Source: Saprospiraceae bacterium
Lineage (GTDB): Bacteria; Bacteroidota; Bacteroidia; Chitinophagales; Saprospiraceae
Length of the DNA stretch: 64,000 nucleotides
Reading direction: 5' to 3'
Assembly: GCA_020628095.1 (NCBI GenBank)
Contig: JAHDFP010000009.1
Span: 1 to 64,000, forward strand
The position numbers and the translations under genes are program-made. The notes under the pieces are model-generated. The model was not told the origin of the DNA. It was given only the letters and a program-made list of their open reading frames with translations, and searched no databases. Below, one piece after another: positions 1-64,000 of the stretch; position 1 is the stretch's first letter; the number at the start of each line of letters is the position of its first letter.

Positions 1-52
1 ACCTCTAACGCATCCTAAGTATGTGTCAATAGTTTGTCAACAGCCTCATGTG

Positions 53-1168
53 TTACATGCTGGCTTTGATTCGTTCAGTAATTTCTTCTATTTTTCCTAA
101 ACCATCAAAAGTACTTACTGCGAATTCTCTTTTCATATATTCAATTGTTGGTTTGGTTAGCTCTTCAAATACTCTAATTCTCTTGTAATGTGTTTCTGGA
201 TTTTTATCATCTTCTCTTGTTGAAGTTTCTGCTCTTTTCTTGGCTCTTTTTAAAAGTTCATCAGTTGGTACTTCAATATTTATGATGTTATCTATTTCAA
301 TATCATTCGCTCGTAAAACACTAACCAAATCTTTTACTTGTGGTATTGTCCTTGGATAGCCATCCAAAATTATTCCTGAAGCATTTCTATTCTCTTCTAT
401 TAACTTGTTCAGTAATTGTTTCATAATGCCATCTGGAACAAGCTCACCTCTTTCATCATAGTCCAACATTGTTTTGCCAATTTCAGACTGCTTGTCTTTT
501 TCCATTCTAATGTGGTCACCAGTAGAAATATGAGTAAGTCCATATTGTTTTACTAATTCTTGACATTGTGTTCCTTTGCCAGAATATGGTGGACCTGTTA
601 TTACTATAAACTTCATTGATTTACTGCTTAATATTTCACTTAAAGGATACGAATTATAAACTGTATTGTCAAATTTAGATGCACTTCCTTTCTTTTTAAT
701 TCTTTGTGAGATTGTTTCTTTAACCTGATTTAAATTTTGAATTGTTTTACTAAAGTTCGGCCTCGGAAAGAATTTGGGATGCAATTTAACTGAGTCTAAT
801 AATGAATAATTTCCAGCAAGGAGTTCCAATGGAATTAGCAATACATCGTATTTGATAGATGTATAGAATTGGGATTTGTCAAAGTGACTAACTGAGTTTA
901 CAAGGTCAGATGTTTTATCAAGATGTTTATGACCAAGTAAAAAGACTTTTTCTTTATCGTATTTAATGAAATCATCTATGAGCATAAAGAATCCATTTTG
1001 CTCACTTTCTACAATTCCTGAACAAATTAGATTGGATTTAGTATTTCCATCACTAACTTCTATGATATCTCCTTTTTTCATTTTTTGCTTGCATGTAACT
1101 AGGTGATAGATGTAATCCCAGACAAGGTAGACTAAAGAAGAAGATTGATCTTCTTGTAGTGCATTCAT
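53..1168 (-). CDS. Adenylate kinase-like protein with an extra N-terminal domain
   Basis: The C-terminal half (about residues 185-371) is a nucleoside-monophosphate kinase of the adenylate kinase family. It has the P-loop GPPYSGKGTQ, the NMP-binding STGDHIR segment, the DGYPRT motif and a short LID with REDD followed by YKRIRVF. Such enzymes move phosphate between ATP and a nucleoside monophosphate. The first 180 or so residues match nothing I recognise and carry no signal peptide. Ordinary bacterial adenylate kinases are about 190-220 residues, so this is a fusion of nearly double length. The gene lies 3' of a tRNA pair on the same strand, and sampled lines read about 30-37% GC, lower than the adhesin genes beyond the tRNAs. 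The kinase fold is secure; substrate (AMP, UMP or other) and the N-terminal role are unknown. Confidence 0.85.
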   Translation of the reverse strand: MNALQEDQSSSLVYLVWDYIYHLVTCKQKMKKGDIIEVSDGNTKSNLICSGIVESEQNGFFMLIDDFIKYDKEKVFLLGHKHLDKTSDLVNSVSHFDKSQFYTSIKYDVLLIPLELLAGNYSLLDSVKLHPKFFPRPNFSKTIQNLNQVKETISQRIKKKGSASKFDNTVYNSYPLSEILSSKSMKFIVITGPPYSGKGTQCQELVKQYGLTHISTGDHIRMEKDKQSEIGKTMLDYDERGELVPDGIMKQLLNKLIEENRNASGIILDGYPRTIPQVKDLVSVLRANDIEIDNIINIEVPTDELLKRAKKRAETSTREDDKNPETHYKRIRVFEELTKPTIEYMKREFAVSTFDGLGKIEEITERIKASM

Positions 1169-1341
1169 ACATACCTTACGGAAATTGTGGAAATAGGATT
1201 AGTATAGACCAGTTTTTCAGGCCTAAAATATCTCTTTATAGGATAAGAAAATTATCTTCTCAAGAATAAATACACTAAAAGCGCAGAAAATTGTGGGTTG
1301 AGTAAGATTTGAGCTATATGATATGATCGAAAGATCTAAAG

Positions 1342-1426
1342 TACCCGGAGTCGGGGTCGAACCGACACGCTCGTAATGAGCACAGGATTTTAAGTCCTGC
1401 GTGTCTACCAATTCCACCACCCGGGC
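1342..1426 (-). tRNA. tRNA-Leu (anticodon UAA)
   Basis: Read on the minus strand this is an 85-nt class II tRNA. It has acceptor strand GCCCGGG, a D-arm containing TGGTAGACACG, anticodon stem-loop CAGGACTTAAAATCCTG with anticodon TAA, a long variable arm and the T-loop GGTTCGACCCC. The first acceptor pair is G-U. CCA is not encoded. It follows tRNA-Gly at 40 nt, and the two are probably co-transcribed. Confidence 0.97.
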
Positions 1427-1439
1427 TAATTAGGAGTGG

Positions 1440-1462
1440 TTTTTCTGTAATTAACAGAAAAA
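1440..1462 (-). other. Perfect hairpin in the tRNA-Gly/tRNA-Leu spacer
   Basis: TTTTTCTGT and ACAGAAAAA form a 9-bp perfect stem with a 5-nt AATTA loop inside the 40-nt spacer between the two tRNAs. It could act as a processing signal or a partial terminator; the sequence alone does not decide. Confidence 0.5.
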
Positions 1463-1466
1463 AGAG

Positions 1467-1539
<73 letters not shown>

Positions 1540-1575
1540 ATAATAAATACTTAACCTCTTTTAGCTAAGGGAGTG

Positions 1576-1606
1576 CAAATATAGTACACCTTACAACAAA
1601 AACAAA
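1576..1606 (-). promoter_or_regulatory. Bacteroidota-type promoter for the tRNA pair
   Basis: On the minus strand TTTG (1606-1603) is followed after exactly 19 nt by TATATTTG (1583-1576). This fits the known primary-sigma consensus of Bacteroidota (-33 TTTG, -7 TAnnTTTG, spacing about 19-21). The box ends 36 nt upstream of the tRNA-Gly 5' end, leaving a short leader. Confidence 0.85.
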
Positions 1607-1815
1607 GACATATATTTCACAAATAATGCAGCATTTCGATCTTATTATCTTTTTATTGAAGATTGTCTATCCCTAAGGACATTTTTATTATCTTAATCAA
1701 AAGTTAAGGTCGCAGCGTAAAAATTATTCCAATCGTTTACCTATTATTACTTTTCGATTCTTTGCAGTATTAATCCCTATTATTTGATGATATTATTAAC
1801 GTAATAACACCTGTT

Positions 1816-2814
1816 ATGTATAGATTTTTATTGGCTATACTCTTTATGATATATCTGGCTAAGCCTCATGCTACAGGGCAGGATATACATTATTCTCAGT
1901 TTTTTAACTCTCCACTCAATCTTAATCCAGCATTGACGGGACAGTTTAATGGTAATATGAGGATACACGCCAATTATAAGAAACAATGGGCGTCTGTACC
2001 TGTAGATTATCAGAGTGCTGATGTGGGTATAGATTTCAAGTTTTATAAGAATAACCGCAATAATTATTTGGGCATCGGCGCGCTACTCAATTATGATCGT
2101 GCTGGAGACCTTAATCTTGGGATGACAGGTATCAATGGATTCTTGTCCTATGCACTCAAGATGTCCGAGGGCAAGTATCTCACGCCTGGTGTCAATGTTG
2201 CCTTCACTCAGAGGAGCTATGATGCCACCAGCGCCCTGACGGGTAATCAATGGAATGGGCGGACCTTTGATCCATCTATTGCACCAGAGTTCGTCGGAGC
2301 GGATAGAACGACATATCTAGACATCGGTGTAGGGCTTAATTATAGAGGACAAAAGCACTATAGAAAGCATATAGATCTGGGCATCGGGCTTTATCACATT
2401 ATCAGTCCGACAGACCAGTTTTCGAGCATAGATATTCAGTCCAAAAGACCGATGCGCATGACCATCTACGGTATGCTTAATCAGAAAGTCGCTAATAAGT
2501 TAGACCTAATTCTTAATGGTCTCTACCATAAGCAGGATGCCTACAGAGAAATAGTCGGCAACCTACAAGGAAAGCTATATCTCAACAAGAACCTGAATAG
2601 TGCCTTATATCTGGGCATCGGCTATAGATGGGAAGATGCGTGGTATCCGATGGTCGCCTTAGAAATAGGTCGGATATATGCCGCTTTATCCTATGATAGG
2701 ACGATCTCTGATTGGCAGGCGGCTAATAATGGAGATGGCGGACCAGAACTGAGCATTAGATATATTATAGCGAAGATCCCAGAGGGGCCCTTTAAGCCTT
2801 GCCTGATCTACTAA
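1816..2814 (+). CDS. PorP/SprF family outer-membrane protein (T9SS partner)
   Basis: This 332-residue protein has a signal peptide (about residues 1-21, ending before QDIHYSQFF). The mature start, HYSQFFNSPLNLNPALTG, is the hallmark of the PorP/SprF family. The rest is alternating short beta strands of an outer-membrane barrel. Members such as SprF are needed for export or surface attachment of particular large T9SS cargo like SprB. The gene opens a three-gene same-strand cluster, with 20 bp to the next reading frame and a type B cargo third, so it is probably the dedicated partner of that cargo. Family assignment is firm; the partnership is inferred from gene order. Confidence 0.93.
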   Translation: MYRFLLAILFMIYLAKPHATGQDIHYSQFFNSPLNLNPALTGQFNGNMRIHANYKKQWASVPVDYQSADVGIDFKFYKNNRNNYLGIGALLNYDRAGDLNLGMTGINGFLSYALKMSEGKYLTPGVNVAFTQRSYDATSALTGNQWNGRTFDPSIAPEFVGADRTTYLDIGVGLNYRGQKHYRKHIDLGIGLYHIISPTDQFSSIDIQSKRPMRMTIYGMLNQKVANKLDLILNGLYHKQDAYREIVGNLQGKLYLNKNLNSALYLGIGYRWEDAWYPMVALEIGRIYAALSYDRTISDWQAANNGDGGPELSIRYIIAKIPEGPFKPCLIY

Positions 2815-2834
2815 CCCATTTCTTTCTTTTATAA

Positions 2835-5264
2835 ATGTATAACATGACTAGATTAATATATGTGCTCCTAATAATGGGTTTTGCAGGGCATCTGAGTGGA
2901 CAATACTATTCTTACAAACAACTTATAGACCATGCGGATGCTTCATACGAAAAGTCCAATTATATAGAGGCGATGAAATATTATACTCTGGCAGAAGAGC
3001 AAAATGATCTTGATGAAGAGTCTATTTATAATTATGCGGAATCCGCTTATAAGACCTATTCTCTTGACCTCGCAACAGAGATGTACACTAAATATATAGA
3101 GGACGAACCAGCACCCGATGTGGCTCATCATGTCAGATATAAGATGGCGAATATCCACTTGCTGAAAGGTCACTACCAAAACGCCTTGACGGATTTTGAT
3201 CTTTTCTTATCAGAATATTCTGAGGTCGATAGCACGTTGACTAAAGAGGTCATATTCCTTAAGTCGTCTGCGGAGTGGGCGATCAAGCAACCCATGATAA
3301 GTGATTATGATAAGTTCTTTCCAGTGGATGAGGTCAATAGTCCGTACTCCGAGCACGCGCCTCAGATGGTCGACGATCAGATATATTATAGTGCACTGCG
3401 ATATAGAGACGAAGACATAGGCTATGATCTTAATTCTCAAATAGTAAAAGGCCAAGATGTGGTCAAGATCGGCGGATTATCAAAAAAGAAGATGATATCT
3501 CATCCGTCACTTTCTGCTGATGGGAAGCTATTGTTTTTTACTCTAGGCGAATATGTGGATACGGAAAAAATCAGATGCGAAATATATTATTCGCGCAGAG
3601 ATGGGTCGGGGCACTTTACCTCCGCCGTCAGATTACCAGATAATATCAATAACCCACAATGGACAACGACACATCCACATATTGTCGTAGAATCCGATGG
3701 TGCTTATACTTTATATTTTGCTTCAGATAGATATGGGACTCAGGGCGGTCTTGATATATGGAAGGTGTCGGTGAGCGAGGGTATGGATTTCGATGCACCA
3801 CTTAATCTGAAAGGATTGAATACAGAGAAAGATGATGTTTCTCCTTTCTATGATAAAGAAAAAGAAATAATCTATTTCAGCAGTATGGGAAGATTAGGTT
3901 TTGGGGGATATGATGTATATCAGGCGGAAGTCACTGGTGATGGTTTTGGAGAGATAGAGAACTTAGGAGCTCAGGTGAACTCACCTAATAATGACCTTTA
4001 CTTTTCTCTGAGTGAAGATGGTAGCACGGCACTATTAGCTTCTAATAGACCAGGTTCCCAATACTTAGATTCCAAATTTGAGACTTGTTGTTATGACATA
4101 TATAAAGGATATACCAAGGCTTGCAAGGTAGACTTTGAACTTATAACGGTGGATGCCATAAGTAATGCGCCGATCGGCATGACGACGGTTACTTTTTATG
4201 ACAAAAAGAACAATGAAGTTATACTGACAACACCTATAGATTCTTCCAGTCAGGTTATTCAATTACCATGCGATAAAGACCTAGAAGTCAAAGTGGAAAA
4301 ACCAGGATATGAAACTTCCACAATAGACTTAGGCAGAATCGAGGGCATCGCTGGAGATGAAAATAAGATCAGCCGTACCATCGCATTGAAGCCATTGGAA
4401 TACCAGCTGCAACTAAAGGTCATAGAGGTGAACACCAATGGTCCTCTGACTAATACAGATATCTATCTGACAGAATTAGGTACTAATCAAGTTATCGAAA
4501 GACTGAATAATGCAAGTCACGAAATATCTTTTCCTATAGAGCCTAATAAAAAATACTTATTAGAGGTGAATAAAGAGGGTTATAAGGAAACGATAATCGA
4601 GTTTACTTCGGGTACTGAGGAAAGTATAGTAGAAAGGGTGGCCGCCTTGCGCTTGTTAGATGTCGTAGAGAAAGCTGTGATCTCCCTCGAAAACTCTATA
4701 CCTGTCAGTTTATACTTTGATAATGATCAACCAGATAGCGGAACCTTAAGCACGTCGTCTACAGTCAATTATACGCAGTCGTACAACAAATATTATGATA
4801 GAAAAGAGAAGTTCCGACAAGTATATCTCTCTAAGTTTTCCAAAGAAGATCAGGTGATAGCCAATAACGATTTAGAGTCTCTTTTTGAGTCAGATATAAA
4901 AGGTGGATATAATAACTATGAGAAATTCAAAAAGCAATTGCTCTTGGTATTAGAAAATGGTCAGGAAGCCAATATCTACCTCAGAGGATTTGCTAGTCCA
5001 GTGGCAGCGAGTGATTATAATACGGCCTTAGGTAGACGACGTATAGATAGTGTGCGTAAGGAGTTTTATCAATGGAGAAGTGGTGTGTTAGTTAAGTATA
5101 TAGATTCTGGTCAGCTTAAGATAACGGAAAGATCATTTGGTGAGACGACCTCTCCGACGCATGTGAGCGATAATATAAATAGTCCTGCACAGTCTATATA
5201 TAGTCCAGAAGCAAGTCGAGAGCGAAGAGTCGAAATTGACGAAATTCAATTCAATAAAAATTAA
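2835..5264 (+). CDS. TPR-PD40-OmpA-like envelope protein
   Basis: This 809-residue exported protein probably has its signal peptide starting at the second Met (2844, MTRLIYVLLIMGFAG). Visible parts in order are TPR-like helices (about 30-150), WD40/PD40-type beta-propeller blades (about 170-420, with the repeated LYFASDR, IYFSSMG and ALLASNRPG phrases), two carboxypeptidase-regulatory-like or CNA-B-like beta domains (about 430-600), and a C-terminal OmpA-like domain (LGRRRIDSV near 735, ending ERRVEI). Proteins of this build accompany PorP/SprF genes and anchor envelope machinery to peptidoglycan. The OmpA-like part is divergent, so real peptidoglycan binding is uncertain. Confidence 0.88.
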   Translation: MYNMTRLIYVLLIMGFAGHLSGQYYSYKQLIDHADASYEKSNYIEAMKYYTLAEEQNDLDEESIYNYAESAYKTYSLDLATEMYTKYIEDEPAPDVAHHVRYKMANIHLLKGHYQNALTDFDLFLSEYSEVDSTLTKEVIFLKSSAEWAIKQPMISDYDKFFPVDEVNSPYSEHAPQMVDDQIYYSALRYRDEDIGYDLNSQIVKGQDVVKIGGLSKKKMISHPSLSADGKLLFFTLGEYVDTEKIRCEIYYSRRDGSGHFTSAVRLPDNINNPQWTTTHPHIVVESDGAYTLYFASDRYGTQGGLDIWKVSVSEGMDFDAPLNLKGLNTEKDDVSPFYDKEKEIIYFSSMGRLGFGGYDVYQAEVTGDGFGEIENLGAQVNSPNNDLYFSLSEDGSTALLASNRPGSQYLDSKFETCCYDIYKGYTKACKVDFELITVDAISNAPIGMTTVTFYDKKNNEVILTTPIDSSSQVIQLPCDKDLEVKVEKPGYETSTIDLGRIEGIAGDENKISRTIALKPLEYQLQLKVIEVNTNGPLTNTDIYLTELGTNQVIERLNNASHEISFPIEPNKKYLLEVNKEGYKETIIEFTSGTEESIVERVAALRLLDVVEKAVISLENSIPVSLYFDNDQPDSGTLSTSSTVNYTQSYNKYYDRKEKFRQVYLSKFSKEDQVIANNDLESLFESDIKGGYNNYEKFKKQLLLVLENGQEANIYLRGFASPVAASDYNTALGRRRIDSVRKEFYQWRSGVLVKYIDSGQLKITERSFGETTSPTHVSDNINSPAQSIYSPEASRERRVEIDEIQFNKN

Positions 5265-5274
5265 AACTGACATC

Positions 5275-8200
5275 ATGTGTAAATTATATAAAAGTCTACT
5301 TCTCGTAATTTCGATATTGGTCTCAGTCATAGAATTAAGTGCCACGCACGTGGCGGGAGGTAGTATGAGTTACCGTTGTTTGGGTAATGATCGTTACGAG
5401 GTCAAGTTAGAGTTTAGAAGGGATTGTTTTAATGGTGCTGATAATGCGCAGTTTGATTCCTTAGCCAGTGTCTTCATATATAATCGGAACCAATTGGTAT
5501 TGACGCTAGATGGAGACGGAATAATCGAGATACCCTTCATGGGAGATGATACGCTCAACGAAATATTAACCAGTGAATGTAATGTCATCGGTGGGGATGT
5601 ATGTGTACAGACGACCACTTATATGGATACCATTATATTACCACCGATAGAAGACGGTTATATTCTGGCATATCAAAGGTGCTGTCGTAACATTTCTCTT
5701 AATAATATTATAGACCCTCTCCAGACTGGAGGTACATACTGGGTGAAGATTACAGAGGCCGCTTTGGAATCCTGTAATAGTTCTCCTGCTTTTTTAGATT
5801 GGCCGGACGTCTATATATGCGTCGATGATACGCTACGGTTCGACCATAGCGCATTTGATGCAGATGGGGACTCATTGGTATATTATATGTGTGCGCCGTC
5901 CATCGGTGCAACAGAGCAAGACCCGCAACCCAATGCTGCTATTCGTCAGAATCCAGGACCACCGTTTCCTTCTGTGGCATACGTCTCTGGTTTTAGCGAA
6001 AATAATATGATGGGTGGATCACCAATAAGTATAGATGAGAATACAGGTCAGATTTTGGCTGTGCCTAATCAGGTAGGTCAATTTTTGATAGGAGTCTGTG
6101 TCAGAGAGTTTAGGGATGGGGTGTTGCTATCGGAGGTCAGGCGAGAGTTTGAGTATAATGTAAGAGTATGTGGGCGTGATCCTGTGGCAGCCGTAGAGCC
6201 TGGTGCTTTGGTACAATGTGATGGTTTGCAGGTTCAATTCGTTAATAATTCTACTTCCAATTTTTTACCTGTCGATAGTTTGGACTTTACCTGGATATTT
6301 GATTACCCAGATAACAGTTTGACCAGTAACGAGTATGAGCCCTTATTTACTTTTCCAGAATCCGGCCTGTATACAGTGGCGATGATCGTGACGGATGGAG
6401 TGTGTGTTGATACCGCATTTTCAGAAATAGGAGTTGCTGTCGTGGACGAACCCGATGCTTCCTTTGCCTATGCTTCTTTTGATTGTGATGGGACGACAGA
6501 GTTACAATTGACAAATAATACGGTGAGCGTCCAATCTACTGATTACGAATGGATCATTAATTCTTCTCAAGGTAGTGATACCGTGCGTGTCAGAGATCCT
6601 ATTGTGAATGTCGGAATAGATACGATGGTAGATGTGACGCTAAGGATATATGCGGAGTCTGGGTGCCATGATACTTTGGTTACAGAAAATATTATTCTCA
6701 ATACAATACCCCTGGGCGCTAGTTTTAACGATCAGATAATATGCAATGGTGATGATGCTGTAGTTTTTGCTACAGATATACCAAATCTTTCTGTGGATAT
6801 AAGTCCTTCGGATAATATTGTAGACGACGGCAACGGCAATTTTGTCTTCCCCAATTTTACGGGTGAGCAAGATTTCATCATAAGCCTTAGTGATGGATTT
6901 TGTTCTTTGGAAGATACGGTAACTATTATAGGAGCTGATGACCCAAGTTTTCCTTTTGAGGATATTATACAATGTGGAGAGGCTATTGTGGGATTGAATC
7001 CCGTCGGACCTGACTTTTATACTTATAACTGGGAAAGCCCTCAGGGTGTACCACTTATCAGGAATGAATCCAATCCTGCAGTCTCGCTTTCTGAGGACGG
7101 AGAGTTCTATGTAACGGTGTCTACCAGTTTGGGTTCTTCGTGTTTCTTTGTTGATACAGTGACCGTAGATGTTGTTGATTTGCCAGAGGTTAATATTTTG
7201 CCGAGTGCGCAATTTGTTTATTGTGAGAATACGGTGGTGGATATATCATTGGATAGAAATTATCCTGGGATCACATGGAAGGAATCTGGATCGGGACTTA
7301 TTATAGGAACTGGTCAGACGATTACACTATCTGACTTAGCTAATTCTTTAGAGATAGAAGTAACTGTCATGGACGAAAATGGCTGTATGAATATGGATTT
7401 TGTAGATATCCAATTCATAGAAGCACCAAGATTTAATATTGAAAATTTTTCTGATACTGAAGTATGCTCAGGTGGTAGTGCCATCATTTACGCAGACTCT
7501 GATCATCCTATCGAGTGGACCTTTGATGATGGTACGGTCGTAGGAACAGGCAATCAGATCGAACTTAGTAATCTCACCAGCGACACACGTCTGACCGCAA
7601 CGGCATCCAATGATTTGGGGTGTACTTTTACGCGTAATGTTTTTATTGAGATACTGGATAATCCGATAGTGGATTTTACAAGTTTACAAGACGTGGCTAT
7701 ATGTGATAATCAGATATTCACATTAGAACTCAATACGGACGATGAGGTGACATGGTCTTATACGGATGGAAGTGAGATAGGAAGTGGTGCGGAAATTACG
7801 ATATCAGAAATAGCTAATGATACCTCACTTTCTGTTGTAGTGACTAACGACTTTGGTTGTGCTACAACGGAGACATTTATTGTGGATGTAGACGATACTA
7901 TATTGCCAGAGGTAGATTTTGACGATGTAGCTGGTCTTGCGACTTGCATAGGATCTGGGATAGAATTAGAGTTGAACAGTATGGATTCTGTAATATGGTA
8001 TGATGAGTTAGGTAATGTGCTCGGTACTGGTGCGCAACTCGTTATTGACTCATTATCACAACCGACTGTCTATCAGGTAGAAGTCATAGATGACAGACGT
8101 TGCAATGCCCGGGATACTTTTATGGTTGATATTTTCGAAGATATTGGTTTGGATATAGAGTTTGGTCAAGATACTATAAATTATTGTCAGGGGTCGGATG

Positions 8201-9150
8201 TTAGTATTATAGTACAATCAAGCATACCTAATCTTAATATAGAGTGGCTTGTCGCCAATGATGTCATCGGCACAGGTATCGCTTTATCTGGATATAATCC
8301 CGTGGGTGATGTCACACTGATCTCTATGGCATCGGATAACTTTGGATGTGTGGATAGTGATACGGTCGTATTACAAGAATCCATCATCGATGCAGAAATA
8401 TTAGGTAATCAATTTGTTTGTTTTGGTGATGAAGTAGAGCTGCAGTTTAGAGCAGTATCGTCAGATGGTTACTCCTTAGATTGGAATCCAAAAGATGATA
8501 TTGTATCTGATGACGGCGACATAATCACAGTCGCACCTCAAGAAACAACTACTTATACGGCTAACTATGTCAAAACAGATGGCTGTCAGAATATACTTAA
8601 CTATACGGTCGAGGTAGATGGATTTTTTGACGGTCTTATGGCAGATGCGAGTCCTCAAGAAATACTCTTGGGTCAGTCTACAGATTTATTTACAGACCAA
8701 AATCCTGACTATAACTATGTATGGAGCCCATCGGAATCATTAGATGATGCATTGACCGCAGAGCCCGTCGCAACTCCTGATGTGACGACCATATACACAG
8801 TGCAGGTCACAGATGACAATGGATGCATAGAATCAGATACGGTAGAAGTCCGTGTGGTACAACCGACGTGTGACGATAGTGATATTTTCGTCCCTAATAT
8901 GTTTACTCCTAATGGTGATCTATTCAATGACACATGGAGGATAGAATCTAACTTTCTGGACGAGTTCGAATTGCATGTGTATGATCGCTGGGGAGAAGAA
9001 GTCTTCGAGAGTACGGATCAAGATATAGAATGGGATGGTTCTTATAACAACAAAGAACTAGAGCCTGATGTCTATGGTTACTATTTGCGCGCAGTTTGTA
9101 TTAATGGATTGGAGTATGAGAAGCAAGGGAATGTGACCATTGTGCGATAA
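5275..9150 (+). CDS. Large Ig-like surface protein with T9SS type B sorting domain
   Basis: I chose ATG 5275 over an upstream in-frame start at 5236 because it gives a clean signal peptide (MCKLYKSLLLVISILVSV) and avoids overlapping the previous gene. The protein is about 1291 residues. It begins with the THVAGGSMSYRCLGNDRYEV domain seen at the start of many gliding-associated proteins, followed by a PKD-like segment (FTWIFDYPD). Then come roughly eight Ig-like repeats of about 80-95 residues, each with C-G or C-N-G cysteine sites and G-T-G turns. The last 90 residues (FVPNMFTPNGD, YDRWGEEVFES, WDGSYNN, DVYGYYLRA) are the gliding-motility-associated type B sorting domain. It is probably a cell-surface adhesin handled by the PorP/SprF protein at the start of the cluster. 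Confidence 0.92.
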   Translation: MCKLYKSLLLVISILVSVIELSATHVAGGSMSYRCLGNDRYEVKLEFRRDCFNGADNAQFDSLASVFIYNRNQLVLTLDGDGIIEIPFMGDDTLNEILTSECNVIGGDVCVQTTTYMDTIILPPIEDGYILAYQRCCRNISLNNIIDPLQTGGTYWVKITEAALESCNSSPAFLDWPDVYICVDDTLRFDHSAFDADGDSLVYYMCAPSIGATEQDPQPNAAIRQNPGPPFPSVAYVSGFSENNMMGGSPISIDENTGQILAVPNQVGQFLIGVCVREFRDGVLLSEVRREFEYNVRVCGRDPVAAVEPGALVQCDGLQVQFVNNSTSNFLPVDSLDFTWIFDYPDNSLTSNEYEPLFTFPESGLYTVAMIVTDGVCVDTAFSEIGVAVVDEPDASFAYASFDCDGTTELQLTNNTVSVQSTDYEWIINSSQGSDTVRVRDPIVNVGIDTMVDVTLRIYAESGCHDTLVTENIILNTIPLGASFNDQIICNGDDAVVFATDIPNLSVDISPSDNIVDDGNGNFVFPNFTGEQDFIISLSDGFCSLEDTVTIIGADDPSFPFEDIIQCGEAIVGLNPVGPDFYTYNWESPQGVPLIRNESNPAVSLSEDGEFYVTVSTSLGSSCFFVDTVTVDVVDLPEVNILPSAQFVYCENTVVDISLDRNYPGITWKESGSGLIIGTGQTITLSDLANSLEIEVTVMDENGCMNMDFVDIQFIEAPRFNIENFSDTEVCSGGSAIIYADSDHPIEWTFDDGTVVGTGNQIELSNLTSDTRLTATASNDLGCTFTRNVFIEILDNPIVDFTSLQDVAICDNQIFTLELNTDDEVTWSYTDGSEIGSGAEITISEIANDTSLSVVVTNDFGCATTETFIVDVDDTILPEVDFDDVAGLATCIGSGIELELNSMDSVIWYDELGNVLGTGAQLVIDSLSQPTVYQVEVIDDRRCNARDTFMVDIFEDIGLDIEFGQDTINYCQGSDVSIIVQSSIPNLNIEWLVANDVIGTGIALSGYNPVGDVTLISMASDNFGCVDSDTVVLQESIIDAEILGNQFVCFGDEVELQFRAVSSDGYSLDWNPKDDIVSDDGDIITVAPQETTTYTANYVKTDGCQNILNYTVEVDGFFDGLMADASPQEILLGQSTDLFTDQNPDYNYVWSPSESLDDALTAEPVATPDVTTIYTVQVTDDNGCIESDTVEVRVVQPTCDDSDIFVPNMFTPNGDLFNDTWRIESNFLDEFELHVYDRWGEEVFESTDQDIEWDGSYNNKELEPDVYGYYLRAVCINGLEYEKQGNVTIVR

Positions 9151-9162
9151 TTATAATAAGAA

Positions 9163-9203
9163 TAGGATTTACTCTTTAGGCCCTCCCCAAAGAGTAAATC
9201 CTA
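9163..9203. terminator. Bidirectional terminator hairpin between convergent genes
   Basis: TAGGATTTACTCTTT (9163-9177) and AAAGAGTAAATCCTA (9189-9203) form a perfect 15-bp stem with an 11-nt loop. It sits between the plus-strand adhesin (stop 9150) and a minus-strand gene whose last codons and stop (9169) are inside the stem. Confidence 0.75.
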
Positions 9204-9678
9204 ACTGTATAGAACAATATGAGACTGACGAAGACCTAACTTCTCTGAAGGGCACGGAGTAATCAAGCAGTAATCTGAAATGCCATAGTTCTATACCAAG
9301 TCTACCACTATATCCCCATCCCTCACCCAGTAGTCCAATACCGGCTCCAGCAAATGGTCGGAGTTCTGTTTTTAGGTTATAATAATAATCAGAAGTAAGA
9401 AATACCTGACCTTGGACACCACTCAGAAAGTAATTGTCATGCTCTAATTTTTCAGGTGTCGCAAGTTTTGCTTCTATGCCAAAGGATAATTTGTAATTGA
9501 AATTATGTCTGACTTCTGTTCCCAGTGATACTTCATTATTGTTGAGACCGCATTGACCGATTTTTACAACTTCCCATTCTACTTTTTTGTATTCGACGGA
9601 TTGCGATTTTAGATTTTCTGCACGGATAGCTGAGAAGAAAATAATTATTACTAAGGTCCTTGCCACATTATAGTACAT
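9169..9678 (-). CDS. Small exported outer-membrane beta-strand protein, unknown function
   Basis: I do not recognise a family. The 169-residue product starts with a hydrophobic segment (TLVIIIFFSAIRA) that looks like a signal peptide. It continues as alternating beta strands with glycine and aromatic turns (FAGAGIGLLGEGWGYSGRLG), a pattern typical of small 8-stranded outer-membrane barrels. It contains two cysteines. The gene is convergent with the adhesin, and its 3' end doubles as one arm of the shared terminator hairpin. Confidence 0.65.
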   Translation of the reverse strand: MYYNVARTLVIIIFFSAIRAENLKSQSVEYKKVEWEVVKIGQCGLNNNEVSLGTEVRHNFNYKLSFGIEAKLATPEKLEHDNYFLSGVQGQVFLTSDYYYNLKTELRPFAGAGIGLLGEGWGYSGRLGIELWHFRLLLDYSVPFREVRSSSVSYCSIQLGFTLWGGPKE

Positions 9679-9798
9679 AAAGAAATAACGTGGAAGGATG
9701 ATTTTAAATTTTGGATGGTATGATTCTAAATCTAATCAGAATTATAGAAGGGGAGTTAAATTAAAATTAGATTTCTTATCTTAAAAACAAAAAGTGTT

Positions 9799-10911
9799 AT
9801 GCCATATTATCCGTTACTCAGATACGCCAGAGATTTAAAGACTGAGAAAAAGAAAAAAACTGCTTCTAATCTAATCAGTCTGCGTAAAAGATTAAAAAAA
9901 GAAATACCTCAAAAGGATTTAGACGAGCATCTCTTATTGGCTACCTGGAATGTGAGAGACTTAGGAAAGAATGGAAGCAAGCATGGCAAGAGAGATAAGG
10001 AGGATTTGTTTTATATAGCAGAAATTATTTCCGCTTTTGATATAGTGGCTGTGCAAGAAGTGAATGGGCTTAAAGATTGGGAAACCATCATGAATATATT
10101 AGGTAGAGATTGGGAATACATAGCGACTGATGTAAGTGAGTATGCAGATGGTGGCAATGGAGAAAGAATGACATTTGTCTATGATAAAAGAAAGGTATGG
10201 TTTAAGAATATAGCCGGAGAAATTGTATTGTCGAGAACGAAATTGATTACAGAGAATGTGGATATAGAGACAGAAGATAAGAAGATTATGAAGCAAGGTC
10301 GTCAGTTTGCTCGTACCCCTTTTTTGGTATCTTTTCAGGCGGGATGGTTTGTGTTTGACCTTTGCACCGTGCATATATATTTTGGATCAGAGTCAGGTGA
10401 AAAACTAAAACGCCGAATAAAGGAAATAGAAACCATATCAGAGGAGATTTCGGATCGTGCCAAATTATCACTCGAACTCGGAAAGACTACAATTTTATTG
10501 GGTGACTTTAATATTGTTCATCCCGATCACAAAACGATGCAAGCACTCAAGAAGCATAAATTTATCATACCTAAGAGGGTAGAGAAGCCTTCTAATATTG
10601 GTCAGGATAAGTACTATGATCAGATTGCTATTAAAACTAACGAACGCGGATTAGTTTCATTTATAGATAGAGAGGCAGCAATACCTAATGGAGGCGTTTT
10701 TGAGTTGTTCAAAACAGTGATGTCAGATAAAGATTATGAAGAATATATCCCAAGGATGAAAAAGACATCAAAGGGCAAGAAACTCCGAGCCAAGAAATCT
10801 TTTCAAAAGTATTTTAAAGAATGGAGAACTTATCACGTCTCGGATCATCACCCTATGTGGGTAAGGATACCCATAAGCAAAAGTGAAAAATATCTGAAAG
10901 ATAATATATGA
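9799..10911 (+). CDS. Cytoplasmic endonuclease/exonuclease/phosphatase (EEP) fold protein
   Basis: This 370-residue product shows the EEP (DNase I-like) metal-dependent phosphoesterase motifs. These are ATWNVRDLG (Asn), IVAVQEVNG (Glu), GNGERMTFVYD, the CTVHIYFG strand, LLGDFNI (Asp/Asn) and the final VSDHHPMWV (Asp-His). The family cuts phosphodiester or phosphomonoester bonds in nucleic acids, lipids or inositol phosphates. There is no signal peptide; the first 50 residues are rich in Lys and Arg, so it probably works in the cytoplasm, perhaps on nucleic acid. It stands alone, facing divergent and convergent neighbours. Specificity cannot be read from the sequence. Confidence 0.87.
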   Translation: MPYYPLLRYARDLKTEKKKKTASNLISLRKRLKKEIPQKDLDEHLLLATWNVRDLGKNGSKHGKRDKEDLFYIAEIISAFDIVAVQEVNGLKDWETIMNILGRDWEYIATDVSEYADGGNGERMTFVYDKRKVWFKNIAGEIVLSRTKLITENVDIETEDKKIMKQGRQFARTPFLVSFQAGWFVFDLCTVHIYFGSESGEKLKRRIKEIETISEEISDRAKLSLELGKTTILLGDFNIVHPDHKTMQALKKHKFIIPKRVEKPSNIGQDKYYDQIAIKTNERGLVSFIDREAAIPNGGVFELFKTVMSDKDYEEYIPRMKKTSKGKKLRAKKSFQKYFKEWRTYHVSDHHPMWVRIPISKSEKYLKDNI

Positions 10912-10913
10912 TT

Positions 10914-10947
10914 TCTCATGCTAGTGTCTTCGCCGACGCGCATGAGA
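10914..10947. terminator. Hairpin between convergent genes
   Basis: TCTCATGC (10914-10921) and GCATGAGA (10940-10947) form an 8-bp perfect stem in the 49-bp gap between the EEP gene and the minus-strand lipoprotein gene. No clear T tract follows on either strand, so it is a terminator candidate only. Confidence 0.45.
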
Positions 10948-10960
10948 TGCTCAATAAACT

Positions 10961-11662
10961 TCAATGATCACAATGCACATCTAACTGCAAGCTGACCATC
11001 GTCTCACAATCCAATTGTCCTACAGGTAATAGATTGTCTCTTTGATATTTTTTTAGACTGGTCCTAAGGCTATTGGAAAATTTGGTGGATATGTCTGTGG
11101 CATAACCATTATCGATCAAGGCATGACTAAGATCCACGTAGAACTGTAGCGTACGATACTGATCGCAGACGACGCCTCGCCATTCCACGATATCTTTAGC
11201 AGCATTTAAGCTTTTCTCTCTTATTGCGTCTATAATAACCCATTCTGTAGTCAGGCTCGTATCGGTGACGATGTACATATCTCTTGTGATATACTTGGTA
11301 GGTGACTCTACGAGACACCAGACAAGGCAATCATCGGGATCTGAGGAGAGACAATTCTTATCTGCTTTTTTCTTTACCCACTTAGCACTAGCTTCTTCGG
11401 CAATACCGACTATTTGGCCTTCGCGGTATTCTACATAGTCCTGATCATAATCTTGACCTGTATACTCGTATATGGCAGGATGGTATTGCTGTAGTGTCGA
11501 ATCAGGTATAGCACATTGTGCATAGCAACCTGAACCCTCTGGATAGTCCGTCTTTTCTGAGTTGTAAGTCTGGTTATCGTAGGTATAATATTGCTGATTG
11601 CAGGAGCAATATAACATCACCCACATCAGAGTTCCTACTACTAAAGTTAATTGCCTATTCAT
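10961..11662 (-). CDS. Lipoprotein with C-terminal peptidoglycan-binding-like domain (paralog 2)
   Basis: I set the start at ATG 11662; the longer frame would use GTG 11668. The product is about 233 residues with a lipoprotein signal (LYCSC lipobox). The middle domain is unrecognised and has conserved Cys, Trp and Asp positions (SSDPDDCLVWCLVESP, DMYIVTDT). The C-terminal 60 residues resemble the PG_binding_1 fold (LSHALIDNGYAT, SLKKYQRDNLLPVGQLDCETM). It shares all these blocks with the upstream gene and overlaps its stop by 8 nt, so the two are translationally coupled tandem paralogs. The likely role is a wall-associated surface lipoprotein. Confidence 0.8.
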   Translation of the reverse strand: MNRQLTLVVGTLMWVMLYCSCNQQYYTYDNQTYNSEKTDYPEGSGCYAQCAIPDSTLQQYHPAIYEYTGQDYDQDYVEYREGQIVGIAEEASAKWVKKKADKNCLSSDPDDCLVWCLVESPTKYITRDMYIVTDTSLTTEWVIIDAIREKSLNAAKDIVEWRGVVCDQYRTLQFYVDLSHALIDNGYATDISTKFSNSLRTSLKKYQRDNLLPVGQLDCETMVSLQLDVHCDH

Positions 11663-12323
11663 AATCACATTTTACATTTATAGAGAGTGCTTCCATCGTC
11701 TCACAATCGAAGTGCCCTACGGGAAGTCCTTCATATTTTTGAAATTTAGACAATGCGGATTTCATTTCTGTATTGTGAGTTTGGTAAGGTTCTGTAAGGT
11801 ATCCTTTATTGTATAGAGCTTGACCGATCTGTGTTATGAGTATAGGAGTTACGTCGCTATGACAAACGATGGATCTAATTTCGGTGTATCCTCCTTGCTT
11901 TACAAGTGTTTTTTTGAAGGGTCTTATTGTAATCCATTGGTCGGTATGAAAGGTGTCAGTGACGATGTATAGATCTGCTATTATGTCATAGGTCTGAGGG
12001 GTCTCTTCCAGACACCAGACATAATAATCTTTAGGATCACTAGAGTGGCAATTTTTGTTCGATTTTTTCCTCACCCATTTTGATTGCGCGTCTTGACCAT
12101 ATTCTATTAGAACATCTTTTTCGAAACGGACATAATCCGCATCCAATTCTGTTCCGGTATATTTATAAATAGTATCTCCATATACGTATTCATATAAATC
12201 TGGAATAAGACATCTGGCCTTGCAATCTGATTCGACGGAATAGGAATGATAAACTCCATGATACCAAGACGAGGTGCAGGAGAAAAAGCACAATAGAAGC
12301 AGAAAGAAAATGGAAGTTTTCAT
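11655..12323 (-). CDS. Lipoprotein with C-terminal peptidoglycan-binding-like domain (paralog 1)
   Basis: This 222-residue lipoprotein (MKTSIFFLLLLCFFSC, lipid attachment probably at Cys16) is the first gene of a two-gene tandem array. It aligns end to end with its neighbour: CKARCLIPDLYEY, IYKYTGTELDADYV, SKWVRKKSNKNCHSSDPKDYYVWCLEETP, LYIVTDT, then a peptidoglycan-binding-like tail (GQALYNKGYLTEP, SALSKFQKYEGLPVGHFDCETM). The central domain is unknown to me. Conserved Cys pairs suggest disulfides outside the cytoplasm. The duplication may let two variants share one envelope site. Confidence 0.8.
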   Translation of the reverse strand: MKTSIFFLLLLCFFSCTSSWYHGVYHSYSVESDCKARCLIPDLYEYVYGDTIYKYTGTELDADYVRFEKDVLIEYGQDAQSKWVRKKSNKNCHSSDPKDYYVWCLEETPQTYDIIADLYIVTDTFHTDQWITIRPFKKTLVKQGGYTEIRSIVCHSDVTPILITQIGQALYNKGYLTEPYQTHNTEMKSALSKFQKYEGLPVGHFDCETMEALSINVKCDYE

Positions 12324-12468
12324 TTGAGCAGTGTTTACAAATTAAAATTAATGATTTTGGGTCAAATTGAAGCCTTGAAATAAGATAGTTAGTCTTAATT
12401 CAAGTCAAACCGAAAAGAACAATAAAATGGAATTATATATGGTGGTAATATCTTAGGAAAATGCTACA

Positions 12469-12996
12469 TTGAAAAATATGAAATACCAACTCACATTAAT
12501 TGCATTGTGCTTTTTGCAATCGTGTTCGCCATTCACAAAAGAGCAATATATATCGCAGTACGAAAGTTTTATCAATGATGTAAGGACTAATAGTGCAGAC
12601 TTTAGCAAAGCAGATTGGTTGGAGCAAGATGAGAAGTACGCAAAATACTCAGAAGAATATTATGCGAAATTCAAGGATCAGTTGGATTGGAAAGAATTAG
12701 CGGTGGTAAAGAAATGTGGTATTACGTATAATATATTTAAAGCCAAAAATTCCTCGTTAGGTCTCTTGGTAGAATCTTTTGCTGGTGGAGATTATTCTAA
12801 CCTCAAGGATTTGGTAAAATATTATGCCGAGAACAATCTCGATCAGGATTTGCAATTTATCATCGAGCAGGCTAACGAAATAGGCGGTGATGCGATCCAA
12901 ATATTAGATGATATATTTTTAGAGTTGGATATTGATTTAAACGTGAAAATATCACCAGGCATAAAAAAAAAATTAAAGCGATGGTCCAAAAAATGA
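12469..12996 (+). CDS. Small lipoprotein of unknown function
   Basis: This 175-residue protein has a lipoprotein signal ending LQSC (Cys19). The mature part is helical and charged (YISQYESFINDV, YYAKFKDQLDWKELAVVKK), with a basic tail (GIKKKLKRWSKK). I do not recognise a characterised family; small Bacteroidota lipoproteins of similar build are common. It is followed at 6 bp by a membrane-protein gene and then by a membrane-bound LuxR-type regulator, suggesting one transcript. An envelope-sensing role is a guess from that context. Confidence 0.7.
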   Translation: MKNMKYQLTLIALCFLQSCSPFTKEQYISQYESFINDVRTNSADFSKADWLEQDEKYAKYSEEYYAKFKDQLDWKELAVVKKCGITYNIFKAKNSSLGLLVESFAGGDYSNLKDLVKYYAENNLDQDLQFIIEQANEIGGDAIQILDDIFLELDIDLNVKISPGIKKKLKRWSKK

Positions 12997-13002
12997 CATA
13001 TT

Positions 13003-13650
13003 ATGAAAGCAGAGATTTTAGCGGAACATTACCAGAAAACATTTGAACTCACGCTGACACTCTGGGAACAAAGAAACCGAACTTTTCTAATTCTTCTCTT
13101 TGTAATAGGTTTAGGAACTTTTTTAACATTTAATGTTAATCAGGCAGAACCTCTTTTGGTAGATTTTATTGCCAAGATTTTTAATGTAGAAGATAAGACA
13201 AGATTAGATGAGTTGAGAGGCAGTTTTCCGTATGGACTAATACAAAGTGTAATTTTAATGGTCGTTCTATATTTATTCGTTCAACTATATCATAGAACCA
13301 TTACCATAACACGAAATTACCGTTACTTGGGAAGTATGGAAGCCGAAATACGGGCTTTTTTGGAACTGGATCAAGAGAAAGTATCATTTACAAGAGAAAG
13401 TACTTTTTACTGGGAGCAAAGCCCAAGGTTCTCAAAATATATTGGAGTCGCATACATTGTGATAATTGGATTACTCTTATTTGCCTTTCTTATTATGAGA
13501 ATTTATTCGGATTTTAAATCAGGTAACTTTTTTGCTACAATTATTGATTTAATCTTAGCGCTAATAACCATTTTCTTCTATTTTAATTATGCTTATTCCT
13601 CCTCTAGTTTTCTAAGGTATTTAATTAATGAAGTAAGGGGTAAAACTTAA
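13003..13650 (+). CDS. Four-helix integral membrane protein, unknown function
   Basis: This 215-residue protein has no signal peptide and four probable membrane helices, near residues 26-45 (FLILLFVIGLGTFLTF), 80-98 (IQSVILMVVLYLFVQLY), 147-165 (GVAYIVIIGLLLFAFLIM) and 177-195 (IIDLILALITIFFYF). The loop between helices 2 and 3 is charged (EAEIRAFLELDQEKVSF) and probably cytoplasmic. I recognise no family. Its place between a lipoprotein and a membrane-anchored HTH protein, with gaps of 6 and 8 bp, suggests the three act together. Confidence 0.7.
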   Translation: MKAEILAEHYQKTFELTLTLWEQRNRTFLILLFVIGLGTFLTFNVNQAEPLLVDFIAKIFNVEDKTRLDELRGSFPYGLIQSVILMVVLYLFVQLYHRTITITRNYRYLGSMEAEIRAFLELDQEKVSFTRESTFYWEQSPRFSKYIGVAYIVIIGLLLFAFLIMRIYSDFKSGNFFATIIDLILALITIFFYFNYAYSSSSFLRYLINEVRGKT

Positions 13651-13658
13651 TTTCGAAA

Positions 13659-14096
13659 ATGGACCTATATAATCGTAATAGCCTCAAAATCCATCTAGTA
13701 TTGTTTTCGTTCATTGTTGGCTTGGGCATTTTATTCTTGGATTTTCATACGAGTCGGAATGTATACAGTTACGACAAGGATGGAACATCAGTTGTTGTGA
13801 TAGATTTATATAGTCGCAATGATGACATAAGTATTCTCTACATAATGGGTTTGATTTTGGTCGGTGGAAGTATCTTGTTCTCAATTTATTCTTATTGGAG
13901 TAGTTCTCAGTACTCAAGAATTAAAAGAGATAAATTGACTCAACAGGAGAAAAGAATTGTTGGCTTGATCAAGTCCAGCAAAACTAATAAGGAGATTGCC
14001 ATAGACCTGTCCATCAGTCCCAGTACTGTCAAAACCCATATTAATAACATCTATAAAAAGCTGGATATCAACTCCAGAGACGAATTATTTGACTAA
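13659..14096 (+). CDS. Membrane-anchored LuxR-type HTH transcriptional regulator
   Basis: The 145-residue product has two membrane helices (about residues 9-27 and 58-78) around a short extracytoplasmic loop. A LuxR/GerE-type helix-turn-helix follows at about residues 85-145 (LTQQEKRIVGLIKSSKTNKE, then SISPSTVKTHINNIYKKL). There is no receiver, PAS or autoinducer domain, so the DNA-binding part hangs directly from the membrane. It is the last gene of a three-gene set and is followed by a strong hairpin. A signal sensed by the upstream lipoprotein or membrane protein could reach DNA through it; that is inference. The HTH assignment is firm. Confidence 0.85.
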   Translation: MDLYNRNSLKIHLVLFSFIVGLGILFLDFHTSRNVYSYDKDGTSVVVIDLYSRNDDISILYIMGLILVGGSILFSIYSYWSSSQYSRIKRDKLTQQEKRIVGLIKSSKTNKEIAIDLSISPSTVKTHINNIYKKLDINSRDELFD

Positions 14097-14107
14097 TACA
14101 TCTTGAA

Positions 14108-14142
14108 ATAAGGGGGTGTAGTACCAATATCCACCCCCTTAT
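14108..14142 (+). terminator. Strong hairpin after the LuxR-type gene
   Basis: ATAAGGGGGTG (14108-14118) and CACCCCCTTAT (14132-14142) make a perfect 11-bp stem with a 13-nt loop, 11 nt after the regulator's stop. The GC-rich core suits a terminator, although no long T run follows. Confidence 0.65.
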
Positions 14143-14168
14143 AGGTGATAATCTTCAACACAGTGTCA

Positions 14169-14176
14169 TAGTTTTG
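14169..14176 (+). promoter_or_regulatory. Candidate -7 box for the aspartyl protease gene
   Basis: TAGTTTTG matches the Bacteroidota -7 consensus TAnnTTTG and lies 25 nt before ATG 14202. I see no clear TTG at the expected -33 position, so this is only a half-supported promoter. Confidence 0.4.
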
Positions 14177-14201
14177 GCCTTATCTAATAAATACCTGAAA
14201 G

Positions 14202-15476
14202 ATGAGAAAGACATTATGGCAGTCCAAAGCAATACTCCTGGTCCTTATGGCAATGCTGATTGCAAATACAACATGGACGCAAGAAAAGTTAGGTTGCCAA
14301 GACATAATAGAGCTAATAGTCAAATCCATCAATAAGCAATCTGCTGAAGAAATCAAAGCCCATCTCGCCACTGATTTTTCTATGTCTGGACATCAAGGCG
14401 AAATCGCTATATTGATACTGGACCAACTCGTTTCTCAATTAGGTGATACTGTCATCTCCATAGATCAAATATCCGAGCAAAAAAATGATGACAAGACTAT
14501 ATTGAAGTATAATATGGTCTATGAAGGCTTAGGTGAAAAGGTGGCGACTTTTATTTTTAATAAAGATGGTTTGATCAGGGAAATGAACCTTTTTGACATG
14601 CAGGTCAAAATGATGAAGTCGGAAACAAGCATAGAGACTAGTGACGATCATATTATAGAAGTTCCTTTTCAGATGGTAGGTAACCTGATAGCTGTAGATG
14701 TTCTATTAAATGGGCAAGGTAGAAAGTTTATTCTTGATAGCGGCGCTCCCAAGGTCATTCTTAATTCAAGATATAGCGCTAAAAATGAAGATTTCAGTAA
14801 GACGATATCTACATCAAAAGGTGTAGCGGGTTCCATAAGTGGACTAGACATAGATACGATTATTCAGCTCGACTTTTATGGTATTCGCATGAAGGATCAG
14901 GAGGTTATGACATTTGATCTATCGCATTTAGAGGATGAGTTGTCTTATGAGTTTTATGGGTTGATTGGATACGAGTTAATTAAGGATTACGATATGATTA
15001 TGGATTATGATAGGCGGGTATTGAGCTTTGTGACGCCCGATTACTATGAGAATTACATTAATGACAATTATGGGAACAAAGAGATCAAGACTATTCCAAT
15101 GGAAATGCACGGACATATCCCTATTATAGAGTTGGTTATAAATGATATGGCATTAAATTTCGGTATTGATACGGGGGCAGAAACTAATCTGATACATGCG
15201 GAATTGTTTGGTGATCTCAAGGAAACAATCCTTAATGTGGATAATACATCACTTACTGGTGCTGATAATAATCAGATAGAGGTCAAGAGTGGAGATATTA
15301 AAGAAATAGCTATGGGAGAAAAATCTTTTGAAAAAGTTCCGGCCATATTTAGCGATATATCCCATCTTAATAAGGGGTATAAACTAAACTTAGATGGACT
15401 TATAGGTTATCCCATTTTATCAAGACAAATTACAGTCTTATCTTTTATAAGAAAGGAGCTTTCTTTCATCAACTGA
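14202..15476 (+). CDS. Secreted two-lobed retropepsin-like aspartyl protease
   Basis: This 424-residue protein has a signal peptide (about residues 1-26, ending in TWTQ). An N-terminal region (about 30-145) resembles small cone-shaped DUF3887/SnoaL-like domains. Two retropepsin-type lobes follow: the first has FILDSGAPKVI (DSG) and the second FGIDTGAETNLI (DTG). Each lobe later shows the hydrophobic-hydrophobic-Gly motif (YGLIGYELI and DGLIGYPIL). One catalytic Asp from each lobe would build a pepsin-like active site in a single chain. It probably acts in the periplasm or outside. The substrate is unknown, and the DSG in lobe 1 is a slight departure from DTG. Confidence 0.85.
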   Translation: MRKTLWQSKAILLVLMAMLIANTTWTQEKLGCQDIIELIVKSINKQSAEEIKAHLATDFSMSGHQGEIAILILDQLVSQLGDTVISIDQISEQKNDDKTILKYNMVYEGLGEKVATFIFNKDGLIREMNLFDMQVKMMKSETSIETSDDHIIEVPFQMVGNLIAVDVLLNGQGRKFILDSGAPKVILNSRYSAKNEDFSKTISTSKGVAGSISGLDIDTIIQLDFYGIRMKDQEVMTFDLSHLEDELSYEFYGLIGYELIKDYDMIMDYDRRVLSFVTPDYYENYINDNYGNKEIKTIPMEMHGHIPIIELVINDMALNFGIDTGAETNLIHAELFGDLKETILNVDNTSLTGADNNQIEVKSGDIKEIAMGEKSFEKVPAIFSDISHLNKGYKLNLDGLIGYPILSRQITVLSFIRKELSFIN

Positions 15477-15507
15477 TAGCGGATAATATGCAAAACCAAA
15501 AAAATGA

Positions 15508-17241
15508 CTAAATGACCTTTTGCACCTCGAGCTTCAGTTGACTTATAGAGGCTTCGATGCGTGCATGTTCTGATTCTAATTCCTTTATGGTTTCTTGTTC
15601 TTCTTCTAAGAGCTTATCAAATCTATTGAAATTGTCTTCGATCTTTTCTTTGATGTTGCGTGTGTAGTTATGTAGTTTTTGTGTGACTTCTTCTCTTATT
15701 TTTTCTCTTCCGTTATCTACTTCTTTTTCGTATTGCTTGATGATTTTGGATCGGTTGAGTCCTAAGGTCATACCTGCGAAAATGAACCCTATAGCGGTCA
15801 ATATACCTCCAGTCACATCGAATACCACCGTATTGGTCAATGTTGTCAATATGATACCCACAACGGCGATGCCTCCACTTGCAGCGAGGTTAGGGCCGAT
15901 GCGCTCACCTCCTCTTATAATATCATTGTCATAAAAGTTTTCTGATCTCTTTAGAAAACCTGCGAACTCTTTCTGAAGGTCCTTTAGTATGCTGGCTCTC
16001 TTCTCTGCGATGTCGGCAAATATTTCGTGGTTGTCCTTGAGGATGGTTTCGCTGTTTTTGATTTTTGCATTGATGAGTTTGCCCATATTTTGGATGTTAT
16101 CCGCGATGTCTACCACACCATCCTGCAATCTGTCTTTGAACTCATTGTTAAGACTTTGTTCCAGATCTTTGGTCATGGATTGTAACCAATCCTTAGGTGA
16201 TTGTGCCCCACCAAAAGTAGACTGGAACGACCTCTTTATCATACTCATAAATCCGATACCTTCCTTGAGTTCCTCTTTCTTTCTATTAGTGATGCGATCG
16301 TAACTGGCAATGAGATTTTCTACCAGTATTTTTATTTGTCTTTGTGTTTTGGATTCCTGATCGTCGAGAGTAGATTGTATGTCTCCTCGGAATCGAAGGT
16401 CTGCATCTAGTTGTTCTTTTCTGATAATGACACCTTTATATATTTTGTCATTTATGTTCAGTGCTGTATCGGCATTATTGACTAGCTTAAGATAAGGCGC
16501 ACGTCCACCCGTTATATTGTCAAAAATATATTGACGTACTGGTTTGAATCCACTATCTTCTAGTTCTTTCTTTTGCTCCTGTAGTGCAGACACAGCAAAT
16601 ACCTTTGGATCAGGAATGCCCTTTTTTATAGCCTGATCTTTTACACCATTGATGTTGATGGTGAGATCATCAGGTTGCATGAGATCTTTTTGTTGCAGTA
16701 TGAATATGATTTTCTTTCTCCAGTCGTCTTTGATATAATCAAAGAACTCCCACGCTGATTGGCGATAAGGATTTTTAGATTCGAAAACAAAAACAATCAA
16801 ATCTGATGCGGGTATGAATTTTTCTGTGATCTCTTGATGGTGATCTATGATCGTGTTCGTTCCTGGGGTGTCTACAATAGCAATTTCCTTCAGGATTTCT
16901 ACAGGTTGCGTTATACGCTTAAGGTATGGATTGATTTCTACGATGCTTTCTTTATCCCCGTACACAATCTGCTGTATCGTATCCGTCATAGGTGACGGTG
17001 CGACCTTACATATTCCTTTATCGGACTCCAGTAGGGCATTGATAAAACTACTTTTGCCCGCTTTGACCTCACCCACTATGACGAACATATAGGGATCCTG
17101 TATTCTATCCCGTATATCCTTTACAGTACTCTCCAGTTCTTGGTGTCCTATTCGTTTGGTGATGCTGTGTAGTGCATCGACGGCCTCGTATAATTGGTCA
17201 CCGTAGGCATTTATCTGATTGTCCAGTAATTTATTCGTCAT
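15508..17241 (-). CDS. Dynamin-like GTPase with C-terminal membrane segment
   Basis: The 577-residue protein has a G1 P-loop GEVKAGKSSFINALL (residues 57-71), a G3 motif DTPGTN (124-129) and a probable G4 region near LQQKDLM. Long heptad-rich helices (about 260-440) precede a hydrophobic paddle-like segment (about 450-500, GIAVVGIILTTLTNTVVF and GILTAIGFIFAGMTLG), then a final coiled coil. This is the layout of bacterial dynamin-like proteins, which remodel or protect membranes. It starts 2 nt after the wbqC-like stop, so the two genes form an operon. The assignment is strong; the cellular task is open. Confidence 0.88.
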   Translation of the reverse strand: MTNKLLDNQINAYGDQLYEAVDALHSITKRIGHQELESTVKDIRDRIQDPYMFVIVGEVKAGKSSFINALLESDKGICKVAPSPMTDTIQQIVYGDKESIVEINPYLKRITQPVEILKEIAIVDTPGTNTIIDHHQEITEKFIPASDLIVFVFESKNPYRQSAWEFFDYIKDDWRKKIIFILQQKDLMQPDDLTININGVKDQAIKKGIPDPKVFAVSALQEQKKELEDSGFKPVRQYIFDNITGGRAPYLKLVNNADTALNINDKIYKGVIIRKEQLDADLRFRGDIQSTLDDQESKTQRQIKILVENLIASYDRITNRKKEELKEGIGFMSMIKRSFQSTFGGAQSPKDWLQSMTKDLEQSLNNEFKDRLQDGVVDIADNIQNMGKLINAKIKNSETILKDNHEIFADIAEKRASILKDLQKEFAGFLKRSENFYDNDIIRGGERIGPNLAASGGIAVVGIILTTLTNTVVFDVTGGILTAIGFIFAGMTLGLNRSKIIKQYEKEVDNGREKIREEVTQKLHNYTRNIKEKIEDNFNRFDKLLEEEQETIKELESEHARIEASISQLKLEVQKVI

Positions 17242-17243
17242 AG

Positions 17244-17906
17244 TTATTGTCCTTCTTTTAGACTCAAATTATTTCTAAAAGTAATGTTTGTTTGTTCTAA
17301 TATGGAGCGCGATTCAGGACCTTTATTGAATAGTAGGTCTAATATGCTGAGATTAGGTACGAAACCATATTTATGCTCAAAGACTTGATTATAAAAAGCA
17401 TAACTGGCATTGGCATCATTAAAGTTCCTTCTTACGTCCACTCCAGGATAAGTTTCTGGTTTGACGAATGTTTCTGTATAATTCATATCTGATAATCCAA
17501 GGTACTTGTTAATAAGTGCGTCCACAGAAGTAAATAGGTCAAATAATGTTAGATGATCTTGTAGTAACAGCGCATTAATACTATCAGCGTAATGGTCATA
17601 ATATGGAGAAGACCGATATGCCGCCACTAGTGATCTTATATGTTCTTTTTGCCAATTTTCGAAATATGCAATTTTGACCTCTGTGATTTTCATTTTTGTC
17701 TTTCCTTTGTGGAGAGGAACGGATAGATGTAGAGGCCCGTTAGTGCTAAGTATGCTGGTTCTGTTTCTTATGGAGCGTTTTTGATAGTTCTCTTGTGACT
17801 CCAATATGCACGGAAAATGTAGCCTTAGTGCATAATATAAAACCGAACCAAAATAGGATATAGGTAATAGAATCGGATACTTATCGTGATATGCAGAAAA
17901 TCCCAA
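17244..17906 (-). CDS. WbqC family protein
   Basis: This 220-residue protein carries the WbqC-family pattern: ILLPISYFGSVLYY near the N terminus, ENYQKRSIRNRTSI around residue 40, LSVPLHKG, and WQKEHIRSLVAAYRSSPYYDHYAD. WbqC proteins occur in polysaccharide loci and are thought to be acyl- or glycan-linked enzymes of poorly known chemistry. The only plausible start is TTG 17906, which lies inside the divergent glycosyltransferase gene. No ATG occurs before the conserved region. It is co-transcribed with the dynamin-like gene (2-nt gap). Confidence 0.85.
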   Translation of the reverse strand: MGFSAYHDKYPILLPISYFGSVLYYALRLHFPCILESQENYQKRSIRNRTSILSTNGPLHLSVPLHKGKTKMKITEVKIAYFENWQKEHIRSLVAAYRSSPYYDHYADSINALLLQDHLTLFDLFTSVDALINKYLGLSDMNYTETFVKPETYPGVDVRRNFNDANASYAFYNQVFEHKYGFVPNLSILDLLFNKGPESRSILEQTNITFRNNLSLKEGQ

Positions 17907-19180
17907 ATTATAAAAGAAAATATCTAAGCCAAAGATGTGATTATTCTTTGGAATTGCCCAATCTCTCCCAATGTCCTGAGTCCATTATCGTCATCCCCGC
18001 TTATAACGAATCCATCAATGATATAGAGCCGTGCCTCTTATCTATAGGTCGAAGCGCGACTGCATCTCAGCATAATACTTTAGTCCTCGTACTCATTAAT
18101 TATTCTGAGACGGATAAGTCTGAGATAAAGATATCATCAGAGAACTTATACAAACAACTTCTATCCAAAAAGAAACTCTGGACATCGACCAACCTGGATG
18201 TGCGAACATACATCCAGAAAGTCTCACAAAAAGAGCGTGGTGTAGGGTGGGCAAGAAAGAAACTGATGGATCTCGCTTACAGGATATATGACAGTTATGA
18301 TAGTGAAGGAATCATTGTGAATTTGGATGCTGACTGTACTGTGGAACGGAATTATATCACAACTATAAACCGATACTTCCGCAGTCATCCAGATGTGGAA
18401 GCGGTCTCTATCGCATTTAGTCATCCTATACAGACAGACAGTCCAGAGACTACCGCCATCATACAGTATGAGTTGCACCTCAGGTATTTCATTAATATGC
18501 AACGGCTTATTAGTTTGCCTTATGCTTACCAGACTATAGGGAGTGCGATGGCCGTCAGGTCAGAATCTTATGCTAAAGTAGGCGGTATGAACAAGCGTCA
18601 AGCTGGAGAAGACTTCTATTTTCTCCATAAATACACTAAAAGAGAATCTTTAGGGGATATGGTCGGTACGACTGTGATTGCCTCTCACAGGCGATCTGAG
18701 AGAGTCCCTTTTGGGACAGGAAGGGCAGTAGGGCTGATTTTGGATCATGAAAACGATAATTATAGCACGTATAACCCTGAGTCATTTGAAGTAATACTTG
18801 AATTTGTTCGATATGGTCTTGGTATCTTACTTGAGGTTGAGGAATATATAGTAATTGATAATCAGCCGATTAGGTCAAAAATTAAAGAATTGGCTGCACT
18901 TTTTGAACTGGATCAAAATATCGAACAAATTAAACAACGGACGCAGAATAAAGAAGATCGCAAAAAGGTCTTTTTTACGTGGTACGACGCTTTCAAGTTG
19001 ATGAAAAGTCTACATCATCTAAGAGATCATTATTATCCTAATGTTTCTGTTTCTGAGGCGATCGAGCATTTATTCGATAGACTTGATATTGGCTATAATG
19101 CCGATGAGGATTTGTCTGATTTTCTTATTAAGATGAGAGAATATGATTACGATGTTAGCTATAAAGAAAGAACTAACTAG
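17891..19180 (+). CDS. Family 2 glycosyltransferase
   Basis: This 429-residue GT-A fold enzyme has IIVIPAYNESI at residue 31, the nucleotide-sugar/metal motif VNLDADCTVE near residue 147, and GSAMAVRSESYAKVGGM followed by GEDFYFLHKY (the ED pair of the catalytic base) near residue 235. It should transfer a sugar from an activated donor to a glycan or lipid. No membrane helix is evident, so it is probably cytoplasmic or peripheral. The start ATG 17891 overlaps the TTG start of the divergent WbqC gene by 16 nt. Both neighbours point to surface polysaccharide synthesis. Confidence 0.87.
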   Translation: MQKIPNYKRKYLSQRCDYSLELPNLSQCPESIIVIPAYNESINDIEPCLLSIGRSATASQHNTLVLVLINYSETDKSEIKISSENLYKQLLSKKKLWTSTNLDVRTYIQKVSQKERGVGWARKKLMDLAYRIYDSYDSEGIIVNLDADCTVERNYITTINRYFRSHPDVEAVSIAFSHPIQTDSPETTAIIQYELHLRYFINMQRLISLPYAYQTIGSAMAVRSESYAKVGGMNKRQAGEDFYFLHKYTKRESLGDMVGTTVIASHRRSERVPFGTGRAVGLILDHENDNYSTYNPESFEVILEFVRYGLGILLEVEEYIVIDNQPIRSKIKELAALFELDQNIEQIKQRTQNKEDRKKVFFTWYDAFKLMKSLHHLRDHYYPNVSVSEAIEHLFDRLDIGYNADEDLSDFLIKMREYDYDVSYKERTN

Positions 19181-19238
19181 AATAATGTATACTTTATTAA
19201 ATCTATTATTTTGCTCCAATCAAGCAATTGTTACAGCG

Positions 19239-20168
19239 CTAAATTTTGATTACTTTTCTAAAGAGTCGATCGCCATTTAAGGTTATGACTTTTAACAAGT
19301 ATTGGCCTGGAACCAAATTACTTAGATCTATATAACCACTATTAATTCTGTATCTACCTATCACCTTACCTGAAAGATCTAATATTTCTGCATCTTTCTC
19401 AAAGAAACTCTCTTTTCCGTCTTTTATGTAGATGCCTTCAATAAAAGGATTGGGGTACAGTTTCAGGTCATCTAGATTTATAAGATCTCTCGTACTTGTG
19501 GATAAGGCACATCGTATTTCTTCTTCATCAATTGAGTAATTGTAGACTCTTACTTCATCAATGACTCCGTCGAAAAACTGACTCGAAAATTGACGTCCGC
19601 CTATTCTCAATTCATTTTGAAAAACATGGTTGTCACCTATATTAGAACTAAATGACTGCGTATGAACTAGTTCCGAATCTACGTACAATTTTATTTCACC
19701 AGCTGATTGCGAATACGTAAGGGCGACATGCATAGATTGGTCCAAGGGTATGAAAAAATTAGTATTGATATGGTTTTCCCATCCATTTTCGTCAGCTATT
19801 GCAAACCTTAGACTCCCATCTTCAAATCTTGCTAATGAGTATTCACCTTCTTTATTTACTATAATACCTCCAGCTCTTGTTGTTCCATTTCCCGTGGCTT
19901 TAATACAAGCCATAATGGTCAATGCAGTATCTACTTCTAATGATTCATGTTCACCAGCACTTATATAGGAGTTAATTCCATTAAATTGATAGGCGTTGTC
20001 CATTATACCGTCAAAGTCTTCGGTAAGTGTTGCATTTACTATCATACCGTCGTTTTGATTCCCGGACTTATCCATAGCGTCACCGCTAAATGGATAACTC
20101 AAAATAAGTTCTTGGGTAACAGAAAGAAAGGGGGAAAGCAATAGAAGGATTATGTAAAGTTGTTTCAT
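19239..20168 (-). CDS. Secreted LamG/concanavalin-like protein with T9SS type A sorting domain
   Basis: I chose ATG 20168 because it starts a clean signal peptide (MKQLYIILLLLSPFLSVTQ); an upstream in-frame start exists at 20201. The LamG-like domain (about residues 20-220) has the usual markers LSYPFSGDAMDKSGNQNDG, YQFNGINSYI, IMACIKA, HVALTYSQSAGEIKLYVD and FDGVIDEVRVYN. The last 75 residues (LKLYPNPFIEGIYI, AEILDLSGKVIG, LVPGQYLLKV) are a type A sorting domain, so it is exported by T9SS and probably surface-bound, with carbohydrate binding a likely role. It is convergent with the glycosyltransferase gene. Confidence 0.9.
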   Translation of the reverse strand: MKQLYIILLLLSPFLSVTQELILSYPFSGDAMDKSGNQNDGMIVNATLTEDFDGIMDNAYQFNGINSYISAGEHESLEVDTALTIMACIKATGNGTTRAGGIIVNKEGEYSLARFEDGSLRFAIADENGWENHINTNFFIPLDQSMHVALTYSQSAGEIKLYVDSELVHTQSFSSNIGDNHVFQNELRIGGRQFSSQFFDGVIDEVRVYNYSIDEEEIRCALSTSTRDLINLDDLKLYPNPFIEGIYIKDGKESFFEKDAEILDLSGKVIGRYRINSGYIDLSNLVPGQYLLKVITLNGDRLFRKVIKI

Positions 20169-20235
20169 AACGATGTTATTTATTAAGCTTGATTTAAGCA
20201 CAAGATAATATAAATGATAGATTTTTTTTGAGGCC

Positions 20236-20820
20236 TCAGTGTAATGCAGCCCTTATTTCCAGACTATTCAATATATCCGCTTCTTGTTGCACCCACCATT
20301 CTAATCTTTTATAGACTTGATCCTCAGGGAAATATTGTAGGGCCATTTTGACATAAATATGCCCGTGTTTGGCCTCAGAAACCCAGAGCATTTTGTAGAA
20401 TTTTTTTAGTTCTGCATCAGTGAGGGCTTCTGCTACTAATTTGAATCTTTCCGCACCACGTACCTCTACTAAAGAAGCTAATAGAAGCCTATCCATGAAT
20501 CTCTCTTCTCTACCAGAGTGGCAGAGTTTGAGCAGTCTTTTGATATAGGGATCTTCGCCGATGGAATGGGCCAAGGGTACACCTTTAGATTCCATAACCT
20601 TGTAGACCATCTGAAAATGCTCCAGTTCCTCTATTCCAGTTTCGATTAGTTCCGGTAAGATTTCTTTGCGATCAGGATATTTAGCCACAAAACTCATCGC
20701 CATGGCAGAGGCTTTACGCTCGCAATCTGCATGGTCTTGTAGAAAAGAATCAAAGTCTGCCATGACAGCATCTACCCACTCTTGCTTACTCTCACATGCC
20801 AGATCCAGAGTTAATTTCAT
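20236..20820 (-). CDS. miaE: tRNA-(ms2io6A)-hydroxylase, MiaE
   Basis: This 194-residue protein is a ferritin-like diiron monooxygenase of the MiaE family. Visible ligand motifs are the ADCERKASAMAMSF helix, EELEHFQ (Glu-x-x-His), EVRGAERF and the second-half EAKHGHIYV (Glu-x-x-His). MiaE hydroxylates the isopentenyl group of 2-methylthio-N6-isopentenyl-adenosine at tRNA position 37. Length and motif order are typical. The 44-residue membrane peptide gene lies just upstream on the same strand (7-bp gap), so the two may share a transcript. Confidence 0.93.
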   Translation of the reverse strand: MKLTLDLACESKQEWVDAVMADFDSFLQDHADCERKASAMAMSFVAKYPDRKEILPELIETGIEELEHFQMVYKVMESKGVPLAHSIGEDPYIKRLLKLCHSGREERFMDRLLLASLVEVRGAERFKLVAEALTDAELKKFYKMLWVSEAKHGHIYVKMALQYFPEDQVYKRLEWWVQQEADILNSLEIRAALH

Positions 20821-20827
20821 CCCTCTA

Positions 20828-20962
20828 TTAGTTAGACATCATAAAGATCGCATATAGTAGAACTAGTAGAATGATAACTATTCCTATAACGATAAATAAA
20901 AATTTCTTTTCCTGCTTTTTGTTGGCTACTGCCGCTTTTCGTTTTCTTTTAGATTTAGCCAT
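20828..20962 (-). CDS. 44-residue single-pass membrane peptide
   Basis: The minus strand encodes 44 residues from ATG 20962 to TAA 20828. A very basic N terminus (MAKSKRKRKAAVANKKQEKK) is followed by one 19-residue hydrophobic helix (FLFIVIGIVIILLVLLYA) and the tail IFMMSN. This is a convincing layout for a small inner-membrane protein with its N terminus inside. It sits 7 bp upstream of miaE on the same strand. Its first five codons lie inside one arm of a 22-bp perfect inverted repeat. I recognise no family. Confidence 0.7.
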   Translation of the reverse strand: MAKSKRKRKAAVANKKQEKKFLFIVIGIVIILLVLLYAIFMMSN

Positions 20963-21048
20963 TTCTTAGTATAACTCTTGAGAAAAATAGTAACAAGTCT
21001 AAGTTAGAAATTCTCTTGTAACTTTTTAAGAAATGGCTAAATCTAAAA
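20947..21048. repeat. 22-bp perfect inverted repeat spanning a start codon
   Basis: Positions 20947-20968 and 21027-21048 are exact reverse complements over 22 bp, separated by 58 bp. Each arm holds AAGAAATGGCTAAATC, that is, an ATG with its upstream A-rich context and the first codons (MAKSK). The left arm, on the minus strand, is the real start of the 44-residue peptide. The right arm, on the plus strand, opens an 11-codon frame (MAKSKMRNGFA, then stop). Confidence 0.85.
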
Positions 21049-21083
21049 TGCGAAATGGATTCGCTTAACACTTAGTTAATTGA

Positions 21084-21476
21084 TCAGCATGAGCGACAAT
21101 CGTTTAACTCTTCTTGTTCCGAATTTTCTATTTTGGCTCTGATGCATACAGTACCGCATGACTGAGGTAGGTGACCCGAGACTCTAACACATGTTCTTGG
21201 TGGTAAAGAAGGAAAGTGTTCTCTGAATAATTCTCCGTCAAAAGGGCAATATTCGATCGATACATTAACAAAACCTGCATAGGACCTGCAATATTGAGAA
21301 TTGTTGCAAATAACGATGCTCCAGTTGAAACCGTTACAGTCATCATCATAATTAACTATTAGATTCTCAATGTTAGCTTCTACGAAGCATTTAGTAGCAG
21401 CGCCAGCAACCTCTAATGATGCATTATCAGATGGATGCAAAAAACAAGTTGTTAAGAGAAGTAAAAACAATTTCAT
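21084..21476 (-). CDS. Cys-rich small secreted protein, unknown function
   Basis: This 130-residue protein has a short hydrophobic leader (MKLFLLLLTTCFLHPS) and about ten cysteines in the mature part (for example DDCNGFNWSIVICNNSQYC, PPRTCVRVSGHLPQSCGTVC, NDCRSC). The number and spacing suggest a disulfide-bonded beta protein outside the cytoplasm. No family is recognised. It is alone between a 22-bp inverted repeat and a 363-bp gap that carries dyad symmetries upstream of its start. Confidence 0.65.
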   Translation of the reverse strand: MKLFLLLLTTCFLHPSDNASLEVAGAATKCFVEANIENLIVNYDDDCNGFNWSIVICNNSQYCRSYAGFVNVSIEYCPFDGELFREHFPSLPPRTCVRVSGHLPQSCGTVCIRAKIENSEQEELNDCRSC

Positions 21477-21839
21477 TTATTGGATTTTGAATTACTAAAA
21501 TTGAATGTCATATCATGGTTCAATTTTATTCCATGAAGTAAACATTCCTGTGGGAATTAGTGAGTCTTGTTCACTTGGTTGCCTGCCTTACCTTCCTTAC
21601 CTTGAAAATAAGCCTCATGAATGGGAAAATAGCACATCAAAGTATCTGATATTAATGCATTGTTATGTCAATATGCATTAATGGAGTTGACCAAATCCAG
21701 TGTCTTAGAACTTATATATGAAAATGTTTTAAACTATATGTCCATGGCTGTCAAATTGATAATAAAGGCTCTCAAAATGCTCTATAAATTCTCGTAATAC
21801 ATTGACCAGTCAACAATAAAGTGACGTCTACTTTACACT
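21477..21839. other. 363-bp gap without a gene, with several dyads
   Basis: No convincing reading frame is present. It holds TAAAATTGAA / TTCAATTTTA (21496-21505 and 21519-21528), a 10-bp perfect dyad just upstream of the Cys-rich gene, and ATTAATGCAT / ATGCATTAAT (21651-21660 and 21673-21682), a second 10-bp perfect dyad. A TAAAGTG / CACTTTA pair brackets the 3' end of the helicase gene. The first dyad could be an operator for the Cys-rich gene. Confidence 0.5.
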
Positions 21840-23135
21840 TTAGTTGAGTCGCTTCATGGTCTCATAGAAGTCGACGATGATCTGATCGACCATGATGTCT
21901 TTTCCTGTAATTTGTTTTTTGAGGCGGATGCCTTCTAAGGTGCGGCATCGGCTTAGAGCCACATAAGTTTGTCCATAGTCGAAGGCACCACGCCCCAGAT
22001 CGACGATGATATTATCAAAGGTCTTACCCTGAGACTTATGGATTGTTATCGCCCATGCTAGCTTGATCGGAAACTGGGTGAATGTACCGACGACTTCGGC
22101 TTTGTATTTATTGGGGTCTTTGTTATCCAGTTTGTATTGGATCATTTCCCACTCCATGCGCTCGACATTGATGTTTTTTGTTTCGCCTTTGTCGGTGATT
22201 CTGACGATGATTTTGTCATGTTCTATCTGAGTGATGACGCCGAGGGTACCATTGACGAATTGCCCTTGTGTATCATTACGAACGAACATCACTTGCGCCT
22301 CTTCTTTGAGCCAAAGGTATTGCTCCGCAGGACAGGATTTGGGATTGAACTGACCACTTACTTTGGCAATAAACTCAAAGGGTTTCGATGCAAGTTTTTT
22401 GAGTTGTTCGTTGTTTATTTTGTTGACGGAAGCATTCGTAGAGCAGAGGGTGATTGCTGGCCCTTCTTCTTCGGACTCGGCGGTGTATCTCTCATTGATT
22501 TCTTGCATGATCTCATAGTCGAGTGATCTGGTACGGATGTTATCTAGCAGTTGGACAAATCGCCTTTCTTTTTGCCTGAATACCTGATGGAGTTCTATCA
22601 TCTGCATTTCTATCTCCGAGAACACATCGGCACTAAAGAAATAAGGACTACCATATTTTTCTTTGAGGACTTTTTTCTCAAAGGCACTCGCCACGACAGG
22701 TGGTAACTGAAAGAGATCACCAAAAACCACCAACTGCACACCACCGAATGGTCTGGCATCTTCTCTGTTCTTCCTTAGGAATATATCTATGGCATCGATC
22801 ATATCCGCACGGACCATAGATATTTCGTCTATGATGAGGAGCTTGAGTTTCTTATAGAAATGATGATTTTTGCGTTTGGTCAGTTCGTGTGGCTCTATCA
22901 TCCGAGGTGGCAGTTTAAAAAAAGAGTGTATCGTCTGACCTCGTACATTGAGCGCAGCGATGCCTGTGGGAGCGACGACCGCTTTGTTTTTTCGGGTTGT
23001 ATTTTTAAGAAGATTGAGGAGGGTGGATTTTCCAGTACCAGCGCGACCCGTTATAAATATGTGATGCTCATGATTTTCTATCTCATCAAGAATGTCTAGA
23101 AATTCTTTATTGATAATATGAGGTTGCTTGAGCAT
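21840..23135 (-). CDS. Pif1-like DNA helicase
   Basis: I start at ATG 23135; a TTG 15 nt upstream lies inside the probable -7 promoter box. The 431-residue product is a superfamily 1B helicase of the Pif1/RecD2 type. It has Walker A GRAGTGKST (about 29-37), motif Ia VVAPTGIAALNVRGQTIHSFF, Walker B LLIIDEISMV, motif III GDLFQLPPV, and C-terminal AITIHKSQGKTFD and YVALSRCR. These proteins unwind DNA 5'-3', including at stalled forks and G-quadruplexes. It stands alone, and all helicase motifs look intact. Confidence 0.92.
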   Translation of the reverse strand: MLKQPHIINKEFLDILDEIENHEHHIFITGRAGTGKSTLLNLLKNTTRKNKAVVAPTGIAALNVRGQTIHSFFKLPPRMIEPHELTKRKNHHFYKKLKLLIIDEISMVRADMIDAIDIFLRKNREDARPFGGVQLVVFGDLFQLPPVVASAFEKKVLKEKYGSPYFFSADVFSEIEMQMIELHQVFRQKERRFVQLLDNIRTRSLDYEIMQEINERYTAESEEEGPAITLCSTNASVNKINNEQLKKLASKPFEFIAKVSGQFNPKSCPAEQYLWLKEEAQVMFVRNDTQGQFVNGTLGVITQIEHDKIIVRITDKGETKNINVERMEWEMIQYKLDNKDPNKYKAEVVGTFTQFPIKLAWAITIHKSQGKTFDNIIVDLGRGAFDYGQTYVALSRCRTLEGIRLKKQITGKDIMVDQIIVDFYETMKRLN

Positions 23136-23147
23136 GGATGTGTGATA

Positions 23148-23155
23148 CAAAGGTA
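23148..23155 (-). promoter_or_regulatory. -7 box for the Pif1-like helicase gene
   Basis: On the minus strand TACCTTTG fits TAnnTTTG and ends 12 nt before ATG 23135, which implies a very short leader. A TTG lies upstream but only 14 nt away, so the -33 element is not consensus. Confidence 0.45.
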
Positions 23156-23217
23156 CACTACTGTAATACCAATATTATTAGAACACCAGCTTATTAATTG
23201 AGTTTGATAAATAAATT

Positions 23218-24270
23218 CTACATACTCAAATAAATAAACACTGGGAAGTGGTCACTAAAACCACCCTGATAAACATCTCCATCAAAGGTCCTTTTAGGAT
23301 ACCCCTTATACTGACCAAATTTTTGCACTAAATAGTTTTTCTTAAAAATGGAGGCGGCAACGAATTGCAATCCTTCGTCGCTATTATCTACAAGGCCGTG
23401 ACTTACAATGACCTGATCAAAGAGACTCCATCTGTCCCGATAGGCATTAGAGCCATGTCCCTTCTTGTAATAATTGTGCATCGGATTATATAGGTCATCT
23501 GGCCCGACCTGCTTGATTTTTTTCTTAGCACGTAGGTATTTAGCAACACTCTCACTGGTGGGGTCATCATTAAGGTCGCCGACGATGATAATATTGGCAG
23601 ATGGATCGGTGAGAAGAATCGAATTTACAAGATTACGGTTGACCAGAGCGGCCTGATTACGATAACGCAATGATCGTTTTTCACCTCCTGAGCGTGATGG
23701 CCAATGGTTGACAGTGATGTATATTTTTTCATCACCCAGCAGGCCTTCCACGAGTAAGACATCCCTCGTCTTTCTGGCTTCCTCGTCATCTGGGTGTTTT
23801 ACGGGATGGACACTTGATCTCGTAGGTGAGAAGACATCGGCATCATATATAAGACCGACATCTATGCCTCTAGCATCTGGTGAGTCGTAATGAACGTAAT
23901 CCAGATTGCGACTGGCGAGTAAGGGGTGACTGATAAGATCTTTTATAACAGTATCATTTTCTATCTCCGATAGACCCAAAAGAGAAAACCCATCTGGGCA
24001 CTTATCCTTACCAAGTTGGGATATGACAGAGGCTATATTGGCTAATTTGTCATTATAGTTAGTCGAATTCCAATTTTTCTTGCCATCGGGTAGAAATTCT
24101 TCATCCTTGATGGTCGTATTGTCGATGGTGTCGAAAAGGTTCTCCACATTATAGAAGCCCACCGTATAATATTTGGCACTTTTGCTTTGTGCTGAGACAT
24201 AATTCACATTAAGATAAGATGCGCATAACATTACCAAAATAAATCTAATATGTCTTCTATATGAGGTCAT
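23218..24270 (-). CDS. Secreted endonuclease/exonuclease/phosphatase family protein
   Basis: This 350-residue protein has a signal peptide (about 1-28, ending VSAQ) and a full EEP set: GFYNVENLFD (Asn), LLGLSEIEN (Glu), GIDVGLIYD, VNHWPSRSGG (His), VGDLNDDP (Asp and Asn) and FSDHFPVFIY (Asp-His). It should hydrolyse phosphodiester or phosphomonoester bonds in the periplasm or outside the cell. It is divergent, by 54 bp, from a TonB receptor and DUF5689 lipoprotein gene pair. These three gene types often occur together in Bacteroidota, which points to use of extracellular nucleic acid or phosphoesters. Catalytic residues look complete; substrate is inferred. Confidence 0.9.
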   Translation of the reverse strand: MTSYRRHIRFILVMLCASYLNVNYVSAQSKSAKYYTVGFYNVENLFDTIDNTTIKDEEFLPDGKKNWNSTNYNDKLANIASVISQLGKDKCPDGFSLLGLSEIENDTVIKDLISHPLLASRNLDYVHYDSPDARGIDVGLIYDADVFSPTRSSVHPVKHPDDEEARKTRDVLLVEGLLGDEKIYITVNHWPSRSGGEKRSLRYRNQAALVNRNLVNSILLTDPSANIIIVGDLNDDPTSESVAKYLRAKKKIKQVGPDDLYNPMHNYYKKGHGSNAYRDRWSLFDQVIVSHGLVDNSDEGLQFVAASIFKKNYLVQKFGQYKGYPKRTFDGDVYQGGFSDHFPVFIYLSM

Positions 24271-24324
24271 ATTTGTCCTTGTAGATATGGAAAAAATGTA
24301 CTTTTATCATGTAATATAAATCAA

Positions 24325-27066
24325 ATGAAACCAATTAAGTTTCTCCTTCTCATCTTTTATATAATTCTTAATAATTATGGATATAGCCAGTCTTTGTCTG
24401 GTCGATTAATAGATGAGCAATCTGGCGAAACGGTAGATAAGACGACCATTAATGTCAATGGTGTCGATTACGAATCCAATAGTGATGGCTCATTCATTAT
24501 AACACCGCCTGCGGCTGAGATATATCAGTTATCCATACAGATGGAGGGTTATGATGAGTTTACACTGGAGATAGAGCGCATAGGAGATAATAATATCAAT
24601 CTAGGGATGCTCTTTATGGAGCGAGAGACAGATCAGAATGTCATAGAGCGATTTGCTATAGATGATCTGGACATCTTGACGGGTGACCCCGAGTTTTCGA
24701 GTCTTCTGACGGCGGCTTGGGATCCTTTTGACTCTAAGGCGCAGTTTAATTTTACGATGACAAGGTATGTACCACGGGGACTGACCAGAGATCATAACCA
24801 GATATATCTTAATGGACTTTCTTTTAATAATCTGGATGATGGGACTTATGCCTGGAGATACTGGAGTGGACTCAATGATGTGTTTCGATCGAGATATGCA
24901 CAGTTTGGTCTTAATATGCCAGATTACGCGGTCGGTGGTATAGCAGGTGTTACTAATATAGACCTTAAGGCTTCTGAGATGCGCAAGGGAACACGTCTCA
25001 ATATGAGCTACACTAACCGCTCTTATAATTACAGAGGAATGATAACTCATGCCAGTGGATTGCAGAAGAACGGCTGGGCTTATGCCTTCTCTCTATCTAA
25101 GCGATATGGAGAATCAGGATTTATAGAAGGGACTTATTATGATGCCTATGGGTATTTTGCCTCTATAGAAAAAAGAATAAACAATAAGCACATATTCAAT
25201 CTGGTGATGCTCGGTACGCCTACGGTCAGAGGGCGTGGTAGTAGCACGACACAGTTTATGTATGATCTGGTCGGTGATAATTTTTATAACCCAAATTGGG
25301 GTTTTCAGAATGGAAAAGTGCGTAATTCTAGAGAGTACAGATTCCATCAGCCAATAGGAATCTTGTCACACAATTATAATCTATCAGACAAGACTCAGAT
25401 TTCTACCTCCTTAGCCTACCAAACGGGCAAAAATGGTTCTACAAGATTAGAATGGCTCGAAGCGGCTGACCCAAGGCCAGATTATTATAAAAAATTACCT
25501 TACGAAAATCGCGATAACCCAGCGGTGGTAGATGCGATCACAGAGCAGTATCAAAATGACGTCAATGCCAGACAGATCAACTGGGACAGGTTATATCAGA
25601 TCAATTATGGAAGACAATATCTCGTCCGAGATCCTAATGGAGATGCAAGTCAAAATTTCAGAGAAAATATATCGGCCTATGTTGTCGAAGAGCAAAGATT
25701 TGATCTGACTAAGCTGAGCTTTCAGTCACATGTCAACCATCAGCTCAAAGAAAATATGACGCTAAGTGCTGGTGTGAGCTTCGTCGCGGACAGGCAGCAT
25801 ATACATAAGGTGTTAGATGATCTACTGGGTGGAACTTATTTTCTGGATATAGATGATTTTGCGTTCAGAGATTTTCCAAGTGATTATAATAGAGTACAGA
25901 ATGACCTCAACAATCCTAATAGACTAATAGAGGATGGGGATGTATTCGGCTATAACTATTATCTGCATAATCAGAGGGCTAATCTGTGGTCTATCCTCAA
26001 TATCAAAAATAAGCGTATAGATTATTCTCTATCAGCAGAGCTGAGGCACAATAGATTCTGGAGAGATGGTATATATCGCAACGGTAAGTTTCCTGACGAA
26101 TCAGAAGGCAAGTCAGAAGTACAATCCTTCCTCAATGGAGGGCTAAAAGCAGGCATGACCTATAAGATAGATGGACGTAACTATGCGTATCTCAATGCGA
26201 CGTATCAGTCGAGAGCGCCATACTCAAGATATTCTTTCGTTGCACCACAACTGCGTAATGCCATCGTACCTAATATTACCAACGAGGTTATCTATGGTGG
26301 TGAAGTAGGCTATATCCTGAGGTACTCAGGATTCAATGCGCGAGCGACGGCATATTATTTTGATAGCAATGATGCTATAGATTATATTCCTTTCTATCAC
26401 GATGATTTTAGGAGCTTCGTGAATTATTCCGTACGAAATATAGATAAGATCAATTATGGTATCGAGTTAGGCGCAGATATAAAACTCAGTCGAGTGCTTA
26501 CGCTCGGTGTGGCCTCTTCTCTGGGAGAATATTACTATGATTCGAGGCAGTCGGTATCGGCTATACAGAATAATACTGGGGAGCAACTCTTTGATAACAG
26601 GACAGTATACTCTAAGGGTTTCAATGTAGCAGGCGTACCGCAAGTGGCTCATAATCTATCTCTGTCCTATAGGTCTCCTGACTTTTGGGGATTCACCTTG
26701 ACGGCTAATTACTTTGATGATATATATATTGACTTTAATCCTGACCGACGAACAGCAGAGGCTCTATCAGGAATCAGTAATATAGAGCAGGCAGACTTAT
26801 GGCGATCAGTGATAGACCAAGAGAACTTTGGTAATGGATTGTTGTTTGGCATATATGCCTTTAAGTCCTGGAAATTAGAAAATGATAGTTATATCGCCAT
26901 TAGGGCGACTGTAGATAATATATTGGATGTCAGAGATTTTAGAATCGGTGGTTTTGAGCAGTATAGATTTGACTATGCGACTAAGGATACGGATAGATTT
27001 GCACCGAGATATTTCTATGCCTATGGCAGACAATTTTTTATTAACCTCACCTATACTTTTCCATAA
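24325..27066 (+). CDS. TonB-dependent outer-membrane receptor
   Basis: This 913-residue receptor has a signal peptide (about 1-22, ending YGYSQ) and a carboxypeptidase-regulatory-like domain (about 23-95: LSGRLIDEQSGETV, SDGSFIITPP). A plug region follows (about 110-230, with QIYLNGLSFNNLDDG and GGIAGVTNIDL), then a long barrel of aromatic-rich beta strands ending in YTFP. It should import a large or scarce ligand using TonB energy. Its stop overlaps the next ATG by 1 nt (TAATG), so it is coupled to the DUF5689 lipoprotein, its likely surface partner. The divergent secreted EEP enzyme suggests a nucleic-acid or phosphate-derived ligand. Confidence 0.9.
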   Translation: MKPIKFLLLIFYIILNNYGYSQSLSGRLIDEQSGETVDKTTINVNGVDYESNSDGSFIITPPAAEIYQLSIQMEGYDEFTLEIERIGDNNINLGMLFMERETDQNVIERFAIDDLDILTGDPEFSSLLTAAWDPFDSKAQFNFTMTRYVPRGLTRDHNQIYLNGLSFNNLDDGTYAWRYWSGLNDVFRSRYAQFGLNMPDYAVGGIAGVTNIDLKASEMRKGTRLNMSYTNRSYNYRGMITHASGLQKNGWAYAFSLSKRYGESGFIEGTYYDAYGYFASIEKRINNKHIFNLVMLGTPTVRGRGSSTTQFMYDLVGDNFYNPNWGFQNGKVRNSREYRFHQPIGILSHNYNLSDKTQISTSLAYQTGKNGSTRLEWLEAADPRPDYYKKLPYENRDNPAVVDAITEQYQNDVNARQINWDRLYQINYGRQYLVRDPNGDASQNFRENISAYVVEEQRFDLTKLSFQSHVNHQLKENMTLSAGVSFVADRQHIHKVLDDLLGGTYFLDIDDFAFRDFPSDYNRVQNDLNNPNRLIEDGDVFGYNYYLHNQRANLWSILNIKNKRIDYSLSAELRHNRFWRDGIYRNGKFPDESEGKSEVQSFLNGGLKAGMTYKIDGRNYAYLNATYQSRAPYSRYSFVAPQLRNAIVPNITNEVIYGGEVGYILRYSGFNARATAYYFDSNDAIDYIPFYHDDFRSFVNYSVRNIDKINYGIELGADIKLSRVLTLGVASSLGEYYYDSRQSVSAIQNNTGEQLFDNRTVYSKGFNVAGVPQVAHNLSLSYRSPDFWGFTLTANYFDDIYIDFNPDRRTAEALSGISNIEQADLWRSVIDQENFGNGLLFGIYAFKSWKLENDSYIAIRATVDNILDVRDFRIGGFEQYRFDYATKDTDRFAPRYFYAYGRQFFINLTYTFP

Positions 27067-28376
27067 TGAGAAGATTTAATTCGTTCGTAGTTTTATTAGT
27101 GAGTCTTTGTTTTTTGAGTAGTTGTCTTGACAGAGACTTTGATGAGCCGCCGTTGGGTGGTGCGGATCCAGCCATAGATCCTGCTGATATAATGACTATG
27201 GCTGAGCTGTCTGATATTTATCAGAATGGTCAGATTGTCAAAATTAATTCAGACAAGTATTTGTCAGTCGTCGTATCGGCTGATGACAGATCGGGTAATA
27301 TCTATAAGACCTTGATCGTAGAGGATGAGTTTGGAGGTATTAACGTGCAGATAGACGATTTCGAGTTATGGAACGAGTTTCCAGTGGGTCGTCGGATTTT
27401 TATAGACTTATCGCAGTTATATATATCGGATTATAATAATCTGCCGCAGATTGGTTTTGAGCCATATCTGGATGATGGTGAGGAGCGTATGTCCCGTATT
27501 CCGTCGGAGTTAGTAGATGACTTTATTATAGGCGGGTCTTATGACAATGAGGTGACACCTCGTACTGTCAGGATCGGTGATATCAATTCTTCTTATCTCA
27601 ATACACTTATCAAAATAGATGATGTAGAATTTTTAGACGATGAGCTTAATTTTGATTTTGCAGATGCCGCTAATCTAAGAACGCTCAATAGGAATTTGCA
27701 AGATTGCTTTGGCAGCGAAATCGTAGTAAGAACTAGTGGATATGCAGATTTCGCAGGAGAGAGATTGCCACAGGGAAAGGGTAGTATAACTGCTGTCCTT
27801 GGTGTATTCGGTAGAACTTATCAGTTGACTGTAAGAGATGTTACAGAGGTACAACTTGATGGAGATCGCTGCTTTGCAGATACAGGAACAAGTGGAGGGC
27901 TTAGCCAGCAGTTTGATAATATGGAAGATTTTGAGCCATTAGACTTTGAAGGATGGACTAATGTTGCCACTAAAGGCACAAGAGTCTGGATCAAGAAATC
28001 TTTTTCTGGTAATGGATTTGCTGAGACTGAGGCTTATCAAGATTCCAATGCGGAGACAGAGTGTTGGCTCATTACACCTGAGATTAACACGGCCGAAACA
28101 AAGACTATGAGGTTCTTGTCAGCGATGGCTTTCTATAAGCATGATGGTCTAGAGGTGATGATCTCCACTGATTTTTCAGGAGACCCTAACGCGGCGACTT
28201 GGACAGACCTTAATACGACTTTGGCCTCATCTGGTCAAGATAATTATGACTGGGTAGAGTCTGGAACGATTAATCTGGAGTCATACGGATCTAAGGTCTA
28301 TGTGGGCTTCAAATACTCTGGTACTTCTGCGCAGAATACAACCAAGTTTAGAATAGACGACCTCTTATTCGAGTAG
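27066..28376 (+). CDS. DUF5689 lipoprotein with C-terminal jelly-roll domain
   Basis: The 436-residue protein has a lipoprotein signal (CFLSSC, Cys20). DUF5689 covers about residues 40-275 (TMAELSDIYQNGQIVKI, YLSVVVSADDRSGNIYKTL, GGINVQID, LPQGKGSITAVLGVF, YQLTVRDVTEVQL), a two-part OB-like fold. The last 150 residues are a choice-of-anchor/DUF5017-like jelly roll (FEGWTNVATKGTRVW, ECWLITPEIN, KVYVGFKYSG, FRIDDLLFE). Such lipoproteins are usually exposed on the surface and capture ligand for the partner TonB receptor, whose gene overlaps this one by 1 nt. Confidence 0.88.
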   Translation: MRRFNSFVVLLVSLCFLSSCLDRDFDEPPLGGADPAIDPADIMTMAELSDIYQNGQIVKINSDKYLSVVVSADDRSGNIYKTLIVEDEFGGINVQIDDFELWNEFPVGRRIFIDLSQLYISDYNNLPQIGFEPYLDDGEERMSRIPSELVDDFIIGGSYDNEVTPRTVRIGDINSSYLNTLIKIDDVEFLDDELNFDFADAANLRTLNRNLQDCFGSEIVVRTSGYADFAGERLPQGKGSITAVLGVFGRTYQLTVRDVTEVQLDGDRCFADTGTSGGLSQQFDNMEDFEPLDFEGWTNVATKGTRVWIKKSFSGNGFAETEAYQDSNAETECWLITPEINTAETKTMRFLSAMAFYKHDGLEVMISTDFSGDPNAATWTDLNTTLASSGQDNYDWVESGTINLESYGSKVYVGFKYSGTSAQNTTKFRIDDLLFE

Positions 28377-28392
28377 AATATTGGAGAACAAT

Positions 28393-29112
28393 ATGGACAT
28401 CGAAGAATCGGATCTATTTAGATTCAAACAATTCGTTGTCTATAATCCGCGCAATGTATTCCGTGTCAATACGGATGGTGTCTTATTAGGCGCATGGTGT
28501 GATATAAGGCATTCGCGCCATGTATTGGATTTGGGTTGTGGGACAGGCGTCATTGCGCTGATGTTATATCAAAGAAATCCCAAACTTAAGCTGACGGCTA
28601 TAGATAATAACAAGGATGCTATCTCGGCCAGTAAGGTGTCGTTGGGGCTTAATAATATTAAGGATATAGCGCTACAGCACACTTCCTTTTATGATGTAGA
28701 TATAGAAAAACTCTCTTGCGATCATATAATAAGTAACCCTCCTTTCTTTTTAGATGGAAGTCTTCCTACGGAAGAAGTCCTTCACAATGCCAAGCATAAT
28801 TTTTCCTTTGAGGACATGATGCATAAGCTCCATGCGCTATGTTCTAAGCCACGTTATATAAGCATGATAATGCCTCCAGATACTTTTACGCATTATATCG
28901 ATCTTGCCATGTCTATCGGTTACCGATTAGTAAGAAAAAGACAAGTCGTGGATAAGCAAAATGTTCCGATCAGAATTCTCAGCACCATTGAGTACCGACC
29001 AGATAACGACTGCCAGATAATAGAGCCTAACTTACTTATCCAAACGGGAAAAAACCGAAACTACACGACCGATTACAAAGAGTTAACTAAGGACTTTTAC
29101 CTTAATTTTTAA
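28393..29112 (+). CDS. trmN6: tRNA1(Val) (adenine37-N6)-methyltransferase-like protein
   Basis: I set the start at ATG 28393 with a GGAG-like site 9 nt upstream; a TTG at 28381 is also in frame. The 239-residue product is a class I SAM methyltransferase of the YfiC/TrmN6 group. It has FKQFVVYNPRNVFRVNTDGVLLGAW at the N terminus, motif I VLDLGCGTGVIALML, and the N6-adenine motif NPPFF. The family methylates A37 of tRNA-Val in Escherichia coli. Its 3' end overlaps the convergent subtilase gene by 11 bp. It is separated by 16 bp from the DUF5689 gene, so it may ride on that transcript. Confidence 0.88.
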   Translation: MDIEESDLFRFKQFVVYNPRNVFRVNTDGVLLGAWCDIRHSRHVLDLGCGTGVIALMLYQRNPKLKLTAIDNNKDAISASKVSLGLNNIKDIALQHTSFYDVDIEKLSCDHIISNPPFFLDGSLPTEEVLHNAKHNFSFEDMMHKLHALCSKPRYISMIMPPDTFTHYIDLAMSIGYRLVRKRQVVDKQNVPIRILSTIEYRPDNDCQIIEPNLLIQTGKNRNYTTDYKELTKDFYLNF

Positions 29113-30679
29113 CGTATAAAAACTTCGTCGATATAAGGTCGGAATCGTTAGAAAGAGTGGCTATATAGACCCCTGTAGTCTCTAATATGTTGTCATCGAG
29201 ATTGATAACTTTATCTCCGAAAAGGGTAGGGAATAACTTAGAAGAATAAACAAGTTGCCCCAGTGGATTATAGATGAAAAACTGATGCTCTTCTAGTCGA
29301 TCTGTTTCATATACAAAGCGCTTGTTGTCCGTGGCGTTCTGAGAATAAAGAGCTTTTATATCTAATGGGGCCAGTGCGGATTCTCCACAGAATTCTGTCA
29401 GACTCAATGCTGAATTAAGCACATTGACTCTACCACCAGATACTGTTTCTGTCAAGCTGTTATTTTGATCTACGTTCTCTATGAGTGCGTTTTTGACCTC
29501 CCTTGCGGCAGCGACAGGATTAGCTTCTATAAGATCCTGTAACTCATCACAATCTAATGTATACAATAATGCGGCCGCGCCAGCAACATGAGGACTGGAT
29601 GCTGAGGTGCCAGGTAAGTTGAGGTAAGTGCCATTGACATCCGTGGTTATAATATCGGTACCCGGTGCACCGATGTCTACTGATATTTTGCTCTCCGCGG
29701 AGTCTCTTATTTTAAGGTCTTCCTTGCTCGTGTTAGTGACTGTTATAAGAAACTCACTATCACATAGAGTCGGCATGTCTCCATCCTCTTCTGGTATCAG
29801 TTCTTCGTTAGCGACGGCAGCTACGGATAAGACACCGACAGTACCTAGCCTTTCGTAAGCCTCACACCATCCAGGGAATCTATCAGGAAATTCGTTGCGT
29901 ATCCCACCAGAGAAGTTATTGACGACGATATTAGCACCAAACTCTCCGTCCGTATCCATGAAGAGTTTTTTCATTTCATACACATAGTCTAATGCCTGCA
30001 AGAGTTCGCCGACACTATTGACATCACTGATAGCAAGCATCTTCATATTCCACGTAATTCCTGTGATACCAATATCGTTATCTCCTTCGGCACCGATGAT
30101 ACCAGCGACCTGTGTACCATGACTAAGCGATACATGTTCGTCATTCAGTAGCTTGGCGCTAAATCCTCTATAATCATCTATGTACCGATTATTGTCGTTG
30201 TCTATGTTGTCATTAGGTATCTCACCCTCGTTAGTCCACCAGTTATCTATCAGATCAGGATGGTCCATATCGAATCCATCATCCAGCACAGCGATCACGA
30301 CAGGTGTCCGTCCTGTCGGGACCATACCCGTTGTCTCAGTCCATACTTCTTCCAGCCCTATTCTTGGTAGACTCCATTGCTCTCCGTAACGAGGATCGTT
30401 GGGGCTAATCCGCTTTTCGAGTTTTTGATCTTTGAATATTATTACTGCTGGCTGATCTTCGTACCTCTTATGTAGATCTTTTATAGTGGCGTCACCAGCA
30501 CTAAGCGCATACATATAGGGATTCTTAAATATCCTTCTTATGTCAGAAGTTTCTTGATGGGACTTGAGAGATGTGAGGTCTAAAGGCTCTGGTGAATAGA
30601 TAATCCAGTTTTGTTGCCCGTAATTATCTACAGCGTTCGATAAAAAGTAAGAAAGAATGAGAAGTTTGATGATTTTCAT
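29102..30679 (-). CDS. Secreted subtilisin-like serine protease (S8) with C-terminal sorting domain
   Basis: This 525-residue protein has a signal peptide (about 1-21), a prodomain-like stretch (to about 95) and an S8 domain. The catalytic triad is Asp133 (IAVLDDGFD), His187 (SHGTQVAGI) and Ser359 (GTSASSPHVAG), with oxyanion Asn near 255 (VVNNFSGG). The last 80 residues (YETDRLEEHQFFIYNPLGQL, NLDDNILETTGVYIATL) look like a T9SS type A sorting domain, although the usual YPNP box is missing. It is probably an extracellular degradative protease. The stop region overlaps trmN6 by 11 bp. Confidence 0.92.
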   Translation of the reverse strand: MKIIKLLILSYFLSNAVDNYGQQNWIIYSPEPLDLTSLKSHQETSDIRRIFKNPYMYALSAGDATIKDLHKRYEDQPAVIIFKDQKLEKRISPNDPRYGEQWSLPRIGLEEVWTETTGMVPTGRTPVVIAVLDDGFDMDHPDLIDNWWTNEGEIPNDNIDNDNNRYIDDYRGFSAKLLNDEHVSLSHGTQVAGIIGAEGDNDIGITGITWNMKMLAISDVNSVGELLQALDYVYEMKKLFMDTDGEFGANIVVNNFSGGIRNEFPDRFPGWCEAYERLGTVGVLSVAAVANEELIPEEDGDMPTLCDSEFLITVTNTSKEDLKIRDSAESKISVDIGAPGTDIITTDVNGTYLNLPGTSASSPHVAGAAALLYTLDCDELQDLIEANPVAAAREVKNALIENVDQNNSLTETVSGGRVNVLNSALSLTEFCGESALAPLDIKALYSQNATDNKRFVYETDRLEEHQFFIYNPLGQLVYSSKLFPTLFGDKVINLDDNILETTGVYIATLSNDSDLISTKFLYVKN

Positions 30680-30776
30680 ATAGAACGCTTTACCATATAA
30701 AGTTAGTTATTATTGCCAATAAGAATGGCTATTATTCCCTTCTATGCGCATCCATGACAAAAAACCATCGCTGTCT

Positions 30777-31661
30777 TTATTCTGTATCGACTATGACCAG
30801 TTTGTTTTTAGTCGCGCAAATACGGGAAATATTTTTGACTCCGTAATTACTGAGATCAACGATCTTTTCCCAAGATTTATTTCTGGATTTAGGATTGTAG
30901 CGGTATAGTACAGCGCCTGATCCCATGAGTATCGAGTTGTCATTGAGTAACTCAAAATCCTCCTTGCCTTTGATGGTCTGTATAATGGTCTGATTACGAT
31001 TGGTCTTAGAGTCGTACTCTTTGATGTACCATTCGTCATCCGTCTGCTTGTGTACGAATAGAAGATTACCTTTATTATTCTTCTTTAGAGATCGGCCGAT
31101 CTTGTCTATGACAATTTTTCTTCGCTCACTTTTAGCATTAGCAATTGCCAGATTATGGTGAGGTGCCTCCACTAAGAATAAGGCAACTGTCTCATCATCC
31201 AACCAATTATAGTAACCGACATTGCTGGTATTATTTAGAAATCTTTTGGCATAACCGATACCGTTATCGGGATATGCGCTGAGCGTTTGTGTCTTGCCAT
31301 CTGCTTCTACACGTACGCAGCTTATTTCTTCTGAGTTGGGTATTTTAGCAGGGGAGTATTCCTTTTCGTCGGTATAAGTAACTCTCGTCAGTGTCTCTTC
31401 GAATAGATCAAATTTGGCAATCTCCGTCTGATCAGCCGAATAGTAGTTAGTGACAAACAAGATTTGATTTTCGTCCAAAAAGTATGGTTGATTATTATAA
31501 CCACCATCATTGAAAGATGTCAAAAACTTGGGTGACTTAATGTTAATCTTACCACCGCCCTTGGTCATATTAAATAAGTACAGATTGGTGGCAGGCAAGT
31601 CCTGAGCCAATCCGCTCAGCGACATTATCATGCAGATAAATAGAGTTATTGGTTTAGTCAC
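30777..31661 (-). CDS. Exported TolB/propeller-like protein, unknown function
   Basis: This 294-residue protein starts at GTG 31661, giving a signal peptide (MTKPITLFICMIMSLSGLAQ). The mature part is beta-propeller-like, with repeated strands such as QILFVTNYYSADQTEIAKFD, GNLLFVHKQTDDEW and SILMGSGAVLYRYNP, resembling TolB/PD40 blades. Its start overlaps the lepB stop by 8 nt (GTGACTAA serves both), so it is translationally coupled to signal peptidase. Function unknown; a periplasmic sensing or binding role is possible. Confidence 0.72.
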   Translation of the reverse strand: MTKPITLFICMIMSLSGLAQDLPATNLYLFNMTKGGGKINIKSPKFLTSFNDGGYNNQPYFLDENQILFVTNYYSADQTEIAKFDLFEETLTRVTYTDEKEYSPAKIPNSEEISCVRVEADGKTQTLSAYPDNGIGYAKRFLNNTSNVGYYNWLDDETVALFLVEAPHHNLAIANAKSERRKIVIDKIGRSLKKNNKGNLLFVHKQTDDEWYIKEYDSKTNRNQTIIQTIKGKEDFELLNDNSILMGSGAVLYRYNPKSRNKSWEKIVDLSNYGVKNISRICATKNKLVIVDTE

Positions 31662-33258
31662 TGCTTGCTGATTTAAACATTCTATTAAATCTTATTCCGT
31701 TGGATATTTTGGCATTTTTAGTAGAGAACCAGATGAAAAGAGGCTTGCCAACAATATGGTCATAAGGCACGAATCCCCAACTGCGAGAGTCTTCACTATT
31801 ATGTCGGTTGTCACCCATTGCCCAGTAATAATCTTGCTTGAAAGTGTACTCTGTTGCCTGTTCTCCATTGATAAAGATTTCCCCACCTTTCATCTCAAAA
31901 TCATTACCCTCATATACAGAGATGATACGTCTATACAGAGCAATGTTCTCTGCAGATATAGACACAGTCTCTCCAGCCTTAGGTATCCATATAGGGCCAT
32001 AATTATCTATGGACCAATCGGGGAAATTTTTAGGATCGTGAGGGAAGTTTTGTAATGGACTCGGTGCATGCTCGACAATCTTCAGTTGTATTTTGTCAGA
32101 GAGTCCCTTGAGTGCGTCATGCTGTTCTTGGTTGATGTATAATCCAGATGGATTTTTAGGGTTGCCTCTGTAGCTGGTTAGTGTCTGGGCGATATTGAGT
32201 TGTTCTAGCTTTTTAGGGCTAACGTTACCGCCGATGCCCGAGGCCGCATAAGCATATTGTATATGTTTAGGGTTTTTGGTTTGCTCACCATTTATATGGA
32301 TTTGCCTATTAATAATCTGCAAGGTGTCACCTGGTAAGGCGACGCATCTTTTGATGTAATGATCTTTTTTGTCTATAGGTCTGACCACATAATCATTTTT
32401 GCGCATCATTTTGCCTAACTGCGGATCTTGGATCGCAATGGATTTGTTTCTGGTGACTTGTCCGAGGGTGTATGATCTTTGGTCTGTGATGAAAACTGTG
32501 TCACCTACAGGCCAGTTAAAAACAAAGGGTTTGTTTCTTTTGATATTCTCCAGTGCGGGAAGTCGGTGGTATCCTAATTTTGGTTTTTTAAGATATGATT
32601 CTGTATTAAGTATGGGAATTTGGTTATGCACTAGCGGAAGCATCGCAACGGTCATCGGCGTTCTTATACCATAGCTTGGCTTAGATACGAATAGGAAGTC
32701 ACCGACCATCAATGAGCCTTCCATAGACGGAGTCGGTATCACAAAGGCTTCTATGAGAAACATTCTTATAAATGCTGCAGCGAATACAGCGAAAAAAATG
32801 GACTCTATCCATTCGCGACCGCCTGATTTGATATAAGGACTATTTCTTTTGAGCTTATCTATTTCTCGTTTGTTTCCAGATTTTCGAGCTTCGGTTAGCT
32901 GTGTTATAAATTCTTTTTCCTTGATGTAATTAGGTCCATCATATTCTGCCTTGTCCTTATGCAACCAATAAAAGGCAGCAGGAGCATAAAATACAGCCGC
33001 CGCAGTATGCGATAATTTGTACTTCTTAAAAGAGCGCATCATATTGACCGCCATGCCAGCGAATATGAAGATATTGACTATAGGAATCAAAAAGAGTAAT
33101 GCCCACCAAGAGGGCCTTCCGACGATCTTGCACCATTCCACAAAATTGACCCCTGGTATCAAGCCTTTAACTGCATCTACACCAGCTTTAGGAAATAGGA
33201 AGTATAGACTGATGCTCAGTAAGATATACGAGAGCACAAAGAAAATAAGTATAGACAC
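31654..33258 (-). CDS. lepB: Signal peptidase I with long N-terminal membrane extension
   Basis: The 534-residue enzyme has S26A hallmarks: nucleophile Ser178 in PTPSMEGSL, general base Lys303 in YIKRCVALPGD, and the C-terminal GDNRHNSEDSRSWGF box. It removes signal peptides from secreted preproteins at the outer face of the inner membrane. Before the catalytic anchor helix (about 150-172) it carries an extra 145-residue part with about three hydrophobic helices (1-22, 50-73, 84-99) and a charged linker, of the DUF5684 type seen in Bacteroidota. Total length is well above the usual 250-350 residues. It overlaps the downstream propeller gene by 8 nt. Confidence 0.93.
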   Translation of the reverse strand: MSILIFFVLSYILLSISLYFLFPKAGVDAVKGLIPGVNFVEWCKIVGRPSWWALLFLIPIVNIFIFAGMAVNMMRSFKKYKLSHTAAAVFYAPAAFYWLHKDKAEYDGPNYIKEKEFITQLTEARKSGNKREIDKLKRNSPYIKSGGREWIESIFFAVFAAAFIRMFLIEAFVIPTPSMEGSLMVGDFLFVSKPSYGIRTPMTVAMLPLVHNQIPILNTESYLKKPKLGYHRLPALENIKRNKPFVFNWPVGDTVFITDQRSYTLGQVTRNKSIAIQDPQLGKMMRKNDYVVRPIDKKDHYIKRCVALPGDTLQIINRQIHINGEQTKNPKHIQYAYAASGIGGNVSPKKLEQLNIAQTLTSYRGNPKNPSGLYINQEQHDALKGLSDKIQLKIVEHAPSPLQNFPHDPKNFPDWSIDNYGPIWIPKAGETVSISAENIALYRRIISVYEGNDFEMKGGEIFINGEQATEYTFKQDYYWAMGDNRHNSEDSRSWGFVPYDHIVGKPLFIWFSTKNAKISNGIRFNRMFKSASSD

Positions 33259-33332
33259 TTAACTATTTTTAGTTCAGCACAAAGATACTAAACCATATCT
33301 GTTATAGGATTCTTAATTAAGATAAGATAGAG

Positions 33333-33371
33333 GCATTGGCGGATAAAGGGGTGAGACTTATCCACCAATGC
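33333..33371 (-). terminator. Terminator hairpin after the second PorP/SprF gene
   Basis: GCATTGGCGGATAA (33333-33346) pairs with TTATCCACCAATGC (33358-33371) over 14 bp with one G-U or mismatch position and an 11-nt loop. It lies 12 nt downstream of the minus-strand PorP/SprF stop and closes that two-gene unit. Confidence 0.7.
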
Positions 33372-33382
33372 TTCTTAGCCTA

Positions 33383-34306
33383 TTAGTCTTTATCTATACA
33401 ATAACCGATATAAAACTCAAATCCTGGTCCTGCATTAAAGATTTCTCCTGCATTGATGCCTGCGACGGCACCTATTTTTAGTCTGGAATACCTCTGTCCG
33501 ACATCATTCAAGATGACGCCACCGTTGATAGACAGATCATTGACAGTGGAGTAGTTGATGCCTGCCCAGAAGGTTTCTTCCATTTCGTATTTGACACCAA
33601 AAATGATATCCTGTAATTCTGGTGCTGTATAGTTCAATTGTATAGAGGGCTCTAACATAAAATCGTACCCAAATATCTTCGTACCAAGATTAGCGAAATA
33701 ATGTCTCTCTTGCGGAGATGTTCCATTATCGAGTATCAGTTCGTTTTCCATAAACTGCATAATCGAAAATCCTAAATAGAAAATATTCTCGTCATCCCAT
33801 TCTTCGTCATAAGAGAAATATCCAAAGCCGAATCCTACGGATGGATTGAATGCCGTAGAACTCATCTGCATGAGTAAAGGGTCCATCTCCTGGAAGGCTT
33901 TGAGGCTCGTCGGATCGAATTTGTACTGATATAAAAATGTCTGTATACCCAGCGCCAGATGATCGTCATCCTTAAAGAGTTCTCTTAACTTATAGTTATA
34001 ACTCAACTCTAAGCCAAACTTGCTTATCGGACCGGTCTGATCTGATACGATGGCTGCTCCTGCACTCATATTCATATCCACAAATGGATACTGTATACTG
34101 ACGAAGGCCGTACTCGGGGCATTATTAAATCCGACCCATTTTTTTCTAAAAAAACCTGTAAACTCCAAATCTGTACCTGGTGCCACAAAGGCAGGATTAT
34201 AGATATGATGGAGTTCTTGTAATACGGATGTATATGGTAATTGCTGCGCCTTTGCTCCGTGATAAGAGACAAACATAAAGGCGAATATGTATATTATTTT
34301 CTTCAT
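33383..34306 (-). CDS. PorP/SprF family outer-membrane protein
   Basis: This 307-residue protein has a signal peptide (about 1-20, ending GAKAQ) and the family start LPYTSVLQELHHIYNPAFVAPGT. Barrel strands follow (FFRKKWVGFNNAPSTAFVSIQYP, VGFGFGYFSYDEEWD) with an acidic middle (DDENIFYLGF). It follows the 2398-residue type B cargo gene with a 2-bp gap and is surely co-transcribed, which repeats the SprF-SprB logic. It is clearly diverged from the PorP-like protein at 1816. Confidence 0.92.
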   Translation of the reverse strand: MKKIIYIFAFMFVSYHGAKAQQLPYTSVLQELHHIYNPAFVAPGTDLEFTGFFRKKWVGFNNAPSTAFVSIQYPFVDMNMSAGAAIVSDQTGPISKFGLELSYNYKLRELFKDDDHLALGIQTFLYQYKFDPTSLKAFQEMDPLLMQMSSTAFNPSVGFGFGYFSYDEEWDDENIFYLGFSIMQFMENELILDNGTSPQERHYFANLGTKIFGYDFMLEPSIQLNYTAPELQDIIFGVKYEMEETFWAGINYSTVNDLSINGGVILNDVGQRYSRLKIGAVAGINAGEIFNAGPGFEFYIGYCIDKD

Positions 34307-34308
34307 GA

Positions 34309-37300
34309 TTAATCTCTTAAAATGGTTAAGCTGTTTTTAAATTTCAGGTCTCCAAATTTCAGTATATAGTAGTATGTGCCAGCAGGTAGAGGGTCTCCGT
34401 TTCTGGTGCCGTCCCATCTGACGGGATCTATCTGATATCCTTTTTTCTTAAATACCACATTACCCCAACTATTGAATATCGTCAATTCGTTTTCGACGAA
34501 GGCTTCTAATCCTCTGAAGTATAGAAAATCATTCATACCATCATCGTTAGGTGTGATAACATCTATCGGTTCTATCGGCGAGTCGTCAATATCCACAAAG
34601 ACTTCGTCACTATCCGTACAGCCGTTTTCGTCAGTTACGACTACCGTGAAGGTTGTAGAATCTGCAATGTTTATGACTGGATCAGCGACGAATTGAGAAC
34701 CTTGTATGACATTGCTCGGTGTCCAACTATAGGCTACGCCGCCTGTCGCATTGAGCTGCATATCTATACCCGATATAGCCGACGTATCTATACCAGCATC
34801 TGCTACAGGTAACGGATTGACTATAACTTCTATATCAAATGATTCGAAATTATTAGGGCAATCATCACTGACGGTCACTGTGTATATCGTCGTCTCTGTA
34901 GGAGTGGCTACGGGAGATGATATATCAGATGCAGATAAAGAATTATTAGGGTCATCCCACATGTAATTAAGTCCTCCTTCTGCGCTCAACTGCACGTTTT
35001 CTCCCAGACATATTTCCTGAGGAGAATCTATGGCAGAAGCCATAATAAGAGCAAAATAAGTAATATCGAAATCTGTAGTTGACGTACATCCAAATTCGTC
35101 TATAACCGTGAGACTCGCAGTCTCTGTTGTATTAGACGTGACATCCTGATAATCTATCGAGATGCTTGATCCACTGGCTGTGATGCCAGTCCATTCGTAA
35201 CTTGTAAATGTGTCGTCTACTTCTATAGTCTGAGATTCACCTACACACAATTCTACATTGTCTATAGTGACTTCTGGGTTCAGTTTTTCTTCTACCTCTA
35301 TGATGTCCGATATGACACAACCATCATCAGATTCTACCTCTACGGTGTATATACCACCCTGACTTACATTGATCTGAGCTTCGTTGTTAGCGACTTCGCT
35401 GCCTGACAGTATCCATCTTATGATGTTAGCATCTGTGTCTATGGCAAGATCAGTACTTTCGCCTTCGCAGAACGTTTCGTCAGGTGTGCTGACTGATAAT
35501 GATGGAGGCAGATTGAATGTGACGGTCGTTACATCCTCACTCATACATCCAAAACTGTTAGTGACGGATACACCATATACACCATCTTCTAGTATCTCGT
35601 ATGATGGCCCAGTCTGAGAAGGATCTACTACGCCATCTTTAGTCCATACATAGGTGTTGCCTGCGTCCGTAGGAGCTTCCAATAGAACAGAAAATCCGAT
35701 GCACTCCGATCTGGTATCATCACCGAGATCTACTATCGGAACAGGATCAAAGACTACACTAAAAGGGCTGATGGTTTCACAGCCGATAGCATTATAGGCA
35801 ACGAACTCATAATCTCCAGACTCAGTGAGATCTATAGCAAGCGATTCTTCTCCTGTTATGACAACTCCATCCTTAGTCCAGGCATAAGTCACACCATCGC
35901 TATCTGCCGTCATAGAGAAAACATCACCTTCGCATAACTGTGGCACCATCGAGATAGCATTAGTAGCCAAAGCAAAAAACTCAACATCCAATTGCTTCTC
36001 TGTACTACAGCCAGCAGAATTACTGACCACAACGCTATAAGTACCTGATTCGCTGATGCTATATAATTCTCCACCTTGTTGCGATGTCCCATTAAGTCTC
36101 CAGTCCGCTGATTCTCCTACGTCCAAGGCAATGCTCAAGACCGCATTAGGATCTGAGGCACAATATTGATTTTCGCCTAATAACTCGTAGTCAGGTGCTT
36201 CTATCTGATTAAGAGTAATGGTGTCTCTTCTCTCGCATGATCCACCAGCACCTACGACTGCTACGTATTCTCCTCCTTGATTTGCACTGATGGTTAAGCC
36301 ACTTTGATTAGGAATAATGGCACCATTGTAATACCATTCTATAAATGCATTGGCTTCTGCCATAATAAGTGTATCGGTCCCTTGACAAAAATCAAAGTCT
36401 TGAGGCAACATTATCATTGGTGTCTCTAAGTATTCTATGATTGCCGTATCGACTGTGCTGCACATAAACTCATTAGTAGCGGTCACTGTGTAGCTGCCGT
36501 CTAGATCATTTACACTATAAGTTCCTTGATCTCCTTCTTGTATAATGTCTCCATCTCTTCTCCATGTATAATCATATTCTCCATCTGCGCCTGCGACCAG
36601 ATCCACCATATCTCCGACACAAGGCGAAGCATCACCTATAGGCATGACTACAGGTACAGGGTTAAACGTTACGGTGACTTCATCTTCTATAAAGCAAGTC
36701 GCATCGGCTGAGACTTTCGCCGTATAGATTCCTGATTCTGTCACTGTTAGTTCCGAATCTACTTGACCACTGATGGCATTAGAGTTAAGTTGCCATTCTA
36801 TTTCGAATCCTTCGTTGTTCGCTACGATAATATGTTCTTCACCTTCGCACTTTTCTATGTCGACACCTAGCTCCAGTTGAGGTAAGTCTGTGAAAGTAAT
36901 TGTTACGGTGTCTAGTGTGCTACAGTTAGCAGCATTCGTGGATCTCACGTAGTAAGTGTCCGTTGTCTGTACGCTTAGTACATTAGATGTTTCTGTGAGA
37001 TCACCTTGCGACTCTGATGACCACTCATAAGTATTACCTGCATCGCCTCCATCGAGGTCGATAGGCTTATCAGGACAGGATGATCTATCCATGCCCAGAT
37101 CTACCACAGGAGCGGCTTCGTAGATAACGGTAATGGTATCCGATTCTTCGCAATCAGGACCAGAAGATACTTTGGCTATATATTGTCCACTGTTGGCGGC
37201 GATTAGTTCGTTACCTGATTGTCCTACGATGACGTCGTTGTCTAGAGACCATTCTACTATAAATCCTCCAGCGTCTACTTCTAGTTGTAAGTTGTCGCCT

Positions 37301-40300
37301 TCGCATCCCATCAGATCAGGACCTAGTTCTAGGTCAGGTAAGTCTTCATAAGTGATAACGACTGTATCTCTTGAGCTACAATTATCTGCATTAGTAACTA
37401 ATACATAGTAGGTGTCAGACTCGGTAACCGTTATGACATTATCGGTTATACTTAACCCGCCTTGATTTTCTGATGACCATTCATAAGTATTGTCTGCGCT
37501 ACCTCCGTTTAACTCTAATGGTGGGACTGGACACGCTGATCGATCCGGTCCAAGATCTACCACTGGTGCAGGGTTGTATTTGACGATTATGGTGTCTGCT
37601 GTTTCGCAGTCTGCACCTGCTGATACTCTAGCGATATATTCACCTTCTACTAAGGCTGTAATCTCATTACCTTCTTCGTCCGCAATGATGTCATTATCAA
37701 GCAACCATTCTACTTTAAAGCCCTGTGCATCTACTGATAATATGAGATCATCACCTTGGCAACCAACAATGTCTGATCCTAAATCTAATTCTGGTAAATC
37801 TCTGAAAGTAATAGTGATTGTATCTCGAGTGCTACAGTTGCCGGCATTAGTAGAGATGACCGTGTATTCTCCGCTTCCATTGGCAGTAGCATCGAGAATG
37901 TTGCCTCTCTCTGATAATCTGTTACCATCGAGACTCCATTCGTAGTCATTGTCGGGGTCTCCGGCATTCAGTTCTTTAGGCGTGTTTTCACATAGTGATT
38001 CGTCGACCCCGAGATCAACGATAGGGCTTTCTGCAAATGAAGCTGAAAACTCTGCCATCGTTTCACAACCAAATTCATTGACTGCTTTGACGACGTAACT
38101 TCCAGATTCCGTTACACCATATTCTGTTGCATTATCCGCGACGACATCACCATCTTTGATCCATACTATAGAGTCGGCGGTGCTTGTTACGTTAACGATC
38201 TCTGGGTTACCATCACATCCCGATACATCGCTCACTGCTGAGAGTGTCGGTGCCTCATTGAATGTGACCGTAACTTCTTGTTCCTTAGTACAGACGCCGT
38301 TATCACTGATAACGCGATATACACCAGCTTCTTTGATAGTCAGAATTCTATCATTGTTATTGATTTCTGAGTTATCTAAAAACCAAGTATACGTAGAGGC
38401 GTCTTCTCCACCATCTAATTCCACTTCGTCACCAGCGCAAGCATCTATCTGATCGCCGAATCCTATGTCTATAGGGCAACAACTTTCTGGAGCGATGAAA
38501 GCATCTTCTATCACTTTGTCGCAATCGCTATCTTCTGAAAACTCAAAGGTCAGGTCAACTGGCTGACCATCTGCTGGCAAGTCTTCGAGTTCTACGGTGA
38601 TCTCCTGATCTCTGACATTGAATGTCTGACCGTTAATAGTTACCGTACCCGATGTCGGCCCCATATCTACCGAAAAGCTAAATCTCTGAGAGTAGGTATT
38701 AGTAGCAGGATCGCAAGGAGACGGTGCTCTGAAATCTAAGTCCTGCACGTTACAAGTAGATATAACGGTTATGTCTTTTTGGTTAAAACTCGAACTGAAA
38801 CATCCTCCTGTAGATTGAATATCAGAAAATGTCTGTCCTATCCAGTCATCGGGGTCTACTATATCGGGGGGTGTCATACCAGCCGCCTTATACATTGTCG
38901 ATCTAATAGTATAGTCGCCAGCCTCCAGGTCGCTGAAATCAGAAGCCGGATCTTGTGCAATTATTTCACCTGTATTCCTATCTATGGCGATGACGGTCTC
39001 TGCATAGTCGTCATCTACTAGTGGTCTTATGAATAGGCCAGGTCCTGATATAGATGTAAAGTTAATCCTGTCGTTAGCTGCGATGTTAACATGTGGTATC
39101 AAGTAATACGGAGTACATCCTTGCAAGAAAGCTGATACTCTGCCTCGTGAGGTTGTGGTCACTCCTGCACTACTGACCATGTGTGTACTCGTAATAAAGG
39201 TCCGACAAGGATCATTACGATCAAAACCATCAACTTCGTGGATCGAATAAATCGGAATCTCGTTGGCATTGACACTATAGTTAAGTGTGTACGTTCCTGA
39301 TTCTGATACTTGAAATTCTATAAGTTCGAATGGATTGTTAGGGAAAACGCCTGCTGCTCTAGTACAATCGCCATTCTGATTAAAAAATCCTGGAATCATT
39401 GTCCCAGAAGGTTCTAATACTTTATTAAGTGAGCCTGAAACTATACCCGTAGTCGTTTCTAATCCCAAATCCAATTCTCTGTCACCTCTATTAAATTCTT
39501 CGAACTCTGTATCGCATAAGACAGAATTAGTTGCGGTACAGGATGATTCTATATTGAAATCTCTATCTGATATATCATAAAATCTGAAGCAATCCGAATC
39601 TGTGCATTCTATCTTAAATCTGGCCGTCTCAGTATCAGGAAATCCTTCTGGTACTGTGAGGTCAAATGATCCCGTAGAATAATCTACATTTTCTGCCAGC
39701 ACATAAGGAAAGTTAAGACCACCATCGAAGGATGCGCTAATCGTAACATTGCTACATAAATCATCAGAGCCGCCTGTTGACCACTCCACCGTAATTGGTT
39801 CTCCTGCAACAAGATCATCTGAATTAGGAAATTCTATTTGCAAGGGTCCTGTGTCTGCTACAGCAATATTGATTTGATCCCAGTTGACGCCTCCACCATT
39901 AGGATTATTATCTCTCACAGTCAATCGGAATGTCAATCCCCTAGGAAAGAAAGGCAATGCTTCGAAAGGATCGGAAGCTGCACCAGCTACTAAGGTTTCT
40001 TTTCTTGGAAAATATCTTACGGGATCAGAAGTCGGAGGAAAACTTCTGAAATTAGGTCCTATTCGACTAAAGCTCGCCTGCTGTCCAATTCTTCCCTGAG
40101 TCGGTGTACCATTAACATCATCCTCGTCATACTGCTCCCAGCAATAAGTCAATTGATCTCCATCCGCATCTTCGCCATTTCCAACAAGATAAAAAGGCGT
40201 ATTCTTAGGTAGATTAAAGTCGTTTATTCCACAAGGGTCCGCATTAGCAACAGGAGGTGTGTTTGTATCACTTATCCAATTAGCTTCGTTACATGTGAAA

Positions 40301-41505
40301 GTCTCCACATATTCTATCATTCTATCCAGACTATTAACATGGAAGTAGTCGTCTATCGTGCCGCCTGATGGCGTGATATTCTGATCTGCGCCACAGATTC
40401 CGTTGTAAGACATGATTGTAGTTCCTGAGCCTATTTCATAAGAAGATACCTCCGAGATATTATCCTCACAAGATTCTCCATTACCATTAAATGTATGTGT
40501 CGCATTGAACATGTGTCCAAACTCGTGCGCTGCCAGACTCACAAAGGAATTAGTTGTATTATCAAAAGATCCACTCCATCCTCTGGCTTTAGGTGGTGGG
40601 CTACCTCCTTCTCGACATACAACGCCTAATCCAGCAACTCCTCCTGTACCCCAACCATCACCAGTAGAATGTTTATGAAAAACATGTCCGATGTCATATT
40701 CTGAAGTTGACCATATTCCTGCAACGGCATTGCCCGCTTGTGTTGGTCTAGCATCACCATTAGGATCAAATGGATCGGTAGTGGAATCTGAGAAATTTCT
40801 ATAGGGACTTCTCAATATGTGATTCATCTCGATATTAAGCTCTCTTTCAAATATCGCCGATATATCCATAAGATTAGCCGTTGCCAATGTAATGGCATTG
40901 AGCAGAGTCCCATTGCCTTCTATATATTCTCCAGTTAGGACGACGGCGGTTCTATATACTCTTCTGACTGATCCATTTCTTTTTCTCGGTAAGGGGTTAT
41001 ATTCTTCTTTGAGTTCTGCGACATAATCCATTCCAGTGCCATGTACGGCGCAAGTGTGCCCATCATGCTTATGCTTTTTTACTCCGACTTCTCTGTAATA
41101 TTGTCTACCCGTCTCCGATAATTCTGAGTAATAACGGATCATTTTTTTATTGACGAAATAGGTGATATATATGCCATTATCACTGACTAAGAGCCTCCCA
41201 TCTACTTGACCATTTGTCGGGTCATGCAGTCTATAGGTTTTGATGTCCTTATATGGGCTTGGATTGTTTCCCCACATAGAAAACTCAGTGGCCTGAAAAG
41301 AGCGTTCTGCATTGAGAAAGGGCAGGGTAAACGATGATTTCTTTTGGGCAACCTGATTTTTGATAGATGACTCATCGAGACTGATGGACTGAGCACCATC
41401 TTCTACATGAGTTAGCACCTCTTGTACTTCCAGTTGTTGTCCGTGGACTTGTAGGTATAATAAAGCGAGTAAACAAAGAGAAAGGCATCTAAAGGATAGT
41501 TTCAT
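34309..41505 (-). CDS. Giant reprolysin-like metallopeptidase/Ig-repeat adhesin with T9SS type B sorting domain
   Basis: This is a 2398-residue surface protein. It has a signal peptide (1-24), a propeptide-like region (to about 180), then an M12B-like zinc metallopeptidase. The zinc site is HEFGHMFNATH from His327, followed by a Met-turn (TTIMSYNG). Beta-sandwich domains follow (about 470-1000). About 15 Ig-like/PKD-like repeats of 75-80 residues run from roughly 1030 to 2290. Three copies of a two-domain super-repeat of 152-153 residues lie near 1163-1620. The final 90 residues (VITPNDDGMNDFLYF, FNSWGNVVFKKKGY, WDGTRNGDPLPAGTYYYILK) are a type B sorting domain. It is probably a secreted protease-adhesin exported with the adjoining PorP/SprF partner. 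The zinc-site residues look complete. Confidence 0.93.
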   Translation of the reverse strand: MKLSFRCLSLCLLALLYLQVHGQQLEVQEVLTHVEDGAQSISLDESSIKNQVAQKKSSFTLPFLNAERSFQATEFSMWGNNPSPYKDIKTYRLHDPTNGQVDGRLLVSDNGIYITYFVNKKMIRYYSELSETGRQYYREVGVKKHKHDGHTCAVHGTGMDYVAELKEEYNPLPRKRNGSVRRVYRTAVVLTGEYIEGNGTLLNAITLATANLMDISAIFERELNIEMNHILRSPYRNFSDSTTDPFDPNGDARPTQAGNAVAGIWSTSEYDIGHVFHKHSTGDGWGTGGVAGLGVVCREGGSPPPKARGWSGSFDNTTNSFVSLAAHEFGHMFNATHTFNGNGESCEDNISEVSSYEIGSGTTIMSYNGICGADQNITPSGGTIDDYFHVNSLDRMIEYVETFTCNEANWISDTNTPPVANADPCGINDFNLPKNTPFYLVGNGEDADGDQLTYCWEQYDEDDVNGTPTQGRIGQQASFSRIGPNFRSFPPTSDPVRYFPRKETLVAGAASDPFEALPFFPRGLTFRLTVRDNNPNGGGVNWDQINIAVADTGPLQIEFPNSDDLVAGEPITVEWSTGGSDDLCSNVTISASFDGGLNFPYVLAENVDYSTGSFDLTVPEGFPDTETARFKIECTDSDCFRFYDISDRDFNIESSCTATNSVLCDTEFEEFNRGDRELDLGLETTTGIVSGSLNKVLEPSGTMIPGFFNQNGDCTRAAGVFPNNPFELIEFQVSESGTYTLNYSVNANEIPIYSIHEVDGFDRNDPCRTFITSTHMVSSAGVTTTSRGRVSAFLQGCTPYYLIPHVNIAANDRINFTSISGPGLFIRPLVDDDYAETVIAIDRNTGEIIAQDPASDFSDLEAGDYTIRSTMYKAAGMTPPDIVDPDDWIGQTFSDIQSTGGCFSSSFNQKDITVISTCNVQDLDFRAPSPCDPATNTYSQRFSFSVDMGPTSGTVTINGQTFNVRDQEITVELEDLPADGQPVDLTFEFSEDSDCDKVIEDAFIAPESCCPIDIGFGDQIDACAGDEVELDGGEDASTYTWFLDNSEINNNDRILTIKEAGVYRVISDNGVCTKEQEVTVTFNEAPTLSAVSDVSGCDGNPEIVNVTSTADSIVWIKDGDVVADNATEYGVTESGSYVVKAVNEFGCETMAEFSASFAESPIVDLGVDESLCENTPKELNAGDPDNDYEWSLDGNRLSERGNILDATANGSGEYTVISTNAGNCSTRDTITITFRDLPELDLGSDIVGCQGDDLILSVDAQGFKVEWLLDNDIIADEEGNEITALVEGEYIARVSAGADCETADTIIVKYNPAPVVDLGPDRSACPVPPLELNGGSADNTYEWSSENQGGLSITDNVITVTESDTYYVLVTNADNCSSRDTVVITYEDLPDLELGPDLMGCEGDNLQLEVDAGGFIVEWSLDNDVIVGQSGNELIAANSGQYIAKVSSGPDCEESDTITVIYEAAPVVDLGMDRSSCPDKPIDLDGGDAGNTYEWSSESQGDLTETSNVLSVQTTDTYYVRSTNAANCSTLDTVTITFTDLPQLELGVDIEKCEGEEHIIVANNEGFEIEWQLNSNAISGQVDSELTVTESGIYTAKVSADATCFIEDEVTVTFNPVPVVMPIGDASPCVGDMVDLVAGADGEYDYTWRRDGDIIQEGDQGTYSVNDLDGSYTVTATNEFMCSTVDTAIIEYLETPMIMLPQDFDFCQGTDTLIMAEANAFIEWYYNGAIIPNQSGLTISANQGGEYVAVVGAGGSCERRDTITLNQIEAPDYELLGENQYCASDPNAVLSIALDVGESADWRLNGTSQQGGELYSISESGTYSVVVSNSAGCSTEKQLDVEFFALATNAISMVPQLCEGDVFSMTADSDGVTYAWTKDGVVITGEESLAIDLTESGDYEFVAYNAIGCETISPFSVVFDPVPIVDLGDDTRSECIGFSVLLEAPTDAGNTYVWTKDGVVDPSQTGPSYEILEDGVYGVSVTNSFGCMSEDVTTVTFNLPPSLSVSTPDETFCEGESTDLAIDTDANIIRWILSGSEVANNEAQINVSQGGIYTVEVESDDGCVISDIIEVEEKLNPEVTIDNVELCVGESQTIEVDDTFTSYEWTGITASGSSISIDYQDVTSNTTETASLTVIDEFGCTSTTDFDITYFALIMASAIDSPQEICLGENVQLSAEGGLNYMWDDPNNSLSASDISSPVATPTETTIYTVTVSDDCPNNFESFDIEVIVNPLPVADAGIDTSAISGIDMQLNATGGVAYSWTPSNVIQGSQFVADPVINIADSTTFTVVVTDENGCTDSDEVFVDIDDSPIEPIDVITPNDDGMNDFLYFRGLEAFVENELTIFNSWGNVVFKKKGYQIDPVRWDGTRNGDPLPAGTYYYILKFGDLKFKNSLTILRD
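36640..38020 (-). repeat. Three tandem copies of a two-Ig-domain super-repeat
   Basis: Within the giant adhesin gene, the phrase VDLGxDxSxC recurs at residues near 1163, 1316 and 1468, spaced 153 and 152 residues (459 and 456 bp). Each unit holds an EWSSE-type domain followed by a domain with DLPxLELG and an EWxLDND segment. The DNA of the units also resembles each other, for example the stretch around the TITF strand, so they probably arose by unequal exchange. Confidence 0.8.
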
Positions 41506-41635
41506 AAGCTAGGAAAATTTATACTCTAATATATTAAAGTGCCGATATAATGTTCCGCGTAAGTCATAAACAATTTGTCTTTACTAATGAAAAGAGCATT
41601 ATTATTCGATTATATTACTAATACTCGTAATATGC

Positions 41636-42520
41636 CTATCTTTCATAACGTGTGACCCTCTCTATATGTCCACTTGCGGGGTTAAATTTGATATTCAGAG
41701 AAAGGGAAGGTGTAACTCCCAGAGAGGTCATATAGCTCGACCCAAGGTCCAAAGTCAATTTTTTATACCTGTAAAAGAAGCCAAAAGCGGGGGTTCCAGG
41801 ATTAGAGTTGACACCCATTCTGAACCCAATATTTTGCTTGTAACGATATTCGAGGCCAGCTAGGACATTGACTTTTTCTGAGACGTATTTAGATACTTCT
41901 AAATATAAAATCACGGCATCAGAGACTTGATTTTTTATACCAACATTGAGAAAAGACGTAACATGGGCAAATTCGTTATTATAAAGTTGCAGTGGATTCT
42001 GAATATAGACGCCATAGGACAGTTTGTCATTATATACTCCACTTAGCCCTAAGCCAAAGGTGAAGAATGATTTTGATCCAGATTCTTTGACAACAATTTG
42101 CGTGAAATCAAAATTGGCGGATATGCTTAGTTTTTGACTTAATTGCTTGGCGTAAGCGCAGGAAAGTCCTTGCTCTCGATATTCTTCGAATCCATAATGT
42201 CTAAGACTCAAACCAATGGCATTGTTATTATCAAAACGTCTATGATAACCAAGAGAAGAAGTCGTTAATTCGGATAACGAAAACCTCTGAGCAGAATGAA
42301 AAGAAACGGCCTGAGATGATTCCGTAAATAGCACATTAGAAAAATTATTGTGTACCGCATCTACATCGAATAGAACCGCAGATATCCCACCAAGACTTAA
42401 TGATTTAGTACCGAAATGATGATTAGCTAACCCTTGTCCCGCTAGGGTACTAATGGACAGAGTAAGGCAGACTGTGACTTGCCAAATATATGTGTTAAGG
42501 GATTTCAAAAGATTATTCAC
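41636..42520 (-). CDS. PorV/PorQ-like outer-membrane barrel protein
   Basis: This 294-residue protein has a signal peptide (about 1-29, ending TLAGQ). An early motif (GTKSLSLGGISAVLFDVDAVHNN) resembles the conserved G-x-R-S-L-G-M-G-G segment and N-rich turn of PorV/PorQ/FadL-like barrels. The rest is amphipathic strands (AIGLSLRHYGFEEYREQGLSCAYA, NIGFRMGVNS, FGFFYRYKKLTLDLGSSYMTSLG). It may be a T9SS-associated barrel that shuttles cargo, as PorV does, or another barrel of that superfamily. It lies upstream of the giant adhesin on the same strand, separated by 130 bp. Confidence 0.68.
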   Translation of the reverse strand: MNNLLKSLNTYIWQVTVCLTLSISTLAGQGLANHHFGTKSLSLGGISAVLFDVDAVHNNFSNVLFTESSQAVSFHSAQRFSLSELTTSSLGYHRRFDNNNAIGLSLRHYGFEEYREQGLSCAYAKQLSQKLSISANFDFTQIVVKESGSKSFFTFGLGLSGVYNDKLSYGVYIQNPLQLYNNEFAHVTSFLNVGIKNQVSDAVILYLEVSKYVSEKVNVLAGLEYRYKQNIGFRMGVNSNPGTPAFGFFYRYKKLTLDLGSSYMTSLGVTPSLSLNIKFNPASGHIERVTRYER

Positions 42521-42571
42521 CTTAGTTAAATCATCTTATGACTATAATTGTACTCAATATAAGTTTTTGTC

Positions 42572-43510
42572 ATGGCCAAATTCAGAAAAAATCACAACCA
42601 AACCAAAGGTCGCCACGGTTTTGCAGCTAGAGGGTTTCTTTTGTTTTTTGTGTGTAGTGCTATTATTGTATTGGGATTTTTGGGTTTGCTCAAAAGTGAC
42701 AATTCTTCGCAATCTTATGAGGTAGAATACGAACCTGCCACATCAGAAGAAAATACTCTTGCTACAGCAGATGATAGTGGTCGTTCTTTTTTGCCGTCTT
42801 CTGAAAATAAGGTCATAAGCCATACCTATTATACTTTATCTTATAACGAAGAAAGAGAGCAAAGTGATTGGGTTGCATATAGACTGACTAAATCATCACT
42901 CGAAGTACCCAATGTAAAACGTGCCAAAAGATTCAACTATGACAAGGCCATAAAAACCAAATCTGCAACACATAAAGACTATAGCCATAGCGGATATACC
43001 AGAGGTCATCTTGCGCCGGCAGGCGATATGGCATTCAATGATAAAGCTATGAAAGAATCTTTCCTTATGAGCAATATGTCTCCACAAGTGCGCCCGTTCA
43101 ATAACGGGATATGGAAGGAACTGGAAGAAAGCGTGCGTGACTGGGCTTTCTCTAATGGAGAATTAATTGTCGTTACAGGACCAGTCTTCTATGATTCAGA
43201 TCACGACTATATTGGAAAGCAAAACAAAATTGCCGTCCCAGATGCCTTCTTCAAAGTATTGCTGGATAATAATGGTCGAGACAAAAAATCCATCGGCTTT
43301 ATCATACCCCACGAATTATCGGATAAGCCACTGAGCGATTATGCCGTCGATATAGACGAGGTCGAAAGAGTCACGGGTATCGATTTCTTTCCAGATTATT
43401 TTGATAGTGATAATACAGAAGAAAATATGGAAAGCTCTTACAACCTCAAAAAGTGGAAGATCAGCGATAAGCGGTATAATCTCAGAGTGGATAAGTGGAA
43501 TAAGGAGTAG
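42572..43510 (+). CDS. Membrane-anchored DNA/RNA non-specific endonuclease (NucA type)
   Basis: This 312-residue protein has a basic N terminus and one membrane helix (about 21-40, GFLLFFVCSAIIVLGFLGLL). A low-complexity linker leads to a beta-beta-alpha-metal nuclease domain. The catalytic motif is TRGHLAPAGDM (the DRGH variant with Thr replacing Asp, His as general base), followed by MSNMSPQ and NNGIWKELE with the metal-binding Asn. It cleaves DNA and RNA without sequence preference and is probably held on the outer face of the inner membrane, where it could degrade incoming or scavenged nucleic acid. Domain assignment is firm. Confidence 0.9.
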   Translation: MAKFRKNHNQTKGRHGFAARGFLLFFVCSAIIVLGFLGLLKSDNSSQSYEVEYEPATSEENTLATADDSGRSFLPSSENKVISHTYYTLSYNEEREQSDWVAYRLTKSSLEVPNVKRAKRFNYDKAIKTKSATHKDYSHSGYTRGHLAPAGDMAFNDKAMKESFLMSNMSPQVRPFNNGIWKELEESVRDWAFSNGELIVVTGPVFYDSDHDYIGKQNKIAVPDAFFKVLLDNNGRDKKSIGFIIPHELSDKPLSDYAVDIDEVERVTGIDFFPDYFDSDNTEENMESSYNLKKWKISDKRYNLRVDKWNKE

Positions 43511-43551
43511 GGGTCTCTATGACAAGGACTTTTGCTAATGTCCTTTGATGA

Positions 43552-43682
43552 GTAGTTGGTGAGGACACCAACTACAGCTACCGTACATTTGCTTTAACAT
43601 TAAGCAAATCTGATTGGCTAATACCCCACGAAATAATAGAATACGCAATAAAAAGGAGCTTGCTGGTGTCCTTACCAACAAG
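43552..43682. repeat. REP/BIME-like pair of inverted hairpins
   Basis: GTAGTTGGTG-AGGA-CACCAACTAC (43552-43575) is a perfect 10-bp hairpin. An inverted relative (43659-43682) reads on the minus strand as CTTGTTGGTAAGGACACC, also folding with one mismatch. Both share the core GTTGGTRAGGACACCARC in opposite orientation. A third hairpin, TTTGCTT with AAGCAAA (43588-43608), lies between. The arrangement resembles two REP units facing each other as in a BIME or a small non-autonomous element. No transposase is present. Confidence 0.6.
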
Positions 43683-43733
43683 ATCTTATGATAACTTAAT
43701 ACGACGATACTAATCACAGACGGAATACAATTA

Positions 43734-43764
43734 TTGCAATAATACCACTTGCTCAGTATCTTTG
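43734..43764 (+). promoter_or_regulatory. Promoter for mnmA, nearly leaderless
   Basis: TTG (43734-43736) is followed after 20 nt by TATCTTTG (43757-43764), a good Bacteroidota promoter. The -7 box ends only 4 nt before ATG 43769, so transcription should begin at or next to the start codon. The -33 element lies inside a perfect 14-bp palindrome, ATTATTGCAATAAT (43730-43743). Confidence 0.55.
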
Positions 43765-43768
43765 CATC

Positions 43769-44866
43769 ATGAGCAAAAAAGGTAGAGTATTAGTGGCGAT
43801 GAGCGGGGGTATTGATAGTACCGTCACTGCAATGATGTTGCACGAGGAAGGCTACGAAATTGTAGGGATAACCATGAAAACGTGGGACTACGCCTCGTCA
43901 GGCGGCTCTAAGAAAGAGACAGGATGTTGTAGCTTAGACTCTATAAATGATGCCCGACAAATTGCTGTGGAAAAAGGCTTCCATCACTTTATAGTGGATA
44001 TCAGAGAAGAATTTGGTGATTATGTGATAGATAATTTTGTGGAGGAGTATGTCGCTGGTCGGACGCCTAATCCATGTATACTTTGCAATACACATATCAA
44101 ATGGTCCGCCTTACTCAAGCGTGCCGACGCGATGGACTGTGAGTTTATTGCCACGGGGCATTACGCTAAAATCAAAAATGAAAATGGCCGCTATTTTATA
44201 TCTAAAGGGATAGATCCTCGTAAGGACCAATCTTATGTCTTGTGGGGTCTGTCTCAGGAATGTATGGCACGGACTATATTTCCTCTTGCTGATTTGACCA
44301 AAGCCGAAATCCGACAAATGGCTTTTGATTGGGGTTATGAGTCATTATCTAAGAAGCCGGAGAGTTATGAGATATGCTTCGTTCCGGATAATGATTATAG
44401 AGGATTTCTTAAGAGAAGAATACCAGAGTTGGAGGATAACCTCAGAGGAGGCTTGTTCGTCAATAAGGCAGGGGATATAATCGGCAAGCATGATGGCTAT
44501 CCGTTTTATACCATAGGACAGAGAAAAGGACTCGGAGGGGGATTTAAGCAACCTATGTATGTCACCAAAATCCATCCAGAAACCAATACGGTTGTACTAG
44601 GAGAAGCCGACGAATTGCTGCAAAATGCAATGCAAGTAGGACAAATTAATCACCAAAAATATACAGAAGTACCCACTGATAAAGAACTGGTGACCATGGT
44701 CAGATATAATGATCGTGGTACTTTATCGACGGTCACAAAAGTCAGCGACTCACCATACTATAAGGTAAACTTCATGGCGAACGTCAGAGGCATTGCACCT
44801 GGACAATCTGCGGTCATCTATGAAGGAGAAGATGTCATTGCTGGCGGAATCATCCAAAAAAGATAA
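43769..44866 (+). CDS. mnmA: tRNA-specific 2-thiouridylase, MnmA
   Basis: This 365-residue enzyme has the PP-loop VAMSGGIDSTVTA (residues 9-21), the catalytic Cys in TPNPCILCN (near 113) and the second catalytic Cys in SYEICFVPD (near 205), plus the GQRKGLGGG segment. It puts sulfur at position 2 of the wobble uridine of tRNA-Lys, -Glu and -Gln. It heads a probable operon with a lipoprotein gene (27-bp gap) and rimM (6 bp after that). The start codon is fixed by the conserved first strand GRVLVAMSGG. Confidence 0.96.
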   Translation: MSKKGRVLVAMSGGIDSTVTAMMLHEEGYEIVGITMKTWDYASSGGSKKETGCCSLDSINDARQIAVEKGFHHFIVDIREEFGDYVIDNFVEEYVAGRTPNPCILCNTHIKWSALLKRADAMDCEFIATGHYAKIKNENGRYFISKGIDPRKDQSYVLWGLSQECMARTIFPLADLTKAEIRQMAFDWGYESLSKKPESYEICFVPDNDYRGFLKRRIPELEDNLRGGLFVNKAGDIIGKHDGYPFYTIGQRKGLGGGFKQPMYVTKIHPETNTVVLGEADELLQNAMQVGQINHQKYTEVPTDKELVTMVRYNDRGTLSTVTKVSDSPYYKVNFMANVRGIAPGQSAVIYEGEDVIAGGIIQKR

Positions 44867-44893
44867 AAATTTAGTATTTTCACATTAAAAATA

Positions 44894-45643
44894 ATGGGAA
44901 TGTTTAAAAAACTGATTTACAATACTTTATGTCTTTCTGTTGTTCTTTTTATGTTTTCTTGTTCGGACGAAACAAAGATGCTGGACAGAGAACAGTTTGG
45001 ATTCGAATATTTTCCTATCGAGGTGGGTAAATATTGGGTCTATCGATATAGTGAGACACTTGTCAAAGGTCAAGGTAGCAATGTAGAGACGACGGAAAGA
45101 TTTGTGAGAGAAGAAATAACGGACTTATTCGTAGATGCCGTGGGAGATACAGTATATACGTTACAAAGGTCTCAGTCCAATACCTTAGATGGATCATATC
45201 AGGTGACGGATGTATGGACGTCACGTATAGATGAGACCACAGCGACAAGAACGGAGGAGAATCTGACTTTCGTCAAAATGATTTTTCCTTTCAGTGTAGG
45301 TACAACTTGGTCAGGTAATCTTTTTGACGAATTGACAACTGTTAATGTCGCAGAAGAAAGTGTATGGGTCTATAAAGATTGGGGTGATTATGAGGTGAAG
45401 GCAAAAGGTATATCCCAAGAAGTCGAGGGACAAATGTATAATGAAGTCACCACGATAGAGCAGGCCAACTTTGAGTCAGAGATAGAGAGAAGATATGCCG
45501 TAGAGCAATATGCTCCGGAGATTGGCTTGATCAAAAAAGAAATGATAATACTCGATACGCAATGCGCCTGTCCAGGAGAGACTTGGATAGAGAAAGCAGA
45601 GGCAGGATTTACATTAACTCAGACGCTTGTAGATCATAATTAA
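44894..45643 (+). CDS. Lipoprotein of unknown function in the mnmA-rimM operon
   Basis: This 249-residue protein has a lipoprotein signal ending MFSC (a second in-frame ATG at 44900 would also serve). The mature part is beta-rich with repeated Trp/Tyr strands (FPIEVGKYWVYRYSETL, TSRIDETTATRTEENL, IFPFSVGTTWSGNLFDE, WVYKDWGDYEVKAKG). It ends with a CACPGETW Cys pair. No family recognised. The layout resembles other Bacteroidota lipoproteins that begin with PxxxGxYWxY. It sits between two translation genes, and I have no evidence that it shares their function. Confidence 0.72.
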   Translation: MGMFKKLIYNTLCLSVVLFMFSCSDETKMLDREQFGFEYFPIEVGKYWVYRYSETLVKGQGSNVETTERFVREEITDLFVDAVGDTVYTLQRSQSNTLDGSYQVTDVWTSRIDETTATRTEENLTFVKMIFPFSVGTTWSGNLFDELTTVNVAEESVWVYKDWGDYEVKAKGISQEVEGQMYNEVTTIEQANFESEIERRYAVEQYAPEIGLIKKEMIILDTQCACPGETWIEKAEAGFTLTQTLVDHN

Positions 45644-45649
45644 TAGAGT

Positions 45650-46171
45650 TTGCTAGAGTTATTACACATTGGACATTCTAAGAAACCCAAGGGTGTAAAA
45701 GGCCATCTTAGACTGCACATAGAAGATAAATATATAGAAAGCCTTGGCGAAGCCAGGGCTTTATTTTTTGATCTTGACGGATCGAAAGTACCCTTCCTTA
45801 TAGAAGGCATTACGATGAGTAATCAGCTGCTTGTCAAACTGGATGAGATCGATAACCCCGAAGAAGCACAGTTGCTTGTCTCTCGTTCCATTTTTTTAGA
45901 TACTAAGGAGGTGCTAATCAATCCTGAAGAGGAATCAGAATCAAAGGTGTTCGATCATCTTATTGGGTTCACTGTAAAAAACGAAGCTGGAGATAGCTAT
46001 GGTATCATTCGATCCATAGAGGAATATCCTTCACAGATGATGGCCCTCATTGATTACAAAGAAAAGTCTTATCTCTGGCCTCTGCATGATGACAATATCA
46101 TCGAGGTTAGTGCCAATGAAAGAACACTTGTACTAAGTCTGCCTGATGGGGTAGAGGACTTGGCATCGTAA
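45650..46171 (+). CDS. rimM: Ribosome maturation factor RimM
   Basis: This 173-residue protein begins at TTG 45650 (no ATG is available before the conserved region). The N-terminal RimM domain shows LLHIGHSKKPKGVKGHLRLHI, the family signature. The C-terminal PRC-barrel part has HLIGFTVKNEAGDSYGII and the closing WPLHDDNIIEVS. RimM assists 30S head assembly and binds protein S19. Its stop is 13 bp from the convergent biotin carboxylase stop. Confidence 0.9.
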   Translation: MLELLHIGHSKKPKGVKGHLRLHIEDKYIESLGEARALFFDLDGSKVPFLIEGITMSNQLLVKLDEIDNPEEAQLLVSRSIFLDTKEVLINPEEESESKVFDHLIGFTVKNEAGDSYGIIRSIEEYPSQMMALIDYKEKSYLWPLHDDNIIEVSANERTLVLSLPDGVEDLAS

Positions 46172-46184
46172 GTCGATATTCCAG

Positions 46185-47621
46185 TTATATTGGCAACTTA
46201 ATTTTGGACTTATACTTGTCCCAATGGTGTTTGGCAATATGAGCTGCGACTAATGCTTCGTCAGTTATTTCTGACAAGGCTTCCACACTCCAATGGTTCT
46301 TTACGAAATGAGTATCATAACTACCGTTAATAAACTCTGCATGATTAAGCACGAACTGTCCAAAATCCAAGGTAGATGCAATCCCTTCTATTTTGAAATC
46401 ATTAATGGCTTTTTTCAGTTTTTGTATTGCCAAATTACGATTAGGAGCGTAAGCGATGAGCTTAGCTAACATCGGGTCATAATATATAGGAACGGTATCA
46501 CCACTGACAAAACCCGTATCGGTTCTCACGCCTTCACCCTGTGGAATAGTAAATGCTTCTAACTTACCTATAGACGGCAAGAAATTGTTTTCGGGATCTT
46601 CTGCGTAGATCCGTAATTCTATAGCATGACCAGTAGACGTTATATCTTCTTGTGCAAAAGCTAAGGCTTCTCCACGTGCGACTTTTATTTGTTGCTCTAC
46701 GAGGTCTATACCCGTGATCATTTCCGTGACAGGGTGCTCGACTTGCAGACGTGTATTCATTTCTAAGAAATAATAATGTCCATTCGCATCCATAATGAAC
46801 TCTACCGTACCCGCTCCTTCGTAATTGCACGAGCGCGCAACTTGCAAGGCATGTTCTCCCATCTGCGATCTGAGTGCTGGATTTACTTTGGCACTTGGCG
46901 TTTCCTCTATGACCTTTTGGTGTCTCCTTTGTACACTACATTCTCTCTCAAAAAGATGGACACCATTACCATGCTGATCAAAGAGCACCTGTATTTCTAT
47001 ATGTCTTGGTGATTCGATATACTTCTCTATAAAGACAGCATCATCCCCAAAAGCAGATCTCGCCTCATTCTTAGCAGAGTCAAATTGCTGAAAAAACTCA
47101 TCTGGATGGTTGACCAGTTTCATGCCTTTGCCACCGCCACCAGCGGAGGCTTTGATTAGAAGGGGATAGCCTATTTGGTCGGCGATTTTCTTTCCTTCTT
47201 CCTTGGTCGCAATAGCGGATTCTGTACCAGGGACAAGAGGTATGTCATACTTAGAGACAGCTTCTTTGGCGGCCAGCTTTGATCCCATAATGGTGATGGA
47301 ATGATCGCTGGGTCCAATAAATATCAATCCATTCTGCCTTACCTTGACCGCAAATTCTGCATTCTCTGATAAGAAACCATAACCGGGATGGATGGCTTGT
47401 GCACCAGTTTCTTTTGCTGCATTGATAATTTTATCATGCACGAGATAGGATTCAGAGGATGGAGCGGCTCCTAGGTAGATGGCTTCGTTTGCAGACTTGA
47501 CATGTAGGGCATCTTTATCCGCTTCTGAGTAGACGGCAACCGTGGATATGCCCATCTTTTTGGCTGTATCTATTATTCTACAGGCGATTTCGCCTCTGTT
47601 GGCAATTAGTATTTTGTCCAT
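46185..47621 (-). CDS. accC: Biotin carboxylase subunit of an acyl-CoA carboxylase
   Basis: This 478-residue enzyme is a complete biotin carboxylase: MDKILIANRGEIACRI at the start, the ATP-grasp glycine loop KASAGGGGKGM, FERECSVQRRHQKV and EMNTRLQVEHPVTE. It carboxylates biotin on a carrier protein with ATP and bicarbonate. The C-terminal 30 residues extend past the usual AccC end, so an acetyl-, propionyl- or methylcrotonyl-CoA carboxylase are all possible. No biotin carrier or carboxyltransferase gene adjoins it. The methyltransferase gene ends 3 nt before its start, so they share a transcript. Confidence 0.9.
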   Translation of the reverse strand: MDKILIANRGEIACRIIDTAKKMGISTVAVYSEADKDALHVKSANEAIYLGAAPSSESYLVHDKIINAAKETGAQAIHPGYGFLSENAEFAVKVRQNGLIFIGPSDHSITIMGSKLAAKEAVSKYDIPLVPGTESAIATKEEGKKIADQIGYPLLIKASAGGGGKGMKLVNHPDEFFQQFDSAKNEARSAFGDDAVFIEKYIESPRHIEIQVLFDQHGNGVHLFERECSVQRRHQKVIEETPSAKVNPALRSQMGEHALQVARSCNYEGAGTVEFIMDANGHYYFLEMNTRLQVEHPVTEMITGIDLVEQQIKVARGEALAFAQEDITSTGHAIELRIYAEDPENNFLPSIGKLEAFTIPQGEGVRTDTGFVSGDTVPIYYDPMLAKLIAYAPNRNLAIQKLKKAINDFKIEGIASTLDFGQFVLNHAEFINGSYDTHFVKNHWSVEALSEITDEALVAAHIAKHHWDKYKSKIKLPI

Positions 47622-47624
47622 ATT

Positions 47625-48467
47625 TTAACCAAATAGTCCAAGACTCCAAGGTTTTAGTTTCCTTGGAATATATCTTATGTGTTTAGAAGTCGGATACTCT
47701 GTATCGTAACACACAATACCCATTGTAAATATATCAATTGTAAATCCATGATCGATCTTAGCCTTGATCTCTTCCCAGGCCTTCGTCATCCCTTTGGACC
47801 AATAAATGTCATCAAAAATCAATACTTGCTTTGATAACAAAGGAGAGAATATCTTATCAAAGTGAAATAAAGTGGCCTTATACGTGTGATTACCGTCAAT
47901 AAAAGCAAAATCATAAGTCTTGGCCTCAGAACTATCCAAAAATTGCTTAAAAGGCAAATTATGGACTTTTATATCCAAGCCGAGCGATTTGAAGGCTGAT
48001 TTACTCATATTATGTAGTGATTTATCACCTTCTACGGTATCTAAATGAGTCTTATTATACCCAGCCATAAGGTAAGCCGTAGATAAACCAAGATTAGTGC
48101 CTAACTCCAATGTTCTCTGAGGTGAGAAGAAGCGGGTAAGGTTAGCTAAGAGCCTACATTTATTGACATTAGAGCTTGAGCTTTTGGCTATGGATGATAT
48201 GGTTCTATCATTAGTTTTGGATGAAGATCCTGCACCTAAATCATTAATAATGATCGGATTATGATTTTCTAAGTATTGTGCCCTTATACTTTCTATGACC
48301 TGATAGTCGTAGTATAGTTTCTCTGTATCAAACCCCTCTGATAGCAGTTTGAATAAGAATGGCGAGTGTATACTATTTAAAGTAATGGCTTTAAAGTAAA
48401 AATCTAAGTAGGATAAGGTTCTATTTATAATATTCGGCCTATCTTTTTTCAATGGTTGTACGGTCAA
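47625..48467 (-). CDS. Class I SAM-dependent methyltransferase, unknown substrate
   Basis: This 280-residue protein has motif I TLELGTNLGLSTAYLM near residue 118 and the DFAFIDGNHTYKATLFHF block typical of O-methyltransferase-like and MTase_24 families, followed by LIFDDIYWSKGMTKAW. It starts at TTG 48467 (or a second TTG at 48452); no ATG is available. The N-terminal 90 residues (YLDFYFKAITLNSIHSPFLFKLL) resemble a recurrent Bacteroidota extension. It precedes accC by 3 nt, and an intergenic gap of only 34 bp separates it from the divergent FG-GAP gene. Confidence 0.82.
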   Translation of the reverse strand: MTVQPLKKDRPNIINRTLSYLDFYFKAITLNSIHSPFLFKLLSEGFDTEKLYYDYQVIESIRAQYLENHNPIIINDLGAGSSSKTNDRTISSIAKSSSSNVNKCRLLANLTRFFSPQRTLELGTNLGLSTAYLMAGYNKTHLDTVEGDKSLHNMSKSAFKSLGLDIKVHNLPFKQFLDSSEAKTYDFAFIDGNHTYKATLFHFDKIFSPLLSKQVLIFDDIYWSKGMTKAWEEIKAKIDHGFTIDIFTMGIVCYDTEYPTSKHIRYIPRKLKPWSLGLFG

Positions 48468-48501
48468 AGATTTATAGTAAAATTATTAAATTTATAAATC
48501 A

Positions 48502-51321
48502 ATGATAATGAGGATGAAAGAGTGCATTTTATCTGGGTATTATAGGTTTCTATCAGCCGTTTTACTACTTTTCTTAGGTGTTTCTCAGGTGTGCGGTCAA
48601 GAACGGATATTCTTCATTAACAACTCAGAAATATTAGACCACAGAAACGTTTCGCGACTCGCCCTCGCAGTCGCCGACGTCAATGGAGACTATCGCGATG
48701 ATATTATCCACACAGATATAAATGATAATATTCTTATAGACTTCCAACTTAATAATGGTGCATTATTTCATCAAAGAACAATCTCATCATGGGACGGTAA
48801 AGTTACAACTGTCAATGTGGGAGACTATAATAATGATGGGATCAACGACATATTCCTCGCTGGACGCTATAATGGTTACAGGGTCTTTACGTTTGAAGAA
48901 AGCTCATTTGATATTATCCATGAGTTGACGGGAGAAGAATCCTTTTTTGCTCAAGGATCAGCTCTATTTGATATAGATAATAATGGATTCTTAGATGTGC
49001 TATACACTCATGATGAAGGAACCAATATTACACTGATGAATAATTCTGGTGCTTTTTCTCCAGAAGATGTTATTGATTTTAGTACTGATATTCCTTCTGA
49101 TAATTCGGGTAATTATTCTTCGGTCTGGTTGGATGCGAATAACGATGACAAACCTGACCTATACATTGCTAAGTGCAAGGTCAATGTCACCAGTGATAGA
49201 GATCCAAGACGAATCAATACGTTGTATCTATATGAGGATGAAGAATATATAGAAAGCGGTCGATCATATAATTTGGATATCGGTGATCAAAGTTGGGCAG
49301 TGGATGCGGGTGATCTGGATAATGATGGTGATGAGGATATGTTTCTGGTAAATCACGTTGCGCCTCACCTTATATTGCGTAACGATGATGGTGTATTTTC
49401 CAGCATTGATTCATATTCTAGACTGGGGCCGATTACCACACCGGATCTGCAAGTGCATATCGCAGATTATAATAATGACATGTGGCTTGATATATTAATC
49501 GCTGGTCAGAATAATTACTTACTCTATAACAAGGGGGACATGACTTTCGATGTTAATGAAAACCCATTTGGTTTTTATCGAGCTGCTTCATTCGCCTGTG
49601 GTGACCTCAATGGTGATGGCAATCTAGATGTTTATTGTAGCTATAACGGATCAACCTTAGACGACTTATTTTTCAATTCTGGCAACGGAAATAATTACGC
49701 TTTCTTTTCTTTGAATGGTTCCCAGTCTAACAAAAATGGAATTGGTTCTAAGTTAACTGTATATAGCGGAGGGCATAAGTTGGTGCGATGGTTGCGATCA
49801 GGTAGTTCTTATGGCATAACGAATAGTCTCAATGTGCATTTTGGATTGGCTAAAGAAGAGATAATTGATTCGCTGATATGTCAATGGCCCTCTGGTGTTA
49901 TTGACAAGTATTATGACCTAAATGTCAATGGTCATTACGTGATAACTGAAGGAGAATGTATGGCCTCTCTGGTAGAAGTGGATAGTCATGATGACTTTAC
50001 CTTAGGTTGTGATGGAGAAGCTGCTGCTATCAATGCCGATTATCAAGGCGATGTAATCTGGAGTAATGGTATAAGTGGCGATCAAGTCTCTGTCAGTAAC
50101 AGATCTTACTTAATGGCGAGCTCTGTAGAAGGTGACTGCCCCAGTTCTAGTGCATGGACATATATTGATACAGTAAGTATCCCTTTTAAACCAGAACTTA
50201 GTATTACTCAGGATAGCCTTCTGGTATGTCCAGAGCAAGTTGTTTCTCTTAGCTCTTTGTCGTATCAAAAGTACTTATGGAATAATGGAACGGAATATAC
50301 AGAGATAGAAATAAGCGAACCGGGAAGTTATTATATAGAACAGTCTAACGAATGCGGTGTCTATAATTCCGATACCTTGCATATCGAGTACATTACATCG
50401 GATTACATCTATGATACTCTTACTTTTTTCGGTCCTCAGACTGAGGTGTTATTATCAGCAGGGGTAAATAATGAAGTTAATTGGTATTCTGACGAGACCT
50501 TCTCAAATCTGGTCTATGAGGGAAGGGAGTTTACGCTATCAGAGCTTAGTAAGGATACGGTAATGTATTATGAGGAAATATATAATCCTGAATCTATCCT
50601 TATAGAGAATCGCTTGCTTGACGAATCTCTTTTTACAAAAGTAGACGATGTCACTAAAAATAGGTTACAGTTTTTTACTGTGCATGAGGATCTTAAACTA
50701 AATAGCTTTTCGGTTACGGCGAGGTATCCTGGTGTACGTGTTTTTCAATTATATGATATAGGAAGTGTGCTGCTCAAAGAGGTCGAAGCTGATCTATCTG
50801 TCGGTAGGAATGATATCATTTTTGATATAGAATTAGAGAGAGAAATTTATTATATGACAACTTCAGAAGAAGTAAATCTGGAGAATTTTGCCAGTAAAGG
50901 TCCGGGTCTAAATATTTCTGAGAGGAGGATAGAAAACCCTTCTGAGCTGGGTGGATACCTGTCTGTCCTTTTGTCCGACTATACTTTGTTTTATTTCTAT
51001 AATTGGAGTGTGTCCCCTTCGTTTAAGGAATGTGCGGTCTCAAGAGGACAATATAATATCGAAATCCAATCCAATAGTGTATCCGATAATCAACTTACGG
51101 ATGTTTCTTTGTTTCCTAATCCGTCTGAGGATATTCTTTGGATAAGAAGTAAACAAAGTGCGATGGTTGAGGTTTTTGATATGAAAGGCGTTATGGTTTC
51201 TAAGTCATCCATAATGGCTGGGCAAAATCAATTTAACATCAAAAATTGGGAGTCAGGTGTCTATGTTATTCGCGTGAGTAATAATAACGGAAGCTACTCA
51301 CAAAAAATATTGAAACTATAA
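48502..51321 (+). CDS. FG-GAP/ASPIC surface protein with T9SS type A sorting domain
   Basis: This 939-residue protein has a signal peptide (about 1-33, ending VCGQ). FG-GAP/VCBS calcium-loop repeats follow (VADVNGDYRDD, VGDYNNDGINDIF, DIDNNGFLDV, AGDLDNDGDEDMF, CGDLNGDGNLDV), then an ASPIC/UnbV domain (about 405-485, FGLAKEEIIDSLICQWPSG). Ig-like segments follow. The last 75 residues (VSLFPNPSEDILWI, VEVFDMKGVMVS, WESGVYVIRV) are a type A sorting domain. It is probably a Ca2+-stabilised adhesin or enzyme-like surface protein. Several starts are possible (48502, 48508, 48514). Confidence 0.9.
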   Translation: MIMRMKECILSGYYRFLSAVLLLFLGVSQVCGQERIFFINNSEILDHRNVSRLALAVADVNGDYRDDIIHTDINDNILIDFQLNNGALFHQRTISSWDGKVTTVNVGDYNNDGINDIFLAGRYNGYRVFTFEESSFDIIHELTGEESFFAQGSALFDIDNNGFLDVLYTHDEGTNITLMNNSGAFSPEDVIDFSTDIPSDNSGNYSSVWLDANNDDKPDLYIAKCKVNVTSDRDPRRINTLYLYEDEEYIESGRSYNLDIGDQSWAVDAGDLDNDGDEDMFLVNHVAPHLILRNDDGVFSSIDSYSRLGPITTPDLQVHIADYNNDMWLDILIAGQNNYLLYNKGDMTFDVNENPFGFYRAASFACGDLNGDGNLDVYCSYNGSTLDDLFFNSGNGNNYAFFSLNGSQSNKNGIGSKLTVYSGGHKLVRWLRSGSSYGITNSLNVHFGLAKEEIIDSLICQWPSGVIDKYYDLNVNGHYVITEGECMASLVEVDSHDDFTLGCDGEAAAINADYQGDVIWSNGISGDQVSVSNRSYLMASSVEGDCPSSSAWTYIDTVSIPFKPELSITQDSLLVCPEQVVSLSSLSYQKYLWNNGTEYTEIEISEPGSYYIEQSNECGVYNSDTLHIEYITSDYIYDTLTFFGPQTEVLLSAGVNNEVNWYSDETFSNLVYEGREFTLSELSKDTVMYYEEIYNPESILIENRLLDESLFTKVDDVTKNRLQFFTVHEDLKLNSFSVTARYPGVRVFQLYDIGSVLLKEVEADLSVGRNDIIFDIELEREIYYMTTSEEVNLENFASKGPGLNISERRIENPSELGGYLSVLLSDYTLFYFYNWSVSPSFKECAVSRGQYNIEIQSNSVSDNQLTDVSLFPNPSEDILWIRSKQSAMVEVFDMKGVMVSKSSIMAGQNQFNIKNWESGVYVIRVSNNNGSYSQKILKL

Positions 51322-51368
51322 TCACCGATTAGTAGGAAAAAATCAAATAAGAATAAAGTAGGAATAGT

Positions 51369-52214
51369 ATGTTATTACATGAAGATTGGAAGACTGTAAA
51401 GGATTATGAAGACATCACTTACAAGAAACGGGATGGTGTGGCGAGGATTGCATTTAACAGACCAGAATGTCGTAATGCTTTCAGACCACAGACTGTCTTC
51501 GAATTATATGAGGCTCTATCTATAGCACACGAAGATCCAGAGGTCGGAGTGATACTCTTATCAGGAGAAGGCCCGTCACCCAAGGATGGTGTGTTTGCTT
51601 TTTGTTCGGGAGGAGATCAGCGAGTAAGGGACAAAACGGGATACATGGGACAGGATGGTGTCGCTCGACTCAATATATTAGAAGTGCAACGGCTGATAAG
51701 ATTTATGAATAAGGTGGTCATTGCGGTCGTGCCTGGATGGGCTGTCGGAGGTGGTCATAGTCTTCATGTGGTTTGTGATTTGACTTTGGCAAGTAAGGAA
51801 CATGCCATATTCAAACAAACGGATGCCGATGTGGCGAGCTATGATGCGGGTTATGGTTCAGCTTATCTGGCAAGACAAGTGGGGCAGAAACGTGCCAGAG
51901 AGATATTCTTTTTAGGTCGTAATTATTCTGCTGACGAAGCCGTGGCGATGGGCATGGCGAATGCTTCCGTACCGCACGATGAGCTGGAGGAAGAAGCGTT
52001 CCGCTGGGCAAAAGAAATTATGAATAAAAGCCCGATGGCTATTAAGATGCTCAAGTTTGCATTTAACCTAATAGATGATGGTCTTGTAGGCCAACAAATA
52101 TTCGCTGGTGAAGCGACACGATTAGGTTATATGACTCAAGAAGCAGAGGAGGGTAGAAACGCTTTTCTCGAAAAGAGAAAACCAGATTTTGATAAGTTTC
52201 CTAAGTTTCCTTAA
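51369..52214 (+). CDS. menB: 1,4-dihydroxy-2-naphthoyl-CoA synthase, MenB
   Basis: This 281-residue crotonase-fold enzyme has IAFNRPECRNAFRP, the FCSGGDQRVRDKTGY loop with the oxyanion glycine, VVPGWAVGGGHSLHVVCDLTLAS, FKQTDADVASYDAGYGS and the C-terminal PDFDKFPKFP tail that is typical of MenB. It closes the naphthoquinone ring from O-succinylbenzoyl-CoA, so the organism makes menaquinone. Its stop shares the tetranucleotide TTAA with the convergent MBL gene. Confidence 0.96.
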   Translation: MLLHEDWKTVKDYEDITYKKRDGVARIAFNRPECRNAFRPQTVFELYEALSIAHEDPEVGVILLSGEGPSPKDGVFAFCSGGDQRVRDKTGYMGQDGVARLNILEVQRLIRFMNKVVIAVVPGWAVGGGHSLHVVCDLTLASKEHAIFKQTDADVASYDAGYGSAYLARQVGQKRAREIFFLGRNYSADEAVAMGMANASVPHDELEEEAFRWAKEIMNKSPMAIKMLKFAFNLIDDGLVGQQIFAGEATRLGYMTQEAEEGRNAFLEKRKPDFDKFPKFP

Positions 52215-53623
52215 GACTGCGTCAGACTGGGACAAGCACCGATGACATTAAGATGCGATGATTTGATCTTGTCAAATGATCCTATTATATTAGTTAAATT
52301 ACTAAATCCCTCTCGACGCAAAAATGATGAGGCAGCCGTAGACCGATAGCCACTACGACAATGGACATAATAGCTCTTACTCTTGTCAAGTTCCTTATAA
52401 TTATCTGTCAAAAAGAAATCTAACGTAATAGAGTGTGCGCCAACTATATGGGCGCTATTGTACTCGTCAGGTTTTCTTACGTCTATGATCTCATCTTGGA
52501 TGTCAGAGTCAACGAAATCTTCCACTTTGATAGTCGGTAAAGATTCTGTTGTTCTTCCAGATTTTTTCCATGTCTGTAAGCCTCCATCCAGATAGCCGAT
52601 GCTATTATCATAACCGACTCTCGCTAGTCTCCTTACTGTTTCTTCTTCTTTGCCACTTGGTGTGATCAGTATTATTTTTTGATCTATATCTTCTATAAGT
52701 GTGCCGACCCAAGGCGCAAAACTTCCACCCAATCCTATGAATAAAGAGCCCTTTATATGCTCATGGACAAAATCCCACTTATCTCTGACGTCCAAAATAA
52801 GGACATCCTCTTGCTTGCTCAGTACTTCAAACTGCTCAGGTGATAATGGGTCCAGACCAGTTCGCATTACCTCATCTATAGTTTGATAGCCTTTCTTATT
52901 GAGCATTGCATTTTTGGAGAAATACTGCGGAGGCATCATCAGACCATCGGTGACCTCTTTTATAAAATCTTCCTTAGACAGTTTTGCATTCAGAGCGTAA
53001 TTGACTTTCTTCTGATTGCCGAGCGTGTCGTAGGTTTCTTTACTCATATTTTTTCCGCACGACGAGCCAGCGCCATGTGCTGGATAAATAATAATGTCAT
53101 CTGATAGCGGCATTATTTTATTACGAAGACTATCATATAACCAACCTGCCAATTCTTCCTGTGAGAGATTCATTGTTTTCTGCGCCAGATCGGGTCTCCC
53201 TACATCTCCTATAAATAAAGTGTCTCCCGTAAAAATCGCTTTCTCCTCACCCTTCTCATCTATCAGCAGATAAGTCGTACTCTCAGGAGTATGACCTGGG
53301 GTATGTAATACTTTGATTTTTATTTTTCCTATTTCGAATATTTCACCATCTACCGCATTGTACTTATCAAAATCTGTCTCCGCCTTGGGTCCATAGATAA
53401 TCTGTGCGCCCGTCTTATCCGCTAAATCAATATGACCAGATACAAAGTCTGCATGAAAATGTGTCTCAAAGATGTATTTGATCTTGACATTTTTTTCTTT
53501 AGCTCTTTCTATATAGGGGAAACTTTCTCTGAGGGGGTCTATAACCGCGGCTTCTCCATCCGACTCGATAAAGTATGCCCCTTGTGCCAAACAACTTGTA
53601 TATATCTGCTCTATATTCTCCAT
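52211..53623 (-). CDS. MBL-fold hydrolase with two rhodanese domains
   Basis: This 470-residue protein has a glyoxalase II/ETHE1-type metallo-beta-lactamase domain (FETHFHADFVSGH near 57, LHTPGHTPES, FTGDTLFIGDVGRPD). A first rhodanese domain (about 270-355) has lost its active Cys (ITPSGKEEE). A second (about 370-460) keeps it (VHCRSGYRST). Such fusions act in persulfide or glutathione-persulfide oxidation and sulfur relay. The gene is last in a minus-strand series starting at pfkA, and its stop overlaps the menB stop. Confidence 0.9.
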   Translation of the reverse strand: MENIEQIYTSCLAQGAYFIESDGEAAVIDPLRESFPYIERAKEKNVKIKYIFETHFHADFVSGHIDLADKTGAQIIYGPKAETDFDKYNAVDGEIFEIGKIKIKVLHTPGHTPESTTYLLIDEKGEEKAIFTGDTLFIGDVGRPDLAQKTMNLSQEELAGWLYDSLRNKIMPLSDDIIIYPAHGAGSSCGKNMSKETYDTLGNQKKVNYALNAKLSKEDFIKEVTDGLMMPPQYFSKNAMLNKKGYQTIDEVMRTGLDPLSPEQFEVLSKQEDVLILDVRDKWDFVHEHIKGSLFIGLGGSFAPWVGTLIEDIDQKIILITPSGKEEETVRRLARVGYDNSIGYLDGGLQTWKKSGRTTESLPTIKVEDFVDSDIQDEIIDVRKPDEYNSAHIVGAHSITLDFFLTDNYKELDKSKSYYVHCRSGYRSTAASSFLRREGFSNLTNIIGSFDKIKSSHLNVIGACPSLTQS

Positions 53624-53671
53624 ACTGATCTGTGTAAATAATAAAGATAATGATTAAGGCTGCTTTTTGTT

Positions 53672-54865
53672 CTATCTATCTATTTTGTCCTTGATAAATT
53701 CTAAGGTGGGCTGGTAATCATCGCCAATAATGGACGCAATGTCTTGCGCTATGCTGATGGCTTCCTGTGCCTTTTGGTCGTTACCTGATTTGTAATATAA
53801 TAAGGAAAGAAGATCATATCGCCAATAGCTTGTCCCCTCAGAGAGCGTTGAGTTAATGGCGTCTATCAGTGATTGATAGTCCGTATTTCTTCGAGATTTG
53901 GTGATTAGCAGGCGGATGACGGAGGAGTATAGAACATTATCATCAGTGGTCTCTGGGTAGTTCTGTATCAAATTAATAGATGATCGCACAGATGGCCCTC
54001 GACCCCATAGAAAGTACTTGATCCTAATAAAGTCTTCCATCTTATCATACCCATGTATTTTGAAACGGCGAAACCACCTTTTGAGTCTTTTGAAATCAAA
54101 AACAGGTCTCCCCCTGGCATCTGATTTCATCGTATTGACAAAGACGTGGAACGCTATATTTTCTTTGATACGGAGGCTATCGAATTTGGCAAAGAAGTAC
54201 TTGTGATTCTTGGATACAAATTTCATGTACTTAGGAGCGACAGTAAAATATTCGCTCATTATTTTCATACATACATCGCTGGACCATTCTTTCTTATGGG
54301 TCTCCAGATAGCCCACAGCCAAATTCTTAGCAGAATACTCTCCTCTGTAATGTCTTATAGAATCAATGGTTTGCAAGATGTTAGTATCATCTAATACCGA
54401 GATAAGCGAATCAATATTTTCGCGTAGATAATGACTGCCAGACTTAGCACGATTAAGCAAGCGCAACATGCCATCTGTATCTTTATATTCCAGATCACGG
54501 ATGAGCACATGTCCGTGCTGATTCAGTATGAGATATGTCGGGAAGAGGTGTATGTCAAAGTCTTTGGCGAATGAGGTGTTACGTGCCGCATTTATATGCA
54601 CTGGTACGTAATAAGACTCTATTTCGTTGATGATCTTGGGGTCTTGGAAAGTGGACTCATACATCCTCTGACTGGATGTAGACCAACTTGTATAGACAAA
54701 GACGAAAATGGGTTTCTGTGTCTTTTTTGCGATGCGATAAGCTCTGGTAATGGATCGGGAAAAATCTATTTCCTTGGTTTTTTGACCATGAGCATCAGGT
54801 ATAGTCAGAAACCCTACTAGTAATAAAGTCAAATATGTGAGGATGCCATTATTCAAGCGATGCAA
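53672..54865 (-). CDS. Secreted thioredoxin-fold protein lacking the CXXC cysteines
   Basis: This 397-residue protein has a signal peptide (about 1-27, ending AHGQ). A thioredoxin-like domain follows (KPIFVFVYTSWSTSSQRMYESTF, VPVHINAARNTSFAKDFDIHLFPTYLIL), where the expected WCxxC is WSTSS. The rest (about 150-397) is helical and TPR-like. Without both cysteines it cannot be a classical oxidoreductase; it may be a chaperone or scaffold. Thioredoxin-7/DUF255-like domains fused to helical repeats occur in Bacteroidota. It lies 42 bp downstream of cutA on the same strand. Confidence 0.8.
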   Translation of the reverse strand: MHRLNNGILTYLTLLLVGFLTIPDAHGQKTKEIDFSRSITRAYRIAKKTQKPIFVFVYTSWSTSSQRMYESTFQDPKIINEIESYYVPVHINAARNTSFAKDFDIHLFPTYLILNQHGHVLIRDLEYKDTDGMLRLLNRAKSGSHYLRENIDSLISVLDDTNILQTIDSIRHYRGEYSAKNLAVGYLETHKKEWSSDVCMKIMSEYFTVAPKYMKFVSKNHKYFFAKFDSLRIKENIAFHVFVNTMKSDARGRPVFDFKRLKRWFRRFKIHGYDKMEDFIRIKYFLWGRGPSVRSSINLIQNYPETTDDNVLYSSVIRLLITKSRRNTDYQSLIDAINSTLSEGTSYWRYDLLSLLYYKSGNDQKAQEAISIAQDIASIIGDDYQPTLEFIKDKIDR

Positions 54866-54907
54866 TTATCCTTGCATCTAAAATAGTCATTATTAGGTCA
54901 ATTGCAC

Positions 54908-55213
54908 CTATTGTACAAAAGCATCCATCCAATTCTGGTAGGCATTATTGATAACATGCTCTTCTGTGGATATAAATGGTATCTCGTAGGGATGATTCTT
55001 TTGTAGATGCTTGATGACATCTTTTTTGCGTAGTTCGTTGGTTTTGAGGGTTAGGGCGTATTCCTTGTCTTCATGGTATTTTCCTTTCCAGATGTATTGA
55101 CTGGTAATAGGAGAAATGTTAGAGCAGGCGATGAGGCGAAGGTCCAGCAGTTCTTTACCTAGTTTGATCGCGATTTCTTTATTGGAAAGGGTGGTTTTTA
55201 TTACAGTGATCAT
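54908..55213 (-). CDS. cutA: Divalent-cation tolerance protein, CutA
   Basis: This 101-residue protein has the CutA1 ferredoxin-like pattern: VIKTTLSNKEIAIKLGKELLD, RLIACSNISPITSQYIWKGK, EYALTLKTNE and HPYEIPFISTEEHVI. CutA forms trimers and has been linked to metal tolerance, although its role is debated. Its ATG overlaps the pfkA stop by 4 nt (ATGA), so they are co-translated. Confidence 0.93.
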   Translation of the reverse strand: MITVIKTTLSNKEIAIKLGKELLDLRLIACSNISPITSQYIWKGKYHEDKEYALTLKTNELRKKDVIKHLQKNHPYEIPFISTEEHVINNAYQNWMDAFVQ

Positions 55214-56181
55214 AGGGAGAGTATTTCGGCCATTTTTATCATTTCTGCTTCTGGATCTTTTTTCTTAGTGATGGCATCTTCAAAACTAGTATAATGCACC
55301 TGATTATTGACGATACCTATGGCGCAATTCGATTTTTTGTTAATCAAGGCTTCTACGGCGTAGTAGCCTAACCTACTGGATAATATTCTATCGCTCGCTG
55401 TCGGAGATCCACCGCGTTGTAGGTGTCCTATGACGGTGGCTTTAGCGTCAATTTCAGGGAACTCCTTTTTGACAATCTGTGCTAACTCTATCGCATTTCC
55501 ATTTTTATTTCCTTCGGCTACAATTACTAGATTGAATAATTTGTTACGACGATTAGCCTTTCTGAGGTTGTCCATGAATGAGTCAATATTGTTGTCCGTT
55601 TCTGGCAAGAATATAGTCGTCGATCCTGAGCCGATTCCTGTATGCAAAGCAATATATCCGCTATGTCTACCCATCACCTCTATAAAAAATAGTCTGGTGT
55701 GGCTATCTGCTGTATCACGTATTTTGTCCACCGCCTCTATGGCTGTATTAATGGCTGTATCAAAGCCTATTGTGTAGTCCGTGCCATAGATGTCATTGTC
55801 TATCGTGCCAGGTAGTCCGACGACATTGATATTATGCTCTTCTGTGAGGTACTTAGCACCTGTATATGTTCCGTTACCACCTATGACCACAAGACCATCT
55901 ATCTCAAAAGCCTCTAGAAATTCGAAGGCCTTTTGCCTTCCTTCTTTGGTACGAAAATCTTCTGACCTTGCTGTTTTGAGGATGGTGCCACCTTTGTGGA
56001 TGATATTGGCGACATCGCTTTTTTCCAGTTTAGTGACTTCTCCATTGATCAGACCTTCATATCCTCGGAATACACCGAATACTGTCAGATCATTATAGAT
56101 TCCAGATCTTACCACCGCTCTGATAGCGGCATTCATGCCAGGCGCATCACCGCCAGAAGACAATACTGCAATTCTTTTCAT
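55210..56181 (-). CDS. pfkA: 6-phosphofructokinase
   Basis: This 323-residue enzyme carries the ATP-PFK motifs: IAVLSSGGDAPGMNAAIRA at the N terminus, GVFRGYEGLING, FRTKEGRQKA, the catalytic GTIDND, TAIEAVDKIRDTADSH, EVMGRHSGYIAL and LGHLQRGG-type VIGHLQRGGSPTA. It phosphorylates fructose 6-phosphate with ATP, the committed step of glycolysis. The length is typical of the bacterial tetrameric form. It leads a series with cutA, the thioredoxin-fold gene and the MBL gene. Confidence 0.97.
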   Translation of the reverse strand: MKRIAVLSSGGDAPGMNAAIRAVVRSGIYNDLTVFGVFRGYEGLINGEVTKLEKSDVANIIHKGGTILKTARSEDFRTKEGRQKAFEFLEAFEIDGLVVIGGNGTYTGAKYLTEEHNINVVGLPGTIDNDIYGTDYTIGFDTAINTAIEAVDKIRDTADSHTRLFFIEVMGRHSGYIALHTGIGSGSTTIFLPETDNNIDSFMDNLRKANRRNKLFNLVIVAEGNKNGNAIELAQIVKKEFPEIDAKATVIGHLQRGGSPTASDRILSSRLGYYAVEALINKKSNCAIGIVNNQVHYTSFEDAITKKKDPEAEMIKMAEILSL

Positions 56182-56323
56182 ACGCTTATATATTTACATC
56201 AGAATGATTATCAGGTATTTAAAATCCAATAATCACTCTTCGTTCTGTGCTAATTTTTCAAGGCCATAGACATCTCGAAAATGCCTTGACCAAATAACCA
56301 ATAGACCAATTAACTAATACACC

Positions 56324-57145
56324 TTACTCTCTACTATGATATTTAATTAACCCTTCGATTGGGCTTTTTTCTATCTTGTCTATGGTGTATCCATAAGACA
56401 AGGCCACTTCCTTTAACTCTGCTCTGAATACATGCGCAATCGAACCTACAAAGTTAAGTTTATATTGCGCACTAGATGGAATGACAGAGATTTGATTTTC
56501 GAAAAATTCACTAAAGTTTTGCTCTAAGATTTCTTGTCTAAAGCCCGCAGAAAAATTATTTAATTTCTTACAGAAAGAGGCTACATAATAATTGGGTCTT
56601 GGATCAGAGTATATGGTATGAATCAAATTTTTATCACCAATCAGATTTTCAAAGACTTGCTTATCGTCAATAGACATTTGATTTCTATAATATGCCTGTA
56701 TTATTTTTTTTCCAATAGAAAATCCCGATCCTGGTTCGTCCAGTAACGCCCCTAGCGAAACAGCCTTTTTTATAACCTTTTTGCCATCATATAGGACCGT
56801 ATTGACGCCTGTACCTAAGATGGTGACAATGGATTGTTCTTCATCAGAAATGGCTCTACATGCGCCTGTTATATCTGTCTCTACGGATGCCGTCTGAGCA
56901 TTAGTCTTAGAGGTTAATGCACTTATAATATTTTGCTTCTGAGTGGGTGTGATGACGCCTGAGCCGTAATAATATACTGATTCTGGTGCGACAGAGTTAG
57001 GACTTTTATAAGGTGTAATATTATCTAGGGACTGGGGGTTTTGGGTGGGGTTTATGCCCTTTAGTGTTTGGGTGTCTACGATGGATAAGCCATCTATCAG
57101 TACCCAAGTGGATTGCGTAGAACCAGCGTCTATGATGAGCTTCAT
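56324..57145 (-). CDS. N-acetylglucosamine kinase-like protein (BadF/BadG/BcrA/BcrD family)
   Basis: This 273-residue ASKHA kinase has the phosphate-1 motif LIIDAGSTQSTWVLID, the adenosine-binding SIVTILGTGVNTVLYDG and the phosphate-2 region DEPGSGFSIGKKII. It lacks the Fe-S features of BcrA-type dehydratase activators, so a sugar kinase like human NAGK is the better call. It probably phosphorylates GlcNAc or a related amino sugar recovered from murein or chitin. A 7-bp hairpin lies 4 nt upstream of its ATG. Confidence 0.82.
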   Translation of the reverse strand: MKLIIDAGSTQSTWVLIDGLSIVDTQTLKGINPTQNPQSLDNITPYKSPNSVAPESVYYYGSGVITPTQKQNIISALTSKTNAQTASVETDITGACRAISDEEQSIVTILGTGVNTVLYDGKKVIKKAVSLGALLDEPGSGFSIGKKIIQAYYRNQMSIDDKQVFENLIGDKNLIHTIYSDPRPNYYVASFCKKLNNFSAGFRQEILEQNFSEFFENQISVIPSSAQYKLNFVGSIAHVFRAELKEVALSYGYTIDKIEKSPIEGLIKYHSRE

Positions 57146-57148
57146 GAG

Positions 57149-57193
57149 GCTTCTATTATAGAAGCGTAAGAATAGCTATTATTGTGCAATAAT
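57149..57193. promoter_or_regulatory. Hairpin and dyad in the nagK-like/hbd divergent gap
   Basis: GCTTCTATTATAGAAGC (57149-57165) forms a 7-bp hairpin just before the minus-strand kinase ATG. ATTATTGTGCAATAAT (57178-57193) is a dyad with 7-bp arms and a 2-nt spacer, where an operator or -33 region would be. Confidence 0.4.
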
Positions 57194-57267
57194 GCGTCTA
57201 TGACGTCGAAAATCAGAACAAACAAAGGGGAAATCCTCATAATCCAATAATTAGAAATAATAAACAG

Positions 57268-58155
57268 ATGAAAAATATCGCGGTCATCGGAGCTGGAACT
57301 ATGGGCAATGGCATTGCACATGTATTTGCTATGAATGGGTACAAAGTCTCTCTCCTGGATATCTCACAAGAATCTCTGGATAAGGCTATATCGACTATAG
57401 ATAAGAACCTGCAAAGAATGCTGGACAAAGAGAAAATATCTACGCAAGACAAGGATAATTCTTTGGCTAATATTACGACCTATACTTCTCTGCCAGATGG
57501 TGTAAAAGACTGCGATCTTGTGATAGAGGCCGCAACAGAAAATATAGATCTGAAACTCAAGATATTCCAACAGCTTGACGAGCATACCAGCGACCATTGC
57601 ATCCTTGCTACCAACACCTCATCCATCTCGATTACCAAAATTGCAGCCGCAACGAATAGACCCGATAAGGTAATCGGCATGCACTTTATGAATCCTGTAC
57701 CGATAATGAAATTAGTCGAAGTCATAAGGGGGTATCAGACCTCTGATGAGGTAACGACAACGATAATGAATCTCTCTAAGGATATCTCCAAAATCCCAGT
57801 AGAGGTCAATGACTATCCTGGTTTTGTGGCTAATCGGATTTTGATGCCGATGATTAATGAGGCCATATATACTTTACACGAAGGCGTGGCTGGCGTACAA
57901 GAAATAGATACAGTTATGAAACTGGGTATGGCGCACCCCATGGGACCCTTACAACTGGCAGACTTTATAGGCTTAGATGTTTGTTTGGCTATACTCGAAG
58001 TATTACAAGATGGCTTTGGTCTGCCAAAGTATGCACCTTGTCCTTTACTAGTCAATATGGTGACGGCTAAAAAACTTGGGCGCAAGACTGGCGAAGGTTT
58101 TTATATCTATGAAAAAGGGTCTAAGGGGATGAAAGTAGCAGGGGCTTTTGTATAG
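57268..58155 (+). CDS. 3-hydroxybutyryl-CoA dehydrogenase
   Basis: This 295-residue enzyme has the Rossmann motif VIGAGTMGNGIAHVFAMNG, LVIEAATENIDLKLKIFQQLD, ILATNTSSISIT, the catalytic-region HFMNPVPIMKLVEVI (His), and the C-terminal domain VANRILMPMINEA and GMAHPMGPLQLADFIGLD. It interconverts acetoacetyl-CoA and 3-hydroxybutyryl-CoA with NAD(P), used in fatty-acid or amino-acid breakdown. Its size fits the stand-alone Hbd/PaaH type. It is a single gene divergent from the kinase. Confidence 0.93.
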   Translation: MKNIAVIGAGTMGNGIAHVFAMNGYKVSLLDISQESLDKAISTIDKNLQRMLDKEKISTQDKDNSLANITTYTSLPDGVKDCDLVIEAATENIDLKLKIFQQLDEHTSDHCILATNTSSISITKIAAATNRPDKVIGMHFMNPVPIMKLVEVIRGYQTSDEVTTTIMNLSKDISKIPVEVNDYPGFVANRILMPMINEAIYTLHEGVAGVQEIDTVMKLGMAHPMGPLQLADFIGLDVCLAILEVLQDGFGLPKYAPCPLLVNMVTAKKLGRKTGEGFYIYEKGSKGMKVAGAFV

Positions 58156-58165
58156 GAATATTAAG

Positions 58166-59509
58166 TTAATACAATAACAATTTATGCACTTGTACTCCAG
58201 CTCGAGAATAAATCTTTAGTACAACTGCACCAATATAATCCAGTTCTTTTACATCGATCGAAGAGGTATTTCGGGTTTTTCTCAGTAATAAATTGCCCTG
58301 TATCGTAAAAACTTCTAATGCTTCAATGTCAAAATCTGAGTCAATGTATAATACGTCGTCACATGGATTAGGATATATGATTCCCATAGTTTGCTCATTA
58401 TTTAAATCTAAGGTGCTCGAGGTACACTGAGAAGCAACGACATCAACTGAACTACAGTTGATGCCATTACCCACTATTATTGCGTTTCCACTTTCTATTA
58501 GATCACAAACAATGTCATAATTACATGTATCTAATAGAATATTATCTCTTAGGTAGATATCTTTTAAATTTTTAAAGTCTTCCAGTTCTGATAAATCATA
58601 AAGATTTGGATTTACTTGTAAAGCCAAAGACTCTAAATATGGATTTGTTAAATTATTTAAATGAATTATTTTACTTCCTCCAATAGAAAGTGATTTCACT
58701 TTACTACGCGATAAATAATTAGAATTAATTAGAGTGTCATTATCCTCTATGGTTAAATAGGTAAGATCTTCATAAGAATCAATATCTTCCATATCTAATA
58801 CTTCAGTATTCCATAGGTTTAGACTCACTAAGGTTGTGTCCGTCGATATAAGCTCAAAACTTATCGAGTCAATATTTAAGGTATTAATGATAAGAACCTT
58901 ATCAGTCAGTTTGTCTAAATAAGAGTTGGTCAATTTTCCTTGTCCAATAAGAATTAGGTCAGTAACTTCCTTGATATCAAATTCTTCATCTAATAACTCA
59001 AAGTTGATAAACATTGATCTGACAAAATTGGCTTTGAGGCCATTTAAATTTTTCAGATTATGATCTATACTATTTACGATTTCAATATTTTGAATTGTAT
59101 CTAAACCTGATAAGCCATCTAAGTTTTTAATGCTTCTATTTTGAACGCTGATTTTATTTACTTTTTCCAATCCTTCCAACCCTTCAAAGTTGTGAAGTGA
59201 GTTGAAAGTATTAGCAACCAGAGATATATTGATAGTTCTTAAGTTTTCCAGTCCTTTTAGATTATTAAGATCAGTTAATTCTAACAGAAATAAAGATCCA
59301 CCTATTTTTTTGATTCCCGCCAGTGGGGTCAAATCATTTATAGAACCATTAAGTGATAAATTTCTCTTAATTTCCTCGCAGTCTGGATAAGCAGAAATAA
59401 AATCCTCAATATCCTGTTGTATATTGAAATGTAAATCCTCATCGGGACATTGAGATAGGCCCGAGAAACTTATAAATAGGAAAACTGAAAGAAGCAGATA
59501 ATTTACCAA
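58166..59509 (-). CDS. Leucine-rich-repeat protein with T9SS type A sorting domain
   Basis: This 447-residue protein starts at TTG 59509, 2 nt after the upstream gene's stop, which gives a clear signal peptide (MVNYLLLSVFLFISFSGLSQ). The middle (about 45-350) is irregular LRR/receptor-L-like repeats (NLKGLENLRTINISLVAN, FEGLEGLEKVNKISV, LDGLSGLDTIQNIEIV, FKNLKDIYLRDN). The last 75 residues (MGIIYPNPCDDVLYI, ALEVFTIQGNLLL, VVLKIYSRAGVQVHK) are a type A sorting domain. It is a likely surface ligand-binding protein. Sampled lines are near 27% GC, lower than most of the window. Confidence 0.88.
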   Translation of the reverse strand: MVNYLLLSVFLFISFSGLSQCPDEDLHFNIQQDIEDFISAYPDCEEIKRNLSLNGSINDLTPLAGIKKIGGSLFLLELTDLNNLKGLENLRTINISLVANTFNSLHNFEGLEGLEKVNKISVQNRSIKNLDGLSGLDTIQNIEIVNSIDHNLKNLNGLKANFVRSMFINFELLDEEFDIKEVTDLILIGQGKLTNSYLDKLTDKVLIINTLNIDSISFELISTDTTLVSLNLWNTEVLDMEDIDSYEDLTYLTIEDNDTLINSNYLSRSKVKSLSIGGSKIIHLNNLTNPYLESLALQVNPNLYDLSELEDFKNLKDIYLRDNILLDTCNYDIVCDLIESGNAIIVGNGINCSSVDVVASQCTSSTLDLNNEQTMGIIYPNPCDDVLYIDSDFDIEALEVFTIQGNLLLRKTRNTSSIDVKELDYIGAVVLKIYSRAGVQVHKLLLY

Positions 59510-59511
59510 TA

Positions 59512-59976
59512 TTATAAACAGTTTAGATATACTTTAGATCTAAAAGTACATCCAGGTGAACCAGGATTAAAGGGGTCTGGTGGTAGCGCTACAAGAATTT
59601 CGATATATCCGTCACCAAAATCCCACAAATTCAAACAACTTGTGCCTCCATTAGGTGAAACATCTACAACCCTGACTTTATCTGGATTATTAGCAAAATC
59701 ATCATGAAAAAATAAAATTCTGTATGTATAGTTGGGGTTATTGTTTTTTATTATCATACAACAATGACCTGGTTGAAAACCATACCAGAATTGAAGTTCT
59801 CTATTATTACAAGCAGGGTCTCTTTGATTTGGTCTATCATATATTGCATCATAAATTGCTCCAGTAATTTCTTGATAAGGAGTACATCCATTTTCACATC
59901 CTGGAAGTATTTGGGAATATCCTAAAGTATAAATAGAAATGAAAATAATTGAGAAAAGAATCTTTTTGAAAGTCAT
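59512..59976 (-). CDS. Cys-containing small secreted protein, unknown function
   Basis: This 154-residue protein has a signal peptide (about 1-21, ending GYSQ) and about eight cysteines in the mature part (PGCENGCTPYQEITGA, DPACNNRELQFW, QPGHCCMIIKNN, SPGCTFRSKVYLNC). The beta-rich pattern suggests a disulfide-stabilised fold. No family recognised. It is coupled to the LRR gene (2-nt gap) in an AT-rich two-gene unit. Confidence 0.68.
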   Translation of the reverse strand: MTFKKILFSIIFISIYTLGYSQILPGCENGCTPYQEITGAIYDAIYDRPNQRDPACNNRELQFWYGFQPGHCCMIIKNNNPNYTYRILFFHDDFANNPDKVRVVDVSPNGGTSCLNLWDFGDGYIEILVALPPDPFNPGSPGCTFRSKVYLNCL

Positions 59977-60108
59977 TGTTCTAAGTTTAAGCTAATGATT
60001 GTCTGAAAATAGACATTATTTACTCACTTAGAAAAAGATTCTTTCGAAAAATTTGTTAAAGTATTTAGAAGTTTAACTACAAATAGACATACACATTGTC
60101 AAAACTTA

Positions 60109-60128
60109 GATAGAATAATAATTCTATC
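60109..60128 (-). terminator. Hairpin overlapping the S4-protein gene stop
   Basis: GATAGAAT (60109-60116) and ATTCTATC (60121-60128) form an 8-bp perfect stem with a 4-nt loop. It overlaps the stop codon (60127-60129) and is followed on the minus strand by TAAGTTTTG. It is a plausible end for the DUF58-PPK2-S4 operon. Confidence 0.5.
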
Positions 60129-60546
60129 ACTCCTCCTCCAAAAACCAATCATCCAAATACAACTCATCCTTATATGACTCTATCTCTCGTCTTTCTTTCT
60201 TCGTCGGACGTCCCAGACCAGGCATACGCCTTTCGGCAGGTGCTTTACCGATAAACCAATCTCGGAATTTATTGAGTTCTTCTGGTGGAGTCAGGTTCTC
60301 ATAGCAGGGTGCCGCTAAGGTGGCAGAGACTCTTCTATCTAAGAGATCCACGATACGATAGGTGAGATTAAATCCATTTTTCTTCAGGGATATTTGGTCT
60401 CCCTTTCTTACGAGATAAGAAGCCTTAAGGCGTGCATCACCTAATTTGACATGACCTTTTTTGCAGGCATCGGTGGCCTTAGAGCGTGACTTGAATATAC
60501 GTACACACCATAACCACTTATCAATGCGCATTTTATCCTTAGGCAC
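60127..60546 (-). CDS. hslR: S4-domain RNA-binding heat-shock protein (Hsp15/HslR type)
   Basis: This 139-residue protein opens with an S4 domain (MRIDKWLWCVRIFKSRSKATDACKKGHV, then the turn YLVRKGDQISLKK). The basic tail with GLGRPTKKERREIE matches Hsp15-family proteins. These bind the 50S subunit with a stuck nascent chain and help recycle it. It overlaps the upstream PPK2 gene by 8 nt and closes a three-gene operon. Confidence 0.87.
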   Translation of the reverse strand: MPKDKMRIDKWLWCVRIFKSRSKATDACKKGHVKLGDARLKASYLVRKGDQISLKKNGFNLTYRIVDLLDRRVSATLAAPCYENLTPPEELNKFRDWFIGKAPAERRMPGLGRPTKKERREIESYKDELYLDDWFLEEE

Positions 60547-61306
60547 CGAGCAGTTTTATATCAGGTTTTTTGTCAAAGGTCGGGTAGGATTCTTTGAGAG
60601 ATTCCAGTTTCTTCAGTACCTTTTCTGCTACGAAATAATTGCGATACCATCTGTCATCCGCAGGCACAGGTATCCAAGGAATCTCTGATCGATTCATGGC
60701 ATCCTGATAGGCTCTCATATACTTGGTCCAATGTTTTCTTTCTTCCCAGTCACCATCATTATGCTTGAAGTTTTTCTCAGGCACCTCTATTCTTTCCGTT
60801 AGCTTTTCCAACTGTCTGCGTTTGGATAGATTAAGGAAGAATTTCATGACGATGGTGTTGTTGTCCAGTTGTAGATTTCTTTCGAAGGCGTTGATGGCAT
60901 CTATTCTGGCATCGACCGTTTTCTTGTTGATCCACTTATGGACGCGCTGTATCAGGATGTCCTCATAATGAGATCTGACGAATATTTTAACCTCTCCCTT
61001 TGCCGGTGTTTGCTTATGTACACGCCATAGGAAGTCATGCGCAAATTCTTCGTCTGTCGGTTTCTTAAAAGAATAAGCACTACACATCGTCGGGCTTACT
61101 CTGCTGAATACATTGCGACTGACACCATCCTTGCCGCTAGAGTCCATACCTTGTAGGACCACAAGTAGGCTATGTTTCTTATTGGCATACATGATTCTGA
61201 TCAGGTCAGATATGCGCTCTGCCATCTTTGCTGTTTTCTGCTTGCCTTCTTTTTTGGTCATTCCCGCAGGCGCTTTAGTCGGGAGCTTAGATATCACAAT
61301 ACTCAT
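60539..61306 (-). CDS. Polyphosphate kinase 2 family protein
   Basis: This 255-residue PPK2 has Walker A GMDSSGKDG (near 54-62), FSRVSPTMCSAYSFKKPT, the Walker B-region FVRSHYEDIL and the lid segment LEKLTERIEVPEKNFKHNDGDW. These enzymes phosphorylate nucleotides with polyphosphate or make polyphosphate from NTP. The length matches single-domain class I or III members; the preferred nucleotide is not clear. It overlaps the S4 gene by 8 nt and follows the DUF58 gene by 4 bp. Confidence 0.92.
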   Translation of the reverse strand: MSIVISKLPTKAPAGMTKKEGKQKTAKMAERISDLIRIMYANKKHSLLVVLQGMDSSGKDGVSRNVFSRVSPTMCSAYSFKKPTDEEFAHDFLWRVHKQTPAKGEVKIFVRSHYEDILIQRVHKWINKKTVDARIDAINAFERNLQLDNNTIVMKFFLNLSKRRQLEKLTERIEVPEKNFKHNDGDWEERKHWTKYMRAYQDAMNRSEIPWIPVPADDRWYRNYFVAEKVLKKLESLKESYPTFDKKPDIKLLGA

Positions 61307-61310
61307 AACG

Positions 61311-62234
61311 CTAGATGTTCATTTTTTTTCTTTTGACGAGATACGATTCCAGAATAGGATGGAAACCTTCCCTTATATCAGTGTCGATTAGATCTATTTT
61401 ATACTGAAGACATTTCATCTTTAGGTTTTCTTTGTATGATTTGATTTTGGTCTGATAAAACTCACGCACTTGGTTAGACTGTAGCTTAATGCTCTCCCCA
61501 CTTTCCATATCTATAAACTCATGCGGCCTGTTATCAAACTCAAATTCTTCTTCCAGCTTTTTATCCATCACATGAAAAAGTACCACTTCGTGCTTGTTGT
61601 ACTTAAGATGCTGTAGTGCATGAAAAATATCCTCCGTATTCTCCGTTCTATCAAACATGTCCGTGAATAGGATAACTAACGATCTCTTATGTATGCTGTC
61701 CGCGATCTGATGCAAGGTATCTACGACCGAAGTGCTTTTTTCGTTTTTGTCATCATTGATAAGTCGATCTAGATATGTTAGTAAGAGACGATAGTGCGTT
61801 GTCGAGGATTTAGCCTTGGTATGTATATTCACTTTGTCATCGAATAGACTCAGACCGTAAGCATCCCTTTGCTTCTTGAGTAAATTCATCAGAGAAGCCG
61901 CGGCCAATGCACTGAACTCTAATTTGTTAACGGGTGATTGCTTTCGATCCTTGGGAAAGTACATAGACGAAGAGGTATCTATGACGATTTGTGCTCTTAA
62001 ATTAGTTTCTTCTTCGAATTTCTTAGTGAATAACTTGTCTGTTCGCGCATAGACTTTCCAGTCAATATTTTTAGTGGATTCGCCCTGATTATATATGCGA
62101 TGCTCCGCAAACTCCACAGAAAATCCATGAAAAGGACTCTTATGCAATCCTATGATAAAACCCTCCACCACTTGATTGGCAAGGAGTTCCAGGTTCTCCA
62201 GTTGTTTAAGATCAAAATTGTCGAAAAAGCTCAT
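61311..62234 (-). CDS. DUF58 domain protein with VWA-like metal site
   Basis: This 307-residue protein has the DUF58 signature STKNIDWKVYARTDKLFTKKF, followed by a VWA-type MIDAS motif VIDTSSSMYF (Asp-x-Ser-x-Ser) near residue 90 and LVILFTDMFDR. DUF58 proteins are usually partners of MoxR-type AAA ATPases acting in envelope assembly or chaperoning. No MoxR gene is beside it here. It starts a three-gene minus-strand operon with PPK2 and the S4 protein. Confidence 0.88.
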   Translation of the reverse strand: MSFFDNFDLKQLENLELLANQVVEGFIIGLHKSPFHGFSVEFAEHRIYNQGESTKNIDWKVYARTDKLFTKKFEEETNLRAQIVIDTSSSMYFPKDRKQSPVNKLEFSALAAASLMNLLKKQRDAYGLSLFDDKVNIHTKAKSSTTHYRLLLTYLDRLINDDKNEKSTSVVDTLHQIADSIHKRSLVILFTDMFDRTENTEDIFHALQHLKYNKHEVVLFHVMDKKLEEEFEFDNRPHEFIDMESGESIKLQSNQVREFYQTKIKSYKENLKMKCLQYKIDLIDTDIREGFHPILESYLVKRKKMNI

Positions 62235-62254
62235 TATCTATTTTGGAAAAGAAA

Positions 62255-62283
62255 AAGCTCTTAGATGATGTATCTAAGAGCTT
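62255..62283 (-). terminator. Rho-independent terminator of trxA
   Basis: On the minus strand AAGCTCTTAGAT and ATCTAAGAGCTT form a perfect 12-bp stem with a 5-nt loop, followed at once by TTTTTCTTTT. It sits 35 nt downstream of the trxA stop, just before the DUF58 start. Confidence 0.9.
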
Positions 62284-62317
62284 GTAATATCTTAATTTTT
62301 ATAGAAATAATACAGTA

Positions 62318-62635
62318 CTACATGTGTGCTGCAATTTTTTCTTGTAATACAGCCTTAGTCGTCGCTCCGACGTGTTTGTCTACGATTTCTCCGTTTTTGA
62401 GGAATAGTATCGTAGGAATACTTCTGACGCCATATTTCATGGATACAGAGCCATGATGATCTACATTGACCTTTCCTATGACGGCTTTGCCTTCGTACTC
62501 GGTAGAGAGTTCGTCTATTATCGGACTTATCATCTTACAAGGTCCGCACCATTCCGCCCAAAAGTCCACTACCACCAATTTATCCGAATCTAATGCTGAT
62601 TCTTGAAAATTTGTATCCGTAAATTCGAATGCCAT
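62318..62635 (-). CDS. trxA: Thioredoxin
   Basis: I set the start at ATG 62635, giving the normal 105-residue length; an upstream in-frame start would add 17 residues that resemble no thioredoxin. The active site is WAEWCGPCK (Cys30, Cys33) and the cis-proline loop is VRSIPTILF. It reduces cytoplasmic disulfides and serves as electron donor to reductases. It is a single gene with its own candidate promoter and a strong terminator. Confidence 0.96.
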   Translation of the reverse strand: MAFEFTDTNFQESALDSDKLVVVDFWAEWCGPCKMISPIIDELSTEYEGKAVIGKVNVDHHGSVSMKYGVRSIPTILFLKNGEIVDKHVGATTKAVLQEKIAAHM

Positions 62636-62668
62636 GTTCTTATATTTAAATTTGTTATTATAATTCAC

Positions 62669-62676
62669 CAAAACTA
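62669..62676 (-). promoter_or_regulatory. -7 box for trxA
   Basis: TAGTTTTG on the minus strand fits TAnnTTTG and lies about 33 nt before the trxA ATG. No good TTG is visible at the -33 position, so the promoter is partly supported. Confidence 0.45.
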
Positions 62677-62738
62677 ACAAGCTCATCTCATTAAAAGTTC
62701 TACCTGCAATTAGAAAATTGATTTTCGATAGATTATCT

Positions 62739-63755
62739 ATGGGAATAATAGGACTTGTTTTGGTTGTCGTACTTTATCAGCTATTTAGGTTATCACCGCA
62801 ATTATATGATGTTCTGTATCTCAAAGGGGTGTTTCAAGCCTTTAGGATTGTCCACGCCGCGACAATCGGGGCATTGTTTATCCCGTCTCTATTTATAATC
62901 GTTCCGCTATATTTTTGGTTCTTTTTCAATGGTAAAGCGCGGAAAAAACATGGTTGGATAAAGAGCACGATGAGCTGTTTTATCTGGATCGTGGTACTCT
63001 TTTATGTAACATGGGGATTCAACTATACCCAACCCAGTTTGATGACGAGACTCAGTTATGATAAGCCGATTATTGACTCTGCTTACATATCCCAGGCTTT
63101 CAAGCATCAAACAACCCTCCTGGTCGAACTCAAAGACAAAATGACGGGCAATCAATATGCCAGAGACAAGCAGCATGACATCAGAAATATCCAGGAATCA
63201 ATTCTAAAAGACATGGGTTATCCTACATCCGGTTATGTCAAAGTGCGCAAGCTCAAAAGTGGGTCATTACTACATTTCAGGACATCAGGAATATATATAC
63301 CGCACAGTTTTGAGGGACATATAGACAATGGACTATATCAGGTCCAGCATCCTTTTACTATCGCCCATGAGATGTCGCATGGTTACGGAATTACAGATGA
63401 GAGTGAGGCCAATTTTATAGCTTATCTTACCTGTCAGCGTTCGGAGGACTTAGAGACAAGATATAGTGGAGAATTAGCCTATTGGCGTTATCTGGCGAAA
63501 TATTACCGCCATTTCCATCCAGAAACATGGAAAGATGAATACTACTCAATGGATACCCGTATCATCCAAGACCTCACCATGATAGACCATCACATCTCCA
63601 AGTATAAAGAATGGATGCCCAAATACAGAGACAAAATCTATGACTCCTATCTCAAATCACACGGTGTCAAAGCAGGTATCAAGAGTTATGATCTCATGGT
63701 GGTGCTTATCGCAGCTTGGAAGGAGCGGAGGGAAACAAGCGACTTAGTAGATTAG
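62739..63755 (+). CDS. DUF3810 family membrane zinc-peptidase-like protein
   Basis: I prefer ATG 62739 to an in-frame TTG at 62718, because it leads straight into the first helix. The protein is about 338 residues with three membrane helices in the first 125 (MGIIGLVLVVVLYQLF, IGALFIPSLFIIVPLYFW, CFIWIVVLFYVTWGF). The DUF3810 domain that follows carries FTIAHEMSHGYGITDESEANFIAYL, an HExxH zinc motif with a downstream Glu ligand. That suggests a membrane-bound metallopeptidase; no substrate is known to me. Confidence 0.87.
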   Translation: MGIIGLVLVVVLYQLFRLSPQLYDVLYLKGVFQAFRIVHAATIGALFIPSLFIIVPLYFWFFFNGKARKKHGWIKSTMSCFIWIVVLFYVTWGFNYTQPSLMTRLSYDKPIIDSAYISQAFKHQTTLLVELKDKMTGNQYARDKQHDIRNIQESILKDMGYPTSGYVKVRKLKSGSLLHFRTSGIYIPHSFEGHIDNGLYQVQHPFTIAHEMSHGYGITDESEANFIAYLTCQRSEDLETRYSGELAYWRYLAKYYRHFHPETWKDEYYSMDTRIIQDLTMIDHHISKYKEWMPKYRDKIYDSYLKSHGVKAGIKSYDLMVVLIAAWKERRETSDLVD

Positions 63756-64000
63756 TATTATTGATTAATTTGTGTTGCTTTTCTTATCAATAGACTTAAA
63801 ATCTGACTAAGCTATCACTCCTCTTAAGTCTCTAATGTAGGGTCTATCAATAATAATAAAATTGACAAGTAGGCAACACATTATAATATTATCGTATCTA
63901 TCCAGTAGATAACGCAAATAATTCAAACTTAGAACGCCTTACAAGAATGAAAAAACTGACTAAAGTCAGGAACGAAACGTTTCCTACTAAATACGAGATA

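Follow-up and report, generated by a model that had tools for sequence, protein, structure and literature searches.

A perfect inverted repeat at the start of a small membrane-protein gene in a Saprospiraceae genome is most likely the scar of an inverted duplication

We have analysed a 22-bp perfect inverted repeat which spans the initial codons of a small membrane-protein gene in the genome of a Saprospiraceae bacterium, within a stretch of DNA of 64,000 nucleotides (hereafter, the window). The repeat was found to be real yet ordinary, an inverted duplication seen in this genome only, for which the scar of a template switch is the most likely origin. We consider it probable that the repeat arose through a lineage-specific and probably recent inverted duplication of the gene start, probably via template switching during replication; a recent date is suggested by the fact that the two arms are still identical. 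The original prediction had offered two readings of the repeat, an invertible promoter switch and the scar of a duplicated gene start. The second fits the data, as the arms are perfect, the source gene is conserved and the repeat is absent from the relatives examined. A regulatory role is possible, conservation lending it no support. As a scar, the locus provides a clean example of how a long hairpin could come to lie at the start of a gene through one event of copying.

The two arms (Table 1) are complementary to one another at 22/22 positions across a spacer of 58 nt, precisely as originally proposed, and both contain ATGGCTAAATCTAAAA in opposite orientations, i.e. the start codon, four codons and one further base, which confirms the identical ATG context and first codons ascribed to them. 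The description of the arms as two copies of the same start region holds for the sequence itself; as regards genes, a conserved one begins at the left arm only, and the ATG of the right arm opens just an 11-codon frame (MAKSKMRNGFA*). The view that a random match of 22 bp at this distance is very unlikely was borne out when the 64-kb window was simulated 60 times with a second-order Markov model: with spacers of up to 300 nt allowed, the longest arm arising by chance measured 15 nt, and arms of at least 14 nt occurred with a mean of 0.03 per simulation. The real window contains two further inverted repeats with arms of at least 14 nt (15 and 14 nt). Along with the window, 20 stretches of 20 kb each were inspected, giving 464 kb of the same genome, or 11% of the 4,216,564 bases of the draft assembly (33 contigs); with spacers limited to 300 nt, the repeat described here was the sole perfect one in this sample to have arms >16 nt, and hence does not represent a repeat family. 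Furthermore, no near copies of the arm were found in the genome, the closest sequences to 18 of the 22 arm bases, besides the arms themselves, being two matches with 2 mismatches. It should be noted that the 102 bp as a whole gave a BLAST self-match (72% over 102 bases), which might suggest one extended palindrome; this was rejected, as the spacer pairs no better than shuffled sequences (8/29 pairs, shuffle p 0.74) and is thus not palindromic beyond chance.

Table 1. Positions of the inverted repeat and of neighbouring features in the window
Feature	Coordinates	Strand	Description
MiaE-like gene (PF06175)	20236..20820	-	directly downstream of the small gene; E 1.7e-43
Small gene	20828..20962	-	44 codons (44 aa); N-terminus basic, followed by a single hydrophobic segment; below the cut-offs of all Pfam and NCBIfam models
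Left arm	20947..20968	-	probable source copy; corresponds to positions -6 to +16 of the small gene (minus-strand reading); gene conserved in relatives
Spacer	20969..21026	.	58 nt; contains the presumed promoter of the small gene
Promoter-like motif TAACTTAG	20999..21006	-	ends 36 nt before the ATG
Right arm	21027..21048	+	probable derived inverted copy of the gene start; repeat absent from the relatives' loci examined
Weak terminator-like hairpin	21050..21064	-	after the orphan ORF; 5 pairs; 1 in 20750-21550 vs 0.4 expected (shuffles)
Orphan ORF	21084..21476	-	130 aa, cysteine-containing; signal-peptide-like N-terminus (by eye); within the extra DNA
PIF1-like helicase gene	21840..23150	-	in 11/13 genus relatives, a frame with a similar tail terminates immediately before the small gene

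Matches to the small gene were detected in each of the 13 other genomes of the genus with E-values of 1.2e-5 or better and, at E up to 1, in 50 out of 60 genomes (the window's own included), the weaker ones among them being unconvincing. Since the left arm lies inside this gene, we regard it as the source and thus the older of the two copies. With a single exception (G005), the small gene precedes a MiaE-like gene on the same strand in the other genus genomes (12/13), with gaps <100 nt. More broadly, the small-gene family was encountered in all 13 genus relatives and in many genomes of the family, often ahead of a MiaE-like gene. The MiaE-like protein in the window scores 88 bits, well short of the cut-off of 320 set for the NCBIfam MiaE model. 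Two MiaE-like matches are present in each of the 14 genomes of the genus, the second one being 32–35% identical to that of the window (in G000 it is located at C8:152022-152585).

The repeat could not be recovered from the relatives. Among 29 of their loci (L004–L032, drawn from the best 30 small-gene matches and covering 300 nt upstream and 150 nt downstream of the start), none exhibited an inverted repeat with an arm >11 nt. A second set consisted of the best 80 of 278 loci, from named genomes, that encode relatives of the MiaE-like protein, mostly Saprospiraceae by title, and may omit records very near the window's own genome; the small gene was recognised by script in 35 of these loci, and the other 45 were excluded from the count. 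Over the 700 nt that precede the MiaE-like gene, 0/35 loci with a recognised small gene had an arm >12 nt (spacer up to 250 nt), and 0/35 had an arm >9 nt touching the small-gene start; the 29-locus and 35-locus sets partly overlap in genomes. A conserved regulatory element was rejected on these grounds, the repeat being missing from all the relatives' loci examined (29/29 and 35/35). Some loci in which the small gene was not recognised do carry inverted repeats within the same distance before the MiaE-like gene: a perfect one with 31-nt arms was seen in L111 (Saprospiraceae), and arms of 15 and 14 nt in L105 and L145, respectively. The MiaE-like protein of the nearest relative is 86% identical to that of the window, and 176 of 1000 shuffles aligned as well as the intergenic sequence of the closest relative, G006. 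The intergenic DNA of the nearest relative is therefore too distant to align, which leaves the insertion site and the ancestral state unreadable.

The surroundings of the right arm differ from those in the relatives. In 11 of the 13 genus relatives a helicase-like frame ends 38–147 nt upstream of the small gene (tails compared by eye), and G003 and G008 have a different gene in this place. The corresponding gap in the window amounts to 877 nt (20963–21839), i.e. approximately 730–840 bp of extra DNA. The orphan ORF situated in this DNA gave no second match in its own genome and has no convincing relative among the 59 other relatives searched, the best of 10 matches having an E-value of 0.025; among 397 other genomes drawn from the family there was one match (E 4.7e-4), interrupted by two stops. 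The right arm is positioned 65–86 nt before the ATG; in 6 of the 11 relatives the helicase-like frame stops at a similar distance (67–75 nt), which places the arm at the border of the extra DNA or near it. Candidate weak direct repeats (D1 and D3) were also noticed between the two ends of this DNA. The inverted copy and the extra DNA may be linked events.

The spacer probably harbours the promoter of the small gene. Its motif, of the form TAnnTT[A/T]G, resembles the -7 element of Bacteroidota promoters, TAnnTTTG; in G006, the closest relative, its counterpart is TATCTTAG, whose end lies 38 nt ahead of the ATG. Within 75 nt of the start, TAnnTT[A/T]G occurs in 9 of the 14 genus genomes, that of the window included, vs 1.6 expected from mononucleotide shuffles, and it is missing in 5/14. 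A rival promoter, sigma-70-like (TTGTTA-17-TATACT), can be drawn on the minus strand at 20996–20968, with 5 such sites in the region vs 3.0 expected. On either strand, the sequence CTAAGTTAG at 20999–21007 can be read as a promoter-like motif of the form TAnnTTAG. When the spacer was aligned with those of the relatives as it stands and flipped, the present orientation scored better in 10/13 cases, the flipped one in 2, with one tie; these are weak alignments, and the 95% level of the shuffles was reached by 2/13 scores as-is (one of them exactly) and by 1/13 flipped.

According to the scenario that we favour, a segment of approximately 22 bases with the start codon of the small gene in it would have been copied, as its reverse complement, into the DNA immediately before the gene's promoter. 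This would most likely have happened by a template switch during replication, whereby the nascent strand folds back or crosses to the other strand, copies the gene start and then returns. The copy would have landed at or near the edge of the approximately 730–840 bp, orphan ORF included, that lie between the gene and the helicase gene usually next to it. With its presumed promoter kept in the spacer, the small gene should produce a transcript of its own that is devoid of the right arm; both arms would come together only in transcripts arriving from upstream, and these are predicted to form a 22-bp hairpin burying the start codon. A perfect reverse-complement copy (22/22) of a nearby source is what was observed here, and template switches are described, in PMC8794818, as making long new hairpin stems in one step. 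We count in favour of the scar the better alignment of the spacer as-is in 10/13 relatives, the promoter motif in the spacer and the hairpin z-score of -6.1 (see below). Against it we count the lack of a close outgroup, the weakness of the orientation alignments, the motif missing in 5/14 genomes and the long spacer: template switching in yeast favours shorter spacers (PMC8604942), and 58 nt therefore speak somewhat against this process. In addition, GAAATGG occurs both at 21030 and at 21052, a distance of 22 nt; this similarity, seen post hoc and uncontrolled, might mark a switch point.

The predicted folding of the minus strand from 21065 to 20930 yields -39.9 kcal/mol with a z-score of -6.1, chiefly via the 22-bp stem, and the spacer alone gives a z-score of 0.67. 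In two modelled read-through transcripts (from 21130 or 21490) the predicted probability of the ATG being unpaired is 0.00, vs 0.18 in the own-promoter transcript, which was assumed to start at 20992 and comes without the right arm; across the region from -12 to +16, the mean predicted unpaired probability is 0.19 in read-through vs 0.50 in the own-promoter transcript. The duplex formed in trans is predicted at -36.2 kcal/mol. For Flavobacterium johnsoniae, PMC6847099 links structure near the start to lower translation initiation, and the repeat could, by these models, dampen the translation of read-through RNA.

Another possible explanation is that the repeat has been selected as a read-through insulator or antisense element: transcripts of the orphan ORF would fold into the small-gene start, or pair with it in trans, and block its translation, leaving the gene's own promoter as the sole route to the protein. 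We assign a small chance to this explanation. It draws on the hairpin, the closed ATG and the trans duplex of the folding models, on the F. johnsoniae data and on the IS200 tnpA gene of Salmonella, where a stem-loop in the 5' part hides the ribosome-binding site (PMC12594629). A more specific model is doubtful: the RNA of the upstream orphan gene, carrying a perfect 22-nt complement, would shut down the translation of the next gene in cis or in trans, and only the promoter in the loop would drive the small protein and perhaps the MiaE-like enzyme. However, the repeat occurs in one genome only and hence offers neither covariation nor conservation, and the own-promoter transcript is itself predicted to be fairly closed at the ATG (0.18). 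Moreover, any such repeat would fold in this way, selected or not. If the hairpin were functional, it would illustrate how a new regulatory element can emerge in a single step at a gene upstream of which extra DNA has come to lie.

An artefact of assembly or amplification has only a slight chance of being the cause. The genome is indeed a draft in 33 contigs; however, a structure of 102 bp should fit into a single short read. Moreover, a chimera produced by fold-back should keep following the opposite strand, and would not be expected to leave it after 22 bases.

The invertible promoter switch of the original prediction, phase-variable and flipped by a site-specific recombinase acting at the 22-bp arms, appears very unlikely. 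Arms of 22 nt are within the range of 10–40 nt given for invertons in PMC11892184, a promoter-like motif does lie inside the spacer, and seven Phage_integrase matches over the cut-off, with one more below it, are present on other contigs. The suggested search for a nearby invertase, however, returned no Phage_integrase (PF00589) match on contig C10 at E up to 0.001, with room for a more distant enzyme, and no match to Resolvase (PF00239, serine recombinase) in the whole genome at the same threshold. No second copy of the site was found in the genome, the left arm is ordinary protein-coding sequence, the repeat is absent from the relatives examined, and the only target beyond the right arm would be the 11-codon frame. 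Furthermore, judged by the motif only, a TAnnTTAG directed at the gene is present whichever way the spacer is turned, its end being 36 nt away from the ATG as-is and 25 nt away when flipped, where TAAGTTAG would be offered at a distance within the range of the relatives; inversion would therefore not plainly turn the gene off. The proposal of a switch thus gains little from these data, and we regard it as unlikely, little besides the repeat itself pointing to inversion. A mobile element of the miniature inverted-repeat type, 102 bp long, as suggested by the perfect arms at either end of a short spacer, is the least probable of all and can be set aside, as one arm is the start of a conserved gene, no other copy was found in the genome and no flanking target duplication was seen by eye.

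The inverted duplication favoured here can be compared with several known systems. The RNA hairpins attributed to template switches (PMC8794818) are alike in that a perfect inverted copy of nearby sequence creates a long stem in one step; their ancestors were reconstructed, whereas here there is no close outgroup and the loop of 58 nt is long. Template switching at quasipalindromes and inverted repeats of E. coli and yeast (PMC7202029 and PMC8604942) similarly uses one arm as the template for the other, but acts on pre-existing imperfect repeats. Invertons (PMC11892184 and PMC8748976) resemble our locus in that a promoter-like motif is enclosed by inverted repeats of suitable length; unlike them, our locus has no recombinase match on the contig and no second site, and it combines a coding arm with a motif that points towards the gene either way. 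Finally, the inverted repeat in the 5' UTR of IS200 tnpA (PMC12594629) also hides a translation start; the gene at our locus, however, is not that of a transposon, and its presumed promoter lies in the loop, so that the stem would form in read-through RNA only.
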